A DNA stretch of 64,000 nt from NCBI RefSeq assembly GCF_018389385.1, contig NZ_CP062698.1, forward strand, positions 2,111,501 through 2,175,500. The letters are read 5' to 3'. The position numbers and the translations under genes were made by a program. Within the stretch, counting starts at the first letter, position 1; every line of letters begins with the position of its first letter. The notes under the pieces are model-generated. The model had not been told where the DNA came from, ran no database searches, and was given only the letters and a program-made list of their open reading frames with translations. Positions 1 through 64,000 of the stretch are shown here, piece by piece. This DNA is from Anthocerotibacter panamensis C109. Its GTDB lineage: Bacteria > Cyanobacteriota > Cyanobacteriia > Gloeobacterales > Anthocerotibacteraceae.

Positions 1-24
1 GCGGGTACGAGCAAAAACCACTGT

Positions 25-693
25 CTAGTCCTCGAAGCGATAACCCACCCCATAGACTGTCTGGATGAGCGGTTTACCAAAGCCTTGGTCCACTTTTTGG
101 CGCAACAATCGGACCTGCGCTGCTACTACGTTACTCTCTGGTTCGGCGCTGATCTCCCAGAGGCGCTCTAGGATCTGGTCGCGGGTGAGGACCTGACCCG
201 GATGGGTGAGGAAGTATTCCAAGAGTTGAAATTCCTTGCGGTTGAGGGGAATGGCCTTGCCCTCGCGGTAGGCGGTCATGGTGTTGCAGTTGAGGATGAC
301 CCCGCCGGCTGTGAGCACATGGTCCTGGAAGTGACTGGGGCGGCGCAAGAGGGCGCGGACTCGGGCGAGGAGTTCTTCGATGTCGAAGGGTTTTACCATG
401 TAGTCGTCCGCCCCGCTGTCAAGACCCACCACTTTATCCCGAGCGAGGTCCCGAGCGGTGAGCAATAATACCGGAGCCATTTGGCCCTCAGCCCGCAACC
501 GACGGCACACTTCCACCCCCGACAGCCCCGGTACCATCCAGTCGAGGATGAGCAGGTCATAGCGCACCTGTTGGGTGAGGAGCCAACCCTCATCTCCCCG
601 ATAGACCACATCTACCACATGCCCCGCTGTCGTCAGAATACCCTTGATGGCATGAGCTAGATTTTCTTCGTCTTCGACCAGGAGCAGGCGCAT
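25..693 (-). CDS. OmpR/PhoB-family response regulator
   Basis: A DNA-binding response regulator of 222 residues, the usual length for the OmpR/PhoB family. The receiver domain fills residues 1-118: acidic pocket near E7-D8-E9, phosphoacceptor D51 in LLILDWMVPG, switch T79 and invariant K101 in VKPF. The winged-helix output domain follows from about residue 125, with the typical C-terminal VYGVGYRFED. It should be phosphorylated by a partner histidine kinase and then bind promoter DNA in the cytosol. No kinase gene lies upstream. Transcription runs leftward, so a co-transcribed kinase would sit outside the window. The receiver resembles cyanobacterial RppA/NrsR-like regulators, but I cannot assign the signal. 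An inverted repeat about 40 bp before the start may be its operator. Confidence 0.93.
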   Translation of the reverse strand: MRLLLVEDEENLAHAIKGILTTAGHVVDVVYRGDEGWLLTQQVRYDLLILDWMVPGLSGVEVCRRLRAEGQMAPVLLLTARDLARDKVVGLDSGADDYMVKPFDIEELLARVRALLRRPSHFQDHVLTAGGVILNCNTMTAYREGKAIPLNRKEFQLLEYFLTHPGQVLTRDQILERLWEISAEPESNVVAAQVRLLRQKVDQGFGKPLIQTVYGVGYRFED

Positions 694-730
694 AGCGTGG
701 GGTCAGTCGGACTCACCCATCCTAAAGGCA

Positions 731-748
731 CACGGTGAAACTACCGTG
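731..748. promoter_or_regulatory. Perfect inverted repeat upstream of the response regulator
   Basis: CACGGT and ACCGTG are separated by six bases (GAAACT), about 38 bp before the start of the leftward response-regulator gene. The position suits an operator. OmpR-type proteins more often bind direct repeats, so autoregulation is only a guess. Confidence 0.35.
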
Positions 749-779
749 AAAGTAGCCGATCCAGTCACCCAGCCACAAG

Positions 780-817
780 AAAAAAGTAGCTGGCGTTGCT
801 TTGAGCATCACGCCAGC
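780..817 (-). terminator. Rho-independent terminator of the small gene at 989-1243
   Basis: Read on the minus strand, GCTGGCGT pairs with ACGCCAGC and an inner TGCT pairs with AGCA, leaving a CAA loop and a two-base bulge. A T-rich run (TACTTTTTTC) follows directly. It lies between the stop of the leftward gene at 989 and the response-regulator start, so it should separate the two transcripts. Confidence 0.75.
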
Positions 818-856
818 CACACTCGGGGGGGATAGAGAAGTTCAAAAATCGGGGCT

Positions 857-872
857 GCCTGACTACTCAGGC
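857..872. other. Small perfect hairpin
   Basis: GCCTGA and TCAGGC flank a CTAC loop downstream of the gene at 989-1243. On the minus strand T residues come only about 7 bases after the stem, so it is weaker as a terminator than the hairpin at 780-817. Function unknown. Confidence 0.3.
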
Positions 873-988
873 TTCCTCGTGACGGGCAAGAGCGCATGGA
901 CCCTAGCGGACTCATAATGTTTTATAAGGCGTACCTCTCAGATCTATGCACGCATAACGGAGCTGCCCCCTCAGAAAAATCAGATTTC

Positions 989-1243
989 CTAGGAACTGTC
1001 TTGCGCCTCAGCCTTAGCTTGGCCCTGTTCTTCGAGGCGCTGAAGGATAAGCAATTCGGCAGCGGCGAGATTTTGACCAGCAAAAGCCCAAAAATCAGCG
1101 AAGAAAGCAGCATTGGTAGCCGTAGACTGCGCGTAGACTTCAGCTTCGTCCGTGCACAAGCGCCGCAGGGCATTGAGGACGGGCATAAAACCGCATTGCT
1201 GGATCAATGCCTGGATTTGTGTATCTAGTTCTCCTCGCTCCAT
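989..1243 (-). CDS. Small conserved-looking hypothetical protein (84 aa)
   Basis: Not recognised. The chosen ATG (protein begins MERGELDTQIQALIQQ) follows GGGGGAGCAGG, a good ribosome-binding site. The frame runs 15 codons further upstream, but without a comparable site. The product is soluble, predicted mainly helical and acidic at the C terminus, with no transmembrane segment. It carries one Cys in the CGFM segment and one in the RRLCTDEAE segment. A strong terminator at 780-817 follows the stop, supporting a real leftward transcript. The gene stands alone between the response regulator and a rightward small membrane-protein gene. The overlapping rightward frame (896-1228) has no comparable start signal and is treated as a shadow. 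Confidence 0.6.
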   Translation of the reverse strand: MERGELDTQIQALIQQCGFMPVLNALRRLCTDEAEVYAQSTATNAAFFADFWAFAGQNLAAAELLILQRLEEQGQAKAEAQDSS

Positions 1244-1326
1244 CCTGCTCCCCCGCACAGTCCTCCAGCCCATCGTGCCATACCCCAAGCTAAATAGGAC
1301 AACTCGGGCTTGCAGGCTAACATAAA

Positions 1327-1335
1327 TGATATAAT
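1327..1335 (+). promoter_or_regulatory. Extended -10 promoter of the small membrane-protein gene
   Basis: TGATATAAT matches the extended -10 consensus TGnTATAAT exactly. A TTGCAG sits only 14 bp upstream, too close for a normal -35, so the extended element probably does most of the work. The predicted 5' UTR to the ATG at 1428 is about 85 nt. Confidence 0.6.
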
Positions 1336-1427
1336 TACTGTATCAAGAAATACCTTTAGTGCTTTCTTTTGTAGCGTTTTGTTTCAATACTGTGTTCCAC
1401 TGGGACATAGAAAAGGAAGGGTTGGTC

Positions 1428-1607
1428 ATGATGCATCTGCACGATAACCGGTTCAAGTACGATAGAACGCTCCCCCGCATGCCGGGGGAGGTGCTCAAGG
1501 CCAGCCTGGATCTAGAATTGAGCGTCGCAGTTGGGGTCGCGCTCCTGATGACAGGCTCACTGGGGTGGATTTTGTTCACCCTCGTGCGGACGGTGTTGGG
1601 ACATTAG
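1428..1607 (+). CDS. Small single-pass membrane protein (59 aa), unknown
   Basis: Not recognised. AAGGAAGG at 1413-1420 sits 7 bp before tandem ATG codons (1428, 1431), so I start there and not at the upstream ATG at 1359. The product has a His-, Arg- and Lys-rich N terminus (MHLHDNRFKYDR) and one hydrophobic helix at about residues 33-56, ending LVRTVLGH. Size and layout resemble the many small subunits of cyanobacterial photosynthetic and NDH-1 complexes, but I could not match it to any Psa, Psb, Pet or Ndh subunit. A clear extended -10 promoter precedes it. Its stop overlaps the stop of the convergent AsmA-like gene by four bases. Confidence 0.65.
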   Translation: MMHLHDNRFKYDRTLPRMPGEVLKASLDLELSVAVGVALLMTGSLGWILFTLVRTVLGH

Positions 1608-4600
1608 TTCCAGCGCAGGTTGCGCACCGAACTTACCTGATTGACGGGGCCATCGACGCTAAAAGAGAAGTTGCGCGGTTGTGCAGGTGCAGAGGGTAAG
1701 ACGTTGGAGAGCAAGCCCCTGAGCAGGTCGCCCCCCCGTCCTCCGCCTGCGTTTTGGGCCAAAACCCCGCGTACTTCCAGACGTGCATCCCGGTCCACCA
1801 ACCGTAAATCACCTCTGGCCTCCATCCTGAGGCTTGTACCTTCGTAGGTGAAGTTGTCGGTGCTCGCTGTGCCCTCGCGGAGGGTAAAGTCCCCGCCCAA
1901 CCTGTCGAAGCGCCCCGTATTCAACCGGCTCACAGCCCCGAGGAGCGTGTCGATGCTAAAGCCGCTCCCCTGGCTAAAACCCTCGGTCGCCCCCAAAAGC
2001 GTACCCAGGAAATCCAGACTCGCCAATCTGCCCTTGGTGATCGTGAGAGAACCCCGACCGGACAGCGAATCGAGGAATTGATTGGGGTCACTGCCGGTAC
2101 CCCGAAAGTCCAAATCCAAATCCGTGCTGCCATAGACCTGTCCTGTAGGAAAACTCAGGAGTTGACGAGCCAAGAGGTCGGCTTGGGCGTCGCGCAGGCT
2201 CAGGGTACCGCTGGTGGTCCGGGAGCGCACTTCAGTACGGATCGATCCGGTCATGCGTCCGCCTGCTGTAGCCAGCGACAGGTCATCGAGGGTCCAGGTG
2301 CCCCGGTCTAGGCGTACTTGGGTGCTCAGGCGTTCAAAAGCCAGACGGCCCAAAGTTCCGCGTCCAATCGTGACCCGCCCCTGGCCCTCGAATGTCCCTA
2401 GTTTGTCCGTGCCTTTGCCTGCACCTCCTCCGGTGCTGGTGTTCTGGAGCAAGCGGTCCAGGTTCAGTTGGGCAAAGCGGGCTTCAAAAGTAACCTTGGG
2501 GTTGCGCAGATCTGGGATGGTGCCCTGCACCTGCCCTTGGCCCTCAGCGGTCTGAAAAGTCAACCCTGAAGTACTGACTCGGTTCCCCTCCAGGGTTACC
2601 GGGCCTCCCAGACGGTCAATCCCGCCCAAAAGTCCGGGAATTTTGACCCCGCTCAACTTGAGCGTCGCCCGCCAGTTAGGGGCTGGCCCGGTCAAAGTGA
2701 GGTCCAGGCCCGCCTGCCCCGCTGTTGCTCCCAAATCAGCTGGCGCGAAGCTGGTCAAGGTCGCAAGGGGGAGGGGTTGGAGGGTGCGGACTTGGAGTGC
2801 AAAGCGCTGAGCCAGAGTTCCGGGCTGGCTGACCGTGCCACCGAGGACGAGGGTGAGCCCCCGAAATTCCATCCGTGTATCGGCCAAAGTCAGGGTGTTG
2901 GAAGTATAGGAGCCCCGGATCTCCAGACGGCGGGCCGGGGTCAGGCTGAGCGTGTTGTTGATGGTCAATTCCGTAAGCTGGCCTAGATCCAGGTCTCCTC
3001 CCAAGGTCCACTGCTTGGTCGTGCCTGCCACAGTGAACTGAGCCGGGACATTGCCCTTGGCCTTGATGGCCTGTTGCGCGGGGAAGAGGGCTAGGACTTG
3101 GGGGAATTTGAGCGTACCTTGGCCCTTGATCTTGAGTGCTCCAGACGGGCTGACGCTCCCTGCTAGCATCAGGGGCGACCCGGCAAGATTGGTGCGCAAC
3201 CCCTGTAACGTCGTCCCCTCGCGGCCTACGGTCACGGCTCCTCGCACCTCTTCGAGGGGTTGCGCGAGCGCACTCAGGCCCAACTCAGCGCCCTGGAACT
3301 CAATGCGCCCAGAAGCCTGGGTCCCCTGAATCTGGAGATCCACTGCGCTGGTGCCTTTGAGCGTGCGGAACGTCTGACGGAAGGCACGGCCTAGCCCCCC
3401 GCCCAGAGCCTCTGTCGCCAGGAAGGAGCGGGCTGCCTCCAGGTCGAGGGCCATGCTCTTAAAGCTGATCCGAGGCCGAATGGTCAGCGTCCCATAGCCT
3501 TCAATAGCGCCTGCGGTCTGAAAGGAGGAGCGACCCAAATTGCCCTGGAGGTCTTGGAGGAGCAGCCGACCGGACTCCAGCAACAGCGCCCCACGCAGGT
3601 CTCGCAGTGGCTGAGCCGCGCCCGGAGGCTGCCACGTGGCTCCGTTCAAGCTGACTTTACCGAGGACTTGGGGGGCCGCCAGAGTCCCCGCCACGCTCAA
3701 ATCCAGACTGCCCACCCCGCCGATGCCCACCCCGCCCGGTCCTACCCAAGGAGCCAGCGGAGCCAATTTGATTGTGCTGGAGGTCACCTTGAGCGCTAGT
3801 TTTCCGGGACCGGTCCTGCCCACCTGACCATTTATCGTCGCCTCACTGTCCTTGGGACCTATTCTCAGGTCCGCCAATTCCAAGGTAGTCGGGGTCAACG
3901 TAGCTTTGCCCTGCAAGCGCTCCAGCGGTCGGTCCAGACGCGGATGGCGAAAGGTGAAATCCTGAAACTCGATGATCCCCGTGGCTGTAGGCTGGAGGGC
4001 GCTTCCTCGGAACATCAGGTCGGCTCGCAGCTTCCCCGCCCCCTTACTCTGGGTGATCCAAGGGCGGACAGCAGCGGGGAGGACGCCCAAGGGCAAGTTT
4101 TGGCGAGCCTGAAAAGGGTCGAGCAAGCCCGTGTTCAACGCTAGCTCCAGGGTGGCTTGCGGCTGGGTCCAATTTCGGGGAAGCGTCCCGCTGAGTGCTG
4201 CCTCCAGACCCGCTGTGGTCAGCTTCAGCCGCTCCACCCGCAGATGCTGTGCTTGCAGAACCAGAGCCGTATCCACGGTGAGGTCCTGCGCCATCCAGGG
4301 CTTTGGCCCCCAGACAGCAGGCCAAGTCCAGTCGAGACGACGGGCGTGTACCGTGCCTGCGAGCCGGGGTTGTTGTCCCAATTGTCCTTCTAGGTCCAGG
4401 TCAAAGATGCCCTTGAGGCCCTGCACGCGGTCTGCAAAGTAGGGAGTGATCTGCTCCGGGTGAAGGTTTTGGGCTTTGAGGTGCACGGTGCCGTCCCAGG
4501 GCTGGTGGGCTTGGGGCAGGCGCAGTTCACCCGTGGCCTGGAGACTTGCGTGCTCGGGCAGGTTCCCCTTCAGACGCAGGTTTAGGGTGAAGGGGTCGCG

Positions 4601-5158
4601 CGGTTCGAGGTCCAGGTCAAAACCTGTGACTTGTACTTTGCGGGCGAGCTGGGTAGGTTTCGTGCTCAGGTTGACGGTGGTGTTCACAAAACTGAGGGCA
4701 GGGCCGGTGTAGCCAGCGTCTGGGCCAGCGGGAGGTTGAGCCAGATCAGAGAAATTCCAGCGGCCTGTCGGGTCACGGTTGAGCCAGAGTTGCCCCTGCT
4801 CGACCCGGATGCGCCGCATCTCGATCCGTTGGGCCAATAGAGCCGGGAGATTGACCTCGACTAGGATATTTTGGGCCGTCAGCTCTCGGGTCCCGCCCAA
4901 GGTCGTGACCGTGACCGGCCCTGCCTTCAGCCCGAGGCCACCCAAGGTCTGGAGGGAGACCTGGCCTAGTACCACACGCCGCTTTAGCGTAGACGTGAGC
5001 AGGTGCTCTAGGGGCTGACGGAAGCTATCGCCATCGATAAACAGGGGCAAGAGTCCCAGACCCAGCGCTGCCGAGGCGAGCAATACCCCCAAGCCCCCTA
5101 AGGACCACCCCATCCAAGCGGGCAGACGCAGCCCACCCCGAGACATTCCGCTGGTCAT
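1604..5158 (-). CDS. AsmA-family (TamB/AsmA-like) envelope protein
   Basis: A very large protein (1184 aa) with one N-terminal transmembrane helix (about residues 15-40), a short AsmA N-terminal domain (segment RIRVEQGQLWLNRDPTGRWN), then long repetitive beta-rich stretches of the AsmA/DUF3971 kind. The C-terminal AsmA_2-like region holds a SGRGSLTITKGRL segment. Proteins of this superfamily are anchored in the inner membrane and reach across the periplasm as a hydrophobic groove that carries phospholipids to the outer membrane or assists outer-membrane protein assembly. The length and layout fit that role, but which substrate this one handles cannot be read from sequence. It is flanked by unrelated genes and converges on the small membrane-protein gene. 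Confidence 0.85.
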   Translation of the reverse strand: MTSGMSRGGLRLPAWMGWSLGGLGVLLASAALGLGLLPLFIDGDSFRQPLEHLLTSTLKRRVVLGQVSLQTLGGLGLKAGPVTVTTLGGTRELTAQNILVEVNLPALLAQRIEMRRIRVEQGQLWLNRDPTGRWNFSDLAQPPAGPDAGYTGPALSFVNTTVNLSTKPTQLARKVQVTGFDLDLEPRDPFTLNLRLKGNLPEHASLQATGELRLPQAHQPWDGTVHLKAQNLHPEQITPYFADRVQGLKGIFDLDLEGQLGQQPRLAGTVHARRLDWTWPAVWGPKPWMAQDLTVDTALVLQAQHLRVERLKLTTAGLEAALSGTLPRNWTQPQATLELALNTGLLDPFQARQNLPLGVLPAAVRPWITQSKGAGKLRADLMFRGSALQPTATGIIEFQDFTFRHPRLDRPLERLQGKATLTPTTLELADLRIGPKDSEATINGQVGRTGPGKLALKVTSSTIKLAPLAPWVGPGGVGIGGVGSLDLSVAGTLAAPQVLGKVSLNGATWQPPGAAQPLRDLRGALLLESGRLLLQDLQGNLGRSSFQTAGAIEGYGTLTIRPRISFKSMALDLEAARSFLATEALGGGLGRAFRQTFRTLKGTSAVDLQIQGTQASGRIEFQGAELGLSALAQPLEEVRGAVTVGREGTTLQGLRTNLAGSPLMLAGSVSPSGALKIKGQGTLKFPQVLALFPAQQAIKAKGNVPAQFTVAGTTKQWTLGGDLDLGQLTELTINNTLSLTPARRLEIRGSYTSNTLTLADTRMEFRGLTLVLGGTVSQPGTLAQRFALQVRTLQPLPLATLTSFAPADLGATAGQAGLDLTLTGPAPNWRATLKLSGVKIPGLLGGIDRLGGPVTLEGNRVSTSGLTFQTAEGQGQVQGTIPDLRNPKVTFEARFAQLNLDRLLQNTSTGGGAGKGTDKLGTFEGQGRVTIGRGTLGRLAFERLSTQVRLDRGTWTLDDLSLATAGGRMTGSIRTEVRSRTTSGTLSLRDAQADLLARQLLSFPTGQVYGSTDLDLDFRGTGSDPNQFLDSLSGRGSLTITKGRLASLDFLGTLLGATEGFSQGSGFSIDTLLGAVSRLNTGRFDRLGGDFTLREGTASTDNFTYEGTSLRMEARGDLRLVDRDARLEVRGVLAQNAGGGRGGDLLRGLLSNVLPSAPAQPRNFSFSVDGPVNQVSSVRNLRWN

Positions 5159-5308
5159 CCTTGCCCCCTGAAACCCTTGTGACGATAGCGCTACAACAGA
5201 TTACCCCAGTCCCAACGAGCTGCCTTAGCGTTTTATGGAGCTATGTTTCCCCTCTTCTGGGTACGAACCACGCCAGAGCCTCCGATAGCCGTAGGCTAAG
5301 CTGGAGCA

Positions 5309-6349
5309 ATGTTCCACAGGAGTAGGACTGTGCCCCAAGGCGTGATGACCCTGGCTCGCTATATTTTATCCAGACAGGATACCTTCCCCGATAATACGGG
5401 CGAGTTTAGCAACGTGATGTTACTCATCGGGGTAGCAGCCAAAACCATTGCTTGGGAACTACGCCGCGCTGGGTTGGTCGAGGACGCGCTGGGTCTGACC
5501 GGCGAGATCAACGTTCAGGGCGAGCAGGTGCGCAAACTCGACGACTACGCCAATGAAGTTTTCCTGAAAACTTTTCAGGACACGGGCTTGGTGTGTACTA
5601 TCGTCTCTGAGGAGTTAGAAGGACCCGAGCACCTGATGCAGCCTTGCACTCCAGGTAGTTACGCTCTGCTGGTGGACCCTTTGGATGGCTCCAGCAACGT
5701 AGATATGAATATCAATACCGGCTCGATCTTCGCCATTCAGCGTCGCCGTTTTTGTGGAGATGACGAAGCTGACCTCTTACAGGCGGGCCGCAAACAAGTA
5801 GCAGCGGGCTATATTCTCTACGGACCGAGCACGATCCTGACCTTCACCACCGGGCATGGGGTGCATATGTTCACGTTGGATGCGGCGATTGGCGAGTTTG
5901 TGCTATCGGCGCAGAGCCTGACGATCCCCGAGCGCGGGACCTACTACAGCGTCAACCAGGGCAATAGCCGCCGCTGGCAGCCCTGGCTCAGAACCTTCTT
6001 GGACTACCTCCAGACCGAGGATAAAGCCAGCAAACGCCCCTATTCCCTGCGCTATGTCGGTTCTCTCGCCGCAGACATCCATCGGACCTTGCTCATCGGC
6101 GGGATCTTCCTCTATCCCTCCGACACCAAGAGCCCCAAGGGTAAACTGCGCCTGCTCTACGAGGCAGCCCCCATGGCGATGCTCCTCGAACAGGCTCAGG
6201 GTCAGGCGATCACCGACCAGGGCGAAGCTATCCTCGATATTGAGCCCAGCCAGATCCACCAGCGTGTCTCCGTGATCATGGGTAGCCCCTATGAAGTGGG
6301 TTTGGCACAGAAGTTCCTCCAACAGAGCAAAGTCCCTGTTTTGGGGTAG
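5309..6349 (+). CDS. fbp: Class I fructose-1,6-bisphosphatase
   Basis: Hydrolyses fructose-1,6-bisphosphate to fructose-6-phosphate in gluconeogenesis and the Calvin cycle (cytosolic, Mg-dependent). The metal and phosphate site DPLDGSSNVD lies at residues 123-132, SEELEG near 100-105, and the N-terminal AMP-site region at about 15-60. Length (346 aa) is normal for class I enzymes. Cyanobacteria often rely on a class II FBPase/SBPase for the Calvin cycle, so this class I enzyme may be a second, non-redundant copy; no class II gene lies in the window. An internal ATG at 5345 (MTLARYILSRQ) behind AAGGCG is an equally possible start, since the first 12 residues look non-homologous. Confidence 0.93.
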   Translation: MFHRSRTVPQGVMTLARYILSRQDTFPDNTGEFSNVMLLIGVAAKTIAWELRRAGLVEDALGLTGEINVQGEQVRKLDDYANEVFLKTFQDTGLVCTIVSEELEGPEHLMQPCTPGSYALLVDPLDGSSNVDMNINTGSIFAIQRRRFCGDDEADLLQAGRKQVAAGYILYGPSTILTFTTGHGVHMFTLDAAIGEFVLSAQSLTIPERGTYYSVNQGNSRRWQPWLRTFLDYLQTEDKASKRPYSLRYVGSLAADIHRTLLIGGIFLYPSDTKSPKGKLRLLYEAAPMAMLLEQAQGQAITDQGEAILDIEPSQIHQRVSVIMGSPYEVGLAQKFLQQSKVPVLG

Positions 6350-6353
6350 GTGG

Positions 6354-6830
6354 TTAAAAATTTCTAAAGCCGACCAACCGACCTAGGGACTTTAGCAAGG
6401 TCCATACAGAAAGCTGATAGTACGTCACCAGGACTGCCAGGACACAGACCAGATGGCTCACGAAAGTTAGTCCTGTCCAAAATATCGCAAACCAGTCCAG
6501 GGTACTCCCCCGAAAAATATAGGCACTCCCGCCGATCAAGGCTGTGGGAAACACCACCAAAGCTACAGCAGCCCAGCTATCCGCCCGACTTAAGCCCTGT
6601 CCGTGAGGAGTAGCCCAAGCCCGCCCGTCCCACTGCCAGACCAAAGGAGGAGCAGCCCCTATCAGCCCTACCATCTGGCTATCTAGGTCTACTGCGAACA
6701 TATGGCGGCACAGGCTACAGGCTAGCACTTCCATCAAAGACATCGCCGAAAGGCGTCCGAGACGACAGACGGGGCAGGCGTAGTCCCGGTTGAGGTGGAG
6801 GCTGTTGTTTGTCTCGATCATAGCGAGCAT
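6354..6830 (-). CDS. Zinc-ribbon-like membrane protein, unknown
   Basis: Unrecognised protein of about 158 aa. An N-terminal treble-clef or zinc-ribbon candidate has two Cys pairs (YACPVCRLG and ACSLCRHMF). A WQWDGRAW segment follows, and then two transmembrane helices (roughly WAAVALVVFPTALIGGSAYIF and the VSHLVCVLAVLVTYYQL region). The arrangement, a small metal-binding head on a two-helix membrane anchor, recurs in cyanobacterial hypothetical proteins. The ATG at 6830 or the one at 6821 fits better than the far upstream start at 6890, though neither has a strong ribosome site. It lies convergent to fbp, four bases from its stop, and is divergent from the YqeY gene. Confidence 0.65.
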   Translation of the reverse strand: MLAMIETNNSLHLNRDYACPVCRLGRLSAMSLMEVLACSLCRHMFAVDLDSQMVGLIGAAPPLVWQWDGRAWATPHGQGLSRADSWAAVALVVFPTALIGGSAYIFRGSTLDWFAIFWTGLTFVSHLVCVLAVLVTYYQLSVWTLLKSLGRLVGFRNF

Positions 6831-6963
6831 CTCAGTGCGCCTATTTTGGCACAGACTCAGACGTCCCAGAAAGTTCAGCTCAGGTGGCACTAAGTCAGTG
6901 ACAGCTTTGAGCGACTAAGATCTAGATAGCATCCTCGACGGAGCTTTCCCAAGGAATCGACCT

Positions 6964-7386
6964 ATGCTACTCGAACGACTGCGCCAAGATAGGCTCGAAG
7001 CCCGCAAAGCCAAGGCTGTCGTGAAGTACAATCTGCTTACAGCTCTTGTGGCTGAAGCCGCCAAGGTAGGAAAGGACCAAGGAAACCGCGAGTCCACCGA
7101 CGAAGAAGTAACAGCGGTCATCAAAAAATTTATCAAGAATGCGCAAGAAACCAACGACCTGTTGCGGCTGAGGGGCGCTAGTCCTCAGGACGAAGAGCTT
7201 ATTGTCCTCCATAGCTATCTGCCCCAACAGCTCAGTGAGACAGACCTGCATCGGATTTTGGAGGAAGCTAAAGTAGCTGGAGCTAACGATATAGGCGCGT
7301 TGATGGCTTTTTTGAAGCAGAACTTTTCGGGGCAGTACGAGGGTAAATTGGCCTCTCAGGTGGCTAAAGCCGTCCTTGCCCGTTGA
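6964..7386 (+). CDS. GatB/YqeY domain protein
   Basis: A 140-aa stand-alone YqeY-type protein, homologous to the C-terminal tail domain of GatB, the Asp/Glu-tRNA amidotransferase B subunit. The family's N-terminal helical bundle (residues 1-95) holds the RQDRLEARKAK and AKVGKDQGNRESTDEEV segments. The second subdomain contains VLHSYLPQQLSE and ends with GKLASQVAKAVLA, typical of YqeY. The exact role is not established; the family is thought to interact with tRNA or mischarged aminoacyl-tRNA. AAGGAAT precedes the ATG at a good distance. It is divergent from the zinc-ribbon gene and 37 nt upstream of the pirin, perhaps co-transcribed. Confidence 0.88.
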   Translation: MLLERLRQDRLEARKAKAVVKYNLLTALVAEAAKVGKDQGNRESTDEEVTAVIKKFIKNAQETNDLLRLRGASPQDEELIVLHSYLPQQLSETDLHRILEEAKVAGANDIGALMAFLKQNFSGQYEGKLASQVAKAVLAR

Positions 7387-7423
7387 TATCCCTCGCACGA
7401 TACCCTACTGAAGGAGATACCCA

Positions 7424-8296
7424 ATGACTTCCACCCCGACAACGAACCCTACGGCTCAGACAGCAGGCTCTGCACGCCGTGTTGCTAGGATCATCCGCGC
7501 TCAAGCAGCCACCGATGGCGCTGGAGTGCGCCTCTACCGCAGTCTGGGGAGTCCGGCACTGCCAGAACTTGACCCTTTCTTGTTGCTAGATGAGTTTCGC
7601 TCGGACGTCCCCGCCGACTATTTAGCCGGATTCCCCAATCATCCGCACCGAGGCTTCGAGACGGTCACCTATCTATTGGCAGGTCGCCTCAGGCATGAGG
7701 ACAATAAGGGCCATGCAGGTGTCATTGAGCCCGGTGGTATTCAGTGGATGACAGCAGGGCGCGGCATCATCCACTCCGAAATGCCCGAACAGGAACAAGG
7801 ACTGGTCTGGGGCTTCCAACTCTGGGTCAATCTGAGTGCCCGAGATAAGATGACGGAGGCGCGTTATCAGGAATTTACCCCCACTGAGGTGCCCGAAGTC
7901 CTCTTAGAGGGGGGTAGCCGCGTTCGTGTCATTGCCGGGGTAGTGGCGGGCATTGCTGGGGTGGTGCGGGGTATTGCGACCAATCCTTTGTACCTAGATG
8001 TGGCTCTTGCGCAGCAAGTCACCTTTCAGCAGGCGGTACCCTCCGGGCATAACGCCTGCTGTTATGTATTTGAAGGAGTCGTAGACATGGGCGGCAAGGC
8101 CGTGCAGCGGGGTGAATTGGCTGTACTGACCCCTGGTGAAACTGTGACCGTCCGCACCGCAGACGCACCCGCCCGCTTTCTATTAATCGCAGCCCAACCG
8201 CTCAATGAGCCGATAGCCCGATACGGTCCTTTTGTCATGAATACCCAACAGCAGATTCAAGAAGCCTTCCAGGATTATCGGGCAGGCCGGTTCTGA
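7424..8296 (+). CDS. Pirin-family bicupin protein
   Basis: A 290-aa pirin (YhhW type). The N-terminal cupin holds the family metal site: NHPHRGFETVTYLLAG followed by an IQWMTAGRGIIHSE segment, supplying the His and Glu ligands. A second, degenerate cupin covers about residues 160-270. Some bacterial pirins act as quercetin dioxygenases and others modulate enzymes or transcription, so the substrate here is open. The first 20 residues are Thr- and Ala-rich and lack homology to the fold. The ribosome site AAGGAGA is strong. The gene probably shares a transcript with the YqeY gene just upstream. Confidence 0.92.
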   Translation: MTSTPTTNPTAQTAGSARRVARIIRAQAATDGAGVRLYRSLGSPALPELDPFLLLDEFRSDVPADYLAGFPNHPHRGFETVTYLLAGRLRHEDNKGHAGVIEPGGIQWMTAGRGIIHSEMPEQEQGLVWGFQLWVNLSARDKMTEARYQEFTPTEVPEVLLEGGSRVRVIAGVVAGIAGVVRGIATNPLYLDVALAQQVTFQQAVPSGHNACCYVFEGVVDMGGKAVQRGELAVLTPGETVTVRTADAPARFLLIAAQPLNEPIARYGPFVMNTQQQIQEAFQDYRAGRF

Positions 8297-8420
8297 GTAA
8301 ACCCGCATAAAGCCGTTAGCCGACTCTTCTCAAGGCTGGAGATGGACCCTCTCGTCAAAGGCGCTGGACATCCTACAGTAGAAAAGGGCTCCTCCCCAGT
8401 TCCTTATGCAGGTCCTAGCC

Positions 8421-9683
8421 ATGAATGCCAGTGCCGAAGTTATCTGTGTCGGCAGTGAATTGCTCCTCGGCCAGATCACCAACACCAACGCCCGCTTCCT
8501 CGCCACCGAACTGGCCCGCCTAGGCGTCCCCCACTATTTCCAGACGGTGGTCGGCGACAACGAAACGCGGATTCATGAAGCCCTGAGTGTCGCTGCGGCT
8601 CGCTCTGGGCTGCTCCTGTTCACCGGGGGGCTCGGGCCAACGGCTGACGATCTCACCCACGAATCCCTCGCGAGCTACTTCAACGTGCCGATGGTCGAGG
8701 GGCAGGGCCTCTGGGAAGACCTCCAGGCCAAATTTCAAGCGCGCGGGCGGGTCGCCACCGAGATCCAGCGCAAACAATGCCTCTTGCCCGCCGGAGCCCA
8801 TGTCCTGCCCAATGCCTGGGGCACGGCGGTCGGGCTCCTCTGGGAAGCGCGCCCCGGCTTGCATATCCTGACGTTTCCGGGTGTACCGGGCGAGATGACC
8901 CGGATGTGGCAAGCCAATGCTGTTCCTTACCTCAAGGCTCTAGGCTGGGGGAAGCGGGTCTTCCACAGTGAAATCCTCCGTTTTTGGGGCGTGGGTGAGG
9001 CTCAACTGGCCCAAAAAGCACATCACCTCCTCCAGAGCACCAATCCCACGGTCGCACCCTACGCCCAAGGCGGCGAAGTGCACCTCAGGGTCACCGCTGC
9101 CGCCCCCGATGTCGAAACGGCCCAAACGCTGATGGCTCCTGTCATCGCTGAGTTGAAGACCTTGGGCGGAGCCTATTACTTCGGGTCCGATGAGACCACC
9201 CTGCCCTTAGCGGTGGGTTCCCTTTTGAACCATCAAGGGCAGACCGTAGCTGTAGCCGAGTCCTGTACCGGCGGGTTAGTAGGGCAACTCCTTACGGCTG
9301 TAGCAGGCAGTTCGCGCTACTTCCGCGGCGGCATCATCGCCTACGACAATCAGGTGAAAATAGACCTCTTAGGCGTGGACCCGGCTCTTTTGGCGCAAGA
9401 AGGAGCGGTCTCTCTAGCGGTGGCTTGTCAGATGGCCGAGGGGGTCCGGGCTCGCCTTGGCACCGACTGGGGGGTATCGATTACCGGGATCGCTGGACCG
9501 GGCGGCGCAAGTGCAGGCAAGCCTGTAGGACTGGTCTGTATCGCAGTCGCCGGCAAGGACGGCACTAGGGAGTGGGAGTATCGCTTTGGAGCACAGCAAG
9601 GGCGCGAAAGCGTCCGCTGGCTCAGTGCTCACGCTGCGCTGGATGGCCTGCGCCATCAGATTAATAAATTTTCACAAAAATAA
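8421..9683 (+). CDS. cinA: CinA: competence/damage-inducible protein, NMN amidohydrolase domain
   Basis: Full-length CinA (420 aa). The N-terminal molybdopterin-binding-like (COG1058) domain, which hydrolyses ADP-ribose in studied homologues, begins AEVICVGSELLLGQ and carries the LLFTGGLGPTADDLT signature. The C-terminal domain (about 260-420) is the NMN deamidase module, with AVAESCTGGLVGQLL and SITGIAGPGG. The protein therefore probably belongs to pyridine-nucleotide salvage. The ATG at 8421 is preferred because homology starts at once; the ATG at 8406 would add five residues. It is followed closely by a small ORF and aroQ. Confidence 0.94.
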   Translation: MNASAEVICVGSELLLGQITNTNARFLATELARLGVPHYFQTVVGDNETRIHEALSVAAARSGLLLFTGGLGPTADDLTHESLASYFNVPMVEGQGLWEDLQAKFQARGRVATEIQRKQCLLPAGAHVLPNAWGTAVGLLWEARPGLHILTFPGVPGEMTRMWQANAVPYLKALGWGKRVFHSEILRFWGVGEAQLAQKAHHLLQSTNPTVAPYAQGGEVHLRVTAAAPDVETAQTLMAPVIAELKTLGGAYYFGSDETTLPLAVGSLLNHQGQTVAVAESCTGGLVGQLLTAVAGSSRYFRGGIIAYDNQVKIDLLGVDPALLAQEGAVSLAVACQMAEGVRARLGTDWGVSITGIAGPGGASAGKPVGLVCIAVAGKDGTREWEYRFGAQQGRESVRWLSAHAALDGLRHQINKFSQK

Positions 9684-9754
9684 ATACAACTTGATCCAGG
9701 GGATAAAAAGGGAAGCTATACTTGGACTTAAGGTGAACTAGTGACGTAGGACCC

Positions 9755-9883
9755 ATGAAAAAAGTCGTCCAGAAGGTCAGGGAGCTGCTTGAGGAACTAG
9801 CCGGGCTTCTTTCACCGAGCCCGCAACCGGGTCTTGTGCCCATTCCTGTGCGTTCCCGAGAGAGTAGACCTTCTCGCGGGTAG
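9755..9883 (+). CDS. Possible 42-aa small protein
   Basis: An ATG-initiated frame beginning MKKVVQKVRELLEELAG, then a Ser/Pro linker and an Arg/Pro-rich end (PVRSRESRPSRG). The first half would be a charged amphipathic helix. A TATACT box lies about 45 bp upstream; the ribosome site is weak. Similar very short proteins with an amphipathic helix and a PxPVR-like tail seem familiar from cyanobacteria, but I cannot name a family. It lies alone between cinA and aroQ on the same strand. Confidence 0.4.
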   Translation: MKKVVQKVRELLEELAGLLSPSPQPGLVPIPVRSRESRPSRG

Positions 9884-9916
9884 GGTTTTCTAGTCTGGAG
9901 TTTTTGTCTTAATCCA

Positions 9917-10357
9917 GTGCATATCCTTGTCTTGCATGGCCCAAATCTAAACCTGCTCGGAATTCGTGAGCCCGGTATTTATGGCTCGTTGACTCTTGCT
10001 CAGATCAATGAACTGCTGGATCACGAAGCTGCTCAACTGGGCGTAGCTTTAAAAATTTTTCAGAGTAACCACGAAGGCGAACTGGTCACGGCCATTCAAC
10101 AGGCGCTAGGGACTTTTGATGGCATCCTGATGAATCCGGCAGCCTATACCCACACCAGCATTGCGCTACGCGACGCGGTCAGCGCCGTGGGTCTGCCCTT
10201 AGTCGAGGTCCACCTCTCCAACATCTACCGCCGCGAGCCCTTTCGTCACCATTCCTACCTGAGCGGTGTTGCAGTCGGTCAAGTCGCTGGGTTTGGGGGC
10301 AATAGCTACCGGCTCGGGCTATGGGCGCTGGTGGACCACCTGCGCACCGCGCAATAG
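9917..10357 (+). CDS. aroQ: 3-dehydroquinate dehydratase, type II
   Basis: Third step of the shikimate pathway: 3-dehydroquinate to 3-dehydroshikimate, by trans elimination in a cytosolic dodecamer. The protein starts with a GTG codon and reads [14 protein letters not shown], the family hallmark. The lid Tyr region (REPGIYGS), the [12 protein letters not shown] catalytic segment and the [18 protein letters not shown] active-site segment with its catalytic His are all present. Length 146 aa is normal. It begins a close run with crr6 and aroK, placing two shikimate steps together around an NDH-1 assembly gene. Confidence 0.96.
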
Positions 10358-10412
10358 TCCCCGTCTTAACGCAGCAGCGTGCTATTAAGCTAAAGAGGAG
10401 TAAATAGGACAA

Positions 10413-10877
10413 TTGGTGAACTTCACTCTTGACCAAGCCACGATTCACCGGCTGGACCTCTCTGGGGTCCGTCCCCTCATTGAAGAACTCGCCTGCGACC
10501 CCATCCGTAGTGCTCGTCAGTTCAGCTTTCAGATCGATTACCCACGACCGGAAGACGACCCGCGTGAGTTTTCGGAAATCGAAGACATCCGCCTTTGGTT
10601 TATTCGTTTGGATGCGGTCTATCCCTGGCTACCCTATCTCTTAAACTGGAAGTCAGGCGAGTTGACCCGCTATGCGGCTATGCTTGTCCCCCATCGCTTT
10701 GACCGGCGCGAGGGCATTATCTTCAGCGACGACGCGCTCTCTTTGTTTGTGTTGAGTAAGGTTTTTAGTGTCCACCACTGGCTGATGGGCCACAAGATTC
10801 AGAACAATGCTGACCTGCGCTATATGGCTCAGACCTTGGGATTTGACCTCGACCCGGCTTTCTTCTCGCTGTTGTAG
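10413..10877 (+). CDS. crr6: CRR6-like NDH-1 assembly factor (DUF1817)
   Basis: A 154-aa protein matching the cyanobacterial/plastid CRR6 family (DUF1817), needed for maturation of the NdhI subunit of photosynthetic NDH-1. Visible family segments are ARQFSFQIDYPRPEDDPREF, EIEDIRLWFIRLDA, YPWLPYLLNW and FDRREGIIFS, with a C-terminal HHWLMGHKI. No membrane helix: it is a stromal or cytosolic factor. There is no ATG; the gene must start at TTG (10413) or the next codon, GTG (10416), behind AGAGGAG and TAGGAC. It stops five bases before aroK, so the two are almost surely on one transcript. The family is a strong marker that the host is a cyanobacterium. Confidence 0.85.
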   Translation: MVNFTLDQATIHRLDLSGVRPLIEELACDPIRSARQFSFQIDYPRPEDDPREFSEIEDIRLWFIRLDAVYPWLPYLLNWKSGELTRYAAMLVPHRFDRREGIIFSDDALSLFVLSKVFSVHHWLMGHKIQNNADLRYMAQTLGFDLDPAFFSLL

Positions 10878-10882
10878 AACCG

Positions 10883-11428
10883 ATGCTCAAAAATTCTAAT
10901 GTCTACTTGATTGGCATGATGGGTGCGGGGAAGACCGCTGTGGGCCGACTCTTGGCCCGCCGTTTAGGTTACCAGTTTTTTGATACGGATACGGTGATGA
11001 AGCAGGCTACCGGTCAGACGATTACCCAACTCTTTGCTCAGGGGGAAGCTTCCTTTCGCGCGCTGGAGACTCAGGTTCTTCAACAACTTGCTCCCTACCC
11101 CCGCCTTGTCGTTGCTACCGGCGGTGGGATTGTCCTCGCTCGGGAGAACTGGGCTCAACTTCATAGCGGATTGGTGGTCTGGCTAGATGCCCCGGTAGAC
11201 CTCCTCTGGCAGCGCGTCAGCCCGGATATCGAGGCACGGCCTCTTGCTCAAGCAGGACTAGAGCACTTCACGCAGATGTTCAACCAACGCGTGTCCCTCT
11301 ATCGTCAGGCTGATGTGATCATAGATGGTGCGGGGAGTGTGGAGGAAGTCTGTATCCGCACGCTCCAAGGCATTCAGGAGCGGATTGAACAAGACCGGCC
11401 CTATATCGAGGAGCACCTCGGGCGTTGA
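10883..11428 (+). CDS. aroK: Shikimate kinase
   Basis: Phosphorylates shikimate to shikimate-3-phosphate with ATP. The Walker A motif GMMGAGKT is at residues 11-18, the shikimate-binding FFDTD is near 32-36, the Arg site is in the GEASFRALET segment, the GGG loop is VVATGGGIVL, and the lid-Arg region is SPDIEARPLA. Length 181 aa is normal. It sits five bases after crr6 and near aroQ, giving two shikimate-pathway genes in one run. No terminator was seen behind it. Confidence 0.96.
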   Translation: MLKNSNVYLIGMMGAGKTAVGRLLARRLGYQFFDTDTVMKQATGQTITQLFAQGEASFRALETQVLQQLAPYPRLVVATGGGIVLARENWAQLHSGLVVWLDAPVDLLWQRVSPDIEARPLAQAGLEHFTQMFNQRVSLYRQADVIIDGAGSVEEVCIRTLQGIQERIEQDRPYIEEHLGR

Positions 11429-11436
11429 GGGCGGCC

Positions 11437-11607
11437 TTACAGAGAATCGTCAGTCCGGTGGTTTAATTTCTCAGCAAGGCTGTCGAGGTCGTGATAAATG
11501 GCCTCTAATTGCTCCTGAACGCTGCGGATCTGGGGGTTGGAAGGCGCTTTGCGGTCTGAAGTGGGGGCAGGGGTGACCTGTTGGGGTTCCAGCTTGGTCT
11601 GAGGCAT
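11437..11607 (-). CDS. Possible 56-aa small protein with coiled-coil-like end
   Basis: A short leftward frame beginning MPQTKLEPQQVTPAPTS, followed by a helical, heptad-like stretch (IRSVQEQLEAIYHDLDSLAE). It has a disordered Pro/Gln/Thr-rich N terminus and an acidic helix at the C terminus; no Cys and no membrane segment. The stop lies eight bases from the convergent aroK stop. Ribosome binding is weak (CGGAGACAG about 12 nt upstream). The regular amphipathic pattern makes chance less likely, but I do not recognise a family. Confidence 0.45.
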   Translation of the reverse strand: MPQTKLEPQQVTPAPTSDRKAPSNPQIRSVQEQLEAIYHDLDSLAEKLNHRTDDSL

Positions 11608-11832
11608 GTTGGCTGTCTGTCTCCGGCGTGTGCGAAATATCCACCTATGTAGTTTTATATCATCTGAGGCCCATGGATCTGTACTTTAGCTCACAAAATG
11701 TATTGTCCTACACTCAGACCCATACGGTAGGAATAGTCTGTTGGTTTTGTTCTGGGAGTCTTGACCGGGGTTGCAGTCCACAGAAAAGCCTGCCGGGATG
11801 CGCTCCTGGCAGGCTGTTGGTCGGTACATGAG

Positions 11833-13410
11833 TTACTGGCAACCGGGGAACTTGAAGCTGGCGATACGGGTGCTCCAGTTAAAAGCCCCATTGCTCTTCA
11901 GGTATTCGGTGGTGAACCAGAAGGTGCAGTCATCGACTGGGTCTACGGAGAGGGTACTGTAGTCCCCCCAACGGCTCAGGTTGGACCCCTGCTGCGACCC
12001 GCCACCCACGAGAATGGAGTTTTCGGTTTGCAAGGTGCCGAGCGGATCGGAAGGAACGCGTCCGGTGTAGCGGATGGCGGGGGAGATGGTGCTGCTTGAG
12101 GCACTGTACCCCAACCCAATATTGCCCACTTTATCCATGGCGATGCTCCCCATCCAACGATAGGTGGCGTCGGGCGCATAGGTGCCTTGTTGGAAGACGA
12201 CAGGGGCTTGGTTGGCAATCCGCAACTCATACCAACGAATCCCGACACTCGTGTCTGCGGTTACAGAATGGTTGACCAAAAGCGATTGCACTCCCCCAAG
12301 GTTGCGGTAGGCGAGGCGGTACATCAGACGGTCAGCCAGAGAATCCAGGTTTTGTGTCGTTTCAGCTTGGGGAATACAGGTACCCCCGTTACAGGCAGCG
12401 GAAAATGCAGCTACCGGGACGGCGGTGGGTCCGAGGAAGGTCGCGTTCGCCGGAGTCGCAAAATCGGCGTGGAATCGCCAAATATTCAGGCGGTTATTTC
12501 CGAAATTGACGAAATAGTTGGGGGTGCCTACCGGCGGGGGCGTAGTTCCATCCAGGTCCGAAGGCAGGAGACCGCCGAAACTAGCGCTGAGTTGAAAGCA
12601 CTGTGCCGTCGCTACCGTGCCTGCTCGCATCGCCGCGCCATCATAGGCACAAGCTTGAGCGCCTTTGAATCGGATCTGGCGCGCGAAAATGTTGTAGGTG
12701 GCGTAGTAGCCATCCGGCCAGATGCCAAATTTTGGATAGTCATTGAAATCTCTATTGCCGAAGGAGAACGCATAAACGTTGTACGCTCCGGTGGCATCTG
12801 AAGTCTGCGAGACTGCGATGCACTGCAAAAAAGGTCTGGTTGACACCGAAAACTGCGTCAAGACCCAGCGGTTGTTCAACTTGTCGTACTGAACAATCGG
12901 GTCGCCATCGTTGTTGGACGCGCAACCGCCACCCAAGCTGGTAAAGAGTTGGTTGCCGGGGACTGGGCCTTGGACCAAGGCTCCGGTGGCCTTATCAAAG
13001 ACCGCGAAGGATTCGTTCACCCACTGTACGTACTGCGTTGCGCCCACGACGCCGGTGGTGTCAGGAGGAGCAGCATTCGGGGTGAAGCCATAATCGCCTT
13101 GGCCCACTCCTGCAAAGTTGAGACCCGTCGTAGCACTCACGCGGGGACCAGGGGTTGCTGATTGGAGCACCGGGTCTTTTTGACCCGCGCGATGACCCAA
13201 CGGAAGTGGAACTTGGAACAAGGGCTCATCGTGGCGTTCCCCTTTTCCAGGGCGCAACTCCACGTTCATCTCGGACACGCGCTTGGAAACTCCGTGGACC
13301 GACCGGATGATCTCAACAGACTGTGCCTGTGCAGCCTCAGCCAGAAGAGCTAGCCCAGAGCAGCACAGAACCACCAAACTGAACTTTTGAAACACTCGAG
13401 AAATATTCAC
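11833..13410 (-). CDS. Secreted beta-rich protein, unknown function
   Basis: A secreted protein of about 525 aa. I choose the GTG at 13410 because AAGGTG lies 5 nt upstream and the translation then opens with a classic Sec signal peptide (FQKFSLVVLCCSGLALLAEA, cleavage after AEAAQAQ). An upstream ATG at 13488 would bury the signal. The mature part is rich in Gly, Asn, Thr and aromatic residues and should be a beta-propeller-like exoprotein. A motif GDPIVQYDKLNNRWVLTQF, which I recall from large secreted proteins of soil and water bacteria, lies near residue 170. Nine or so Cys are scattered and may form disulphides. There are no catalytic signatures that I recognise and no partner genes nearby. 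Confidence 0.8.
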   Translation of the reverse strand: MNISRVFQKFSLVVLCCSGLALLAEAAQAQSVEIIRSVHGVSKRVSEMNVELRPGKGERHDEPLFQVPLPLGHRAGQKDPVLQSATPGPRVSATTGLNFAGVGQGDYGFTPNAAPPDTTGVVGATQYVQWVNESFAVFDKATGALVQGPVPGNQLFTSLGGGCASNNDGDPIVQYDKLNNRWVLTQFSVSTRPFLQCIAVSQTSDATGAYNVYAFSFGNRDFNDYPKFGIWPDGYYATYNIFARQIRFKGAQACAYDGAAMRAGTVATAQCFQLSASFGGLLPSDLDGTTPPPVGTPNYFVNFGNNRLNIWRFHADFATPANATFLGPTAVPVAAFSAACNGGTCIPQAETTQNLDSLADRLMYRLAYRNLGGVQSLLVNHSVTADTSVGIRWYELRIANQAPVVFQQGTYAPDATYRWMGSIAMDKVGNIGLGYSASSSTISPAIRYTGRVPSDPLGTLQTENSILVGGGSQQGSNLSRWGDYSTLSVDPVDDCTFWFTTEYLKSNGAFNWSTRIASFKFPGCQ

Positions 13411-13413
13411 CAC

Positions 13414-13816
13414 TGCACCTTGGTAACTAGGGGAAGTCCGTAAAGGCAAAAGCTGCCTGACCAAATAGGTTGAAGCCCTGTCTAGCAAGTTTTTCAGGTA
13501 CTTGAAGCCCAGTGGCTAAGTCCTGGTCAACGCAGAGCTTTCTCACCAGGTTGGTCAGCTATACAGCGATTCAAAGAATTGTATATCAATTGAATAGCAA
13601 TTTTTGGAAATTAGCTAAAGCTTAGCAAAAGTTATAGTACTGAACTGAGTCTTTTGCAGTATGGCTCATAAGTTAATTGGCTATGAAGCTTTTGCCCAGC
13701 TATTTCTGCTGCTCATGGGTTCCTGTGGCAGTAGTATTGCTCTTGGGGTGCACGTGCTACCCAAACGCTTGGGTCAAGCTACGGTGTATTGCAGTCTACA
13801 GAGCCCATGGACAGGA
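13414..13816. other. Gene-poor AT-rich interval
   Basis: About 400 bases between the secreted-protein gene and the next leftward gene. It includes an AT-rich stretch (about 13570-13640) with TGATATACA on the minus strand, a plausible extended -10 for the secreted-protein gene. A rightward ORF at 13661 overlaps the gene at 13817-14032 and lacks a ribosome site. Nothing else was recognised. Confidence 0.4.
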
Positions 13817-14032
13817 TCAGGTCTGGTCCTCGCGGGTGATCAGGTCTTGCAAATAGGTCTGCGCTTGTTGGGGGGAGAAGAGCATCGCCTCACCCTGTTG
13901 TAAAATCTCATACTTGCCCCCACGATAGCCATGTCCGACAATTAGCCCCAGACGAATAGCCTCGTTACCTAGTTCGTTCAGTTGATTATAGCCAGGAGCA
14001 TCCAGACCCAAGTTGCGTCGTTTCCCAAGCAT
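13817..14032 (-). CDS. Small hypothetical protein (71 aa)
   Basis: Unrecognised. It begins MLGKRRNLGLDAPGYNQLN, contains LIVGHGYRGGKYEILQQG and ends with a helical SPQQAQTYLQDLITRE segment. AGGTG lies 5 nt before the ATG, and the composition is that of a small soluble basic protein with no Cys. A transposon or toxin origin is not evident. It is divergent from the large glycosyltransferase gene and faces a 400-bp gene-poor stretch. The alternative rightward frame over its 3' half looks like translated non-coding DNA. Confidence 0.6.
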   Translation of the reverse strand: MLGKRRNLGLDAPGYNQLNELGNEAIRLGLIVGHGYRGGKYEILQQGEAMLFSPQQAQTYLQDLITREDQT

Positions 14033-14312
14033 TGTTCACCTATCTTTTGGTTTTTTAAGCGTATAAATTCTTTTATAGCGGTTTTAGGAAGGCAGCGCAC
14101 ATCCCCGCAAGCACGGACAGGCTGAAAGCCTAGCAAGGCTTGGTGCCTCGGTCCTTAACCTACCAAATCTCCATGGACAACCCACTGAGGGAAGATTTTA
14201 TCCAGTGGCCTGGGTATCTATGCTCTTTTGAAGCAGGTTTCTGGAAGGGTGCGGACGCTGCCCTGTGCTCCTTTCCATCTGGGCTTGCAAGCTGCCACTG
14301 GGGATCTCGTGC
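14033..14312 (+). other. Possible structured leader before the glycosyltransferase
   Basis: An intergenic stretch with small paired segments: AGGCT-GAA-AGCCT, a GGCA and TGCC closing pair around it, and CAAGGCTTGG. It ends at the ribosome site GGGGAT before the ATG at 14313. No known riboswitch class was matched. An AT-rich patch at 14045-14080 could hold divergent promoters. Confidence 0.3.
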
Positions 14313-16607
14313 ATGTCTGGCTCCTTTGAATTTTTGACTACAGGACTGTTATTCTCAGCCGCTGCTTTTGCCATCGCAGTTATGTTACTGGGGATGGAGC
14401 ATCGCTTGGGCTGGCAGGAGCGGTCCTGGTGGACCCCAGCGCTGTGGGTCCATGGCGGGGCAGCCCTACTCGCCGGACTGTTGACGCAGCAGAGCAAGCT
14501 GGTGTTGGTCGCGGTGGGTCTGAGCCTGGTAGGGACAGGGGTAGGAGCCCGTCTGCTCAAAAACTTCAGGCGCTCCGGGCAACTTCTGCTGATCGCGAAT
14601 ATCCAGACGACCCTGTATGGTCTCTTTTGGGGCATAGCGTTTATTCTGCTGTTACCCGTCAGTACGCCCACTCGTCTACTGATGCTCGTCGGGTATCCCT
14701 TGGTGCTGGTCACCCTGCCGCTGGGACTGATTCAAAATCTCGAGCTGTGGGAAGTCCTCCTTCGCAAAACCTGGACCCGACCACGCACTTCCTTGCCTAT
14801 GGTACCACGGGTGCGCTATCCCAAAGTCTCCGTGCATGTGCCTGCTCACCGCGAGCCCCCCAGTGTGGTCATCGCCACGCTGGATGCCTTAGCTCGTCTG
14901 GAATATCCCAATTTTGAAGTGCTGGTCATCGACAACAACACTCCCGACCCGGCCTTATGGAAGCCGGTCAAGGCACACTGTGCCCATCTAGGAGAGCGCT
15001 TCCGGTTCTTCCATGTCGAGCAGATGACCGGAGCTAAGGCGGGGGCGCTCAACTTCGCGCTCAGTCATACCGCCCCTGACGTCGAACTGGTGGCGGTAGT
15101 AGACAGTGATTATCTGGCACAGCCGGACTTCCTGGCAGCCTTAGTCGGTCATTTTGATGACCCAGAAATAGGATTTGTCCAGCCGCCCCACGATTACCGC
15201 GATTGGGAAACAAGCCTGTATTTGAGGATGTGCTACTGGGAGTATCGGCTCTTTTTTGTTACCACGATGGTCACCCTCAATGAGCGCAATGCTGGTTTGA
15301 CCGTAGGCACCATGTGTATCATCCGCCGTACGGCCCTCCAAGAGGCGGGGGGATGGTCGGAGTGGTGCGTCACCGAGGACTCCGAACTGGCGATTCGTAT
15401 CCATGCCCTGGGCTACGCGTCGGTCTACCTCACGACCAGCTTTGGGCGGGGGCTCATCCCTGAGACCTTTAGGGGCTATAAACGGCAACGCTTCCGCTGG
15501 ACCTACGGGCCGGTCCAGGAGTTCAAGCACCACCTGCCGCTGTTTCTGCCGCGACCTTTTGGTCAGCCTTCCGCCCTCTCCCCACTCCAGAAGCTCCACC
15601 ATATGAACCACGGACTGGCCCCTTTTCTCAGTGGGATAGGGACCTTGTTTGCGCCCATAGGACTCGCGGTCCTCTGCTCGATGGCGCTGCATCAGGAGGT
15701 GGTACAGCTACCCTTGGTGCTCTGGGTGGTGACCGCTCTGTTGGGGGTAAGCGGGATAGGATTCACGTGGCTGCTCTATGACGTGGCGGTGGGATGTTCC
15801 TGGCTTGACATGATCGGGGCGATGGTCGCTCGTCAGGCGCTTGGACATACAGCAATGGTCGCGAGCCTCTGGGGGGTGTTTACCGAGCGTATCCCCTGGC
15901 AGCGCACCGACAAATTCAAAGCCCTGCCCGTGGGACTGGTCGCGTTACATTCCGCCCGCACCGAGTTATTGCTGGGATTGACCTTGGTGGGGGCTGCGTG
16001 GGCTGTGGGTTGGAACCGTGCACCCAGCGGACTGTTTTTACTCTTGCTCCTCGGGGTCTTCTTTCAGGGACTGGGCTACTTCGCCGCCCCAGCCCTGGCA
16101 CTTTTGGCCGAGCGGGATATTCAAGCGCAGCAGCCGACGCCCAGCTTCAATCCGCGCCCGGTGTGGGTGGGGTTAGCGACGGTAGGATTGCTGGTAGGTT
16201 TTTATCGTCTGCGACCTCCCACACCAACAATCAGCAACCCACAGGTCCTAAAGCAGGAACAACAGGTTGCACGCCCGGATCTTCTGGAGCCTAAACTTCT
16301 TGAACCTCCAGAGGAAGAACGTGACCTAGCTCAAGAAAAACGGGATGTGCCCAGACCCGTGGCAAATCCCGTTCGCAGGGTCCAAACTCGGCATTTGCTC
16401 AAGGTGGTAGCCAAAAAGCCGCTGAGGATTCAGCCTGTGGAGGCCCCGCCCGCCCCGCCCGTCCCATCGCCGCCGCTCATCGTTCCACCGACTCCTGATA
16501 CCTTCCTGGCTGAAGCCGATAGCGAGCAGACGATCCCTATGGCTGAAGATTGTTATGACCCTGAATTTAAGCGCACCGATTATCGCTGCCGCAACCGGAA
16601 GAATTAA
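14313..16607 (+). CDS. Membrane family-2 glycosyltransferase (cellulose-synthase-like)
   Basis: A processive-type GT2 enzyme of 764 aa. Four N-terminal transmembrane helices (about residues 8-145) precede a GT-A domain with VIDNN (206-210), DSD (264-266), TED (354-356) and QRFRW (392-396), the D,D,D,QxxRW set of beta-glycan synthases and related transferases. Several further helices (about 425-635) should form a translocation channel. The product sugar cannot be assigned; there is no PilZ domain or bcs-type neighbour. An unusual tail of about 130 residues follows the last helix, rich in Pro, Glu, Arg and Lys, and ends with FKRTDYRCRNRKN. The start at 14313 is chosen because upstream codons give no homologous sequence. 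Confidence 0.88.
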   Translation: MSGSFEFLTTGLLFSAAAFAIAVMLLGMEHRLGWQERSWWTPALWVHGGAALLAGLLTQQSKLVLVAVGLSLVGTGVGARLLKNFRRSGQLLLIANIQTTLYGLFWGIAFILLLPVSTPTRLLMLVGYPLVLVTLPLGLIQNLELWEVLLRKTWTRPRTSLPMVPRVRYPKVSVHVPAHREPPSVVIATLDALARLEYPNFEVLVIDNNTPDPALWKPVKAHCAHLGERFRFFHVEQMTGAKAGALNFALSHTAPDVELVAVVDSDYLAQPDFLAALVGHFDDPEIGFVQPPHDYRDWETSLYLRMCYWEYRLFFVTTMVTLNERNAGLTVGTMCIIRRTALQEAGGWSEWCVTEDSELAIRIHALGYASVYLTTSFGRGLIPETFRGYKRQRFRWTYGPVQEFKHHLPLFLPRPFGQPSALSPLQKLHHMNHGLAPFLSGIGTLFAPIGLAVLCSMALHQEVVQLPLVLWVVTALLGVSGIGFTWLLYDVAVGCSWLDMIGAMVARQALGHTAMVASLWGVFTERIPWQRTDKFKALPVGLVALHSARTELLLGLTLVGAAWAVGWNRAPSGLFLLLLLGVFFQGLGYFAAPALALLAERDIQAQQPTPSFNPRPVWVGLATVGLLVGFYRLRPPTPTISNPQVLKQEQQVARPDLLEPKLLEPPEEERDLAQEKRDVPRPVANPVRRVQTRHLLKVVAKKPLRIQPVEAPPAPPVPSPPLIVPPTPDTFLAEADSEQTIPMAEDCYDPEFKRTDYRCRNRKN

Positions 16608-16912
16608 ACTGGGCTATGAATTTGAGGGAATGGTGCTGCGTCAATTTAGCTGAAAGAATCAAAGGTTAGTATTGCTAGATACGCTTAGCCTAAGACCCAA
16701 TTGTATTTCGCTATCCCCAGGTTGCTTGCGATTACTTGGTCCCCAAAAAGTGGGTAGAAATCAGCACGATAAAAGAGAGAAACGCTCAGATAGCCAGCCA
16801 GAGCCAAGATTGAGCCCAAAACAGCGCTTACTCACACTATCAGTAGCGTAAATTCTTGGCTCAAGTACTCTCTGTGGTGTAGAGTATTTTCAACACACGT
16901 GGGAGTAAAGGC
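16608..16912. other. Intergenic region with promoter of the AbrB-like gene
   Basis: About 305 bases without a convincing gene. The last 50 bases hold a near-perfect inverted repeat and the ribosome site GGGAGTAAAGG of the cyAbrB gene. The first part shows no terminator with a U-run behind the glycosyltransferase. Confidence 0.4.
16864..16888. promoter_or_regulatory. Inverted repeat before the cyAbrB gene
   Basis: AGTACTCT and AGAGTATT (seven of eight positions complementary) are separated by nine bases, 24 bp before the ATG. The position suits an operator, possibly for autoregulation by the AbrB-like product. The right arm also supplies an AGAGTATTTT stretch that could overlap a -10 element. 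Confidence 0.4.
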
Positions 16913-17284
16913 ATGGGCGCTGCAGTACTGACGGGGCGGGAGTTATTGAGAAAAGTGGCAGAACTCTCTGCCACCTCTAGCAAGAAAGAGCTAGCACGGG
17001 CAGCGGGCTATGTTACTCATAAAGAAGGCAAAGAACGCGTCCACCTCGCCCAATTCGTGAACGCCCTTTTGGAAGCCAAAGGACTCACCATGGAGCCCAA
17101 TTCCTCTCGGACAGGGCGGGCAGCCGGTTATCGTATTCAAGTGCAAGCCAATGGCAATCTGCTGGTCGGCGCTGCCTATACCCGTGAGATGGAATTGGAG
17201 CCCGGTACAGAGTTCAAGATTGTTTTGGGCCGCAAGTTCATCAAGTTGATCAAAGTGGGGCAAGACGGCGAACTGGAAGAATAA
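16913..17284 (+). CDS. cyAbrB-family transcriptional regulator
   Basis: A 123-aa cyanobacterial AbrB-like regulator (CalA/cyAbrB type). Family features are an N-terminal LTGRELLRKVAELS, a middle RVHLAQFVNALLEAKGL, and a C-terminal AbrB-like swapped-hairpin domain: YRIQVQANGNLLVGAAYT, then ELEPGTEFKIVLGRKFIKL. Known members are abundant DNA-binding proteins that tune nitrogen, carbon and hydrogenase genes. This copy lacks the usual YYT segment of the CGYYT motif (reads AAGYVTHK). A strong ribosome site and a palindrome precede it. Single-gene transcription is likely. Confidence 0.9.
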   Translation: MGAAVLTGRELLRKVAELSATSSKKELARAAGYVTHKEGKERVHLAQFVNALLEAKGLTMEPNSSRTGRAAGYRIQVQANGNLLVGAAYTREMELEPGTEFKIVLGRKFIKLIKVGQDGELEE

Positions 17285-17354
17285 CACTGTAACTGCACGC
17301 GCCCTCAGCAGGCTTCCTCGGACTGAGAATTGCGCTCGGGGGCAGTTGATAACG

Positions 17355-17456
17355 TTAGGGGGAGCGCCCGAGAATCGCCGCCTCGATACTGACGAGGAGG
17401 TTTAACGCGGCAAATAGAGCCAAATAGACCGCCACCCGGCGCGATATCCCATGCAT
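17355..17456 (-). CDS. Possible 33-aa single-pass membrane peptide
   Basis: A leftward frame MHGISRRVAVYLALFAALNL continuing into a second hydrophobic half and ending EAAILGRSP. It is one predicted transmembrane helix preceded by two Arg, the build of small photosynthetic or respiratory subunits. In-frame ATGs further upstream (at 17471 and 17462) would give 38 or 35 residues. There is no clear ribosome site, and a perfect 9-bp palindrome covers the start codons. I could not match it to PetL, PetM, PsaX or Psb subunits, so it may be a real small protein or a chance frame. Confidence 0.35.
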   Translation of the reverse strand: MHGISRRVAVYLALFAALNLLVSIEAAILGRSP

Positions 17457-17474
17457 TCTCATTTTATGCATGGG
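17448..17474. repeat. Perfect 9-bp inverted repeat
   Basis: CCCATGCAT and ATGCATGGG flank a nine-base spacer. No U-run follows on either strand, so it is not a normal terminator. It covers the candidate start codons of the small leftward frame and could be an operator or a translation-blocking hairpin. Confidence 0.5.
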
Positions 17475-17722
17475 TAAAAAGGCTAGGTTAAAGCCAACAA
17501 AAGTAGTCTAGAAGTGGACTCTTCTCAGTCCTTCATGGAGCAGATGGCCTGTCCTTTTGAGGTACCAACAATCAACGCCTATATAGATCCCACAACACTC
17601 CCGCCGGAGAGGACCTTATACATAGGAACAACCACAAAGTGGGCGTTATACATATGGATATCTACCAGAATTGGGGCGAGCTCACCAACATACCCACCCC
17701 ATCGCAAAGCGCATCGCTGTAT

Positions 17723-18406
17723 TTAACCCCTGGATCGTTGCTGAGAACCAACAGGAACATAATCCATCAAGTCGGCACAAGGTCTCTGGTGAAATCCCTC
17801 AGCCCAACCAGTTTTCGAGCCGCGCCCACGCCACCACGGGCGTAAGGTCAGGCTCGCCCACCAATACAGTTTTTGGGTAAAAGTTCGCGGCTGAAAACGC
17901 CCTTGATGCATCGCTAGCGCCTGCTGTGCTTTTTCGATCTCTTGCCAGGTCACAGGCCAAAAATAATTGGGCTGGGTACTTTGGAAGGTGAGTACAGGAA
18001 TTCTGGGGAAGCTTTGAAGTGCTTGGGCCACCCTATGCCCCGCTACCCCATGCTCTCCGGCAACCGTAGGCGCAAAGGTCAACAGGAGGTCCGGTGTAGT
18101 TTCTTGGATCAGATCTGCGATTTTTCGTTGGTTTTCCGGTGCAAGGGCCAACTTCCCTTCTGGCGCAAGATCCAGCCAGCAGACCGTCTGGAGCCCCAAA
18201 ACCTGCGCCGCTTGGTGCTGCTGTGCTTTGCGCTGTTGCTGAAATTCCTGGAGCGAAGCGACTGGAACATAAGGCTGTTCTTCGGTCAGAATCGCTAGGG
18301 TCACGCGGCTACCTTGGGCGCACAGTTGGGCTACTGTTGCACCACAAAACCATTCCATATCGTCCATGTGTGCGGTACAGACGAGAACTTTTTCCCAGAC
18401 GGGCAT
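17723..18406 (-). CDS. PIG-L/LmbE-family deacetylase
   Basis: A 227-aa protein of the zinc-dependent PIG-L superfamily, which removes acetyl groups from N-acetylglucosaminyl or similar substrates. Visible are VLVCTAHMDDMEWFCGATVA (zinc site, here AHMDD where most have AHPDD), PDLLLTFAPTVAGEHGVAGH (the second His cluster) and a C-terminal WWRGRG region. The upstream frame extends into the rubredoxin start, so I use the ATG at 18406, which has AGGGA at a good distance. The substrate is unknown; the gene stands alone and is divergent from rubredoxin. Confidence 0.82.
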   Translation of the reverse strand: MPVWEKVLVCTAHMDDMEWFCGATVAQLCAQGSRVTLAILTEEQPYVPVASLQEFQQQRKAQQHQAAQVLGLQTVCWLDLAPEGKLALAPENQRKIADLIQETTPDLLLTFAPTVAGEHGVAGHRVAQALQSFPRIPVLTFQSTQPNYFWPVTWQEIEKAQQALAMHQGRFQPRTFTQKLYWWASLTLRPWWRGRGSKTGWAEGFHQRPCADLMDYVPVGSQQRSRG

Positions 18407-18496
18407 GAGGATTTTCCCTATAAATCGTCCCTTGCTTCCCATTTTGGGCCAAGCGAATGAAGCAGCGCCACCGTTCCAGCTAGTAAGATAGCTGCC

Positions 18497-18700
18497 ATGA
18501 AATATCAATGCACTGTCTGCGGCTACATCTACGACCCTACAGAAGGCGACCCCGACAGCGGTGTTGCTCCAGGGACTGCCTTCAAAGATTTACCGGAGGG
18601 CTGGTACTGTCCGGTCTGTGGAGCGCGCAAGAGCGATTTCGTTGCGCTCGAGCCACTCACCCCCTCCCCAGAAAACCTACCGGCTCAAAGGTTCCCTTAA
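18497..18700 (+). CDS. Rubredoxin
   Basis: A 67-aa rubredoxin, one-electron carrier with a single Fe bound by four Cys: [12 protein letters not shown] and [13 protein letters not shown], with the standard spacing and the family's [13 protein letters not shown] loop. It lacks the C-terminal membrane helix of the cyanobacterial RubA that assists photosystem assembly, so it is probably soluble. A short Pro-rich tail ([14 protein letters not shown]) follows the fold, and this tail overlaps the convergent DUF1501 gene by 44 bases. The ribosome site is weak. Confidence 0.95.
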
Positions 18701-19805
18701 GCACGGTCTTCGGCTGGGTCTGAAACCAGGAATTGAGTACTTCCGCATAGACCTGGCGAAAATCCACCTGCATCGGCAGATTGCCATTCTGGAGACTATC
18801 TAAAGCCGGTTCGCCGCCGTAGAAACCAGCCCGAACCGGACCCATAAGCAGGACCGGACCTGCCGTTCCGTGATCGGTGCCCCCCGAGCCGTTGGGGGCG
18901 GGTCTACGGCCAAATTCGCTCTGGACTTGGATCAGGACGTTTTGTGCAAGTCCGTGGTCGGTGAGGTCGCGGTGGAGGGCGGCGAGCCCCTGACCGACTT
19001 GGGTGAGCAGGCGTTGCTGGACGAGGGTCTGGTTGGCATGTGTGTCCCAGCCCCCGATAGTCAGGTAAATGACCTGAGGGCTGGTCTTCAGCAATCGTCC
19101 GACGAGGGCTAACTGTTGTCCCAAAGGCCCCTTGGGATAGTTGTGCTGGTCCACGCTGCGGTCGAGGTCACGCGCCAACTGCTGCACTGCCTGATTGCTC
19201 TCTAGTAGGGTGCGACGGACCTGTTCAGCCATCTGTTGCCGCTGGGGTACGGCGTAGAGTGCCTGGATGGCCTGTCCTAATTTCCCGGCACTTTTGAGCC
19301 CCAAGTTGGGCGATAGTTGGAGGTAGCGCGGGCCGTCTCCAGTCAGGGCAAGGGGATATTCCTCCCCCAAAAACACGGCGTCCATGGCCTTCGCTCCCTG
19401 AGCCTCCAGATAGCGAGCAAGCCAACCGCTCTCGGGGGAACCCTGGGGACGGGCGCTCTGCCAAACTTCTTTAGAGCGAAAGTGGGAGAGTTCGGGGTTG
19501 GGATAGCCCACGTTCTGGACTACAGCCAATCTGCCGCTGTCGAGGATGGGCTGGAGGTCTTTGAGGGCGGGGTGTAGCGCTACTGTGGGGCTCACCGGGA
19601 GCCCGTCTTGGATGGCGATACTGCCACCGCGCAGGCGTAGGTAGTTGGGGTCGCGGTAGGGAATGAACGTATTGAGGCCGTCATTGCCCCCCGCCAACTC
19701 GATGAGGATGAGGGTGCGTTGATCTTTGGCCCAGGTGCGCTGCGGCTGGGCAGCCAAAAACGTGGCGGCACTGAGGAGGATACCTGTAAAGTCGCGTCTT
19801 TTCAT
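18657..19805 (-). CDS. DUF1501 protein, Tat-exported
   Basis: A 382-aa DUF1501 protein, a distant relative of the alkaline phosphatase/sulfatase fold. It opens [19 protein letters not shown]: a twin-arginine signal (RRDF followed by a hydrophobic run), so it should be exported folded. Family segments are [46 protein letters not shown] and [18 protein letters not shown], which carry putative metal ligands. The activity of the family is not established. It lies four bases after the DUF1800 gene; the two are a common operon pair. The 3' end overlaps rubredoxin. Confidence 0.9.
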
Positions 19806-19809
19806 CGGT

Positions 19810-21156
19810 TTAGGCCAATTGGTAGAGGGGCGAAGCCAGAAGCAGGGCACAGATTTCCCGAGCGCTCAGACCCTTGGTATAGGGCTGGAGTTCCCGGTTC
19901 CCGTCCAAGAGGAGCAAGGTCAGTTGTTCGGGGGTGAAGCGGTCGGGGTCATAGACAAAACTACCTTCGTCGCCATAGTCCTGGGTAAATTGTTGGGCCA
20001 AATTGACCCGAGTCAGTAGCGAAGGCGCATTGAGCCAACCCGCATCATCCGGCCAACCCTTGACGGAAGGAGCACCGTAGGGCGGCTGGCCCATGGTTTT
20101 GAGGCTACTCAAGACTTTGCGATAATCCCCTTGGATCTCCAGTTGGCGCAGCGTCCCGAGAACAAAGTACATCGGGCTTTTGAGGTGGCTGCGGTAGGCC
20201 CGGTCGCTATAGAATTCGGGGGCGGTGAAGATGGCGTGGACTACGGCTTTGAGGTTGCGCTGCTCGGTGGTGTAGACGCGGGCGATGCGCTCAATGACCG
20301 CTGGTTCCGGGTCAGGGTAGGCGAAGGTGGTCCAGAGTTCGGTGGCAAGCAGGCGGGCGGTAGCGGGATGGTTGGCGACAATTTCCACGACGTCCTCGGC
20401 TTTGAGGTTGCCCGTGTGGTTGAGGTAGTTTTTGCTGCCGTTGTCGAAGCGACGGACTACAAACCGCGACTGCCCCGTCAAGGGCTGAAGTGCCCAGCCG
20501 GTCAGGGCTCTAGCCCCTTCTTTCACGTCCTGTTCGCTGTAGTGGCCCCGGCCTAGGGTGAATAGCTCAAGCAGCTCGCGGCTGTAGTTTTCATTGGGTT
20601 CGCCCGCGCGGTTTTTGCCATTGTCGAGGTAGGCGAGCATCGCAGGGCTAATGGTGACGTTCCACAACAGCTCCTGAAAATCGCCCAAAGCTGAGGCACG
20701 CAGGCGGGTGTCATATTCTGCAAGCAGTCCGGGGAACTTGACTTTTTGGGCCGAGACGACAAAGTGATCGCGCCAGAAATTGACCATCCGCTCGTGAAGC
20801 GGGTTGGGAGCCGTCACGAGTTGTTCGAGCAATCCGTGGGCGAATTCCCGGCCCTGGATTCTGCGCTCCTGATTGCGGGCCTTAAATTTTTTTATTTGAT
20901 CAGGTGTGAACGTCTGCCCCAGCGTAGGCAGCTCCCCCCGGAGCAGCGCAGGGTCTGGGGTTGCTAAGCGACGGCGTAGCGGTCGTTCCTGGCGCGATGG
21001 CGTAAGCGGTAGGCTGGGGATTGTGCTTTTGGGCGCGGGGTCTGCCAACCACTGTTCGAGATAGGTCTTGGGTGCGGTTGCGTGCTCTAGCTCCGCTAGG
21101 GTAGCTCCAAAACTGGCGCGGCGAAAGAAATGGGCTTTGCGAACGTTAGCGTCCAT
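19810..21156 (-). CDS. DUF1800 protein
   Basis: A 448-aa DUF1800 protein, partner of DUF1501 in many bacteria. Recognisable segments are AHFFRRASFGATLAELE at the N terminus, ERMVNFWRDHFVVS, NENYSRELLELFTLG with the typical RELLELFTLG core, and a C-terminal NREICALLLASP-like end (SAREICALLLASPLYQ). No signal peptide is seen on this subunit, although its partner carries a Tat signal. The molecular function is not known. The pair is often found in organisms with complex envelopes or polysaccharide degradation. Confidence 0.9.
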   Translation of the reverse strand: MDANVRKAHFFRRASFGATLAELEHATAPKTYLEQWLADPAPKSTIPSLPLTPSRQERPLRRRLATPDPALLRGELPTLGQTFTPDQIKKFKARNQERRIQGREFAHGLLEQLVTAPNPLHERMVNFWRDHFVVSAQKVKFPGLLAEYDTRLRASALGDFQELLWNVTISPAMLAYLDNGKNRAGEPNENYSRELLELFTLGRGHYSEQDVKEGARALTGWALQPLTGQSRFVVRRFDNGSKNYLNHTGNLKAEDVVEIVANHPATARLLATELWTTFAYPDPEPAVIERIARVYTTEQRNLKAVVHAIFTAPEFYSDRAYRSHLKSPMYFVLGTLRQLEIQGDYRKVLSSLKTMGQPPYGAPSVKGWPDDAGWLNAPSLLTRVNLAQQFTQDYGDEGSFVYDPDRFTPEQLTLLLLDGNRELQPYTKGLSAREICALLLASPLYQLA

Positions 21157-21211
21157 AACCTTGAGGCCATACAGTACCTTTTATGACGCCGAAAACGGAT
21201 ACAGGTTCACC

Positions 21212-23146
21212 TTAAGCATCCCGCTCAGCCAACTCCATCCAGCGTTCGGTAGCGGTCTCCAAGTCACGGCTGAGGGTTTCGAGGCGGGTATAGCGCTGAC
21301 GGGTCTCTCCAAAATCGCCCTCTGGGACCGTTGCGTAGAGGCTGGTTTCAAGCTGGATTTTTTCTGCCTCCATCCCGGCGATCTGCGCTTCCAGATTGGT
21401 CAATTCGCGCTTCTCTTTGTTGGAGAGCTTGCGGACTTTGCCATCGGTCACAGGGGTTGTGGTCGCAGGAGTGGCTTGCGCGACGGGTTTTTCCGCACAG
21501 GCGACAGGTTCTGGGATGCGGGCTGACTCCTGGGCTTTTTTGTCCTCCAGATAGTCTGTGTAGTTGCCCGTGAAGCGTTTGAGCACGCCACCGGACTCAA
21601 AGGCGAAGATCGTATCCACCGTACGGTCGAGGAAATAGCGGTCATGGGAGACGATGAGGACGCAGCCGTTGAATTCCTCTAGATATTCCTCCAGGATCGA
21701 CAGGGTCTGCACGTCCAAGTCGTTGGTCGGCTCATCTAAGATCAGCACATTTGGAGCCCCCATGAGGACCCTGAGCAAAAACAGACGCCGCTTCTCGCCA
21801 CCCGAGAGCTTGTGAAGAGGGCTATATTGCTGACTTGGCGCGAACAAAAACCGCTCTAGCATCTGTGAAGCGGAGATCTGCGTCCCGTCTGCGGTCTTGA
21901 CAAACTCCCCTTCTTCTTTGAGGTAGTCGATTACCCGTTGGTCATTTTTTAGCGCGGCGAAGAGTTGCTCAGAGTGCTGGTCAAAGTAGCCAAAATGGAC
22001 GGTGCTCCCAATCTCGACCGTGCCCGCATCCGGTGTAACCCGCCCGGTGATGAGGTCCACTAGGGTCGTTTTACCCTGTCCGTTCCCGCCGATGATGCCG
22101 ATGCGGTCCTCAGGGCCAAATTCCCAGGAGAAGCTATGAATCAGGGTCCGCCCATCGTAGCCTTTGCAGAGATTCTGCACTTCGATAACTTTTTTGCCCA
22201 GACGACGCGACGGCGTAGAGATTTCGACTTTTCCTTGACTCTGTTTGAATTCTTGAGTCTGGAGGGTTTCAGCGCGTTGGATACGGGCTTTTTGTTTGGT
22301 AGAACGGGCTTTGGCTCCGCGCTTAAGCCATTCCAGCTCACGGCGTAAAAGACCCCGGTGCTTGCGCTGCGTGCTGAGGGCAGATTCTTCGGCGAGGGCT
22401 TTTTTCTCCAGATAGTAGGCATAGTTACCGCTGTAGCTGAAGAGGTCGCCCCGGTCAATCTCTAAAATGCGGTTGGTCACCCGGTCCAAAAAGTAGCGGT
22501 CGTGGGTGATGAGCAGGAGCGCCCCCCGAAAGTTGATCAAATATTCCTGCAACCATTCGACAGCGAGGGCGTCCAGATGATTGGTGGGCTCATCCAGGAG
22601 GAGCACATCCGGCTGCGACAAAAGGGCTGCTGCCAACGCAACCCGCCTACGGTAGCCCCCAGAGAGCGTGGCAATCGTCGCATGGATAGCTGCAACGCCC
22701 AGCTTAGTCAGGATAATCCGAGCACGGGTCTCCAGTTCCCAGGCTCCCGACGCCTCCAGCAGGGGCGTGAGCGCAGACAGGCGACCCATCAAGATGCGTT
22801 CCTCTTCTCCCTGAGCGTGGGCCAGCTTGCGAGAACATTCTTCGTACTCCTCCAATAGCGCCACTTCCTCCTTCCGGTCCGCCAAAACCTGCTCCAACAC
22901 CGTCCGCGTTTCGTCCAGAAGCGGGTCCTGCGCCAGATAGACCATCCGTACCCCACGGTTGACAAGGATCTGCCCCCCATCCACAGGTTCTAGCCCCGCT
23001 AGGATCTTGAGTAAGGTGGATTTGCCCGAGCCATTGGTGCCAATCAGGCCAACTTTGTCGTTTTCTTCGAGGCTAAAGTTGGCATTGCTGAGGAGTTCCC
23101 GTGTCCCAAAATGTTTCTGGACGGCTTGTAGGGTGAAGATGCTCAT
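21212..23146 (-). CDS. ABC-F family ATPase (Uup/EttA-like)
   Basis: A soluble 644-aa ATPase with two ABC domains and no membrane segment. Walker A sites are GTNGSGKST (about residues 36-44) and GGNGQGKTT; signatures are LSGGYRRR and LSGGEKRR; Walker B sites read VLLLDEPTNHLD and VLILDEPTNDLD. A C-terminal coiled-coil tail (NKEKRELTNLEAQIAGMEAE) resembles that of Uup. ABC-F proteins bind the ribosome E site and help stalled or special translation states. The start MSIFTLQAVQKHFG fits the family; a longer frame to 23188 has no homologous residues. Confidence 0.92.
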   Translation of the reverse strand: MSIFTLQAVQKHFGTRELLSNANFSLEENDKVGLIGTNGSGKSTLLKILAGLEPVDGGQILVNRGVRMVYLAQDPLLDETRTVLEQVLADRKEEVALLEEYEECSRKLAHAQGEEERILMGRLSALTPLLEASGAWELETRARIILTKLGVAAIHATIATLSGGYRRRVALAAALLSQPDVLLLDEPTNHLDALAVEWLQEYLINFRGALLLITHDRYFLDRVTNRILEIDRGDLFSYSGNYAYYLEKKALAEESALSTQRKHRGLLRRELEWLKRGAKARSTKQKARIQRAETLQTQEFKQSQGKVEISTPSRRLGKKVIEVQNLCKGYDGRTLIHSFSWEFGPEDRIGIIGGNGQGKTTLVDLITGRVTPDAGTVEIGSTVHFGYFDQHSEQLFAALKNDQRVIDYLKEEGEFVKTADGTQISASQMLERFLFAPSQQYSPLHKLSGGEKRRLFLLRVLMGAPNVLILDEPTNDLDVQTLSILEEYLEEFNGCVLIVSHDRYFLDRTVDTIFAFESGGVLKRFTGNYTDYLEDKKAQESARIPEPVACAEKPVAQATPATTTPVTDGKVRKLSNKEKRELTNLEAQIAGMEAEKIQLETSLYATVPEGDFGETRQRYTRLETLSRDLETATERWMELAERDA

Positions 23147-23251
23147 GAGGCCCAGGATACACCTTGCCATCCTAGCAGAGCCCCTCACAGCGCATCGCGC
23201 TCTGTCCAGTACATTAAGCCTTCAAGAGCTATACCCATCCCTATGAAGTAT

Positions 23252-23584
23252 TCAGCGCAGTTTCGCGCCCAATAATGCACCGCCACTGAAGCCCACGACA
23301 CTCGCGCCCAGGCTTTTAAACAACATTGTTGCCCATTGACCTGCTGTCTGACCTCCAGCATCGAGGATGCGGGTGAGCGCGGTCCAATTGACGGTAATAA
23401 TCCCGTTTTGCGCCAGGGCAAAGAGTAAGATAATCCCCACTCCCAAAAGGGCCAGAGCCACTTTCACTGCCTTTTTGAGGGCATAGGCTACGGCAATCCC
23501 AGCAATTGCGCCCCCCCCCACCTGCCACAGCCAGGGACTTTGTAACCACTGAGCCAGATCCGAGACAGTAAAGGCAGCAAGCAT
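23252..23584 (-). CDS. FUN14-domain small membrane protein
   Basis: A protein of about 110 aa of the FUN14 family. The conserved core is GGGAIAGIAVAYALKKAVK followed by a hydrophobic LALLGVGIILLFALAQNG helix, and a Gly-rich C-terminal segment GFSGGALLGAKL. Probably two or three short membrane helices. In eukaryotes FUN14 proteins are mitophagy receptors; the bacterial role is unknown. AGGA lies about 8 nt before the ATG at 23584; an ATG at 23611 is an alternative. Confidence 0.78.
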   Translation of the reverse strand: MLAAFTVSDLAQWLQSPWLWQVGGGAIAGIAVAYALKKAVKVALALLGVGIILLFALAQNGIITVNWTALTRILDAGGQTAGQWATMLFKSLGASVVGFSGGALLGAKLR

Positions 23585-23688
23585 AGACCAGTTCCTGACA
23601 TCCAGACCCATGCTACACCCGAGTCGGTCTGGAGTAAGGGCCACCGGACAGCAATTCCCTTAATATAAAGAAGAGGTACAAGGTTGCC

Positions 23689-24411
23689 ATGGCTGACCAA
23701 ATAGACCTGTTCGGGTTGATGCCCCCTGCCGAGCCCGCTGCGATAGGACCGGAGGGAGCACTGCGCATCCCCCACGACGCTTCAGTTCCCATCCGTCCAG
23801 GGACCTACCCGACCCTAGACCCCTTGGTAGCAGACTGCAACGTCTGCCAGCGCTGTGACTTAGGCAAAACCCGCACCCATGCCGTAGTGGAGCGAGGCAG
23901 TCGCACAGCCCGGATCATGGTCGTCGGGGAAGGCCCCGGTGAGAACGAAGACAAGACGGGGCAGCCCTTTGTGGGTAAGGCAGGGCAGTTGCTCGATAAG
24001 ATCCTGGCCTCGGTCCAGTTAGACAGCAATCAGGACATCTATATCTGTAATGTAGTGAAATGCCGCCCGCCCAATAATCGCGAACCCTTACCTAATGAAG
24101 TTGCTGCTTGCCTCGGTTACTTACAAGAGCAAATCCGTCTGGTCAACCCCTGGATTATCCTGGTCACCGGGGCTACCGCGATGCGCGCCCTGCTCCACGA
24201 AAAGCGCGGTATCACCAAGATCCGGGGCCAGTGGTTCCCGCTAGACAACAGCTATGCCATGCCCATCCTGCACCCAGCTTACCTGTTACGCAATGCTTCG
24301 CGGGAAGTAGGCAGCCCCAAATGGTTGATGTGGCAAGATATCCAGGCGGTCCGCGACATGTACCACCGACTTGAAGCAGGCCAGCCCGTAGACGATTTAC
24401 TCCAGAAATAA
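23689..24411 (+). CDS. Uracil-DNA glycosylase, family 4
   Basis: A 240-aa family-4 (Udg, iron-sulphur) uracil-DNA glycosylase, which excises uracil from DNA in base-excision repair. The motif GEGPGENEDKTGQPFVGKAG holds the family's active-site and uracil-binding residues, and HPAYLLRN near the C terminus is the second motif. Likely 4Fe-4S ligands are C53, C56, C125 and C141. About 40 extra residues precede the fold, starting ADQIDLFGLMPPAEP; the DLFG segment may bind a partner such as a sliding clamp, which is speculative. It faces the ferritin-like gene and is divergent from FUN14. Confidence 0.94.
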   Translation: MADQIDLFGLMPPAEPAAIGPEGALRIPHDASVPIRPGTYPTLDPLVADCNVCQRCDLGKTRTHAVVERGSRTARIMVVGEGPGENEDKTGQPFVGKAGQLLDKILASVQLDSNQDIYICNVVKCRPPNNREPLPNEVAACLGYLQEQIRLVNPWIILVTGATAMRALLHEKRGITKIRGQWFPLDNSYAMPILHPAYLLRNASREVGSPKWLMWQDIQAVRDMYHRLEAGQPVDDLLQK

Positions 24412-24416
24412 CTCAT

Positions 24417-24854
24417 TCACATGCTGTAATCACGCAGCATCTTTTTTAGTTCGATGATGTGCATCTCTTCTGCGCCAATGATTGTGCGGGTATATTCCTC
24501 TAAAAAGATGCTGCGGTCTTGGACAGTATCGAGTAGATTTTTGTAAAGATCAAGCGCTGACTTTTCGTGGGCCAAGCTCTCTTCTAAGATGTCTTTGATT
24601 GCGTGGCGATGGGTCTCTTCAATGGGAGAGATGCGTAGACTGGGGTGCCCTTCTAACCCCGTCAAAATTTCCCCCGCTTGTTGGGCATGGAGCAAAGATT
24701 CAGACGCCTGAGCCTTGAAGAATTGGACGATGGGGATGCGGTTGGGTCCGGTCACCATCAGGGAAAAGTGGGTGTACCGTACCACTCCGGCTAGTTCGTA
24801 TTCCATGATTGAGTTGAGCAGACTGATGGTCGTCTTGAGGTCCAGTTCTTTCAC
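24417..24854 (-). CDS. Ferritin-like (bacterioferritin-type) protein
   Basis: A 145-aa four-helix-bundle protein of the bacterioferritin/Dps superfamily. Likely di-iron ligands lie in the helix pairs MEYELAGVVRY, ESLLHAQQAGE, EESLAHEKSALDLYKNLL and GAEEMHIIELK, with the repeated ExxH pattern. Such proteins store iron or use it to remove peroxide. The heme-binding Met of true Bfr cannot be assigned with confidence. It lies tail-to-tail with the uracil-DNA glycosylase gene, five bases apart. Confidence 0.85.
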   Translation of the reverse strand: MKELDLKTTISLLNSIMEYELAGVVRYTHFSLMVTGPNRIPIVQFFKAQASESLLHAQQAGEILTGLEGHPSLRISPIEETHRHAIKDILEESLAHEKSALDLYKNLLDTVQDRSIFLEEYTRTIIGAEEMHIIELKKMLRDYSM

Positions 24855-25011
24855 AGTTAAGGAGTCTTTAGGATTCGTACTGTTATATCTTACCCTGCTC
24901 CAGGAAAGCAGAACCCTTCCCTGAGATCGGATTGATGCTTACTCCTTATGCTCTGGTCTTGTAGAGGAAGTCATAGCATGTATGAGTGTAGCCAGGTAAT
25001 GACGAATGCCT

Positions 25012-25020
25012 TGGTATAAT
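25012..25020 (+). promoter_or_regulatory. Extended -10 promoter of the DUF4915 gene
   Basis: TGGTATAAT matches TGnTATAAT exactly, 21 bp before the ATG at 25042. No convincing -35 is present at 17 bp. An AGAGGA ribosome site follows. The predicted 5' UTR is only about 12-15 nt. Confidence 0.65.
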
Positions 25021-25041
25021 TGCCCTTGCTAAGTTAGAGGA

Positions 25042-26115
25042 ATGACCATGACTGAGGAAACTGAAGCTACTGGAGAAACGGTGGGCACGGATGCTCCGGG
25101 GGAAGATTATGACTATTCTGAAAGTTTTCCACTACTTTTACATCGATTGGGCATTTCTCTGGCGGTCACTACCTATCAGGCAGGCAGGCTCTATATCGTC
25201 AGTAGTAATGGGGAGGAAATCAAACTAGCCGGACGAAATTACTCTCGTGCCATGGGCTGCTACGTCCATCCCAAAGGTTTACTCCTTGCTACTAGGAATC
25301 AAGTGCTGTCTTTTACCCGTGCTCCCCACCTCCTACAGCGCTTTTATCCTGAGACTGACTACGATGATCTTTATGTCTCTCAGTTTGCCTATTTTACAGG
25401 GGATATCGCTGTTCATGATGTAGGGTTGATGGGCGATACGGTTGTGGCGGTGAGTAGTACCTTTAATGGGTTGGTAGCGATGAGCACCGACTACAGTTTT
25501 ATCCCAATCTGGAAGCCCCACTTTATCTCTGCGCTTTGCTCGGAAGACCGCTGCCACCTTAATGGCGTAGCGTTTGTGGATGGGAGTCCTCGTTATGTCA
25601 CTGCTATCGCTAGTACCGATCAGGAAGGGGCTTGGCGAGAGCACAAGACTGACGGAGGTATCGTCATGGATGTCGCCACCAACCAAGTCATCTGTCGCGG
25701 GTTGGCGATGCCCCACTCCCCCCGAGTCTACGAGGAAGATTTGTGGGTATTGTCCTCAGGAACCGGAGAATTAGGTGTGGTCAACAGCCTAGGCTTCCAG
25801 CCCATGATTTATTTGCCCGGTTTTTTGAGGGGATTAGCTTTCTATGGACCCTATGCCTTTGTTGGGCTTTCTAAGATTCGCGAAAAGAAGATCTTTGGAG
25901 ATCTACCAATTGAGGAAAAAGTAAACGACCTCAGATGCAGCGTGGAGGTCGTCAACATTCATACCGGGCTTTGGGAAGGTAGTTTGCGCTTCCACAAAGA
26001 GGTGGAGGAACTTTACGATATTCAAATCATCCCTAATAGTCGTCAACCTTTGGTAGTAGGATACGATCAGGTGGAAGATTTCCAGATGCTCTTTGACCTC
26101 CCACGTAAGCGCTAG
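25042..26115 (+). CDS. DUF4915/TIGR03032-family protein
   Basis: A 357-aa protein whose repeated beta-strand pattern resembles the TIGR03032 family (DUF4915), predicted beta-propellers. Segments include SLAVTTYQAGRLYIVSS near the start, DIAVHDVGLMGDTVVAVSS, LCSEDRCHLNGVAFVDGSPR, and MPHSPRVYEEDLWVLSSGTG. The first 25 residues are Glu/Thr-rich and likely disordered. No signal peptide is seen. The molecular role of the family is not known; in some cyanobacteria members sit among glycosyltransferase or tetratricopeptide genes, a context absent here. It has its own promoter and a strong terminator shared with the convergent TonB-dependent receptor gene. Confidence 0.8.
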   Translation: MTMTEETEATGETVGTDAPGEDYDYSESFPLLLHRLGISLAVTTYQAGRLYIVSSNGEEIKLAGRNYSRAMGCYVHPKGLLLATRNQVLSFTRAPHLLQRFYPETDYDDLYVSQFAYFTGDIAVHDVGLMGDTVVAVSSTFNGLVAMSTDYSFIPIWKPHFISALCSEDRCHLNGVAFVDGSPRYVTAIASTDQEGAWREHKTDGGIVMDVATNQVICRGLAMPHSPRVYEEDLWVLSSGTGELGVVNSLGFQPMIYLPGFLRGLAFYGPYAFVGLSKIREKKIFGDLPIEEKVNDLRCSVEVVNIHTGLWEGSLRFHKEVEELYDIQIIPNSRQPLVVGYDQVEDFQMLFDLPRKR

Positions 26116-26124
26116 CCTTCTATA

Positions 26125-26156
26125 AAAAAGCTCCCCACTTTGGTGGGGAGCTTTTT
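26125..26156. terminator. Bidirectional rho-independent terminator
   Basis: AAAAAGCTCCCCAC pairs with GTGGGGAGCTTTTT around a TTTG loop: a perfect 14-bp stem with A and T runs on either side. It therefore serves both the rightward DUF4915 gene and the leftward TonB-dependent receptor gene. Confidence 0.93.
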
Positions 26157-26171
26157 GGTTAGCCAAAAAGC

Positions 26172-28625
26172 TTACAGTGAAGCCTCTAGACCAAACCTGA
26201 ACGTCTGTAGACCAGGAGCACGGATCCGTCCCGAGTTTGCAAAGATGTCAAAGACACCCCCCGTTAAGGTCAGCGTCGGACCGAGCGGGACGCTAGTGGT
26301 GAAGTCAACAACATTATACGCCGGTTGAAAAAGGGTACCAATAATGGGAGTTTCACCCACGAAGTTGGCCGATAAAGCACCAGTAAAGCCGGGGGATGTG
26401 TAACTTATCCTAAGCCCGGTGGTAGTAAAAGGGATACCTGCCGTGGCATAGCCATACAGGAAACCCCCACCAGCTTCAGGTAAACCATTGCGGGCTTGAA
26501 GATCTAGTGATCCAATACCCACAGCAGTGCTGTCTATAAGAGACTCAGTGACGGCCAATTTCCATTGCGGGTCGATTGCCCAATCCAGTACGAAATCCCA
26601 ACCCACGACTTTTTGAGCTTGGGCGTTAATGCTGGTTACAATGTTCTGTCTGACAAATCCGCCAGTTCCATTGGGTATTTGATTGATAGAAACGAGGGTT
26701 CCTTCAAGCAGACTGTTGGTAAGATCAGTTCGGTAGTACGTGGCGCGGAAAGCCACTGAGGGACTGATCGCAACATCCAAACCAATGTCGTAGCCGGTAG
26801 AATTTTCAGGCGCAAGGGCAGGATTTGGTAGGCTTATTTGAGTGGGGATAGGAGCACCCACAGTAAATACAGCCCCTAGCTGAGATAGACCGGGAATTTT
26901 GAAGGCTTGCTGGTAGTTAGCCCTCAGACCGAACGTTTCCCGGCCTTTAGGACCTCCAAAGTTATAGCGGATCCCTGCAGCCGAAGTAGTAAAAGTACCA
27001 AACCGATTGTCATCAGTCAGACGAGAGCCAAAGTTGACGATAAGCGCATCATCGAAGAACTTTAGGTCCTCCGTGATGTAAATAGCCCAACTGTTGCGCT
27101 CAATATCAAAGGGAATAAAGCCCCCTGGTCCAGCCACCCCAAGGGGTGCACCCTCTTGGAAAGACTGGTTACTGCGCTGGGTATTAAATACAAACCCAGC
27201 GTTAAGGATGTTCCCAGGATAAAGCTGGGCAGTATAGCGGATATTGGCTTCAAGAACCCGGTTAGAAACCAACCGCTGTTGACCGCTTGTGTCGCCAAAA
27301 GAACTGTTCAGAGAAACCTGTGTGGACAGGGTATTGAGTTCACTGAGGTTCCAGTCCCAGGTTGCGTTCAGACCAAATTGATCCTCCTTGGCGTCACCGA
27401 ATCTGGTGTTGCGCCCGACAATGCGCTCCCTACCCGTGAAGCAGTATACGTAGGGAAGGCTGGCAGGATCTACACCCTGATATCCCACAGGATAATACCC
27501 ACAGGCGAGTGTCCCTGTTGGAGAGATACCCCGGCGGGTATTTTGTTGTTGGGCGTACACCGTCACTGTATGGTCCTTACCGGGCTTGAAGATTACCTTG
27601 CCGTAGTAGAAGTCGCTAAAGGCGTAAAACTGCTGGCGTTCAAAAAGAGGAGAGGTGTAGGTGGAGCCGACATTCGTCACGGTGACCTGTCCGTTGACTC
27701 GGTCTCGGACAAATATCCCGCCGCCAAAGGGGTCATTCACTGTTGCCGACAATACGGCATTATTGAGAACGGACTGACGTGTGTAGCCTAACTGATAGGC
27801 AAAATAACCCGCAGAGCTAGCGTCTCCGTTACTGCCCGAGTAGTCCAGAGAATAGTTGCTAAAGCCGTAACTACCAAACTGAACCTTTGCGGACAATTTG
27901 GGAGGGCCTTCAGGAATGGTGGTGATGATGTTGATAACCCCACCCACAGCATCTGGACCATAGCGCAACGTGCCGCCACCCGTAACAACCTCAACACGCT
28001 CTACGTTGAGTACAGGCAGTTTTGAGATATCCGAGGAGCGTTCATTAGAGGAACGGACCAACGGGCGGCCATCCTGGAGCAGAATGAAGCGCTGGTCATC
28101 GAAGCCCCGGAAGGTGTTGAGCCCCCGGTTATCGATGCCGCCCAAGGCTTCGGCTAGCGCAAAGCCAGGAACGAGTTTAAGCGCATCCGAAATATTCGCC
28201 GCGCCTGCTGCCTTAATGTCATCTTTGTTTACGACATAGGTAACCTGGGTGTTCTCGCGCTCTGTGGTCTTGCGGCGTTGGGCCGTGACGTTGAATTCGC
28301 TCAGAAGATCTACTGGTTCGTCACCTTCGTCGGCAGCGTCAGCATTGGTTGTCTGCTGGGATAGGAGGGCAGGCGACGCCGGACTAATAGCTGATGCTTG
28401 CTCCCCCCAAGTGGTTGGCAAGGAACCAGATATACCCAGCAGGTCTTTGGCGTTGTTGCCGGTTGGTGTAAGGGCGCGAGCCTCGGCCACTACCGGGGTT
28501 TCTTCAGCTTGGACCGCACCCAGAGTTATGGTGCTGACCAACGTTAAGCAAAAAAGGCAAGCGCTATAGCTAAAAAGACTGGCAGATTTCTTTCTGCCCT
28601 TGCGCGAAAAGTAACTCATCCTCAC
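26172..28625 (-). CDS. TonB-dependent outer-membrane receptor
   Basis: An 817-aa outer-membrane receptor that imports a large or scarce ligand (probably ferric siderophore-like) using TonB energy. It has a Sec signal peptide (about residues 1-40, LFCLTLVSTITLGAVQAEE). A linker with SEFNVTAQRRKTT leads into the plug (ISDALKLVPGFALAEALGG, then RGFDDQRFILLQDGRPLV and VEVVTGGGTLRYGPDAVGG). The remaining 600 residues form the 22-strand barrel. There is no N-terminal STN signalling domain. The C-terminal residue is Leu where most barrels end in an aromatic. No Fur box was visible upstream and no transporter genes lie nearby, so the ligand stays open. GTGTGTGAGG directly precedes the ATG. Confidence 0.92.
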   Translation of the reverse strand: MRMSYFSRKGRKKSASLFSYSACLFCLTLVSTITLGAVQAEETPVVAEARALTPTGNNAKDLLGISGSLPTTWGEQASAISPASPALLSQQTTNADAADEGDEPVDLLSEFNVTAQRRKTTERENTQVTYVVNKDDIKAAGAANISDALKLVPGFALAEALGGIDNRGLNTFRGFDDQRFILLQDGRPLVRSSNERSSDISKLPVLNVERVEVVTGGGTLRYGPDAVGGVINIITTIPEGPPKLSAKVQFGSYGFSNYSLDYSGSNGDASSAGYFAYQLGYTRQSVLNNAVLSATVNDPFGGGIFVRDRVNGQVTVTNVGSTYTSPLFERQQFYAFSDFYYGKVIFKPGKDHTVTVYAQQQNTRRGISPTGTLACGYYPVGYQGVDPASLPYVYCFTGRERIVGRNTRFGDAKEDQFGLNATWDWNLSELNTLSTQVSLNSSFGDTSGQQRLVSNRVLEANIRYTAQLYPGNILNAGFVFNTQRSNQSFQEGAPLGVAGPGGFIPFDIERNSWAIYITEDLKFFDDALIVNFGSRLTDDNRFGTFTTSAAGIRYNFGGPKGRETFGLRANYQQAFKIPGLSQLGAVFTVGAPIPTQISLPNPALAPENSTGYDIGLDVAISPSVAFRATYYRTDLTNSLLEGTLVSINQIPNGTGGFVRQNIVTSINAQAQKVVGWDFVLDWAIDPQWKLAVTESLIDSTAVGIGSLDLQARNGLPEAGGGFLYGYATAGIPFTTTGLRISYTSPGFTGALSANFVGETPIIGTLFQPAYNVVDFTTSVPLGPTLTLTGGVFDIFANSGRIRAPGLQTFRFGLEASL

Positions 28626-28773
28626 ACACCTTCACAACTTCAAAGAAAATTTCTCCTATATTAAGACAGCTTTAAGCTTTAAAAACAGTTAACTACGAAC
28701 TTTTTTTAGTTTTTGGAACTTTGGACGCATTTACAGCGTCATCTCTAGGCCATTACGCCTTAGAGGTATGGCC

Positions 28774-29241
28774 TCACTCCAAAAGGACTACTGCATGGGC
28801 ACAGATGGCTTCGCCCCGGCCCACTGGCCCTACCCCTTCATTCGTTGTGGCTTTGATCCCCACACACGAAGGAGCCACGCCTAAGACCTGGCTCAGGTTG
28901 GCACGCATCATCTCTAGGTGCGGTTTCATTTTAGGAGCTTCGGCCACAATTACAGTGTCCAAATTGACGATGCGATAGTTGTGCTGGGCGACGAGCTGAC
29001 CGACTTTTTCGAGGAGGAGCAGACTGGAGATGTCTTTCCACTCGGGGTCGTCGGGGGGGAAGAGGTGACCAATATCGCCCAAGGCAGCCGCACCTAATAG
29101 AGCGTCCATGATGGCATGGGTGAGGACATCCGCATCCGAATGACCCAACAGCCCCAACGCATAGGGAATCGTCACCCCACCCAGGATCAAAGAGCGTCCA
29201 GGGACGAGGCGGTGTATATCGTAGCCGTTACCTACACGCAT
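28774..29241 (-). CDS. ispF: 2-C-methyl-D-erythritol 2,4-cyclodiphosphate synthase
   Basis: Fifth step of the MEP isoprenoid pathway, cyclising CDP-methylerythritol phosphate to the cyclodiphosphate with release of CMP. The zinc site GYDIHRL (residues 6-12) and [20 protein letters not shown] with further ligand His are typical, as are [14 protein letters not shown] and the C-terminal [18 protein letters not shown]. Length 155 aa is normal. It is transcribed leftward, alone, and divergent from the RNB gene across a region with inverted repeats. Confidence 0.97.
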
Positions 29242-29262
29242 CGATGGTTCTCCTGTATCCTC

Positions 29263-29297
29263 TGTGTTCCTTAAATTAAAGATTCACGAGGAACACA
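29263..29297. repeat. Inverted repeat between ispF and the RNB gene
   Basis: TGTGTTCC and GGAACACA are perfect complements separated by 19 bases, 22 bp upstream of the ispF start. A second pair (GACCATCT at 29306 and AGATGGTC at 29389) lies closer to the RNB gene. They could be operator sites for either gene. Confidence 0.35.
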
Positions 29298-29434
29298 AGG
29301 GAGTAGACCATCTACAGGCTACCATCGTTCTAAGGGAACCATCTAAATCAGAACTCCATGCGGGTTCGGTTTTCTCTTGCAAGAGTGCAGATGGTCAATC
29401 AGGGGGCATCTTGAAAGCGCAGGATAGACATTAG

Positions 29435-31429
29435 ATGGATATCGGAGCACTCGTTGAATTTCGTCTTCATGGTGACCGGCAGTTAGGAGTAGTTGCGGGG
29501 CCGGAGGGCAAGGGCAAATGGAACCTCCGAGTCCCCTCCGGGCACGTCCATACCGTCCATCCCCGTCAGGTCAGTTATGTCGTTCCGGGAGAGACCGGCT
29601 TGGGCATTGGTCAGATTGTCGCTTTCAGTGACCGGGTAGAGCTGTTGGTCGCTGGGGCGGACCTAGAGGTGGCCTGGGAGTTGCTCCAGGAAGTCGAGAC
29701 CCCGGTCACACCGCGAGATTTGGCTGGATTGCTCTTCGATCAGGTCACCCCAGAAACTTGTTACGCCGCCCATGTCCTATTGAGCAACGACCGGCTGTAT
29801 TTCAAGCAGAAGGCCGAAGCCTACGAACCCCGCACCCAAGCGCAGGTGGAAGAGATCCGTCATCAACTGGAATCGGCCCAGCGCAAGGCTCGCCAGCACC
29901 AGCAATTCATGCAACGGGTCCAAGATCAATTGCGCCAACCTCGACCCAACCCCTGGCAGGAGACCGACCGCTCCCGCATCGAGTGCCTAGAGCGCTATGT
30001 TTTATGGCAGGACGAGAGTGCGGACAAGACCCAGGCCCAAGAACTACTCCGTGCTTTGGGCTATAAAGAAGACGCCCAGGTAGCCCAACAACTGCTGGTG
30101 GATCTCCAACTCTGGAGCCCCTACGAGAACCTGTTCCTGCGCCGTTCGGGTGTGCCGATTCACTTCCCGGAGCCGGTGTTGGACTACACCCACAAACTGT
30201 TGGACGCCCCTCCCGTAGACTCAGTCCCGCGTACGCTTCTGCACCATTTGGCCGCCTATGCTATTGATGACCCCAGTACCAATGAGATTGACGACGCTCT
30301 GAGCGTAGAACGCCTCCCGGATGGCTCAGAGCGCCTCTGGGTACATATCGCAGACCCGACCCGTTGGGTCCAAGTAGGGGACCCCCTAGACCTGGAAGCC
30401 CGACGCCGTGCCACCAGTATCTACCTACCCGAAATCACCATTCCCATGTTCCCCCCGCTGCTCGCGACCGGGCCTATGAGCCTCTTACCGGGTCGCCAAA
30501 GCTGTGCTTTGAGCTTTGCCATCCAGTTAAGCCCCCTGGGAGAGGTCGTGGACTACCAGATCCAGACAACCCTCCTAGATACGGTCTACCGTCTCGACTA
30601 TCAGGAGGTGGACCAGCTGCTGGAGACCGGGGTGGAGCCCGTCTTAGAGCGTTTGTGGGCGATGGCCCAACAGCGCCGCCAGTACCGTCTGGGCCTGGGG
30701 GGAATTCAGATTGATATGCCGGAAGCCTCGATTAAAGTCAAGAACCGGGGCGAAGACCTACACCTGGAAGTGCTTACCGACAGCCCCGCGCGGGCCTTGG
30801 TCTCGGAGATGATGATCCTCGTCGGGGAGGTAGCAGCCCGCTACGCCCAAACCCACCAATTGCCCCTACCCTACCGAGTCCAGCCCACTCCGACCTTGCC
30901 GCCTGCCGAGGAATTAGAGCGTCTGCCCTGGGGTCCGGTGCGCGACTATGCTATCTGTCGCTGTATGCAACGCGGCGAACTCCGGGTTTCCGCCGGTCGC
31001 CATGGGGGGCTAGGTCTGGATGGCTACGCCCAGGCAACCTCCCCCATCCGCCGCTACAGCGACCTGATTGTCCATTTTCAGATCAAAGCGCATCTACACG
31101 GTCAGACCGTCCCCTATAATGCCCAAACGCTCAAGGAATTGCTGATGACCCTGGAGTCCGCCACGGGGGATGCCGTCTATCTGGAGCGCCAGAGTGTACG
31201 CTACTGGGCCTTGGAATACCTACGCCGCCACCGCGACCAACCGCAACCGGCTCTAGTTCTGGATTGGTCGGGGGGTGACCCGGTGCGTCCGATTGTGCTG
31301 TTGGAGAATTCCGGGCTACGCCTGCCCGTCCGCCTTGACCGCCCGGTGGAGCGCGGGGACATGCTCGATCTCAAAATCACCCATATCGAACCCAGCCGGG
31401 ACTTTTTGATTCTCAAAGAGATGGCTTGA
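29435..31429 (+). CDS. RNB-domain exoribonuclease (RNase II/R family)
   Basis: A 664-aa 3'-to-5' exoribonuclease. An N-terminal region (1-270) of small beta-barrel and helical domains precedes the RNB catalytic domain, which opens AIDDPSTNEIDDALS at about 276. Aligned to E. coli RNase II, the metal ligands D201, D209 and D210 correspond to D278, D286 and D287, while D207 is Glu here. The RNA-channel segment PIRRYSDLIVHFQIKA and a C-terminal S1-like end (DMLDLKITHIEPSRDFLIL) follow. Cyanobacterial and plastid RNB enzymes of this length act in mRNA decay and rRNA maturation. The ATG at 29435 is the natural start. Confidence 0.9.
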   Translation: MDIGALVEFRLHGDRQLGVVAGPEGKGKWNLRVPSGHVHTVHPRQVSYVVPGETGLGIGQIVAFSDRVELLVAGADLEVAWELLQEVETPVTPRDLAGLLFDQVTPETCYAAHVLLSNDRLYFKQKAEAYEPRTQAQVEEIRHQLESAQRKARQHQQFMQRVQDQLRQPRPNPWQETDRSRIECLERYVLWQDESADKTQAQELLRALGYKEDAQVAQQLLVDLQLWSPYENLFLRRSGVPIHFPEPVLDYTHKLLDAPPVDSVPRTLLHHLAAYAIDDPSTNEIDDALSVERLPDGSERLWVHIADPTRWVQVGDPLDLEARRRATSIYLPEITIPMFPPLLATGPMSLLPGRQSCALSFAIQLSPLGEVVDYQIQTTLLDTVYRLDYQEVDQLLETGVEPVLERLWAMAQQRRQYRLGLGGIQIDMPEASIKVKNRGEDLHLEVLTDSPARALVSEMMILVGEVAARYAQTHQLPLPYRVQPTPTLPPAEELERLPWGPVRDYAICRCMQRGELRVSAGRHGGLGLDGYAQATSPIRRYSDLIVHFQIKAHLHGQTVPYNAQTLKELLMTLESATGDAVYLERQSVRYWALEYLRRHRDQPQPALVLDWSGGDPVRPIVLLENSGLRLPVRLDRPVERGDMLDLKITHIEPSRDFLILKEMA

Positions 31430-31437
31430 TACTGACC

Positions 31438-31722
31438 TCAAAGCTCGACTTTGACCCCACGCCAAAAGGCAACCCGACCCTGGATTTGTTTGGCAGCATC
31501 CTTGGGGGTGGGGTAGTACCAAGCAGCATCTTTATTCTCCTTGCCGTCTACCACCACGCTGTAATAGCTGGCTACGCCCTTCCAGGGACAGGTGGTGTGG
31601 TAGCTACTCTCCTTAAAATATTCCCGGTTCAAGGCTTCGGGGGGGAAATATTGATTCCCTTCGACGACGACACAGTCTTTGCTTTCAGCGAGAACGGCCC
31701 CATTCCAGGTTGCTTTGGGCAT
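31438..31722 (-). CDS. DUF427 protein
   Basis: A 94-aa DUF427 protein, a compact beta-rich fold of unknown function found across bacteria and fungi. Hallmarks are ATWNGAVLAESKDCVVVEGN, YFPPEAL, a HTTCPWKGVASYYSV core and the C-terminal AAWYYPTPKDAAKQI. Nothing in its surroundings suggests a role; it follows thyX by 38 bases on the same strand and may share its transcript. Confidence 0.93.
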   Translation of the reverse strand: MPKATWNGAVLAESKDCVVVEGNQYFPPEALNREYFKESSYHTTCPWKGVASYYSVVVDGKENKDAAWYYPTPKDAAKQIQGRVAFWRGVKVEL

Positions 31723-31760
31723 GGCTTGTTTTCCTTATTGCTTCTTTATTCCAGGATAAA

Positions 31761-32450
31761 CTATTCCTTCAACTCAGCCAGTGCTCTAAAAGTCAAGGGG
31801 AAGAGCGGCTCAGCCAGGGCTTTAAAAGAGCGGGCGTATTGCTGGATTTCCCACTGGGCATCTGGACTCAGGCGCAGGTCCAAGAAATGCAGCAAGGCGC
31901 GGATATTAAAGGTTACGTAGAGGCTGGAGTAGGTGCAGTGGGGGAGCACGCCCCGCGCCTGTTCGCGGCAGACCCCGGCTTCCAGCAAGGCTGCATAGGT
32001 TTTATAGGCAGCCTCTACAGCCTGCTGATAAATGCTGATGACCTGAGCTTGCTCAATCGTCTCTGAAGGCACCGACGCCTGACGATTACTCTTGCTCTGT
32101 CCTCGAAATTTACTGGGGACATAAGCGCGGTTTTGCACCTGGATATAGCGCGCGGACTCTTGATTAAAACTTAGATGGCGATGACGTAAAAGCTCCTGAA
32201 TCACATAGAGAGGAGCTGTAATACGGTAGGTGATTAAGTTGTGCTCTAAGGGGGTTCCGTGCTGATGCTTGAGCAGGTATTTAATGAGCTTAAAATTATC
32301 TTCGTCCGAGCGAATTTTGAGATCGTTTGCTAGGGAAACTCTGGCTGCTGCCGCGATCATCCGGTCGTCGCCCACCTGCTGAATAAGCTGCACTGAACTG
32401 ATCCCGTCACCTAGGGGATCGGCCATATCAAGCGTCGCTTCCTCAGTCAT
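31761..32450 (-). CDS. thyX: Flavin-dependent thymidylate synthase
   Basis: Makes dTMP from dUMP with methylenetetrahydrofolate, using FAD and NADPH, so no separate dihydrofolate reductase is required for the step. The ThyX motif RHRHLSFNQESARY is present, with EDNFKLIKYLLKHQHGTPLEH before it and EAGVCREQARGVLPHCTYS after it, giving the nucleotide-site residues. I start at ATG 32450 (GGAG 7 nt upstream); the frame also runs to a TTG at 32471. The length of 229 aa is normal. It follows the SLOG-like gene by 69 bases. Confidence 0.96.
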   Translation of the reverse strand: MTEEATLDMADPLGDGISSVQLIQQVGDDRMIAAAARVSLANDLKIRSDEDNFKLIKYLLKHQHGTPLEHNLITYRITAPLYVIQELLRHRHLSFNQESARYIQVQNRAYVPSKFRGQSKSNRQASVPSETIEQAQVISIYQQAVEAAYKTYAALLEAGVCREQARGVLPHCTYSSLYVTFNIRALLHFLDLRLSPDAQWEIQQYARSFKALAEPLFPLTFRALAELKE

Positions 32451-32519
32451 TTTCCCACTCCAAACCTTCAATCAGGAGCGCCAGTAACGCTGTGTAGCAA
32501 GAGTATACCGCTCAACAAA

Positions 32520-33029
32520 CTAATCAAAGAAAAAGAGGGTAACGATTTTGCGTTGTTCCTCTGCCTGTTGACAGGCAGCAAGAAGCGTGTGGGAGTCATG
32601 AAAGGCAAAGCAGATGAGTTGCTGGCACTTGTCGATGATCTTCTGATTGCACAGGAGACTGGCCTCAGCTAGCGGGAGATGGTTGTGCTCGGGGTGTTCT
32701 ACCAGTTGAATGACGTTCTCTAGCTGGTCTTGAGATTCGCGGGGCTGGCGCTCTAGGCTTTGCGGAAGGATCACCGTGAGTGCTTTGGGGTCAGCGCGGA
32801 GGGCTCCGCGAATGGCAGCTAAATTTGTACCGATTGCCCCAGAAGTAAGGATGCGGTTGCCGACTAAGGCCAGCGCATAGCTGAGCATTTCGATGAGTTG
32901 TTGGTGGGTCCAAGGCACATGTCTTGACCCAAGTATGGCAATTTGCTTAGAACCGGTCTGTTGAATCGTCAGCAGTTCCTGCAAGAAGACATCGATAGTG
33001 GAAGTGCTTTCGGCGGTGGCGCGGGTCAA
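32520..33029 (-). CDS. DprA/SLOG-like protein
   Basis: A 169-aa protein with the Rossmann-like SLOG fold of DprA: KQIAILGSRHVPWTHQQLIEM (nucleotide-binding start), NRILTSGAIGTNLAAIRGAL (the GxxGTN loop), and LTVILPQSLERQPRES. Cyanobacterial genomes annotate relatives as DNA recombination-mediator protein A, but this one lacks the extra domains of full DprA and may bind a nucleotide or cytokinin-like ligand. It starts at TTG, which has GAGGG four bases upstream and no in-frame ATG before it. thyX follows on the same strand. Confidence 0.75.
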   Translation of the reverse strand: MTRATAESTSTIDVFLQELLTIQQTGSKQIAILGSRHVPWTHQQLIEMLSYALALVGNRILTSGAIGTNLAAIRGALRADPKALTVILPQSLERQPRESQDQLENVIQLVEHPEHNHLPLAEASLLCNQKIIDKCQQLICFAFHDSHTLLAACQQAEEQRKIVTLFFFD

Positions 33030-33147
33030 GAGCCCTCATCTTTCTCGCAAAGGTTTATGGATTTCAGGGTAGCAAATGGCCTGCCCTCATTTCCAGAATA
33101 TCCGGGATATTGTTAGATTTGGAGGCGATACGAGCTGCTGACCACCC

Positions 33148-33696
33148 ATGTACCCTGAAACCCAGACGCTTTTTCGCATCTCACCGCTGGTCCGCTATAC
33201 CCTCTATGGTTTGCTCCTTGCTCTGGTCTTGCCCTTGCCGTTTTTGTTGGTACATCAGGGAGCGACCCAATGGCTGCCTGTCACACTCTTGGGGGTCTCG
33301 CTCGGTTGGGGCGTGCTAGTGGGATTGATGAGCCAACGGGTAGCTGTCGATGGGAGCGGGGTACGGGTGGAATACGCGCTTTGGGTGCCGGGGCGGTTGG
33401 TGCGCGGTTGGCAGTTGCCCTGGGAGGATTTGGCACATATCCAAACGCGTGCGACAGGGCAGGGTGGGCAAGTCCATTATCTGGTGAATTATCGGGGGGA
33501 CCGGTTCTTGCTGCCGATGCGGATCGCCGGGTTCGCCCGCCTTTTGCGGCTGATAGAGGAACGCACAGGCTTAGATCTGACGCCAATAAAGCCCCTCGCA
33601 CAGCCTTGGATGTATCTAACGCTACTGTTTTTTGTCGTTATGCTGCTGCTAGTTGACGTTTGGGTGATTGCTGTCGCGGCCTCTGGGCATCCTTGA
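33148..33696 (+). CDS. Membrane protein with PH-like domain
   Basis: A 182-aa membrane protein. Two hydrophobic helices near residues 18-58 are followed by a beta-rich segment (VAVDGSGVRVEYALWVPGRL, WEDLAHIQTRATG, HYLVNYRGDRFLLP), which has the look of a bacterial PH-like (bPH2) domain, and a third helix at about residues 152-175. No enzyme motif. It stands before a YIP1-like membrane protein gene on the same strand and may form a membrane-homeostasis group with it and the lipid kinase, which is conjecture. Confidence 0.65.
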   Translation: MYPETQTLFRISPLVRYTLYGLLLALVLPLPFLLVHQGATQWLPVTLLGVSLGWGVLVGLMSQRVAVDGSGVRVEYALWVPGRLVRGWQLPWEDLAHIQTRATGQGGQVHYLVNYRGDRFLLPMRIAGFARLLRLIEERTGLDLTPIKPLAQPWMYLTLLFFVVMLLLVDVWVIAVAASGHP

Positions 33697-33787
33697 ATGC
33701 CCGGAGGATTTCTATCTGACTCGCTATAATTGGCCTGACCCCTCATTCCCAGCATAGAAAAGCTACATCTAACCAAAGGAGTAGTAC

Positions 33788-34312
33788 ATGTTGGATAGAT
33801 TGCGCGGGGTGGTGACTTTTGATGCCTCGGTCTACCGCGAAATTGCCAAGGATGAGGGTGCTACAGGTTCTGCTGTTCTGGTGTTGGTACTGGTCTCTCT
33901 GGCCCCGGTCTTAGTCATGAGCTTGATTAACAGAGGCGCAGACCTTTTGCTGGCTCCTTTTCATGTTGTGGGGGCACTCCTCGCCTGGTTCTTGTATGCA
34001 GTACTGCTGGCATTTGTTGCAAGGCGCTTTTTTGAAGGAGAGGTGGATACCGAGCAGATGTTGCGGGTGAGCGGCTATTCCAGCGTATTTAATTTGGTGA
34101 GTTTTATCCCGGTGGTCCAAGTGGCGGGGGTAATGCTCTTTATCGTCGGGACTGTCCTGGGGGTGCGTGAAGCGGCTGAGTTTGATGCGCTCAAGGCAGG
34201 ACTAACGGTCCTGGTCACGCTCGCACTCGGGCTCAGTCTCGTCCTGGCACTAGGTATTTTGGTCGCCCTGCTCGGTGGGGTTGCACTACTCCCCCGGTTT
34301 AACAGTCGATGA
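33788..34312 (+). CDS. YIP1-family membrane protein
   Basis: A 174-aa integral membrane protein with about five helices and a short cytosolic start (MLDRLRGVVTFDASVYREIA), fitting the Yip1/DUF1282 family. The loop EGEVDTEQMLRVSGYSSVFN holds the family's typical Gly/Tyr segment before a helix. AAAGGAG precedes the ATG at a good distance. Its role in bacteria is unknown; the lipid kinase gene follows ten bases later, so the two are probably translated from one message. Confidence 0.75.
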   Translation: MLDRLRGVVTFDASVYREIAKDEGATGSAVLVLVLVSLAPVLVMSLINRGADLLLAPFHVVGALLAWFLYAVLLAFVARRFFEGEVDTEQMLRVSGYSSVFNLVSFIPVVQVAGVMLFIVGTVLGVREAAEFDALKAGLTVLVTLALGLSLVLALGILVALLGGVALLPRFNSR

Positions 34313-34322
34313 CGGCCTCGTG

Positions 34323-35210
34323 ATGCGTGTCCTGATTGTGTTTAACCCAACTTCCGGTCGGGCAGGGCAATCCCTCGCGGGAGTCTGCACCCTATGGCAC
34401 GAACAGGGTTGGCAGGTGGAATTATGCCCAACCGCAGGACCGGGAGAGGGGACGCGCTATGCATCCCAAGCTGCTAGTCAGGGTTACGACTTGGTCGTGG
34501 CAGCAGGCGGAGATGGTACCATCAACGAAGTTATCAACGGGTTGGCGGGAACAGATACAGCTCTGGCAACCCTACCGCTCGGCACCATGAACGTCTGGGC
34601 ACGGGAGTCGGGCCTACCCTTGGAGCCGATGGCAGCGGCGAGTGCGCTGCTCCACGGCCAAGTGCGGACTCTAGATCTGGGGCGGGCCAACGGGCGCTAT
34701 TTTTTGCTGATGGCAGGGATCGGGTTTGATGCTGCTATCACTCAAGGGGTTCATCCGCTTGCCAAGCGCCTCCTGGGAGGGCTCGCCTACGTGGTCCATG
34801 GACTACAGGTGGCCCTGGGTATCCAGGGTACACGGGTGCGTCTGGTCCTCGATGGTCAGGTACTTGAGGAGCGGGTTTTACTGGTAGTCATCGGCAACAG
34901 TCAACTCTACGGGGGCATAGTCAAGATCACGGACCGGGCGAGCATGGACGATGGTCTGTTGGATGTGCGGGTATTTAAGGGCAATGATTTCGCCAGTGCC
35001 CTGCACCATACCTTCGCGGTGCTCCTCAAACGCTCCGACTCCCAGGATCTAGCGATTGACTATTACCAAGCCCGCACCATACAGATACAGGCATCCCCTG
35101 CGCTACTGGTCCAAATAGACGGCGACCCGATCGGTCAAACCCCCATGACCTTTGAGGTGGTTCCCCGGGCGCTACGCGTCTGGATGCCCAAGCCTAATTT
35201 TCTAGGTTGA
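34323..35210 (+). CDS. Diacylglycerol kinase-family lipid kinase
   Basis: A 295-aa YegS/DgkB-type lipid kinase. The nucleotide site reads VLIVFNPTSGRAGQS at the start and VVAAGGDGTINEVINGLAG around residue 70; LPLGTMNVWARESGL and DGLLDVRVFKGNDF (second domain) complete the family. It should phosphorylate diacylglycerol or a related lipid at the inner membrane. The ATG at 34323 follows the Yip1-like stop by ten bases. Its 3' end overlaps the convergent hemA by 17 bases, with both stops inside the other gene. Confidence 0.9.
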   Translation: MRVLIVFNPTSGRAGQSLAGVCTLWHEQGWQVELCPTAGPGEGTRYASQAASQGYDLVVAAGGDGTINEVINGLAGTDTALATLPLGTMNVWARESGLPLEPMAAASALLHGQVRTLDLGRANGRYFLLMAGIGFDAAITQGVHPLAKRLLGGLAYVVHGLQVALGIQGTRVRLVLDGQVLEERVLLVVIGNSQLYGGIVKITDRASMDDGLLDVRVFKGNDFASALHHTFAVLLKRSDSQDLAIDYYQARTIQIQASPALLVQIDGDPIGQTPMTFEVVPRALRVWMPKPNFLG

Positions 35211-36468
35211 AGAGGGTCTGGAGTGCACGCATGGCCTGACGACGGGCTTGGACGTCCTGTTCGGCACGCAGTTTGAGGACTGGGTCGTGGAGAATCTTAT
35301 TGACAATAGCGCGGGTCAGCCCATCAATGATGTCCTGGTGTTTCCCGGCGAACTCTGTCCCCAAACGAGAAAGTGCCTTCTCTAGTTCGGCAAGGCGAAT
35401 CGACTCCAGTTTGCCATGCAGGGAATTGACGATGGGTACGGCCTCCAGAAACCGCCACCAATTCATGAACTGGTTTAGTTCATCCTCCAAGAGGATTTCA
35501 GCCTGCTGCACCATCTGCTGGCGGTAGGCCATATTGCGGTCTACCACTTCCTTAAGATCATCGACATTGTAGGCCCAGACGCCGTGTACCTGGACTACAT
35601 CCGGGGCGATGTTGCGCGGCATCCCGATGTCAAAAAAGGTCAAAGCTCGTTGAGCCCGGTCCATCCCCTCCAGGTGTTGGCGGGCCAGGATCGGCTCTTG
35701 GGTCGCAGTACAGGTGAAGACAAGGTCCGCTTCAGACACCGCCACCATCAGCTTTTCCCAAGGTAAAACGAGGATAGGTTGCTGTTGAAACTGAGCTGCG
35801 AGGCGCTCGGCTCGGTCAATAGAACGGTTGAGCAGGGTGATGCGGTCGGCTCCCTTGGCAATGAGGTGACGCAAGAAGAGTTCGCCCATATCACCTGCGC
35901 CGATAACCAGATTGTGTCGCCCCTTGAGCCCGCTCATTTTGGTGTGGGCTAACTCCACCGCCGCCGAAGAAATTGAGACTGCCTTGGTGCCGATTTCTGT
36001 CTCTGTACGTACCCGTTTACCCGCTTTGAGGCCAACTTTAAAAAGTTCGTTAAGGATACGCCCTGCTGTTTTGGCCTGCTGAGCAGCTTGATAGGTGCCC
36101 TTGACCTGGGCCAAGACCTGACCTTCGCCGAGGATCATCGAATCCAGACCCCCCGCTACCCGCAACAGGTGCATGATCGCGTCCTGATTGAGCAAGGTGA
36201 AAAGGTGTTGTCGCAGCGGGAGCAGAGGAGCCTGCCGGGATTGAGCCAAATACTGACTGATTTCCGGGAGACCATGCTCAATTTCGGAGAGGACTGCGTA
36301 GACCTCTAGACGATTGCAGGTGCTGAGGATGGCCGCCTCTTGGACGTGAGGGCAGGCGGCGACCAGTCCCTGGAGTGTTTCAGTAAGCCGGTCTGGAGCA
36401 ATGCTCAGGCGTTCACGAATTTCTACCGAAGCCGTCCGATGACTCAAGCCTACGACTGCAATGTGCAT
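35194..36468 (-). CDS. hemA: Glutamyl-tRNA reductase
   Basis: First committed step of tetrapyrrole (heme, chlorophyll, bilin) synthesis: reduces glutamyl-tRNA to glutamate-1-semialdehyde with NADPH. The catalytic Cys is C51 in STCNRLEVYAVL; GLSHRTASVEIRERL opens the protein; MILGEGQVLAQVK and the NADPH fold VIGAGDMGELFLRHLIAKGA follow; the dimerisation domain closes it. The length of 424 aa is normal. The N-terminal region that responds to heme in other bacteria is present. It is transcribed leftward after a short promoter region with a GTTGG/CCAAC hairpin. Confidence 0.97.
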   Translation of the reverse strand: MHIAVVGLSHRTASVEIRERLSIAPDRLTETLQGLVAACPHVQEAAILSTCNRLEVYAVLSEIEHGLPEISQYLAQSRQAPLLPLRQHLFTLLNQDAIMHLLRVAGGLDSMILGEGQVLAQVKGTYQAAQQAKTAGRILNELFKVGLKAGKRVRTETEIGTKAVSISSAAVELAHTKMSGLKGRHNLVIGAGDMGELFLRHLIAKGADRITLLNRSIDRAERLAAQFQQQPILVLPWEKLMVAVSEADLVFTCTATQEPILARQHLEGMDRAQRALTFFDIGMPRNIAPDVVQVHGVWAYNVDDLKEVVDRNMAYRQQMVQQAEILLEDELNQFMNWWRFLEAVPIVNSLHGKLESIRLAELEKALSRLGTEFAGKHQDIIDGLTRAIVNKILHDPVLKLRAEQDVQARRQAMRALQTLFNLEN

Positions 36469-36641
36469 GATCCCTTCCTTGAGTTGGGGGCGGTTGGCCT
36501 TGGCCCAACGGGAAAAAACAGTTGCTGAAGTAACCCAATCTTACCAGTCATAGGGTACTGAATGCGGTCCATGGGGAAAGGCTGCGTCGAACTGGATAGA
36601 ACCAAAAGCATCATACACCCCCGGCTCCTCCCAGACACAGC

Positions 36642-36676
36642 AAAAAAAGTGAGCGTGTCCCAGACACGCCCACTTT
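36642..36676 (-). terminator. Rho-independent terminator of ycf35
   Basis: Read on the minus strand, AAAGTGGGCGTGTC pairs with GACACGCTCACTTT (one mismatch) around a three-base loop, and a seven-T run follows. It lies 14 bp after the ycf35 stop and closes the leftward ribbon-helix-helix/ycf46/ycf35 run. Confidence 0.88.
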
Positions 36677-36689
36677 AGGGAAGGTGACA

Positions 36690-37067
36690 TTATTTTTGGA
36701 TAGTCAAACGGGTTGAGCCATCGTTGCTGACGCCCTGAGCAACCACTGTGTGACCCGTGCGACGGATCTCAGAGAGCGTTTTGTTCACAGCGTATTTTTG
36801 GTTGATGGAGTTGATGAGCTCGGTCTGATTGTGCTTCTTAGCAACGCCCCAGAGGTCGGCAATCAGGTCGAAGGACCCATCGGGATTGCGCGACCAGCCC
36901 AGGTCATACTCGCCTTCGAGCGTGGCAACGATGTCAGAACGGACGCGCTGACCGTTGTAGCCACGGACATCAGCCTGGGTTTTCACAGAGATGCCCAGGT
37001 CCTTCAAAGAGGTCTTCAGGATTTCGGCATCGGTGATTTTGGTGCGGAGTGTGCTAAAATGTGACAT
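36690..37067 (-). CDS. ycf35: Ycf35 (DUF1257) protein
   Basis: A 125-aa protein of the Ycf35/DUF1257 family, encoded in cyanobacteria and some algal plastids. Family segments are HFSTLRTKITDAEILKTSLK, GYNGQRVRSDIVATLEG, YDLGWSRNPDGSFDLIADLW and a C-terminal TGHTVVAQGVSNDGSTRLTI. Probably soluble; its role is unknown. AGGAG lies 7 nt before the ATG. It is downstream of ycf46 (90 bases apart) and ends at a strong terminator, suggesting a common transcript. Confidence 0.95.
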   Translation of the reverse strand: MSHFSTLRTKITDAEILKTSLKDLGISVKTQADVRGYNGQRVRSDIVATLEGEYDLGWSRNPDGSFDLIADLWGVAKKHNQTELINSINQKYAVNKTLSEIRRTGHTVVAQGVSNDGSTRLTIQK

Positions 37068-37157
37068 TGTGTGTCTCCTGTGTTTACAAAGTTAAACCAC
37101 TTACGTCCTGTGTCTCAGGGTAGAAGTTGAGAGCTTGGCGGTTCCTTCGCTTCATTC

Positions 37158-38669
37158 CTAAAACTCAGCGCGTAAGTACTCGGCGAAATTGGCTGCAGCC
37201 GGTCTGGCCCGGTTGCGAGCCCAATCACGCAAAAGGGTAACCTGCTCCATCATGGTGCGGGAGAGAGGCATCGTGGAGCGCAGTGCCGACAGGATATCGA
37301 ACTGCGTAAACTCCCGTTCCTTTTGCGCAAAAGCTTCATACATGGCAGCCACAATGGCCTGCTCAATCTCGGCCCCCGAGAAGCCATCGCAGGATTTAGC
37401 CAGTTCTTCGATGTTGAACCGGGCAAAGTCCTTGCGCCGCTTGCTCAAGTGAATGCGGAAGACTTCCATCCGCTCATCTAGGGTCGGTAAATCAACAAAG
37501 AAAATCTCGTCAAAACGCCCCTTACGCAAGAATTCACTCGGTAGGCGTTCTACCCGGTTAGCAGTAGCCATGACAAAGACCGGTGAATTTTTCTCTTGCA
37601 TCCAAGTCAGAAAGCTCCCGAAAATCCGTGAGGAAGTACCGCCATCGGAATCAGCAGAGCCCGCCGCTCCAGCAAATGCCTTGTCTACTTCATCAATGAA
37701 AAGGATAGCTGGAGAGATGGATTCGGCAACCCGGAGGGCGTTGCGCAGGTTGGCTTCAGAGCGACCCACCATAGAGCCGTCATAGACTCGGCCCATGTCT
37801 AACCTCAAAAGCGGCAGACCCCAAAGCTTGGCAGTGGTCTTAGCAATGAGGGACTTGCCGCATCCAGGGACTCCCAGGATCAACATACCCTTAGGCTGGG
37901 GTAGACCGTACTGACGCGCGCGTTCGGTAAAGGCATTGGCCCGTTGGGTCAGCCAGCGCTTCAGTTCAGAAAGACCGCCTACAGCATCAATGGTTTCATC
38001 TATCTCCAGAAATTCCAAGATGCCGTTGCGCTTGATAATCTGTTTCTTCTCGGAAAGAATGATGTCTACTTCAGCTTCGGTTAGCTTGCCCGCTACTACA
38101 TCCGCCTTGCGGTACACTTTGTCCGCTTCATCACGAGTGAGGCCCAGAGCCGCTTTGAGAAGTTTTTCGCGGGTCTCGGGGGTGACGCGCTTCTTGCCAA
38201 AATTGATCTTGAGGTGCTGATTGAGGACTTCGTCCAACTCCTGCATGTCAGGGAGGGGATATTCCACCACCACCACATCTTTCTCAAGCTCAACCGGAAT
38301 ATTCTGCATGGGGGACATCAGGATCACTGTCTTCTGAATCCCCTTGAAGCCTGCGACCGCATCTCTTAGCCAACGGTTGACTTCAGCGTTCTCAATAAAC
38401 GGATGCAGGTCCTTGAAAATGAAAATGGCGTGCTCTTTATAACGGTTGGCCCACTCAATGGCAGCCTGGGGGGAGATGGTGTTGTGCTGGGTCGGCGCAT
38501 TGGGGCGACCATATTCAACCATTCCGTGGGTCACAGTCCAGACAAACACGTGATGGTGGGGTTTGGCCTGAGCAATACGCGCAATTGCTTCTTCCGCCCG
38601 CTCTTCCTCGAAGGTCACCAGGTAGATGATGGGGTATTGAGCTTGAATCAGGACTTCAACTTCACGCAT
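37158..38669 (-). CDS. ycf46: Ycf46-like AAA+ ATPase
   Basis: A 503-aa AAA+ protein of the Ycf46 type. An N-terminal domain (1-225) resembles a P-loop-free sensor module. The AAA core follows, with Walker A GVPGCGKS (266-273), Walker B AILFIDEVDKAF (321-332), sensor-1 MATANR and the arginine region FLRKGRFDEIF. Close relatives of the family are linked to CO2 uptake and carbon-limitation responses in cyanobacteria, without a defined client. It sits between the ribbon-helix-helix gene and ycf35 on the same strand. Confidence 0.93.
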   Translation of the reverse strand: MREVEVLIQAQYPIIYLVTFEEERAEEAIARIAQAKPHHHVFVWTVTHGMVEYGRPNAPTQHNTISPQAAIEWANRYKEHAIFIFKDLHPFIENAEVNRWLRDAVAGFKGIQKTVILMSPMQNIPVELEKDVVVVEYPLPDMQELDEVLNQHLKINFGKKRVTPETREKLLKAALGLTRDEADKVYRKADVVAGKLTEAEVDIILSEKKQIIKRNGILEFLEIDETIDAVGGLSELKRWLTQRANAFTERARQYGLPQPKGMLILGVPGCGKSLIAKTTAKLWGLPLLRLDMGRVYDGSMVGRSEANLRNALRVAESISPAILFIDEVDKAFAGAAGSADSDGGTSSRIFGSFLTWMQEKNSPVFVMATANRVERLPSEFLRKGRFDEIFFVDLPTLDERMEVFRIHLSKRRKDFARFNIEELAKSCDGFSGAEIEQAIVAAMYEAFAQKEREFTQFDILSALRSTMPLSRTMMEQVTLLRDWARNRARPAAANFAEYLRAEF

Positions 38670-38712
38670 TACACCACCTACTGACAGTTACATCGACCCG
38701 ACACGTACCAAC

Positions 38713-39057
38713 TCAGTAGCAGGAAGAGAGGACTGGGGTATCATGGTGCGTCCCGAGAGTGGGGCGCGGGGGTTCTTCATCTAGGAGGACAGCACTAGTC
38801 TCCGGCAAGCCGGTAAGTTCACCTTCTCTCAAGACCAGAGGCGTAGTGCAGGCAGGACAGGCGTAGAGACGGTAGGCTTGGCCCATTCGTTCCTCCACCA
38901 AGTCCGCATGTGCCAAGTAAAAGCCCAGAGCCCGTTCGGCCAATGTAGACATGGCCTCATTTTCCAGGGCTGCCCGGATCTTGAGTTGGCGATGCACCTC
39001 GGGTGAGATATAAAGCGTAACTTTGTCTTTCTGCTTTTCTTCGAGTTTGGCTTGCAT
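38713..39057 (-). CDS. Ribbon-helix-helix-like protein with CPAC ribbon
   Basis: A 114-aa protein: the segment KVTLYISPEVHRQLKIRAAL followed by a helix (STLAERALGFYLAHADLVEE) has the pattern of a ribbon-helix-helix DNA-binding or dimerisation unit. A short zinc-ribbon-like half with one CPAC pair (LYACPACTTPLVLREGE) and an acidic tail follow. Relatives with this combination occur in cyanobacteria. Being the first gene of a leftward run with ycf46 and ycf35, it could regulate them, though there is no direct evidence. Confidence 0.75.
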   Translation of the reverse strand: MQAKLEEKQKDKVTLYISPEVHRQLKIRAALENEAMSTLAERALGFYLAHADLVEERMGQAYRLYACPACTTPLVLREGELTGLPETSAVLLDEEPPRPTLGTHHDTPVLSSCY

Positions 39058-39201
39058 GGCTGTTGGGTTGCTCGCGTCGCATCGCGTAGGGTCATCATAG
39101 CCAGCGCACCGTCATGACGGCAAGTTTTTAACATTTCTTTACACCTCTCATGGCGGGGTCTCGTGTGGGGTCATAATTAAGATACGTTTTCAGGAAAGAT
39201 T

Positions 39202-39945
39202 GTGCCTGACCCCCAGGTAGGAAGGGTATATCTCGTCGGTGCCGGACCTGGCGATCCAGGCTTGATGACGCTCAAGGGCAAAGCCCTTTTGGAGCACGCG
39301 GATGTGGTCATCTACGATGCCTTGGTGAGCCCCGAAGTCCTCCAGATGATTCATCCGCAGGCGGAATTGATCTATGCGGGCAAGCGAGCAGGGATGCATT
39401 CGCTCTCGCAAGAGGAGATTATCCAACTGCTGCTCACCAAAGTTCAGACCCATGCTGTCGTCGTGCGTCTCAAGGGCGGTGACCCGTTTATCTTTGGGCG
39501 TGGGGGAGAGGAACTGCTTGCGCTGCAAGGACAGGGAATTTCGGTGGAGGTCATTCCAGGAGTGACCGCAGGGGTGGCGGCTCCGGCTTACTGCGGTGTG
39601 CCCCTCACCCATCGGGGGCTCAGTTCCTCCGTTGCTTTTGTCACAGGGCATGAGGTGATAGGCGATTACCAGAGTCAGGTGGACTGGGCATCCTTGGCAC
39701 ACAGCGTCGAAACCCTGGTCATCTACATGGGGATTCAACAACTCCCGGTGATCGTCGAAGCCCTGCTCCACGCAGGGAAGGACCGGGACACGCCCATCCT
39801 GCTGGTCCGTTGGGGGACAACTCCGCGCCAGGAGCGCCTCACCGGCACGCTAGAGACTATTGTTGCCACGGTGAAAGCCGTCAACTTCGCTGCCCCGGCC
39901 ATTATCGTGATTGGAGCAGTGGTGGGGTTGGCTCCACCCCCATGA
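39202..39945 (+). CDS. cobA: Uroporphyrinogen-III C-methyltransferase
   Basis: Methylates uroporphyrinogen III twice with SAM to precorrin-2, the branch towards siroheme and cobalamin. The SAM-binding start GRVYLVGAGPGDPGLMTLKG, the catalytic loop VVRLKGGDPFIFGRGGEE and EVIPGVTAGVAAPAYCGVPLTHRG are all intact. It is a single-domain (SUMT) enzyme of 247 aa, not the CysG fusion. It starts with GTG behind CAGGAAAGAT. The distance to the ribbon-helix-helix gene (divergent) is about 145 bases. Confidence 0.96.
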   Translation: MPDPQVGRVYLVGAGPGDPGLMTLKGKALLEHADVVIYDALVSPEVLQMIHPQAELIYAGKRAGMHSLSQEEIIQLLLTKVQTHAVVVRLKGGDPFIFGRGGEELLALQGQGISVEVIPGVTAGVAAPAYCGVPLTHRGLSSSVAFVTGHEVIGDYQSQVDWASLAHSVETLVIYMGIQQLPVIVEALLHAGKDRDTPILLVRWGTTPRQERLTGTLETIVATVKAVNFAAPAIIVIGAVVGLAPPP

Positions 39946-40027
39946 AGCCAGCCCGTGGGTCAATCGCGGACGGACATCCGATAGCCCGATCCGAGCATTT
40001 AGATCGCTCTTTTTCAGGAGCATGGTC

Positions 40028-40492
40028 CTATTTTGGCCCATCCCACACCACTACTACCGAGAAGCGATTCAAGAAGTGGTCTTTCTCGTTGCGGTTGAGC
40101 AATGCGGTGCTTTGTGCGTTGCTTAAGACCAAATCTCCGCCTTTCATCCCAAGGGCTCTAACCACCATGGGGCTGAGTCCGACGCGGTGAACCAGACTTT
40201 TTGCTTCCTCGATAGTGAATGCGTAGAGGGCAGTGCCCAAAGCCGAAATTGTGTCGGTATCGAGTTGGGTATCCATCTCTGGAGTCGTATAGACCTGTGC
40301 CCCCGCCCGGTTAAAGAGGCGCATTGCGACACTGGGGCTAAAATTTAGACCACGGGCATCGACGATAACCCCACTAACTTGAGGCTGTTGTTCCCGCTCT
40401 GCCTGAACATCAAAAAGTTGTGCACGTAGGGGCAAGCATGGAATCGATACCATCACGAGCAGAAACGTAACGTAAAAAGTGCGAAGCGGCAT
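40028..40492 (-). CDS. Secreted protein with LPP20/FlgP-like motif
   Basis: A 154-aa exported protein. Residues 1-24 form a Sec signal peptide (FYVTFLLVMVSIPCLPLRA). The mature part contains SGVIVDARGLNFSPSVAMRL, which matches the VDARG segment of LPP20/FlgP-type outer-membrane lipoproteins, and ends in a mixed alpha-beta domain. There is a Cys in the signal (IPCLPLRA), but its position does not make a proper lipobox. Function unknown. It faces the furA gene divergently. Confidence 0.6.
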   Translation of the reverse strand: MPLRTFYVTFLLVMVSIPCLPLRAQLFDVQAEREQQPQVSGVIVDARGLNFSPSVAMRLFNRAGAQVYTTPEMDTQLDTDTISALGTALYAFTIEEAKSLVHRVGLSPMVVRALGMKGGDLVLSNAQSTALLNRNEKDHFLNRFSVVVVWDGPK

Positions 40493-40629
40493 AGTCTGAC
40501 GGATTACACGTAGATATCAGTATAGTCGGTCATCCAGGTAGAAATAGCGGCGTTTTCAGCAGGTACACCAACAGGCAAACCCCAATCTCCACAGCTATTT
40601 GCTAAATATTTGCATTACTGATCCCATCC

Positions 40630-40658
40630 TTGAAATAGGCTATCCTTGGCAATAAGAC
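40630..40658 (+). promoter_or_regulatory. Sigma-70-type promoter of furA
   Basis: TTGAAA and TAAGAC are separated by exactly 17 bp, 20 bp before the furA ATG. FurA often autoregulates, and the AT-rich spacing would let it bind here, but no clear iron box was seen. Confidence 0.5.
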
Positions 40659-40678
40659 TAGGCCAGTTGCGAAAAGCC

Positions 40679-41140
40679 ATGAACACTCTGTACTCTCCAG
40701 CGACGCTCAAGGCCGAACTCAACGCCAAGGGTTGGCGGCTGACTCCCCAACGGGAGGTCATCCTCAAAATTTTTCAAGAGCTGCCTCAGGGAAATCACCT
40801 GAGCGCCGAGGATCTGCACGAACAGTTGGTTGGTTTGGACCAAGACATCAGTCTATCTACGGTCTACCGCACCCTAAAGCTGTTGGCCCGTATGGGCATT
40901 CTACGCCAACTGGAACTGGCCGAAGGACACAAGCACTACGAACTAAACCAGCCCCACCCCTACCACCACCACCATCTGGTCTGTGTGCGCTGCAATAAGA
41001 CCATCGAATTCAAAAGTACCTCTATTCTCCAGGTGGGCTCGAAACAGGCGCAGGAATATGGCTACAAACTTCTGGATTGCCAGCTTACGATCCATGCCAT
41101 CTGCCCGGAATGCCAACGTTCCATTGTTCCTGGCTGGTAA
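40679..41140 (+). CDS. fur: FurA, ferric uptake regulator
   Basis: A 153-aa Fur-family repressor that resembles cyanobacterial FurA almost throughout: LKAELNAKGWRLTPQREVIL (winged-helix DNA-binding domain), FQELPQGNHLSAEDLHEQL, LSTVYRTLKLLARMGILRQL and KHYELNQPHPYHHHHLVCVR. The dimerisation domain carries two CxxC sites, VCVRCNKT and CPECQRS. FurA represses iron-uptake genes when iron is plentiful and also senses heme and redox state. The ATG at 40679 is chosen; the 11 upstream codons are not conserved. The window also holds a TonB-dependent receptor and a ferritin-like gene as likely targets. Confidence 0.95.
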   Translation: MNTLYSPATLKAELNAKGWRLTPQREVILKIFQELPQGNHLSAEDLHEQLVGLDQDISLSTVYRTLKLLARMGILRQLELAEGHKHYELNQPHPYHHHHLVCVRCNKTIEFKSTSILQVGSKQAQEYGYKLLDCQLTIHAICPECQRSIVPGW

Positions 41141-41153
41141 TGTAGTGCCGTAT

Positions 41154-41915
41154 CTAATCCAGGCAGGTCAGGATCTCGACACCCTTCTCCGTCACAGCAA
41201 GGGTATGCTCGAACTGGGCGCTGAGGGAACGGTCTTTGGTCACCACCGTCCAGCCGTCCGCTAAAATCTCTACTTCAAAGCCCCCGATATTGATCATCGG
41301 CTCAATCGTAAAGACCATTCCGGGTCTGAGTTTGAGTCCTCTTCCGCGCGTCCCATAGTGCATTACCTGGGGCTCGGTGTGGAAGATTTGCCCGATACCA
41401 TGGCCGCAGAAATTGCGGACCACGCTATAGCCTCTGGCCTGCGCATGCTGCTGGATCGCCGCTCCAATATCCCCCAAACGTCCTCCCGGCTTGACCTCGG
41501 CAATGCCTAGCATCAAACATTCTTGGGTTGTCTCTACCAGACGCTGGACTTGGGGGCTGACAGTACCCACATAGAACGTGGCACTGGTGTCTCCGTACCA
41601 ACCATCGAGAATCGGCGTGACATCAATATTAATGATGTCCCCTTCCTTAAGAATTTGCTGGGGGGTGGGAATGCCGTGGCAGACCACGTAATTGATACTG
41701 GTGCAGATGTGCTTAGGGAATCCGTGATAGCCGTAGGGGGCGCTCACCGCTCCGTGGGCTTGGGTCCAAGCTTCACACAAGCGGTCTAGTTCTTCGGTGG
41801 TCACGCCCGGTTGGACGTAAGGACGGATGTATTCGAGGAGTTGGGCGGCGAGCCTACCCGCCGCCCGCATCTTCTTGAGTTCCCGGCCCGATTTGATCTC
41901 GACCGCTTCGACCAT
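41154..41915 (-). CDS. map: Methionine aminopeptidase, type I
   Basis: Removes the N-terminal Met from nascent proteins. The five metal ligands are visible: two Asp in INIDVTPILDGWYGDTSATF, His in FCGHGIGQIFHTEP, Glu in VFTIEPMINIG and Glu in SAQFEHTLAVTEKG. It has the short (253 aa) single-domain form without an N-terminal zinc extension. It starts 14 bases after the glyA stop, on the same strand, so glyA-map is probably an operon. Confidence 0.97.
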   Translation of the reverse strand: MVEAVEIKSGRELKKMRAAGRLAAQLLEYIRPYVQPGVTTEELDRLCEAWTQAHGAVSAPYGYHGFPKHICTSINYVVCHGIPTPQQILKEGDIINIDVTPILDGWYGDTSATFYVGTVSPQVQRLVETTQECLMLGIAEVKPGGRLGDIGAAIQQHAQARGYSVVRNFCGHGIGQIFHTEPQVMHYGTRGRGLKLRPGMVFTIEPMINIGGFEVEILADGWTVVTKDRSLSAQFEHTLAVTEKGVEILTCLD

Positions 41916-41929
41916 CAGCTAGGCTCCTA

Positions 41930-43378
41930 CTACCGATTATTGAGGTGGTGCGCATACATCGGGAAGCCCGAGCAGAGACGACGAATATCGGCAGCGACAC
42001 TCAGTACCGTTTCCGGGTCAACCGCCCACTGGCCGTTGGTATTAGGGGCTATGCTACTAAGCACCCGGTCAATATACCCGGCAATCTCGCGCATCTGGGG
42101 TTCTTTCATCCCCCGTGTGGTGAGCGCGGGGGTGCCCAGACGAATTCCCGAGGGATTGAGCGGCTTGCGCTGGTCAAAGGGAACCATGTTGCGGTTGCAG
42201 GTGACACCCGCCTGACAAAGGGCTTGTTCTACCTGTTTACCGCCGAGAGCCTTGTCCTGAACGTCCCCGGTACGCTCTTTGATCCAATCCGCCAAATTCA
42301 CGACGAGCAGGTGGTTATCTGTGCCGCCACTGACCAGGCGATAGCCTAACTGGAGGAGTTCATCAGCCAATGCCTGAGCGTTTTTGACGGTCTGGTGCTG
42401 GTCGTTGCGGAACTGTTCGGTCTGAGCCAACTTGAAGGCCACAGCCTTGGCGCAGATCTCGTTCATCAAAGGCCCGCCTTGGATTCCCGGCATCACCGTC
42501 TTGTCGAGAAAATTGCCGTATTCAGAGCGACAGAAGATCATGGCTCCACGAGGCCCGCGCAGGGTTTTGTGGGTGGTGGTCATGACGAAATCGGCGTGGG
42601 GGAAAGGGCTCGGATGGGCACCTCCGGCGATGAGCCCTGAGATATGGCAAACGTCGGCCAACAGGTAGGCTCCCACTTCATCGGCAATAGCCTTAAATTT
42701 GTCGAATTCCCACACTCGCGGATAGGCAGTGGCTCCAGCAACGATGAGCCGGGGGCGGTAGTCCAGGGCAAGTTTGCGCAAATAGTCGAAGTCAATGCGC
42801 TCGGTCAGGGGGTCTACCTGATACGGGATGAAGCGATAGAGCTTGCTGGAGAAATTCACCGCAGAGCCATGGGTCAGATGCCCGCCGGAGGCTAAGTCCA
42901 TACCCAAGATCGTGTCGCCTAGCGCCAATTTGCGCTGGAGCCCGTCGCTGAAGGTCAGGGTGAAGTAAATAGCCATATTGGCTGTGGAGCCTGAGTAGGG
43001 CTGGACATTGATGTGATAGGACTCATCCACCCCAAAAAGTTCACGGGCGCGGACTCGAGCCAGATTCTCGACGGTATCCACATGTTCGCAGCCCCCGTAA
43101 TAGCGGCCCCTGACTGGTTTGATCCCTGGGGCGCTAGGAATGCCTTCTTCCGGGTAGCCCTCGGCGTATTTGTTGGTCATCACCGAGCCCTGAGCTTCCA
43201 GGACAGCGTCATAGACCAGATTCTCGGAGGGGATCATCTCCAGGCTATATTCCAGGCGCTCGGTCTCGGCCCGGACTGCCTCAGCTACAGCAGGGTCAAC
43301 CTGGGCTAGGTCTCCAGCACGGGCCGCCATGGGTTGTTTCGGTAAAATTCCGGTCATATGAGGTGCTCCAGACGCCAT
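41930..43378 (-). CDS. glyA: Serine hydroxymethyltransferase, long form
   Basis: Interconverts serine and glycine with tetrahydrofolate, making one-carbon units. The PLP lysine is K271 in MTTTHKTLRGPRG; EMIPSENLVYDAVLEAQGS and DVCHISGLIAGGAHPSPF also match. At 482 aa it is longer than the usual 415-430. An insertion of about 13 residues (EEGIPSAPGIKP region, residues 77-90) splits the near-invariant YAEGYPGKRYYGG loop into YAEGYP and GRYYGG; further extra length lies at the N terminus (about 25 residues) and around 182-200. All catalytic residues remain, so activity is likely. Confidence 0.93.
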   Translation of the reverse strand: MASGAPHMTGILPKQPMAARAGDLAQVDPAVAEAVRAETERLEYSLEMIPSENLVYDAVLEAQGSVMTNKYAEGYPEEGIPSAPGIKPVRGRYYGGCEHVDTVENLARVRARELFGVDESYHINVQPYSGSTANMAIYFTLTFSDGLQRKLALGDTILGMDLASGGHLTHGSAVNFSSKLYRFIPYQVDPLTERIDFDYLRKLALDYRPRLIVAGATAYPRVWEFDKFKAIADEVGAYLLADVCHISGLIAGGAHPSPFPHADFVMTTTHKTLRGPRGAMIFCRSEYGNFLDKTVMPGIQGGPLMNEICAKAVAFKLAQTEQFRNDQHQTVKNAQALADELLQLGYRLVSGGTDNHLLVVNLADWIKERTGDVQDKALGGKQVEQALCQAGVTCNRNMVPFDQRKPLNPSGIRLGTPALTTRGMKEPQMREIAGYIDRVLSSIAPNTNGQWAVDPETVLSVAADIRRLCSGFPMYAHHLNNR

Positions 43379-43440
43379 ACGCTATTTTATCAAGCCCAGG
43401 ACACGTTATGATTAGAGATTGTTGAAATCAGAGACAGCCC

Positions 43441-43746
43441 GTGCCCAATATTAAATCGGCCATCAAGCGGGTGGATGTCGCCGAGCGCAACCGCCAACAC
43501 AACCTGGCGTACAAATCGGCCATCCGCAGCCTGACCAAGCAGTACCTCACCGCGCTCAAGACCTACACGCAGTCTCCGAGCCCCGAGGCTCTGATTACGA
43601 CTGAGACGGCCCTCTCCGCCGCCTACAGCAAGATTGACCGCGCCACTCGCTCCGGTGTCCTCCACAAGAACAATGCTGCCCGCCGCAAATCTCGCTTGAA
43701 GCTTATGTTAAGCAAAGCACTCGGTCAGCCTGCCCCCATAGCCTGA
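43441..43746 (+). CDS. rpsT: 30S ribosomal protein S20
   Basis: The small, Lys/Arg-rich three-helix S20 protein that binds the 5' domain of 16S rRNA. It starts with GTG and reads PNIKSAIKRVDVAERNRQHN, matching the family. SAIRSLTKQYLTAL and KNNAARRKSRLKLML follow. Length 101 aa. It is divergent from glyA and ends at a hairpin terminator. Confidence 0.96.
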   Translation: MPNIKSAIKRVDVAERNRQHNLAYKSAIRSLTKQYLTALKTYTQSPSPEALITTETALSAAYSKIDRATRSGVLHKNNAARRKSRLKLMLSKALGQPAPIA

Positions 43747-43767
43747 GCCGGTCCAAGCCCTCTATCT

Positions 43768-43797
43768 GCCCCCGTTGTCATGGGGGCTGTATTGTTT
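43768..43797 (+). terminator. Terminator of rpsT
   Basis: GCCCCC and GGGGGC flank an eight-base loop, followed by TGTATTGTTTTA. The stem is GC-rich and the tail T-rich, 21 bp after the rpsT stop. Confidence 0.7.
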
Positions 43798-43909
43798 TAC
43801 TCCAAGAATGCTACCGTGAAACCCTTGACAGGATTGGTTTCTAGCTATCTGGCCCCCAGATCGGCTCAGCGTCCCGTGTGGCGAGAAGGCTATCATAGCA
43901 AGGGCATTG

Positions 43910-45520
43910 ATGTCCCCAGAGCGGTTTACCCCTATGACGACGAAGCTTGCAACCTATACCCGTATCCGGGGGCAGGACCAGACCCAGTATGCCAGCGACC
44001 AGCCCTCGGTCAACCCCGCCCGCTTCACCGATGTCCTGGGCACCTATCCGGTCACGTCCAAAGAAGGGGTTAGAGCTGCTTGTATTGCTGCTCAAGAAGC
44101 GCTCCCCCAATGGCGGAGTACCCCGGCTCCCCTGCGGGGCAATCTGATCCACAACCTCAGTCTTCTGGTCACCGAAAACAAAGCCACCCTCGCGCGCTGG
44201 CTCACCCGCGAAATCGGCAAGCCCTATGCTGAAGCGCTAGGCTCGGTCCAGGAAGTGATCGATACCTGTCAGTTTTTCGTCAGCGAAGGGCGCAGGCTCT
44301 ACGGTCAGACCATCCCCAGCGAGATGGCGGACAAGCGTCTTTTCACCTACCGTAGACCCATCGGCGTCTGCGGCATCATCACAGCGGGTAATTTCCCGCT
44401 TGCTGTCCCCGCTTGGTATGTCATCCCCGCCCTACTGTGTGGCAACACCATCGTCTGGAAACCTTCCGAAGATGCTCCCATCCTCTCTTATCTCTTCTGT
44501 CAACTTATAGAGAAAGCAGGATTCCCCCCCGGTGTCTTCAATCTAGTGCTAGGAGACGGGCCAACTACGGGAGCTGCTCTGGTAGATATGGTGCCTGAAG
44601 GCTTGATCGACAAAATAGGCTTTACCGGTTCTAGCCGTATTGGACAATGGATTGGGCAGGTGACCGGAGCGCATTTCCAGGCTGCTTGTCTGGAGTTAGG
44701 CGGGAAAAACCCCCTCGTCGTGACCGAGGACGCTAACTTGGACCTCGCTGTGGAAGGAGCCTTGTGGTCTGCCTTCGGAACCGCTGGACAGCGCTGCACT
44801 TCGCTGGGCGTTCTTATTGTTCAGGAGCGCATCTACGAGCATTTTATGGAGCGTCTTCTCGCGCGGGTTGCGCAAATGGTCATCGGCGACCCGATGGACC
44901 CCACAGTCACCTACGGCCCGATGATCTCCCAGCGCTTCCTTCACAACCTGCTCACCTTTCAGAAGACGCTTTTGGCACCCCATCACACGGTTTTGACCCC
45001 GACGCAAGGACAGATTTCACGGGCCAACCCCTGGCCCAAATTTCAGGGGGATCCCGACCAGGGCTACTTTGCCCATCCGGTTATCGTGGCGGGCGTCCAA
45101 AAGAGCGACGCTTTGTATCGTGAAGAGACTTTTGGCCCGATGGTGGCCGCCGTTTCCTACACCGACCTGGAAGAAGCCCTGCATTGGGCCAACGACCATG
45201 GCTATGGCTTGAGCAGTGCTATCTATACCCGTAATTCCGCTCAGGCATTTTACTTCCAGGACCATATCAGAGCGGGCATGGTCAGTATCAACAACACCAC
45301 AAGTGGGGCGGAAGCACACATGCCCTTCGGGGGCAATGGTCGGTCGGGCAACGGCTCGCGTCAGTCGGGCATCTGGGTTCTAGACCAGTTTACCCGTTGG
45401 CAGGGCGTCAACTGGGACTTCTCCGACCGCTTGCAGCGGGCTCAGATTGACACGGTGTATGCCGGAGGCGACACTGGCTTTAGGGTTCCAGATTGTGATG
45501 TTGCGGCCCTGTCCCCTTGA
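43910..45520 (+). CDS. Aldehyde dehydrogenase
   Basis: NAD(P)-dependent aldehyde dehydrogenase, 536 aa. The usual motifs are present: AGNFPLAVPAWYVIPALLCG, IVWKPSEDAP, the FTGSSRIGQ glycine turn, catalytic Glu in LELGGKNPLVV, and nucleophile Cys in FGTAGQRCTS; EETFGPMVAAVSYTDLEEA near the C terminus closes the family match. The GTAGQRCT signature is shared with the ALDH7 (alpha-aminoadipic semialdehyde) type, but the substrate is undetermined. The ATG at 43910 has AAGGG in front. The following TIGR03492 gene begins eight bases after its stop. Confidence 0.92.
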   Translation: MSPERFTPMTTKLATYTRIRGQDQTQYASDQPSVNPARFTDVLGTYPVTSKEGVRAACIAAQEALPQWRSTPAPLRGNLIHNLSLLVTENKATLARWLTREIGKPYAEALGSVQEVIDTCQFFVSEGRRLYGQTIPSEMADKRLFTYRRPIGVCGIITAGNFPLAVPAWYVIPALLCGNTIVWKPSEDAPILSYLFCQLIEKAGFPPGVFNLVLGDGPTTGAALVDMVPEGLIDKIGFTGSSRIGQWIGQVTGAHFQAACLELGGKNPLVVTEDANLDLAVEGALWSAFGTAGQRCTSLGVLIVQERIYEHFMERLLARVAQMVIGDPMDPTVTYGPMISQRFLHNLLTFQKTLLAPHHTVLTPTQGQISRANPWPKFQGDPDQGYFAHPVIVAGVQKSDALYREETFGPMVAAVSYTDLEEALHWANDHGYGLSSAIYTRNSAQAFYFQDHIRAGMVSINNTTSGAEAHMPFGGNGRSGNGSRQSGIWVLDQFTRWQGVNWDFSDRLQRAQIDTVYAGGDTGFRVPDCDVAALSP

Positions 45521-45528
45521 CGACCCCC

Positions 45529-46698
45529 ATGAAAAAACGCATTCTCTGCCTCAGTAACGGTCACGGAGAGGACGGCATTGCCGTTGCAATCCTCCGGGCC
45601 TTGGCTGAGTACCCGGTAGAGTTGATGGCGATGCCGATTGTCGGTACGGGCGGAGCTTACGAAGCGTTGGACATTCCCATCATTGGCCCGACCCGAACGA
45701 TGCCCTCTGGGGGCTTTATTTATATGGACCCCCTCCAGTTGTGGCGCGATATCCAAGAAGGGCTGGGCAGACTCACCTGGGCGCAGTACCAAGCCATCAA
45801 AGCCGTTGCCCCGGAAGTGGACTTGATCCTGGCGGTGGGCGATATTGTGGTGCAGATTTTCGCGCAGTTGAGCAAGAAGCCCCATGTTTTTGTGGGCACA
45901 GCTAAATCGGACTATTACATCGGCGGCAAACCCTCCGTCTACGCCCCTTGGGAACGCTGGCTCATGCTCCATCCGCGTTGTACCGCGGTCTATCCTCGTG
46001 ACCGGGTGACGACCCTCAACCTGCAAAAGCTGGGCATCCCCCGCGCCTATGACCTGGGTAACCCCATGATGGATGGGCTGACTCCTCAAGGCTTTGACTG
46101 GGCGCGGGTGGGATTGACTCCAGCCCACCGCCTCGTCGCCCTGCTGCCCGGTTCGCGCCCCCCGGAGGCGTACCGCAATCTGATTTTACTTTTGACAGCC
46201 GTGGAGCATTTAGGGGAGCAACCCTTCCCCCTAGTCGCCATGGCAGCGCTGACCAATGGCCTCAAGTGCCCGGAACTGGTTGCTTCTCTGGAGCAAGCAG
46301 GCTGGTCCTATAGCGAACATGCCCCTGACTTGGTGCACCTATGCCGGGGCCAACATCAGGTCTATCTGGTCTGGGGCGCTTTTGCGGACTGTATCACTAA
46401 GGCCAGTCTGGTGCTTGCCATGACCGGCACCGCTACCGAACAGGCGGTAGGTTTAGGTAAACCCGTCGTCACCCTCCCCGGCGCAGGTCCCCAGTTCAAC
46501 CACCGTTTCGCCGAAGCGCAGACCCGGCTGCTTGGTCCTTCGGTGACCCTGCTCCAACATCCTCAAGACATCGCCCCCACCGCCTGCAACCTCCTCACCG
46601 ACCACACCTACTTGGCACAACTCCAAGCCAATGGCCGCGAACGCATGGGGACGATTGGGGCGGCAGGACGGATTGCCCAACATGTGATGGCGCAGTGA
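45529..46698 (+). CDS. TIGR03492 lipid-A-disaccharide-synthase-like protein
   Basis: A 389-aa glycosyltransferase-fold (GT-B) protein of the TIGR03492 type, typical of cyanobacteria, related to LpxB. It opens ILCLSNGHGEDGIAVAILRA, contains the nucleotide-sugar loop LPGSRPPEAYRNL near the middle, and ends with MTGTATEQAVGLGKPVVTLPG, the family's sugar-diphosphate site. Its true substrate is not known; cyanobacteria often have unusual or no lipid A. The window has no lpxACD genes. I use the ATG at 45529, since the TTG at 45517 overlaps the dehydrogenase stop. Probably co-transcribed with the dehydrogenase. Confidence 0.85.
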   Translation: MKKRILCLSNGHGEDGIAVAILRALAEYPVELMAMPIVGTGGAYEALDIPIIGPTRTMPSGGFIYMDPLQLWRDIQEGLGRLTWAQYQAIKAVAPEVDLILAVGDIVVQIFAQLSKKPHVFVGTAKSDYYIGGKPSVYAPWERWLMLHPRCTAVYPRDRVTTLNLQKLGIPRAYDLGNPMMDGLTPQGFDWARVGLTPAHRLVALLPGSRPPEAYRNLILLLTAVEHLGEQPFPLVAMAALTNGLKCPELVASLEQAGWSYSEHAPDLVHLCRGQHQVYLVWGAFADCITKASLVLAMTGTATEQAVGLGKPVVTLPGAGPQFNHRFAEAQTRLLGPSVTLLQHPQDIAPTACNLLTDHTYLAQLQANGRERMGTIGAAGRIAQHVMAQ

Positions 46699-46777
46699 GG
46701 GTCTTCCCTCGGACAGAGTGCTATGCAAAGGGGCACGGAATTTTTCTTACAATAGTTGAGCAAGTCCTGGACAATTG

Positions 46778-47617
46778 ATGGTGATACCCCTGAAATTACA
46801 ACGTCTGCAAGATCTGCTCAGAGAATTGGACCGCTGTGTCGTGGCCTACTCAGGCGGCGTGGACAGCACGCTGGTCGCCAAGGTCGCCTTTGATATCCTG
46901 GGGGAACGAGCCCTGGCGGTGACCGCAGCCTCCCCCTCGCTGATGCAGGAAGACCTAGACGATGCCCGGACCCAGGCAGCATTCATCGGCATCCCCCACG
47001 AAGTCGTGGAGACGCACGAACTGGCAAACCCCAACTACAGCAACAACCCGGTCAACCGCTGCTATTTCTGTAAAAGTGAATTGCATGATACGCTCATTCC
47101 CTTCGCCCGAGAACGCGGCATCACTGCTGTTTTGGACGGCGCTAATCTGGATGATTTGGGAGACTATCGACCGGGCTTTCAGGCAGCGCGGGAGCGAGGG
47201 ATACGCTCTCCTTTGATTGAATGCCAGATCGCCAAGCTGGATGTGCGCCAACTTTCCGAATACCTGGGGCTACCTTGGTGGAACAAACCTGCTATGCCCT
47301 GCCTGTCTTCGCGCTTTCCCTATGGGGAGGAAATCACCCTGACCAAACTCCAACGCCTTGCCCAAGCAGAACGCTACTTGCGTCAGGCAGGTTGGCGCGA
47401 CTTTCGGGTGCGCTCCGACCGGGATACCGCTCGGATCGAAGTCCAACCAGAGCAGATTGGGGCTTTTGTCCAAACAGTGGATTTGCCAAATTTAGTCGAG
47501 CGATTTAAGTCTTTTGGCTACACCTATGTCACGCTCGATCTGGAGGGTTACCGCCAAGGTAAACTCAATCAAGTCTTGGACCCGCATCAGCTTCAGCGCT
47601 TCGGGGCGGTGTCCTAA
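46778..47617 (+). CDS. larE: LarE, ATP-dependent sacrificial sulfur transferase
   Basis: A PP-loop enzyme of 279 aa that donates sulphur in making the nickel-pincer cofactor of lactate racemase-type enzymes. The PP-loop is VAYSGGVDST (residues 24-33), NRCYFCKSEL holds a conserved CxxC pair, and the sacrificial Cys is in the NKPAMPCLSSRFPYGEE segment (C175). A beta-barrel tail (GWRDFRVRSDRDTARIEV) closes the fold. The larB and larC genes and larA are not beside it, so it may serve another acceptor. ATG 46778 is preferred to the preceding TTG. Confidence 0.93.
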   Translation: MVIPLKLQRLQDLLRELDRCVVAYSGGVDSTLVAKVAFDILGERALAVTAASPSLMQEDLDDARTQAAFIGIPHEVVETHELANPNYSNNPVNRCYFCKSELHDTLIPFARERGITAVLDGANLDDLGDYRPGFQAARERGIRSPLIECQIAKLDVRQLSEYLGLPWWNKPAMPCLSSRFPYGEEITLTKLQRLAQAERYLRQAGWRDFRVRSDRDTARIEVQPEQIGAFVQTVDLPNLVERFKSFGYTYVTLDLEGYRQGKLNQVLDPHQLQRFGAVS

Positions 47618-47622
47618 GGGAT

Positions 47623-47835
47623 TTACCAAGCAACTAAAGGTGCTGTGATAAGGTCTACGTCCTGTATCTTCATCCATAAAAAAGAGCAAGGTGAAATCCT
47701 CAGTTGCACCTGAATCTGGCCTGCTTGCGATTGGATGGCTTCCACAGGGAACATACTGTTAGCCGTACAGCGTGGAAATTGCTCGTATAACTGTTGAGAA
47801 CGAGGCTTGGCGAGTAGGGGGTTCAGCTTGTCCAT
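47623..47835 (-). CDS. Small hypothetical protein (70 aa)
   Basis: Not recognised. The frame reads MDKLNPLLAKPRSQQLYEQF, then PRCTANSMFPVEAIQSQAGQ, and ends with the tail IQDVDLITAPLVAW. It has one Cys and alternating beta-like patterns (QIQVQLRI), and ends in a hydrophobic tail. It converges on larE with five bases between the stops. The 70 bases upstream of it hold three short palindromes, which hints at regulation. No good ribosome-binding site is seen, so expression is uncertain. Confidence 0.45.
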   Translation of the reverse strand: MDKLNPLLAKPRSQQLYEQFPRCTANSMFPVEAIQSQAGQIQVQLRISPCSFLWMKIQDVDLITAPLVAW

Positions 47836-47855
47836 GAGCTTGGTCCGGGAGAATC

Positions 47856-47925
47856 TTAGTACATATACTAACTACATGATCCGTAGTGGGTTGTGAAGTT
47901 TCCATAAACTCGTATTTATACGGAT
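47856..47925. repeat. Nested inverted repeats upstream of the 70-aa ORF
   Basis: TTAGTA-CATA-TACTAA (47856-47871) is a perfect palindromic hairpin. ATCCGTA (47879) and TACGGAT (47919) are perfect complements, and CGTAT-TT-ATACG (47911-47922) overlaps the second arm. All fall in an AT-rich gap between rnpB's terminator and the ORF. Confidence 0.5.
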
Positions 47926-47942
47926 GTACGCTCCTCATCCAT

Positions 47943-47969
47943 AAAAAGGGGCCTCTAGCGAGACCCCTT
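47943..47969 (-). terminator. Rho-independent terminator of rnpB
   Basis: On the minus strand AAGGGGTCTC pairs with GAGGCCCCTT (one G-U pair) around the tetraloop GCTA, with five T residues overlapping the end of the stem. It begins directly after the mature 3' end of the RNase P RNA. Confidence 0.88.
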
Positions 47970-47970
47970 C

Positions 47971-48343
47971 GAAAAGGCAGACATAAGCCGGGTTCTGTTC
48001 ACCTACTCCACAGGGAAATAGGGGAGGACCATCTATCTGGGACGCCAGTTACCTGATGCCTCAAGCGGCTCATCGGAGGACGGACAACGAGCAATCACTA
48101 TGTCCTCACGCCTTGCTCCGGGGTGGGGTTTACCGAGCCAGTACCTCTCGATACTGCTGGTGCGCTCTTACCGCACCTTTGCACCCTTACCCCTAGGCTC
48201 TTAGAAACCAGGGGCGGTATCTTTCTGTGGCACTATCCTCACGCTCACGCGCACTGGGCGTTACCCAGCAACCCTGCTCATTGTTGGAGCCCGGACTTTC
48301 CTCAGGTCGGTTGCCCGACCCGCAGCCCTCTCGCTACCTTTTC
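47971..48343 (-). ncRNA. rnpB: RNase P RNA (type A)
   Basis: The catalytic RNA that trims the 5' leader of pre-tRNAs. On the minus strand the conserved GAGGAAAGTCCGGGC follows a short P3 hairpin (GGTCGGGCAACCGACC), a core CCCGGCTTATG lies at the 3' end, and the universal AGAAC-CCGG CCA-binding region is seen. P1 is formed by GAAAAGGTAG at the 5' end and CTGCCTTTTC at the 3' end (one G-U pair). That gives a mature length of about 373 nt, close to the E. coli size and short for cyanobacteria because P3 is minimal. The exact ends are inferred from P1. Confidence 0.96.
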
Positions 48344-48483
48344 ATGCTCTATTGTCTCATCCCAGCTAGGCTTCTCGCTACCTGAAAACCGGGCAGCAGA
48401 ATAGTCAAACCGCTCTATCTTTATTGCATGGTCATCGTATGGTCGGTTGGATACGCAGCTACATGAAGTCAGCTCTCGTGTTC

Positions 48484-49362
48484 CTACTCCGGCATATACT
48501 TCCCGATAATCGGAGCTAGTTTCCGCCGTGTCTCCAGAGGGACCCTGTCCGGCTGCGTCAAGAGTGCATACTTCAAGGCGCTATGGGCGGCACAGACGGG
48601 CGGAGTTCTGGCGAGTTGGGCGATGAGCGGTTTGAGGATGCGTTGGGCGGTAGCAACGTTTTTGTTGAGGTAGGTGATGACTTGCTCGACGGTGACCGAA
48701 CTGTGGTCTGGGTGCCAGCAGTCGTAATCCGTCACCATCGCCAGCGGACTGTAGGCGATTTCGGCCTCGCGGCTGAGTTTGGCTTCTTGGGCGTTGGTCA
48801 TGCCGATGATGTCCATGCCCCAAGAGCGGTAGACCTGCGATTCGGCGTAGGTAGAGAAGGCGGGTCCCTCCATGCACAGGTAGGTCCCTCCCCGGTGCAC
48901 CCGTGTTTCTCCCAAGTCCAAAGTCGCGCAGACTTCGCTCACGACCTCGGTCAACTCAGGACTAGTCGGTTGGTCAAAGCTGATATGGGCGACGAGCCCT
49001 TCTCCAAAAAATGTGGAACTGCGGTGGCGGGTCCAGTCAAAAAATTGGTCTGGCAGCACGATATCGGTGGGCTGATAGTGCTCCTTGAGCGAACCGACTG
49101 CCGAAATAGAGAGAATATAGGCCACGCCCAAAGTTTTGAGGGCGTAGATATTGGCCCGATAGGGGACTTCAGTGGGTAGGAGGTAGTGCCCCCGGCCATG
49201 GCGCGGTAAAAATACGACCTTCACGCCCGCCAATCGCCCCAGAATGAGGGCATCGGAGGGCGGACCGAAGGGAGTGACGACCCGGACTTCCTCCATTTCC
49301 TCTAACTCGGGCATGTCATAAAGTCCACTGCCCCCAATTACCGCAATCCGAGCTTCTGCCAT
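48484..49362 (-). CDS. mtnP: S-methyl-5'-thioadenosine phosphorylase
   Basis: Cleaves 5'-methylthioadenosine, a by-product of polyamine synthesis, to adenine and methylthioribose-1-phosphate. It has IAVIGGSGLYDMPELEE, the phosphate loop FLPRHGRGHYLLPTEVPYRA, YLCMEGPAFSTYAESQVYR and DIIGMTNAQEAKLSREAEIA, all family signatures. Length of 292 aa is normal. It is a single leftward gene near rnpB. Confidence 0.95.
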   Translation of the reverse strand: MAEARIAVIGGSGLYDMPELEEMEEVRVVTPFGPPSDALILGRLAGVKVVFLPRHGRGHYLLPTEVPYRANIYALKTLGVAYILSISAVGSLKEHYQPTDIVLPDQFFDWTRHRSSTFFGEGLVAHISFDQPTSPELTEVVSEVCATLDLGETRVHRGGTYLCMEGPAFSTYAESQVYRSWGMDIIGMTNAQEAKLSREAEIAYSPLAMVTDYDCWHPDHSSVTVEQVITYLNKNVATAQRILKPLIAQLARTPPVCAAHSALKYALLTQPDRVPLETRRKLAPIIGKYMPE

Positions 49363-49515
49363 GACCTCGCTCTAGCGCACCTGTTCTATCAAAGCAGATT
49401 TGAAGGTGGGCAGCACTTGGGTAGCGCACCAACATCTACACACGAGTACTAACACGAATTAACAGGGTTAGCGCCTGCTGCTTGCTATCTTGGAAATAGG
49501 ATTGCGGAGTTTGCC

Positions 49516-49773
49516 ATGCTGCAAGTAGTCGTTTGGGTCGTGCTGGGCCTGTTGGCTGTGAGTGTGGTGTCTACGGTGTTTAAGCTGGGGGTGTGGCTTT
49601 TGGGGCTGGCCCTGTCTGCACTGTGGCTGTATGCACTGGTAGACGTGCTACTTCTGAGCAATATGTCGCTCTTAAAAAAAGTCCTCTGGGGCCTGGGAGT
49701 TTCCTTCCTTCCGGTCATTGGTCCTCTTGCCTGGGTCGCCCTCAAGCCTTCTACACAGCGGCTCATTTCCTAA
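49516..49773 (+). CDS. PLDc_N-like small membrane protein
   Basis: An 85-aa protein with two long hydrophobic helices (about 3-23 and 26-46) and a third at 56-78. The segment LWLYALVDVLLLSNMSLLKK followed by VLWGLGVSFLPVIGPLAWVA resembles the PLDc_N domain found at the N terminus of cardiolipin synthases or alone. GGAG lies 7 nt before the ATG. The catalytic phospholipase-D domain is not encoded nearby, so it is a stand-alone copy of unknown function. Confidence 0.72.
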   Translation: MLQVVVWVVLGLLAVSVVSTVFKLGVWLLGLALSALWLYALVDVLLLSNMSLLKKVLWGLGVSFLPVIGPLAWVALKPSTQRLIS

Positions 49774-49840
49774 GTTAAGCGTCTGCTGTGGTCAAAACAG
49801 GGTTCTTAACGCTATAACTGGAGTAGCGCCTAAGGAATAT

Positions 49841-50221
49841 ATGGACGACCTGCTGCTGGTGCGGTGGCGTACTGCTACCCGGCAATTCCATGACCTCCAT
49901 GAATTTCAGCGGGTGGCTGTAGCTGGGGCAGTTGTCATTTTATTCCATGGGTACTTCTGGTTTGCAGATTGGGCTCCATCCCCGTTGCGCCCCGCTTACC
50001 TACTAGGGGCGGGCATCGCGCTATTTAGCCTCCAGCGCACCCTAAAAAATAGCCTTGCCCTCGCCCAACGACGCCTCGATGACCTGCGGCAAGCCTTGGA
50101 GATTCAGGAGCAAAAGCTTCGTCAAGAGCATGAGACAGCCTACGCCCGGTGGTCGTCCCAACGTGCTGGTGTCCAGATTGAGCAGCTCAAGAAGCAGACG
50201 ATTAAAGCCCAGGCGAGTTAG
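49841..50221 (+). CDS. Membrane protein with C-terminal coiled coil
   Basis: A 126-aa protein: an N-terminal soluble stretch (MDDLLLVRWRTATRQFHDLH), two membrane helices (about residues 25-62), then a long charged helix (LALAQRRLDDLRQALEIQEQ and on) that is predicted as a coiled coil. The ATG at 49841 is behind AAGGA; the longer frame from 49718 overlaps the preceding gene and is not believed. Function unknown. The 3' end overlaps the DUF2301 gene by four bases. Confidence 0.65.
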   Translation: MDDLLLVRWRTATRQFHDLHEFQRVAVAGAVVILFHGYFWFADWAPSPLRPAYLLGAGIALFSLQRTLKNSLALAQRRLDDLRQALEIQEQKLRQEHETAYARWSSQRAGVQIEQLKKQTIKAQAS

Positions 50222-50841
50222 ACCCCTTGACGCTGTTCTTTGAGGTAGGCGAAAACGCTCTTATCGCCAATATCCGGGTCTAGGGGCTGGAATGCTTTGC
50301 GCCCAGCCAGGATTAACAGGAGTACCGCCACAACGACCAGCCCCACCGTCCCGACGTTGGAATTGAGCATGCCCAAAAGGTGAGACAGCAGGAGCAACGG
50401 CAGTAACGGGACCAGCAGCGTACTTGTGGCCCAGCGGAAGCAGAACGTCTCCTTGATCAACAGTCCAGTCAGAGCCGCAAAGACAAAGCCCACGCCCCAG
50501 ATCGTCGCCGGATTGTGGTACACCGCTAGTGCCAAGGGTTCTTCGGCCCATAGCGCTAGGGCTACGCTCACCACCACCCCAATGCCCCAAAAGCCTTGGA
50601 GCACCCGGTGTAGTACACGCATGTAGATATGCACTACCCAGAGCGCAACCCCCAGCCCCAGACAAAAGACTGCGTAGATCCACGTCAAAGCGGGGACAGG
50701 CAGTCCCACCAAAAGCCAAGCCACCCCCAGCGCAGCACTTCCTGCCATCACCGCCCAAGCAGAGCGATAAATCCGAACCTCGTTGCGGTCCTCTGGAGTA
50801 ATAGTGTAAGGGCCAAACTGGCCCTGATAGGTCGTGTCCAT
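50218..50841 (-). CDS. DUF2301 integral membrane protein
   Basis: A 207-aa membrane protein of the cyanobacterial DUF2301 family, with about six or seven hydrophobic helices. Family segments: YTITPEDRNEVRIYRSAWAV near the start, KETFCFRWATSTLLVPLLPL, and a soluble C-terminal tail FQPLDPDIGDKSVFAYLKE. Its role is unknown. It begins inside the stop codon of the upstream protease gene (one-base overlap), so the two are translationally coupled, which may indicate membrane-linked protein quality control. Confidence 0.82.
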   Translation of the reverse strand: MDTTYQGQFGPYTITPEDRNEVRIYRSAWAVMAGSAALGVAWLLVGLPVPALTWIYAVFCLGLGVALWVVHIYMRVLHRVLQGFWGIGVVVSVALALWAEEPLALAVYHNPATIWGVGFVFAALTGLLIKETFCFRWATSTLLVPLLPLLLLSHLLGMLNSNVGTVGLVVVAVLLLILAGRKAFQPLDPDIGDKSVFAYLKEQRQGV

Positions 50842-51818
50842 CAGAAATCCACCTCAATATCAGCAAGGCGCTGATTGCGAGCTACTGTGAAGACCGCTGA
50901 GATCGGGCGCGTCTCTAGAAACGCCCGCAAATCTTCGGGTCCTGAGATTCTGCGTCCATTGATCCCCAGTAGACGGTCTCCAGGTTGCAGCCCCAACTCA
51001 TCGGCCAGTGAGCCCGGTTTGACAGCCTGGATAACCAGAGTACTTCCATCCACAGTCACCCCCAACTGTGGCGCAGCGGGTTGGGTCTGCCGGGGGGGTA
51101 ATCCTCTGTCCCCGTTACTGCGGTCATTACTGCTACGGTCATTGCTGGCAAGCAGCTCCCCGTTGCGGTCAGCCCTGCGATTGCGGGCGATAAAGTCTCG
51201 GACCGCCAGAGCACTCGTGGCGAAACCAATACCGATGTTGCCCTGCCCCCCTGGGCTGAGGATTTCTTTGTTGACCCCGATAAGTTCCCCCTGAGAATTG
51301 AGTAGGGGACCGCCGGAATTGCCAGGGTTAAGAGCAGCGTCAGTCTGGAGGTCACCATCTCGGGCCACCCGGCTGAGGATACCTGTCGTCAGTGTCCCCG
51401 AGAGCCCAAAGGGACTGCCAATAGCATAGACGCGTTGCCCTACCTGGATACCGTCCGCGCCTGCTAGAGGAACAGTCGGGAGGCGGTCCCGAGTGGACAG
51501 GCGGACCAGCGCCAGATCGTTCTTGCGGTCAACTGCGATTACCTGTCCCCCGTAGCGCTTGCCCTGAGTGGTCTGGACGGTGACCTGACCATTGCGGGAG
51601 CCCCGGATGACATGTTCGTTGGTGAGTACCAGACCTTCGGAGCTGACGACACTCCCGGCTCCTGTCCCCTGACCGGAGAAGACCGTGACTACCGCAGGGC
51701 TGGCCGCTTTGTAGACATTGATACTAGCCTGCTCTTCTCTATCGAAGCGAGCAGGAGCACTATAGACCGGAGCACTGGCAAACATAAGCGCACACAGGAG
51801 CAAACGTTCAGGTCTCAT
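50841..51818 (-). CDS. Trypsin-like serine protease with PDZ domain (Deg family)
   Basis: A 325-aa S1C/HtrA-like protease. A Sec signal peptide (LLLCALMFASAPVYSA) leads it to the periplasm. The catalytic triad is His in GLVLTNEHVIRGS, Asp in RKNDLALVRLS, and Ser in LNPGNSGGPLLNSQGE. A low-complexity linker (RSSNDRSNGDRGLPPR) joins the single C-terminal PDZ domain, which contains GVTVDGSTLVIQAVKPGSLA and LGINGRRISGPEDL. Such proteins degrade or refold damaged envelope proteins. It is translationally coupled to the DUF2301 gene. Confidence 0.92.
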   Translation of the reverse strand: MRPERLLLCALMFASAPVYSAPARFDREEQASINVYKAASPAVVTVFSGQGTGAGSVVSSEGLVLTNEHVIRGSRNGQVTVQTTQGKRYGGQVIAVDRKNDLALVRLSTRDRLPTVPLAGADGIQVGQRVYAIGSPFGLSGTLTTGILSRVARDGDLQTDAALNPGNSGGPLLNSQGELIGVNKEILSPGGQGNIGIGFATSALAVRDFIARNRRADRNGELLASNDRSSNDRSNGDRGLPPRQTQPAAPQLGVTVDGSTLVIQAVKPGSLADELGLQPGDRLLGINGRRISGPEDLRAFLETRPISAVFTVARNQRLADIEVDF

Positions 51819-51836
51819 GGCAGCGCACTCAGGGGT

Positions 51837-52313
51837 ATGATTGGGTGGTGGGTACTTTTACTCGCAACAACGCAGGCAACAGGGAAAAGTTCCCTCTTCA
51901 TTGTAAAGTATCCAACCGTGGAAGAACGGCTCCTCAAGCTCGCTGAAGATGAATTGGCTGAGTACAGCACACGCCAGCGCAAATTCGAAAAAATGCGCCC
52001 TAAAGTCGTCGCCCTGCTCAGTGCTAACGAACGCACCACGCTTAAGCAAGAACTGCGCCAGCAGTTGAGCCAAGGTGGAATGATAGCGCAAGTGGTGGAA
52101 CGGCAACGGCAAACCGTCGCGCTTCCCTTTTGGGGCATTGCGGGACTCGGTCTGCTGGCATTTTTTCTGGGTTCTCGACCAGCTTTGGTCCTTGCGGCTG
52201 TGGCTGTAGCCGGAGCCTTCACCCTCCAGCGATGGGGCTGGAAACTCCAAGCCCGCCGTCTCCTCCTTGACTGTATCGAAGACCTGGAACAACGTCAGGC
52301 TCAAAGTCGCTGA
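51837..52313 (+). CDS. Unknown protein with two-helix membrane segment
   Basis: A 158-aa protein starting [13 protein letters not shown] (start uncertain). The first half is charged and helical ([20 protein letters not shown]); residues 97-122 form a hydrophobic hairpin ([20 protein letters not shown] then [14 protein letters not shown]), and an amphipathic tail [16 protein letters not shown] ends it. The start is tentative: AGGGG lies too close to the ATG, but the longer frame to 51612 runs into the divergent protease gene. It may share a promoter region with the protease. Its stop overlaps the convergent transglutaminase-like gene by 13 bases. Confidence 0.6.
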
Positions 52314-54589
52314 CCGCCCACGGGCCTCCGGTCGCGCAACCGCCGTGCCAGGAAACGATACTGTTTTTCTAGGTCGTGCACTGGGGCTAGCTCCCCACGA
52401 TAGCGCCATGTGAGGTAGCCCGCCACAATCCGGCTACAGGATTGCGTGACTTCCCCAGGTAGGCGCAGCTCGACCTCTGTGAGAAATTCCAAGGGCGTCT
52501 GATAGGGTAGCTTTACGAGACCCTGTTGGGCCAGACGGTCTAACATTTGCCGGTAAAACCGCTCCGCTGGAGGCAACTGACGGAGACTCCGCTCCCCCAG
52601 CCACCAAGAGCCCAGGGCAAACATGCCCCACCCACCCAAGACCAAAGCCACTGTAAGCACCAGCAGGATTGCGCCGCCTACCCAGCCCAGATCCGCCACC
52701 AGGGAACCTGCCCAAGCAAAGAGTGCCGCAATTATCCCCCCTATCCCGCTGACGAGATAGCCTAAAGCTACTTTGAGCGGTTCGGGGAGGAGCCGACCCA
52801 AAACCTGCCAGGACTGGTCCGCTACCTGAAACGTATCCGGCTGGTCCAAAGAAGGTGGCGTAAGTGGCCTTCCTGGTGTCGGGTCAAAGCTGAACCAGCC
52901 CATGTCCGCAAAATACACCTCCACCAGCGCGGTTGCGTCCGTATTCGAGACCTCATAGTAGCCCGTCCAGGGGTTAAAAGCCCCCGGCAGAAAGCCTGTC
53001 GCTAGGCGAGCAGGGATACCCAGACTGCGCAACATAACTACTTCAGTGGTGGCAAAGTGCTCAGGGGAGCCGCCCTTAGAGCCAAAGAGAAAGGCATCAG
53101 CCAAATCCCGGCGAGCGCTAAAAGGCGGGATAGTCTGTCTTAGGACGTAGGTCTGCTTGAGATATTGGGTGAGGGCAAGGGCTTTTTCGTAGTAGCCCGG
53201 AGCGTCGCGGGTAATTCGTTCTGCCAGCTTCCGCGTCCGGGAAGAGACCGTGGAGGGCAAAGGTAGATAGGCAGCACGGATCGCCTTGGGGTAGAGCGCC
53301 TTGGTCGTCCTGAGGCGAGCGCGGTCGCGCAGGGGGACATTGGAGACTACGGTATAGGTCAGGCCCTCCAGCAACTCGACAGGGGCGCGAATCGTGCTCT
53401 GGGGATCGAGGGCTACTTGCCGGGTTGGGAAGTACAGTTCCCCAGCCCAGGGTGCCGCCGGGACAAGGTTGGGCAGGTCTGAGACCATCGTGAAGGTCTG
53501 TACTATCGACTGGGTAGGCAGATGGGTATTGTTCGTAGGCAGGTAGATGACGCCGAAGGGCGGTTGGCGGTAGATGGTCACGGCGTTATCGCGCTTGATC
53601 CGCCAGCCCGTCCCGGTGTATTCGTCGAAGGCCATCACCCGCCAGAAAGAGGGGGCTTGTGCCCGCACCCGCATCACCACGATAGGCTCCAGGACACCTT
53701 GGACATCAAACCCGATAGCCTCGTTAAAACCAAAATAAGCGGTGGGTAGGGCGCGCCCCTTGCCCCCTTCCCCCTTGGCTGCCCCGCTCCCCCGGCTACC
53801 CAGTCCCTGACTGCCGCGAGCCAATTCCTGAGGGAACCCCCGGTTACGGATTTTGGTGCTGAAGTCAGCGGGCAGGGGAATCGTGGTACTGACCGGAAAA
53901 GCCCGCAGTTGATAGCCCGGAAAACGGGGTAGGAGCGCAAAAATAAGGGCTCCGAGCGCGAGGCTTGCCCCGACCAAGACTCCGATTCCACGCCAGGGCA
54001 CCATCTGTTGCGCCTGAGTAACCGGCGTGGGCAACCCCAAACGAGAACGGTAATCGAAGCGCAGCATGGGTACTGCCACCAATACAAAACCCACCAACCA
54101 GGGCGCAAAAGTCAAGGTCTGGCTCAGCGTAGCCGCCACCCCCAACAACACCAGCCCAATCGCCATGGAGTAGCCCAAATCCCGGCGGCGCGGCAGGTCA
54201 AAGCTATGGATCACCTGGAGGTGCACAAGCAGGAGTGCGAGGCCGATTCGTGTGTCATTGGGGGTGGAGAGGATATTCAAAAAGAAGACCCCCAGCGCTG
54301 CGAGCATGGCGATAGCCAGCAAAAACTTGATCAAGATATTACGCTCCCGCCTGCGCTGCCAACTCACCACCGCCCCGACTAGGCTCAACGGAACCGCCCA
54401 CAGGCTGGTCGGCAAAGCACTGAGATTGCTAAAGGCTCCCGCCGCCACATCGGTTGCCACAATGCCGATGCCGACGAGTACCTGCACCAGCGTGCGCAGG
54501 GGAATGGACTCCTCACTGGGGATGCTAGAAGGGGAAGGCAGCCAGCGCTGCCAGGATTTCAGAAGCGCCGAGGGCGTCACGGTCTGCAT
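52301..54589 (-). CDS. TgpA-like membrane protein with degenerate transglutaminase domain
   Basis: A 762-aa protein of the DUF3488/transglutaminase-like type: about seven N-terminal membrane helices (30-225), a periplasmic domain (about 230-590), further helices near 600-665 and a C-terminal cytosolic DUF4129-like segment ([18 protein letters not shown]). The periplasmic part has the transglutaminase fold, but the catalytic Cys site reads GSPEHF (P509 where Cys is expected) and the His site reads [11 protein letters not shown] (T553), while Asp in FSFDPT is kept. It is thus likely a non-catalytic protein, perhaps a scaffold or ligand sensor. Its 3' end overlaps the convergent gene. Confidence 0.88.
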
Positions 54590-54740
54590 ACAAGACTACT
54601 CCAACCCGTCTCTAGCGTGCCCCTTGTGCGTGTGTTTACCTAAGATCTGCCCGTGGGAGTTACCGAACTCCCCGCTCTCCCAGAGCCCACCAAGACCAGG
54701 AGGAATGCACACTGTGAAGATTCAGTAGCCGGACACAGCG

Positions 54741-55517
54741 CTAGGGCTCCCGGATGGCGACGAACCGCAGCCGCACATAGTCGGCGTACCAGACGCCTGC
54801 GCGATACAGCCGGGGGCGTAAGACCGCTTCGATGCGCGTCAGCAAGTCCGGGCGGACGGAGTCGGGGATCGTCTGCAAGATCTCTGGGGTAAACATCTTG
54901 AGCCAGTTGCGTAACCCCTCCTCCCCCTCCAAAGCCGTGGGTCGGTCAAAATGCCAGACAGCGCATACACGAAAACCTTGGGCTTCTAAAAGCGAAGCAT
55001 ACTCCCCCAGAGAAGGGAAATACCAGCAAGTAGCGGGTAGTGGGTAGCCTGCTTCCTGGAGCACGGTATATAACGCCGTTGCGATCGCTGCAATATTGCC
55101 CTTCCCACCCAATTCAGCCACAAAGCGCCCTCCAGGTCTGAGCGCCCGCGCAACAGACTGAACCACCCGCTCAGGCTCCAAGATCCAGTGGAGCACCGCA
55201 TTAGAAAAAACCGCATCAAATGGGACTGCACATCCAAAATCTCGGGCGTCACCCTGTTCAAAAGCCAGCGCTGGGTAGTGTGCCCGCGCCTGTTCCACCA
55301 TCTCCAGAGATTGATCGAGGCCCAGTACATCCGCTCCCGTCTCAGCTATTGCGCGGGTGAGATGACCGGTCCCACAGCCTAAGTCGAGGATGCGTTCTCC
55401 GGGTTGAGGGTGTAGTAGACCCACAAGGTCGCGGCCTAGTTCAAAGACAAAAGTATGACGGGCATCGTAGAGACCCGCATTCCAGACAGGCGTCGAAGAG
55501 GAGGTTTCAGGCAGCAT
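54741..55517 (-). CDS. Class I SAM-dependent methyltransferase
   Basis: A 258-aa methyltransferase. The SAM motif I is ILDLGCGTGHLTRAIAETGA, motif II VLGLDQSLEMVEQARAHYP, and motif III FDAVFSNAVLHWI. The nearest named relatives are trans-aconitate methyltransferase-like enzymes (VWNAGLYDARHTFV at the start), but the substrate cannot be read from sequence. The ATG at 55517 lies four bases after the accB stop, implying translational coupling with efp-accB. The longer frame to 55583 overlaps accB and is disfavoured. Confidence 0.88.
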   Translation of the reverse strand: MLPETSSSTPVWNAGLYDARHTFVFELGRDLVGLLHPQPGERILDLGCGTGHLTRAIAETGADVLGLDQSLEMVEQARAHYPALAFEQGDARDFGCAVPFDAVFSNAVLHWILEPERVVQSVARALRPGGRFVAELGGKGNIAAIATALYTVLQEAGYPLPATCWYFPSLGEYASLLEAQGFRVCAVWHFDRPTALEGEEGLRNWLKMFTPEILQTIPDSVRPDLLTRIEAVLRPRLYRAGVWYADYVRLRFVAIREP

Positions 55518-55521
55518 TCGA

Positions 55522-55962
55522 CTAAGAGGCGTTTTCAGGTTCGAGGCGCATAAGGACTTGACCGAATTCCACCGGTTGCCCATTCTCTACCAAGACCTCT
55601 ACCACCCGCCCGGACACCTCGGCCTCAATATTGTTCATCAGTTTCATCGCCTCGATAATGCAGACGGTCTGACCGACCCGGACGCGGTCATTCAGGTCCA
55701 CAAAAGGCGGAGATTCCGGGGCAGTGGCACGATAAAACGTACCCACCATCGGGGCTTTGACCTCCAGTAGCGTAGGCTGAGTCCCCTGGGTCGCCGGGGT
55801 CTTGGTCGCCGGGACCATGGGGGCGGCTACGGCTGCTGCCACCACTGGAGCACTCTTGCGCAAGATTAGCCGGTAGCCCTCACCCTCAAGCTCCAGCTCT
55901 GTGATATCAGTCTTGTTGAGGAGGGTAATGAGTTCGCGGACCTCGGCAAGATCGAAGTTCAC
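55522..55962 (-). CDS. accB: Biotin carboxyl carrier protein of acetyl-CoA carboxylase
   Basis: Carries biotin between the carboxylase and transferase subunits in the first step of fatty-acid synthesis. Biotinylated K107 sits in [20 protein letters not shown]; the biotinyl fold runs from about 70 to the end ([20 protein letters not shown]). An Ala/Pro/Thr-rich linker (37-65) joins the N-terminal helix region. It overlaps the efp stop by four bases, the typical cyanobacterial efp-accB pair, followed by a methyltransferase gene. Confidence 0.97.
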
Positions 55963-56519
55963 TGTTCCCGGCCCAGGTAGGAATCAGTGCGGGTATCGAC
56001 CTTGACTTTATCGCCAATCGTCACAAAGAGTGGGACTTGAATCGTCGCCCCTGTCTCCAGAGTTGCGGGCTTCAGTCCTCCAGTCGCCGTATCACCACGC
56101 AGACCAGGGTCCGTTTGGGTGACCTCCAGGATGACAAAGTTGGAGAGCTCCACCCCGATGATGACATCGTTGTAGGTTAGGACGCTGGCGGTCATGCCCT
56201 CCTTGAGGTACTTGACCACAGGACCGATCTCCTCAGCCTTGAGTTCACGCTGCTCAAAGGTTTCATTATTCATGAAGACATAGACATCGCCTTGGGGGTA
56301 CAGAAACTCCATGTCGCTTTTGTCTACCACAGCCGAGGGGAGCATCTCCCCTGCCCGAAAAGTACGTTCATTCACCGCACCGGAGCGGACATTCTTGAGC
56401 TTAGTACGCACAAAAGCTGAACCCTTTCCGGGCTTGACGTGTTGAAATTCAACCACACGCCATGCCTGACCATCTATCTCGATTGTCGTACCCGTGCGAA
56501 AGTCGTTGCTTGAGATCAT
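55959..56519 (-). CDS. efp: Elongation factor P
   Basis: Rescues ribosomes stalled on polyproline. KOW-like domain I holds the tip loop [17 protein letters not shown], with Lys where the modified residue lies in E. coli; domain [21 protein letters not shown] and domain [22 protein letters not shown] follow. The full length is 186 aa. The ATG follows AGGAG-like DNA weakly. First gene of the efp-accB-methyltransferase run; the sigma-factor gene lies 59 bases upstream. Confidence 0.97.
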
Positions 56520-56578
56520 AAAAGGGTCTTACACCCGTACCAGATATAACCAGTAAATCATGAAATCGGCCCTGGTCG

Positions 56579-57514
56579 CTAGTCGATGACCCAGTCCTTG
56601 AGCAGTGCTTGCAGCCGGGGATGGCGTAACTTGCGCATCGCCTTGGTCTGGATCTGCCGGACGCGCTCTCTCGACAGCGTATACATTTCGCCAATTTCCG
56701 AGAGCGTATAGTCTTTGCCGTCTACCATCCCGAAGCGCAACATCAGGATTTCTCGCTCGCGGGGCGCTAGCTGATCTAGGGCATCTTCGACTTGCTCCAG
56801 GAGCAAGTGGTTCTCCAGGATCAGGCTCGGTCCTGCATTGTGGGCGTCCTCGATCAGGTCCATCAACTCGGTATCTTCTTCTTTACCGACGCGGACATGC
56901 AGGGAGAGCGTCTTGCGCCCTGCCTCCAAGATCTCATCCAGCTTATCTTCATCCAGATCCAGAGCGAGGGCTAGTTCGGCCTTGGTAGGGCGGTGGTCCA
57001 ACTGCTGGGTCAACTCCCGGCGCACCCGCTTGACCTGATTGAGCTTCTCGACCATATGGACAGGCAGACGCACGGTACGGGCTTGAGACGCTATCGAACG
57101 GGTGATCCCCTGACGAATCCACCAATAGGCGTACGTAGAGAACTTGAAGCCGCGCTCATAATCAAATTTTTCGGCAGCCCGCATCAGACCAATGGCCCCT
57201 TCCTGGATCAAATCGAGGAAAGGGACGCCCCGGTTGAGATACTTCTTGGCAATCGAGACCACAAGGCGTAGGTTGGCGCGAACAAGGCGGCGCTTAGCTA
57301 GCTCAGACTCAGGCCCTCCGGCGGCAATGACCCGCGCCATCTCAATCTCCTGCTCCCCGGTCAAAAGCGGATAGCGTGCCATCTCGCGTAAAAACTGACC
57401 AACCGAGTCCTCAAGACTCACCTGGCGACCCCGCCCAGGGCGGCTCTGCTTGGATGGAGTGAGGCTGATTTTGACTGTTGCTAACGCTGATTCATACGGG
57501 TGCCCGTCTGCCAT
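56579..57514 (-). CDS. Group 2 sigma-70-family sigma factor
   Basis: A 311-aa sigma factor. Region 1.2 starts [20 protein letters not shown], region 2 contains [20 protein letters not shown] and [20 protein letters not shown], and region 4.2 is [20 protein letters not shown]. It lacks the long region 1.1 of the primary factor, so it fits the group 2 (SigB-E type) factors that cyanobacteria use for stress, nitrogen or light responses. A clear promoter lies just upstream. Confidence 0.93.
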
Positions 57515-57540
57515 GATTGCGCGCCTCGACTACACTCATA

Positions 57541-57570
57541 ATGTTAACAAAAATTAACCCCATACGTCAA
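57541..57570 (-). promoter_or_regulatory. Sigma-70 promoter of the sigma-factor gene
   Basis: On the minus strand TTGACG and TAACAT are 18 bp apart, with an AT-rich spacer, 27 bp before the ATG at 57514. The predicted leader is about 20 nt, with GAGG as ribosome site. Confidence 0.6.
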
Positions 57571-57618
57571 TTATGCGGCTATGGGCTTCATAGTCTGTAA
57601 AGCTATGGGGAGATCGGT

Positions 57619-58056
57619 CTAGGGATTTCCTCGGATCTCGACGATGATCCCATCTTCGAGGACGACCTCGACATTCATGCGCTCTAGGAGGTTATCGCCT
57701 ACAGCCACCTCAAAGTCGCTTTCGATCTGTCCCTGGACGATCTCCTGACTCATCTCCCAAGTGGTTACCTGATTGAGCTGTTGTAGGAACTGGTTTTTCT
57801 GTTGCAGAAACTCGGCTTTTTTGGACTCGACCTGACCACGGATATTGTTAATCTGTTGTTGTGCCTCGGGTCCAAGCGGCTTGATCGCACCCCGCTCCAC
57901 CTCGTTAATGGCCCGCTTGCCCTGGAAATCGAGCTGTTGGATCTGGACATCCACCTGATTCAGCGCGTTCTGTAGTTGCTGGGTGGCTTCGTCTTTGAGA
58001 CGGGGCGTCACGATGGCTTTAATGGTGACGTTGCGTTTCAGGGTAATTGGTTTCAT
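57619..58056 (-). CDS. YlqD-family protein
   Basis: A 145-aa YlqD-type protein: a short beta-rich start (MKPITLKRNVTIKAIVTPRL), a long helix with coiled-coil content (QQLQNALNQVDVQIQQLDFQ and QVESKKAEFLQQKNQFLQQL), and a C-terminal beta domain (DLLERMNVEVVLEDGIIVEI-like, ending IRGNP). The family occurs in Firmicutes and cyanobacteria with no established function. It lies upstream of the sigma-factor gene on the same strand but has a 104-base gap containing that gene's promoter. Confidence 0.85.
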   Translation of the reverse strand: MKPITLKRNVTIKAIVTPRLKDEATQQLQNALNQVDVQIQQLDFQGKRAINEVERGAIKPLGPEAQQQINNIRGQVESKKAEFLQQKNQFLQQLNQVTTWEMSQEIVQGQIESDFEVAVGDNLLERMNVEVVLEDGIIVEIRGNP

Positions 58057-58194
58057 GGTCCTGGCAAAAAATCGCTGACAAGGTATTTTAGTCGGATTCC
58101 TTCCCCCTGTGCGGAAAAAGTTGATCCTGAACCTCCTCGGCGCGGATGCCCGGTCAGGCTACCATAACAAGCACACGTCAGTAGCAGGACGGTT

Positions 58195-58659
58195 TTGGGT
58201 CATCGTCATTGGATGGAGCTTGCCTTGGAGGAAGCCCGTGAGGCTGCTCTGCACGGGGATGTACCCGTGGGCGCAGTACTCCTCGACGGTCAGCGACGAC
58301 TGCTCGTCGCCGACCACAACCGCCGAGAGTGTGACCAAGACCCTACTGCCCACGCTGAAATTCTGGTCTTACGTCGGGCTGCTCAGGCTTTGGGGCGCTG
58401 GCGACTCAACGACTGTACGCTCTATGTGACGCTGGAGCCCTGCCCTATGTGTGCTGGGGCGATTCTTCAGGCTCGGCTGGGTCTTCTGGTCTATGGTGCC
58501 GATGATCCCAAGGCGGGCGCTGTCCGTACCGTCCTGAACCTGCCTGATAGTTCCCTCTCGTTTCACCGTCTGCCGGTCATCGCTGGGGTCTGTGAGGAAG
58601 CTTGTCGTGTGCTGTTGCAGCAATGGTTCCAAGCCCAACGTACAGGAGTAGTCGAGTAG
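58195..58659 (+). CDS. tadA: tRNA-specific adenosine deaminase
   Basis: Deaminates A34 to inosine in tRNA-Arg(ACG). Zinc and proton-shuttle residues are in DPTAHAEILVLRR (HAE) and LEPCPMCAGAILQA (PCPMC). The starting GTG or ATG is missing: a TTG at 58195 with AGGACGG upstream keeps the conserved HWMELALEEA segment, whereas an ATG at 58213 would remove its first half. A length of 154 aa is normal. It is transcribed toward the ArsA-like gene. Confidence 0.93.
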   Translation: MGHRHWMELALEEAREAALHGDVPVGAVLLDGQRRLLVADHNRRECDQDPTAHAEILVLRRAAQALGRWRLNDCTLYVTLEPCPMCAGAILQARLGLLVYGADDPKAGAVRTVLNLPDSSLSFHRLPVIAGVCEEACRVLLQQWFQAQRTGVVE

Positions 58660-58759
58660 CTTTGCGCCAATTCAAACCCGAAGTTTATCTTTGAGGAGTC
58701 TTTGAGTAGCCTGAGTGTAAAGGAACGCGTAGGATTGTAGAGAATCTTTAAGGAAATCT

Positions 58760-59944
58760 ATGGATCTGCGCATCATCATGCTCACCGGTAAGGGCGGGGT
58801 AGGCAAGACTTCCATGGCTGCCGCCACCGGTCTGCGCTGTGCCGAGTTGGGTTACCGCACGCTGGTCCTCTCGACGGACCCAGCCCACTCCCTGGCAGAC
58901 AGTGTAGACCAACCCCTCACCCACGAGCCCAAAAAGCTGGTCGATAATCTCTGGGGAGCAGAGTTAGATGCGCTGATGGAGCTGGAGGGCAACTGGGGTG
59001 CCGTCAAAAAATACATAACTCAGGTGCTTCAGGCGCGGGGTTTAGAGGGCATTCAGGCTGAGGAGTTGGCGATCCTGCCTGGGATGGATGAGATTTTCTC
59101 CTTAGTGCGCGTCAAGCGCCACTACGACGAGGGGGACTTCGATGTGCTTATTATCGATTCCGCCCCGACTGGCACTGCGCTCCGCCTGTTGAGCCTGCCC
59201 GAGGTAGCCGGATGGTACATGCGCCGCTTCTACAAACCCTTCCAAGGCATCGCTCAGACCCTCACCCCGGTCTTTGACCCGATAGTGAAGCGCTTGACGG
59301 GTATCCCTCTGCCCAACCGTGAGGTCATGGATGCACCCTTCGAATTTTATGAGCAGATCGAAGCCCTGGAGAAAGTCCTCACCAACAACGCTGTGACCTC
59401 TGTGCGGTTGGTCACCAACCCCGAAAAAATGGTCTTAAAAGAAACCTTGCGTGCCCACGCCTACCTTAGTCTCTATGGCGTCGCCACCGACCTCGTCATC
59501 GCTAACCGCATTCTCCCCAACGAAATCGAAGACCCTTACTTCCAAAACTGGAAAGCCTCGCAACAGGTCTACCGCCAGGAGATCCACGACAACTTCAGCC
59601 CGCTACCGGTGCGCGAAATCCCACTCTACCGCGAAGAGTTGGTGGGCATGGCGGCTCTGGAGCGCCTCAAACAGGACCTCTGTGGCGATATCGACCCCGC
59701 CAAGGTCCTCTACACTGAGAATACCTTGCGCGTCAGCAGTCACGATAATGGCTACCGCCTTGACCTCTATTTGCCTGGGGTACCCAAGAGCGAAGTCCAC
59801 CTCTCCAAGTCTGGGGATGAGCTAAGTATCCGCATCGGCAACCATCGTCGCAATATGGTCCTCCCGCAAGCTCTAGCCGCCCTGCGCCCTGTCAAAGCCA
59901 AAATGGAAGACGACTACCTACGCATCCAGTTTGCTCAGGCGTAA
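58760..59944 (+). CDS. ArsA/Get3-family ATPase with Hsp20-like tail
   Basis: A 394-aa P-loop ATPase of the ArsA/Get3 (TRC40) group. The deviant Walker A is [18 protein letters not shown] (8-24), with [12 protein letters not shown] (switch I), [15 protein letters not shown] (switch II) and a membrane-protein- or metalloid-handling core. The last 95 residues form an alpha-crystallin/Hsp20-like domain ([40 protein letters not shown]), a known ArsA_HSP20 fusion in cyanobacteria. No arsenic-resistance neighbours exist, so a role in tail-anchored protein handling is more likely, but not proven. Confidence 0.93.
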
Positions 59945-60022
59945 GGTCGTGTCCAACGCACTCCCCGCCAGGGAAAACTCCTGAATCAGCGTGCTTTCCC
60001 ACTTTCTCTAGTGCTTGTGGAC

Positions 60023-60258
60023 CTAGACTTCGGGCTTTTTGCTAAAGAACTTTTTCAGCCCTGCTAATGGCCCTGCAATCAAGAGAAACCAAGCTTTTTT
60101 GAAGGCAAGCAACAAGAAAATCCCGACTTTAGCCAGGATTCCAGTCTTGGCTGCAACTGCCGCACCACCTAACACCAGACCCACCTCTGATACAGGATCT
60201 TGACCGGGGACAAAAGCTTCAGGGGAATTGCTGTCGGTGCACCAACCGCTACTGGGTA
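60023..60258 (-). pseudogene. C-terminal remnant resembling a DUF2167 membrane protein
   Basis: The leftward frame ends with GLVLGGAAVAAKTGILAKVG, a hydrophobic IFLLLAFKKAWFLLIAGPLA helix and GLKKFFSKKPEV. This matches the Gly/Lys-rich C-terminal membrane end of DUF2167 proteins, whose preceding 250-plus residues are absent. Upstream it runs straight into transposase-derived sequence, so the rest of the gene was probably lost or displaced. The family assignment is from pattern memory. Confidence 0.5.
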
Positions 60259-60641
60259 CTACGCGCGACTGCCGGTCAGGGCCTGGAGGTCGCGCTGGGC
60301 GTTTGCATAGGAGACATTGGCACTCAAGCGTACACAGCATGGCTCCAGCCAGGGGCTCAGTTGGGTGGAGGACTTGACCTTCAGTTTCTGCGCTTGGGCC
60401 TCCGTCAAGGTTAGGGTGCCAAGACAGCTTTTGAGCTTTCGTTCGCGCCCACGGGTGGTCTGAGTGCTGGTGCGGATAAAAAAAGGGCGCCTTGCGGGCT
60501 GATGTGCTCGATTACCTGCTGGCGTACGGTCAGTTCCAGGGATTCCAGGGACGCAAGGTGCTCACTGGGCGTGTCTTTATAGAGAATGGCTACGATTTCT
60601 TGAACACAGGCATCCAGGCGCTTGGCGTCTTCGGGTGTCAT
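60259..60641 (-). mobile_element. ISKra4-family transposase N-terminal remnant
   Basis: Frame 0 starts MTPEDAKRLDACVQEIVAIL, continues SLELTVRQQVIEHISPQ and reaches a seven-T run (minus strand) at 60478-60484. A -1 shift there continues IRTSTQTTRGRERKLKSCLG, LTEAQAQKLKV and LEPCCVRLSANVSYANAQRD to LQALTG, which is the N-terminal pattern of ISKra4-type transposases. The frame then stops (TAG at 60259-60261), so about two thirds or more of the protein, including the catalytic domain, is missing. No terminal inverted repeats were identified. Confidence 0.7.
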
Positions 60642-60774
60642 CGATAGGTTCCCCGGCTAGCTTTACCCTTTTACTGTGCCCTATTTACAAAACTGGGATG
60701 CTCCCCCTGCTGGCTTCCATAAAAGTAAATTTCGTTAATTGGCTCAAGGGGTAACACCGGAGTCAAGATGCTTG
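60642..60774. other. Spacer between two transposase remnants
   Basis: About 130 bases with no ORF, no clear inverted repeat and no target-site duplication. Probably residual insertion-sequence DNA or original intergenic DNA. Confidence 0.3.
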
Positions 60775-61098
60775 CTACATAGGTCTTTTAACCTCCAGCC
60801 CTCGCTGATGGTATTTCGCCTTTCGTCGATAGCCTGCTTTGATGAACAATAACTCTGTAATCAATTCCTCCCGCTCTATCTCCGTCTAATGCTGTCCATA
60901 TAGACCCGTTTTGAAGGTGCTCGTTCGCCGCTCTTGCCGCTTGCTTTCTTGCTTGCGACTAACATATTGTTCTATTTTTAGTTGCTGGATGCGCATGCCA
61001 TGCAGCAGCGTACTCGTGTAGGCTATGCATAGCAATACCATCATTCGCTGCAAGCGCTTGCGCCCTGCTTTACAATCTTCCAAATTGTATCCTCCCAA
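60775..61098 (-). mobile_element. IS4-family transposase C-terminal remnant
   Basis: The leftward frame reads GGYNLEDCKAGRKRLQRMMV, then IAYTSTLLHGMRIQQLKIEQ, YVSRKQESKRQERR and TGLYGQH, the segment that follows the DDE glutamate in cyanobacterial IS4-type transposases. An in-frame TAG (60886-60888) interrupts it, and the frame then resumes with EREELITELLFIKAGYRRKA and YHQRGLEVKRPM, matching the family's C terminus. The catalytic part is missing, so it is dead. It overlaps no functional gene. Confidence 0.72.
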
Positions 61099-61148
61099 AA
61101 GTCCAGGTATTGTTCTCGAAAGGCGACGCTCTGCGGGCGAAGCGATGA

Positions 61149-62846
61149 CTAACCCTGACAGAAAATATGCACATCCCAAGCGCTCAGTTCGACTTCTACC
61201 CGACGCTCCATCACCCTCAGTTCGTAGTCGCGCGTCCACTCGTGCCAGGGTCCATCTTCAGGAAAATGAGCGACTTGATAGCAGCCTAGATAACCATCGC
61301 CGAGATGGGCGACCACCGCCACTTGAGAACCGCTGTCGTTGTAGCGGACATAGGCAAGGACTTTATGGTTGGGATCGACATGAAAGAACGCGCAGTTCGC
61401 CGTCCATAGAGCCGGAGTAGCACGGCGCAGAGCAATCAGCCCCCGATAGCGCTCCAGAAGGGCACGCGGCTGTTTTTGGTCAAGCAGAGACCAGTCCAAG
61501 GGATGTACCTGCTCGTCTTGAGGATATGCCTGTCCAAGAGCCTGCCCCTGATAGAGCATCGGGATACCCACCGAGGTAAACAGCAATGCCGCCGCACATT
61601 CCAGACGTCGAAAAGCCCCAGTTTCATCTTTCCTCGCCTCGATCAGGCGTTGGTGCAGGCGCGGCTTGTCGTGGTTCTCATAAAAATTGACCGCGTTGGC
61701 GGGACCAGAGTAGCCGTGGTGGACGGGATTGATTGCATTGACAATCTGATCGGGGCTGAATTGGTCACAGACGAGCAAATCGTGGATCATCCAGTAGTAG
61801 GTCTCGTGATAGGCTCCATCCACCGGACCATCCGCATCAGCAATCGTAGGCTTTTCGGGGATGTGCTCGGCGACGACGTAGAAGGGCTTAACCCCAGCCA
61901 TATGCTTGGCACGGCGGGCGACCTCTGCTAAAAAGTCAAAGTTGCGGATTTGGCGCGCTGCGTCGATGCGGTAGCCGTCAATGTGGTACTCACGGACCCA
62001 AAACTCCGCCAGTTCATAGAGGAATTCCCGAGCAGGGTAGCGTTGATATTTCGGGTCATAAAATTCCAGGTTAAACTTCGGTCCCCAGATGTTGCCCGGA
62101 TCGTCGGGTTCCGTCCCCGGCGCATAGAACCAATAGGTAAAGTCGATGCGGGTGAGGGGATTGTCCTGTTCGCTGTGGTTGAGGACGATATCCAGCATGA
62201 CGCGGATGCCCCGACCATGACATGCGTCGATGAAATACTTCAAGTCCTCTGGCAGACCATAGGAGGATTCCGGGGCAAAAGGATGGCGGGGATTGTAGCC
62301 CCAATAGCAGGCACCGGGATATTCGCTGATGGGCATCAGTTGGACGCAGTTGATCCCCAGGTCTCGGAGATAGTCGAGATGCTGCGTAGCTGCGCGGTAG
62401 CCGCCGCCAAAGGCATTGATGTGCAGCTCATAGATCACCAGCCGGTCATCTCCAGACAGCGGTACTCCATCTTGCTGCCAGCTATATTCATCCAGGATAC
62501 GCTGTCCGTTTTTGATGCGGATGACCGCATTTTCCGCCGCAATCTGCGTCGCTTTTGGGTCGGCGAAAGACACCCATTGGTCCTTACAAAAAAAACTTTT
62601 GGAGCAGACGTAGAACTTATATTCGTACACTCCATCCGGCAGAGGTACCTCGGTAGAATAGACCCCGTGCCGGTCGCGCTTCATCGGCAACTCTTTCCAG
62701 CCCGAGAAAGAACCCATGAGCGCTGCTTGCGTATTGTAGGGAGCCAGGAGTTCAAAACGAATTTTGGGAGGAGCTTTGGGTTTGTTTCTTCGGGGCTTGG
62801 CAGTCTTACGAGCAGCACCTAAGGGAGTCGTTTTTTGAGGAGTCAT
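61149..62846 (-). CDS. GH13 family glycosidase with N-terminal CBM48-like domain
   Basis: A 565-aa alpha-glucan-active enzyme. After a basic N terminus (APLGAARKTAKPRRNKPK-like), an Ig-like carbohydrate module follows (APYNTQAALMGSFSGWKELP, 35-115). The GH13 barrel has DIVLNHSE (219-226), nucleophile D295 in HIDGYRIDAARQ, acid E327 in FYVVAEHIPEKP and D394 in YENHDKPR. The layout resembles glycogen branching or debranching-type enzymes and maltooligosyl hydrolases, but residues deciding specificity were not resolved. It probably works on storage glucan. The IS remnants lie just downstream. Confidence 0.9.
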   Translation of the reverse strand: MTPQKTTPLGAARKTAKPRRNKPKAPPKIRFELLAPYNTQAALMGSFSGWKELPMKRDRHGVYSTEVPLPDGVYEYKFYVCSKSFFCKDQWVSFADPKATQIAAENAVIRIKNGQRILDEYSWQQDGVPLSGDDRLVIYELHINAFGGGYRAATQHLDYLRDLGINCVQLMPISEYPGACYWGYNPRHPFAPESSYGLPEDLKYFIDACHGRGIRVMLDIVLNHSEQDNPLTRIDFTYWFYAPGTEPDDPGNIWGPKFNLEFYDPKYQRYPAREFLYELAEFWVREYHIDGYRIDAARQIRNFDFLAEVARRAKHMAGVKPFYVVAEHIPEKPTIADADGPVDGAYHETYYWMIHDLLVCDQFSPDQIVNAINPVHHGYSGPANAVNFYENHDKPRLHQRLIEARKDETGAFRRLECAAALLFTSVGIPMLYQGQALGQAYPQDEQVHPLDWSLLDQKQPRALLERYRGLIALRRATPALWTANCAFFHVDPNHKVLAYVRYNDSGSQVAVVAHLGDGYLGCYQVAHFPEDGPWHEWTRDYELRVMERRVEVELSAWDVHIFCQG

Positions 62847-62936
62847 GACTTGCCTCCAAGTATCAGAGCATGCTGAAGCCAGCCCTACTTAACCAGGAAA
62901 GCCTAAGTACACACATCCACTCAGAGATACAGTTTT

Positions 62937-63980
62937 TTATTTCGTCCGCTGAACAATGAAATCAGCCAGTTGTTCCAAAAGTTGGCACTGTTGCGGCACT
63001 TCATGGAGTTGTGGGATAACAGCTTTGGCCCGTTCGACATATGCCCCAGCCCTCGCCCAGGAATAATCTAGCGCCCCGCTCTCGACAAAGACCTGTTTGA
63101 TCTGCTCGACTTGTGTAGGTGTGACCTCCGGCGAGCCATAGGCTTCATCCAAGAGCGCACGCTGACCGGGTGTGCAGTGGCTCCGGGCGTAGTTGATGAG
63201 CAGGGTGACCTTGCCTTCTTGAATATCAGACACCACCGACTTACCCACTTCCTCCGGGCGACCAAAGACCCCCAGAATATCGTCCCGGATCTGAAAAGCA
63301 AGACCCAGATTCTCCCCAAATACGCTCAGTTTGTCCAACAGTGAGGCATCTGCCCCACCGAGAATGGCACCTAGATGGAGCGGTCCTGTAATCGTGTACC
63401 AAGCGGTTTTGAAGCGGAAGATCGTCAGAATATCCGTCTCCTGCGCCTCCCCCTGCACATAGGGCAGTTCGACATCGAGCAGTTCGCCCAAAGCCGTCTG
63501 GAGAATCGTGTGGGTAAACGACTGAACGGCAAGTCCCCGCTCGCGGTCCGGGAAATCACTCTGAGCCAACAGTTGCATCGACAAGAAAAAACCTACATCC
63601 CCCAGACAAATACTCTGCGAGACACCGTAGTGGTCGCCCGCCCGGAGACTGAGCAGTTTGTGAAGCGTAGGCTGACCCCGCCTGAGGTCACTCTTATCGA
63701 TGATGTCGTCATGGGCGAGCACTGCGGTCTGAAAAAGTTCAAAAGCCACCGCCGGTTTGAGGATTTCTGGGGTGTAGGTAGCTGCGGTGAGTTCGTAGCC
63801 CAACTTGACGAGGGTGCCCCGAGAGCGTTTGCCCCCGCGACAAGCCGAGGCAAAGCTCTCAGCCAGAGGCAGCAGCCGGGGCGAGATCTGGGCTGTCTCG
63901 TGGAGCCAAGTATGGAGGAAGGTCTCCAGGGCTTGATCGATGTCGGCGGCGGTGCTCTTGAGGTAGTGTGCAAAGTCCAT
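62937..63980 (-). CDS. Polyprenyl (geranylgeranyl-type) diphosphate synthase
   Basis: A 347-aa trans-isoprenyl diphosphate synthase joining IPP to allylic diphosphates. The first Asp-rich motif is LAHDDIIDKSDLRRGQPT (D91, D92, D95). The second reads FQIRDDILGVFGRPEEVGKS (D233, D234, then ILG), where cyanobacterial CrtE and the long-chain synthases have DDILD. This DDxLGxFG variant is typical of actinobacterial and deinococcal enzymes, so origin by transfer is possible. Chain length (C20 or longer) is not predicted with confidence; Ala and Phe (AVAFELFQTAV) sit at the chain-length positions. The leftward start lies near the window's end. Confidence 0.9.
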   Translation of the reverse strand: MDFAHYLKSTAADIDQALETFLHTWLHETAQISPRLLPLAESFASACRGGKRSRGTLVKLGYELTAATYTPEILKPAVAFELFQTAVLAHDDIIDKSDLRRGQPTLHKLLSLRAGDHYGVSQSICLGDVGFFLSMQLLAQSDFPDRERGLAVQSFTHTILQTALGELLDVELPYVQGEAQETDILTIFRFKTAWYTITGPLHLGAILGGADASLLDKLSVFGENLGLAFQIRDDILGVFGRPEEVGKSVVSDIQEGKVTLLINYARSHCTPGQRALLDEAYGSPEVTPTQVEQIKQVFVESGALDYSWARAGAYVERAKAVIPQLHEVPQQCQLLEQLADFIVQRTK

Positions 63981-64000
63981 GTCAGCTTCCTGTCTGCGGC

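Follow-up and report, generated by a model that had tools for sequence, protein, structure and literature searches.

The window analysed here is a stretch of 64,000 nucleotides of Anthocerotibacter panamensis C109 (contig NZ_CP062698.1). Its minus strand carries, at positions 52301 to 54589 (2163804-2166089 in the genome), an open reading frame for a polytopic membrane protein of 762 amino acids, here called psi-TgpA, whose parts were delimited by Pfam matches and a structure model. The gene, psi-tgpA, comes after genes for a methyltransferase, accB, efp and a sigma factor and before those for an HtrA-like protease and a DUF2301 protein. TgpA_N (PF11992), which comprises membrane helices, also seen in the model, and the first periplasmic part, matches at residues 49-421 (positions 53327 to 54445; E = 7.8e-19, 68.3 bits against a cut-off of 30). 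Transglut_core (PF01841) matches at residues 453-570 (52880 to 53233; E = 4e-20, 72.5 bits, cut-off 23) and DUF4129 (PF13559), near the C-terminus, at residues 679-736 (52382 to 52555; E = 1.1e-8, 35.4 bits, cut-off 24.8). The protein has all three domain features of the TgpA family: TgpA_N, a Transglut_core with its fold, and DUF4129.

The transglutaminase core, hereafter the dead domain, was aligned to TgpA of Pseudomonas aeruginosa (PDB 6g49), in which we take the Cys of FCAHYA, the His of DAHAW and the Asp of SVDPT to be the catalytic triad. Below these residues lie P509 (codon at 53063 to 53065), T553 (52931 to 52933) and D569 (52883 to 52885), the first two within the motifs S508-P509-E510-H511-F512 and D551-A552-T553-A554-L555. 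The original prediction had placed SPEHF, with P509 for Cys, and DATAL, with T553 for His, at 52931-53065, and both the residues and the coordinates proved exact. Its further statement that only the Asp is kept holds for the triad residue D569, but D551 of DATAL, which is also retained, is not a triad residue. Judged by this alignment, the window protein, with P509, T553 and D569, lacks the Cys-His-Asp combination of an active transglutaminase or papain-like enzyme. Such a conserved triad is stated for P. aeruginosa TgpA (PA2873) in the accessible text of a report that also describes its transglutaminase activity, its co-transcription with PA2875-PA2874 and its essentiality (PMC3507681). A second, intact copy, for which the original prediction proposed a check, was not found in the window's genome, where TgpA_N matches once; this genome encodes three other transglutaminase-core proteins, all with the Cys motif and two of the three with the matching His motif.

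In the structure model (mean pLDDT 79.8; ten-residue means of 82-97 over residues 451-570) seven long helices precede the dead domain and one or two follow it, and P509 begins a helix. The likeness to P. aeruginosa TgpA (PDB 6g49/6g4h) lies both in sequence (residues 438-579 of the window protein against 6g49, E = 1.2e-13) and in predicted fold, the periplasmic part matching 6g49 with Z = 25.2 and an rmsd of 3.1 across 264 residues; psi-TgpA differs in the replacement of the catalytic Cys and His and in the distance to a DUF58 gene. The next structure match outside TgpA was a putative cysteine protease (3isr, Z = 14.0), and most human transglutaminases, together with the inactive protein 4.2, scored about 8-11. 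The predicted fold is thus retained in the model despite the loss of the catalytic residues. For the periplasmic part no solved structure beyond transglutaminase or papain-like folds stood out in this search, which barely covers the membrane part. Going by the model, DUF4129 may lie on the cytoplasmic side of the membrane.

Erythrocyte protein 4.2 (EPB42) offers a comparison for how such a protein might work, as it too has an inactive transglutaminase fold at a membrane. Its structure (8csw) matches psi-TgpA with Z = 8.8 and rmsd 4.0 over 157 residues, a Z near 8 by itself indicating a shared core only. It differs in being eukaryotic and in belonging to the ankyrin complex, and it presumably has neither TgpA_N nor DUF4129; we assume that the two proteins lost catalysis independently. 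A study of papain-like enzymes treats active-site variants and inactive members including EPB42, and the word 'cyanobacteria' is absent from its main text (PMC10318531). The literature searched, with much of the subscription literature beyond reach, nowhere describes a cyanobacterial TgpA that has lost its catalytic residues.

DUF58 and MoxR genes are the usual neighbours of TgpA. No adjacent DUF58 gene was found by psi-tgpA in the window's genome, in which DUF58 matches lie at 2475690 and 487527, the nearest about 310 kb from psi-tgpA. The HtrA-like gene downstream on the same strand (50841 to 51818, minus strand) encodes a trypsin and PDZ protein of only 325 amino acids, which the Do/HtrA models match below their cut-offs. 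Convergent with psi-tgpA is a 233-codon open reading frame (51612 to 52313, plus strand), the stops overlapping by 13 bases; it has no Pfam or NCBIfam match, and the C-terminal half of its product resembles a small membrane protein by eye. Its true start probably lies further in, as its 5' part overlaps the HtrA-like gene.

Loss of the catalytic residues in Cyanobacteriia

The window protein was searched against 386 genomes of the phylum, with two candidates scored per genome, and matched in 148; a weak match in this search, in genome G105, was left out. Active sites were read in these matches, in relatives and in fetched stretches, which together gave 133 entries from Cyanobacteriia. Among the 132 of these that were readable at the site, 123 lack the Cys and nine are divergent intact TgpA. 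Outside the class, 20 entries from 18 genomes of the phylum were read, of which 19 have Cys-His-Asp and one was unreadable in one frame. The loci unreadable at the site were L170 and L064, two frames of the latter showing Cys and His. A second, independent scan, of a named genome collection and with two short patterns taken from outside the active site, yielded 562 relatives, and in none of the best 80 is the Cys present. The dead loci named there include Nostoc, Calothrix, Fischerella, Oscillatoria, Microcystis, Crocosphaera, Spirulina, Thermosynechococcus and one Gloeobacterales genome.

A tree of 218 distinct proteins was built with FastTree (LG) after the two catalytic columns had been excluded; ten identical or contained proteins were removed from an input of 228, and five proteins shorter than 550 amino acids (L064, L066, L170, L174 and L175) had been dropped beforehand. 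Sampling was within the phylum, and the root was placed between the dead and the intact groups. We found that the tree separates 27 Cys-bearing relatives, all with full Cys-His-Asp, from 191 Cys-less proteins with support of 1.0. The latter are the Cyanobacteriia orthologues: none has the Cys and 19 have the His. The loss in the window protein is thus not due to chance, and a lineage-wide pseudoenzyme, as originally proposed, is strongly supported; a majority of homologues with both Cys and His, named at the outset as the result that would speak against this, was looked for and not found.

At the Cys position the 191 proteins have Pro (166), Ala (14), Arg (3), Glu (3), Gly (2), Val (1), Ile (1) or Ser (1), and at the His position Tyr (136), Phe (27), His (19), Gln (5) or Thr (4), the Thr being confined to the four Gloeobacterales proteins of the tree. 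The suggestion that Pro and Thr might be fixed is therefore borne out in part: replacement of the Cys is universal among the 191, but Pro is a majority state, and Thr is the state of Gloeobacterales. The triad Asp at position 569 is more often kept (Asp in 168, Asn in 22 and a gap in one of the 191). A Trp at position 555 is present in 27 of 27 intact proteins and in none of the 191. Three proteins of one family (f37; L158, L168 and L169) have Glu for Cys and Gln for His (GGEESHF ... DTQS) and sit on a long branch within the dead clade, a further change of the dead site.

Parsimony on this tree requires one change for the Cys, one for Trp555 and 12 for the His, or 32 losses if the His was never regained. 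The Cys-His-Asp triad is general in the superfamily. With this and with the root placed between the two groups, a change can be read as a loss; and as the split is clean and fully supported with the catalytic columns removed, a single loss of the Cys suffices. Because the Cys and the Trp each changed once, against 12 changes for a His still kept by 19 of 191 proteins, the Cys, with the Trp, would have been lost first and the His afterwards and repeatedly. The four Gloeobacterales proteins form the first branch of the dead clade. On the tree here, the loss of the Cys is younger than the divergence of the phylum's other classes but older than the branching-off of Gloeobacterales. This is a clear and very old case of an enzyme becoming a non-enzyme, and one that can be placed on a species tree.

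Intact TgpA is also found in the class. TgpA_N matched in 305 of 388 Cyanobacteriia genomes, with at most five candidates scored per genome; the active site was read in the best 30 loci, the matches of the other 275 genomes falling outside that reading. These 30 loci, from four families, all have Cys and His, and 29 of the 30 genomes have a single TgpA_N match among the candidates scored. Going by these residues, some Cyanobacteriia have an intact TgpA instead of the dead one. The window protein (P0001) also matches in 12 of these 30 genomes, weakly (best E from 1.0e-27 to 2.2e-6). Mutual exclusion of dead and intact TgpA was considered and is not claimed, since the 30 loci come from no more than four families and both kinds occur together in two genomes (G015 and G016). 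In these two, the intact gene adjoins a DUF58 gene, which we take to be the canonical cluster arrangement; beside the intact copies of G019 and G408 DUF58 falls below the Pfam cut-off, and none was found in seven other neighbouring open reading frames of intact copies that were scanned.

Constraint on the dead domain and its possible role

We calculated dN/dS for 40 disjoint pairs of orthologues, taken from the most alike downwards among 343 pairs with 80-98.5% identity, with dS of 0.15-1.5. The dead domain has a median dN/dS of 0.052 (range 0.004-0.152), the lowest of the parts measured; the medians are 0.089 for the membrane part, 0.114 for the whole protein and 0.137 for DUF4129. Within the family, purifying selection on this domain is strong. 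The purifying selection for which the original prediction proposed a test is thereby confirmed in close orthologues. This does not extend to the branch of the window protein, whose comparison with the nearest relative (L006) is saturated at dS 2.7, with dN 0.27, and stands outside the 40 pairs. Mean pairwise identity within the dead clade is 0.694 for the dead domain, 0.695 for the membrane core (residues 67-160) and 0.519 for DUF4129.

Several residues near the old site are fixed or nearly so among the 191 proteins: Asn549 in 191 (codon at 52943 to 52945; Asn in three of 27 in the intact group, where the position is variable), Gly506 in 187, Asp551 in 186 (Asp in 17 of 27 intact proteins), Thr550 in 184, Asp510 in 184 and His511 in 180 (53057 to 53059; His in 16 of 27 intact relatives). 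At position 510 the window protein and its three Gloeobacterales relatives have Glu. A further set of clade-specific residues, H128, G139, Y140 and S141, surrounds the loop that joins the fourth long helix to the fifth, which the model would place in the cytoplasm, provided that the N-terminus is inside.

The gene is missing or broken in places. No TgpA-type match of either kind was present in five of nine Gloeobacterales genomes (G003-G006, which are four of four in genus g4, and G008), and three in-frame stops break one orthologue, L170 (G400:C1:902826-915015), which still has a patU-like gene upstream. With these five genomes and at least one broken orthologue, psi-tgpA is dispensable in some lineages.

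Loss of the nucleophile, strong constraint and new fixed residues together form the pattern expected of a pseudoenzyme with a binding job, and the tight guarding of the dead domain points to a non-enzymatic job at the cell envelope. The reading we favour, and consider fairly likely, is that a TgpA-family pseudoenzyme is present across Cyanobacteriia, whose dead cleft binds a periplasmic peptide and which has a scaffolding or sensing role in division or in the growth of the envelope. The transglutaminase domain would have lost its nucleophile, replaced by Pro in most descendants, and the neighbouring Trp in the ancestor of the class, with repeated later losses of the His, and selection would have kept the dead domain while Asn549, Gly506 and, outside Gloeobacterales, Asp510 became fixed. 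In the most economical model, the N-terminal membrane helices, seven in the structure model, would present the dead papain-like cleft to the periplasm; there it may bind, for example, a peptidoglycan stem peptide or a partner protein without cutting or cross-linking it. Binding might then be passed on across the membrane, to the conserved loop that follows the fourth helix and probably to the DUF4129 tail, and this would give psi-TgpA its scaffolding or sensing role. The structural or sensing role, perhaps linked to cell-wall turnover, that the original prediction had put forward may apply.

Two other explanations need to be weighed against this one. The dead domain could be mere fold filler, kept for stability, with the function residing in the TgpA_N membrane part. 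The high conservation of the membrane core and the clade-specific residues around the loop after its fourth helix are in keeping with this; filler should evolve faster, however, yet the dead domain has a lower median dN/dS than the membrane part, and clade-specific residues flank the old active-site motifs as well. We therefore regard the filler explanation as unlikely. Alternatively, the domain might still be an enzyme with another chemistry, Asp510, His511, Ser513/Thr514, Asn549, Asp551 and Asp569 forming an active site without Cys or a metal site. The near-fixation of Asn549, Asp510, His511, Thr550 and Asp551, some of them clade-specific, would be expected of such a site, as would the strongest constraint among the parts measured. 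His511 and Asp551 are, however, common in intact TgpA too, where they could serve the structure; at position 513 the window protein and others, 37 of 191 in all, have Ala, Pro or Val; and the window protein has Glu at 510, while Asn replaces Asp569 in 22 of 191. A new chemistry is quite improbable in our view. Nothing was found in favour of recent local decay or of a sequencing error in the genome of the window; both are refuted by the recurrence of the loss in related Gloeobacterales and throughout the class, by the open frame and by the purifying selection in the family.

We conclude that psi-TgpA probably acts in the periplasm, as a module for binding or scaffolding with a link to the control of envelope or division. 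It would also provide a natural test of the roles of TgpA apart from catalysis.

The hetZ-patU neighbourhood

The hetZ and patU genes serve heterocyst patterning and division control. In the sample used for synteny (93 loci of the genome set with long flanks, 88 of them with at least 2 kb upstream), with hetZ and patU recognised by BLAST to two reference pairs, we found the order hetZ, patU-like gene, psi-tgpA on one strand in 42 of 88 genomes, from 27 of 54 genera and nine of 26 families. Most of the best-scoring loci (L021-L048), having flanks of 1.5 kb, fall outside this count. The block is also upstream in 56 of 73 named loci, a set rich in Nostoc relatives. The first gene is HetZ by NCBIfam NF037963 (cut-off 550), against which the two proteins scanned scored 646 and 634 bits. 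In many filamentous lineages psi-tgpA forms one synteny block with hetZ-patU; as the median gap between patU and psi-tgpA is 254 or 283 bp, a shared transcript cannot be assumed.

The window itself differs: hetZ and patU are not beside psi-tgpA, and no match to HetZ was found in any of the nine Gloeobacterales genomes searched, that of the window included. The dead protein is therefore older than the hetZ-patU block or independent of it. The gene also occurs without adjacent hetZ in, for example, Microcystis and Crocosphaera loci (L251, L219 and L220), and among 73 loci without hetZ no conserved neighbour of note was found. The two largest neighbour clusters (26 and 15 loci) were set aside, the example examined from each being an opposite-strand open reading frame of psi-tgpA itself, and the next cluster has seven. 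In a family relative (L181), open reading frames of the lengths of efp and accB lie directly before psi-tgpA, the second within 20 bases; these two were found in two loci each.

According to the accessible parts of the reports concerned, PatU3 is a binding partner of HetZ and restrains the synthesis of septal peptidoglycan (PMC12288457, PMC7377430), the step at which it restricts division, and interacts with ZipS (PMC12288457); hetR, hetZ and patU3 are among ten genes that the filamentous species in one comparison share (PMC2821919). The synteny suggests that psi-TgpA may act towards division or septum control, and makes it a concrete membrane candidate beside hetZ-patU. A bolder version, which we hold to be doubtful, is that psi-TgpA is the membrane arm of an ancient cyanobacterial division-control module, its cleft reading a septal peptidoglycan peptide and signalling to PatU/HetZ or, where a species lacks these, to an older partner. 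If true, a lost enzyme would have become the receptor through which the building of the septum influences the choice of cell fate along a filament.

A 'transglutaminase' gene of the hetL/patU cluster of Mastigocladus laminosus UU774 is described, in the available text of its report, as having a stop codon in UU774 and PCC 9339 and as functional in NIES-3754 and PCC 7120 (PMC9284123). From its position on the patU side, this gene is very probably psi-tgpA. Two Fischerella orthologues (L197 and L211) have neither Cys nor His, residues from which we judge the NIES-3754 and PCC 7120 versions to be probably catalytically dead too. At least one paper, as far as its accessible text goes, treats the gene as a functional transglutaminase (PMC9284123), which the residues contradict in every dead-clade orthologue read. 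The stops in L170 are comparable with those of UU774 and PCC 9339.

One further protein of 160-170 amino acids, cyanobacterial and with no Pfam or NCBIfam match (for example L194:2571-3080, minus strand), is encoded immediately ahead of hetZ, with the reverse orientation, in 100 of 175 loci.
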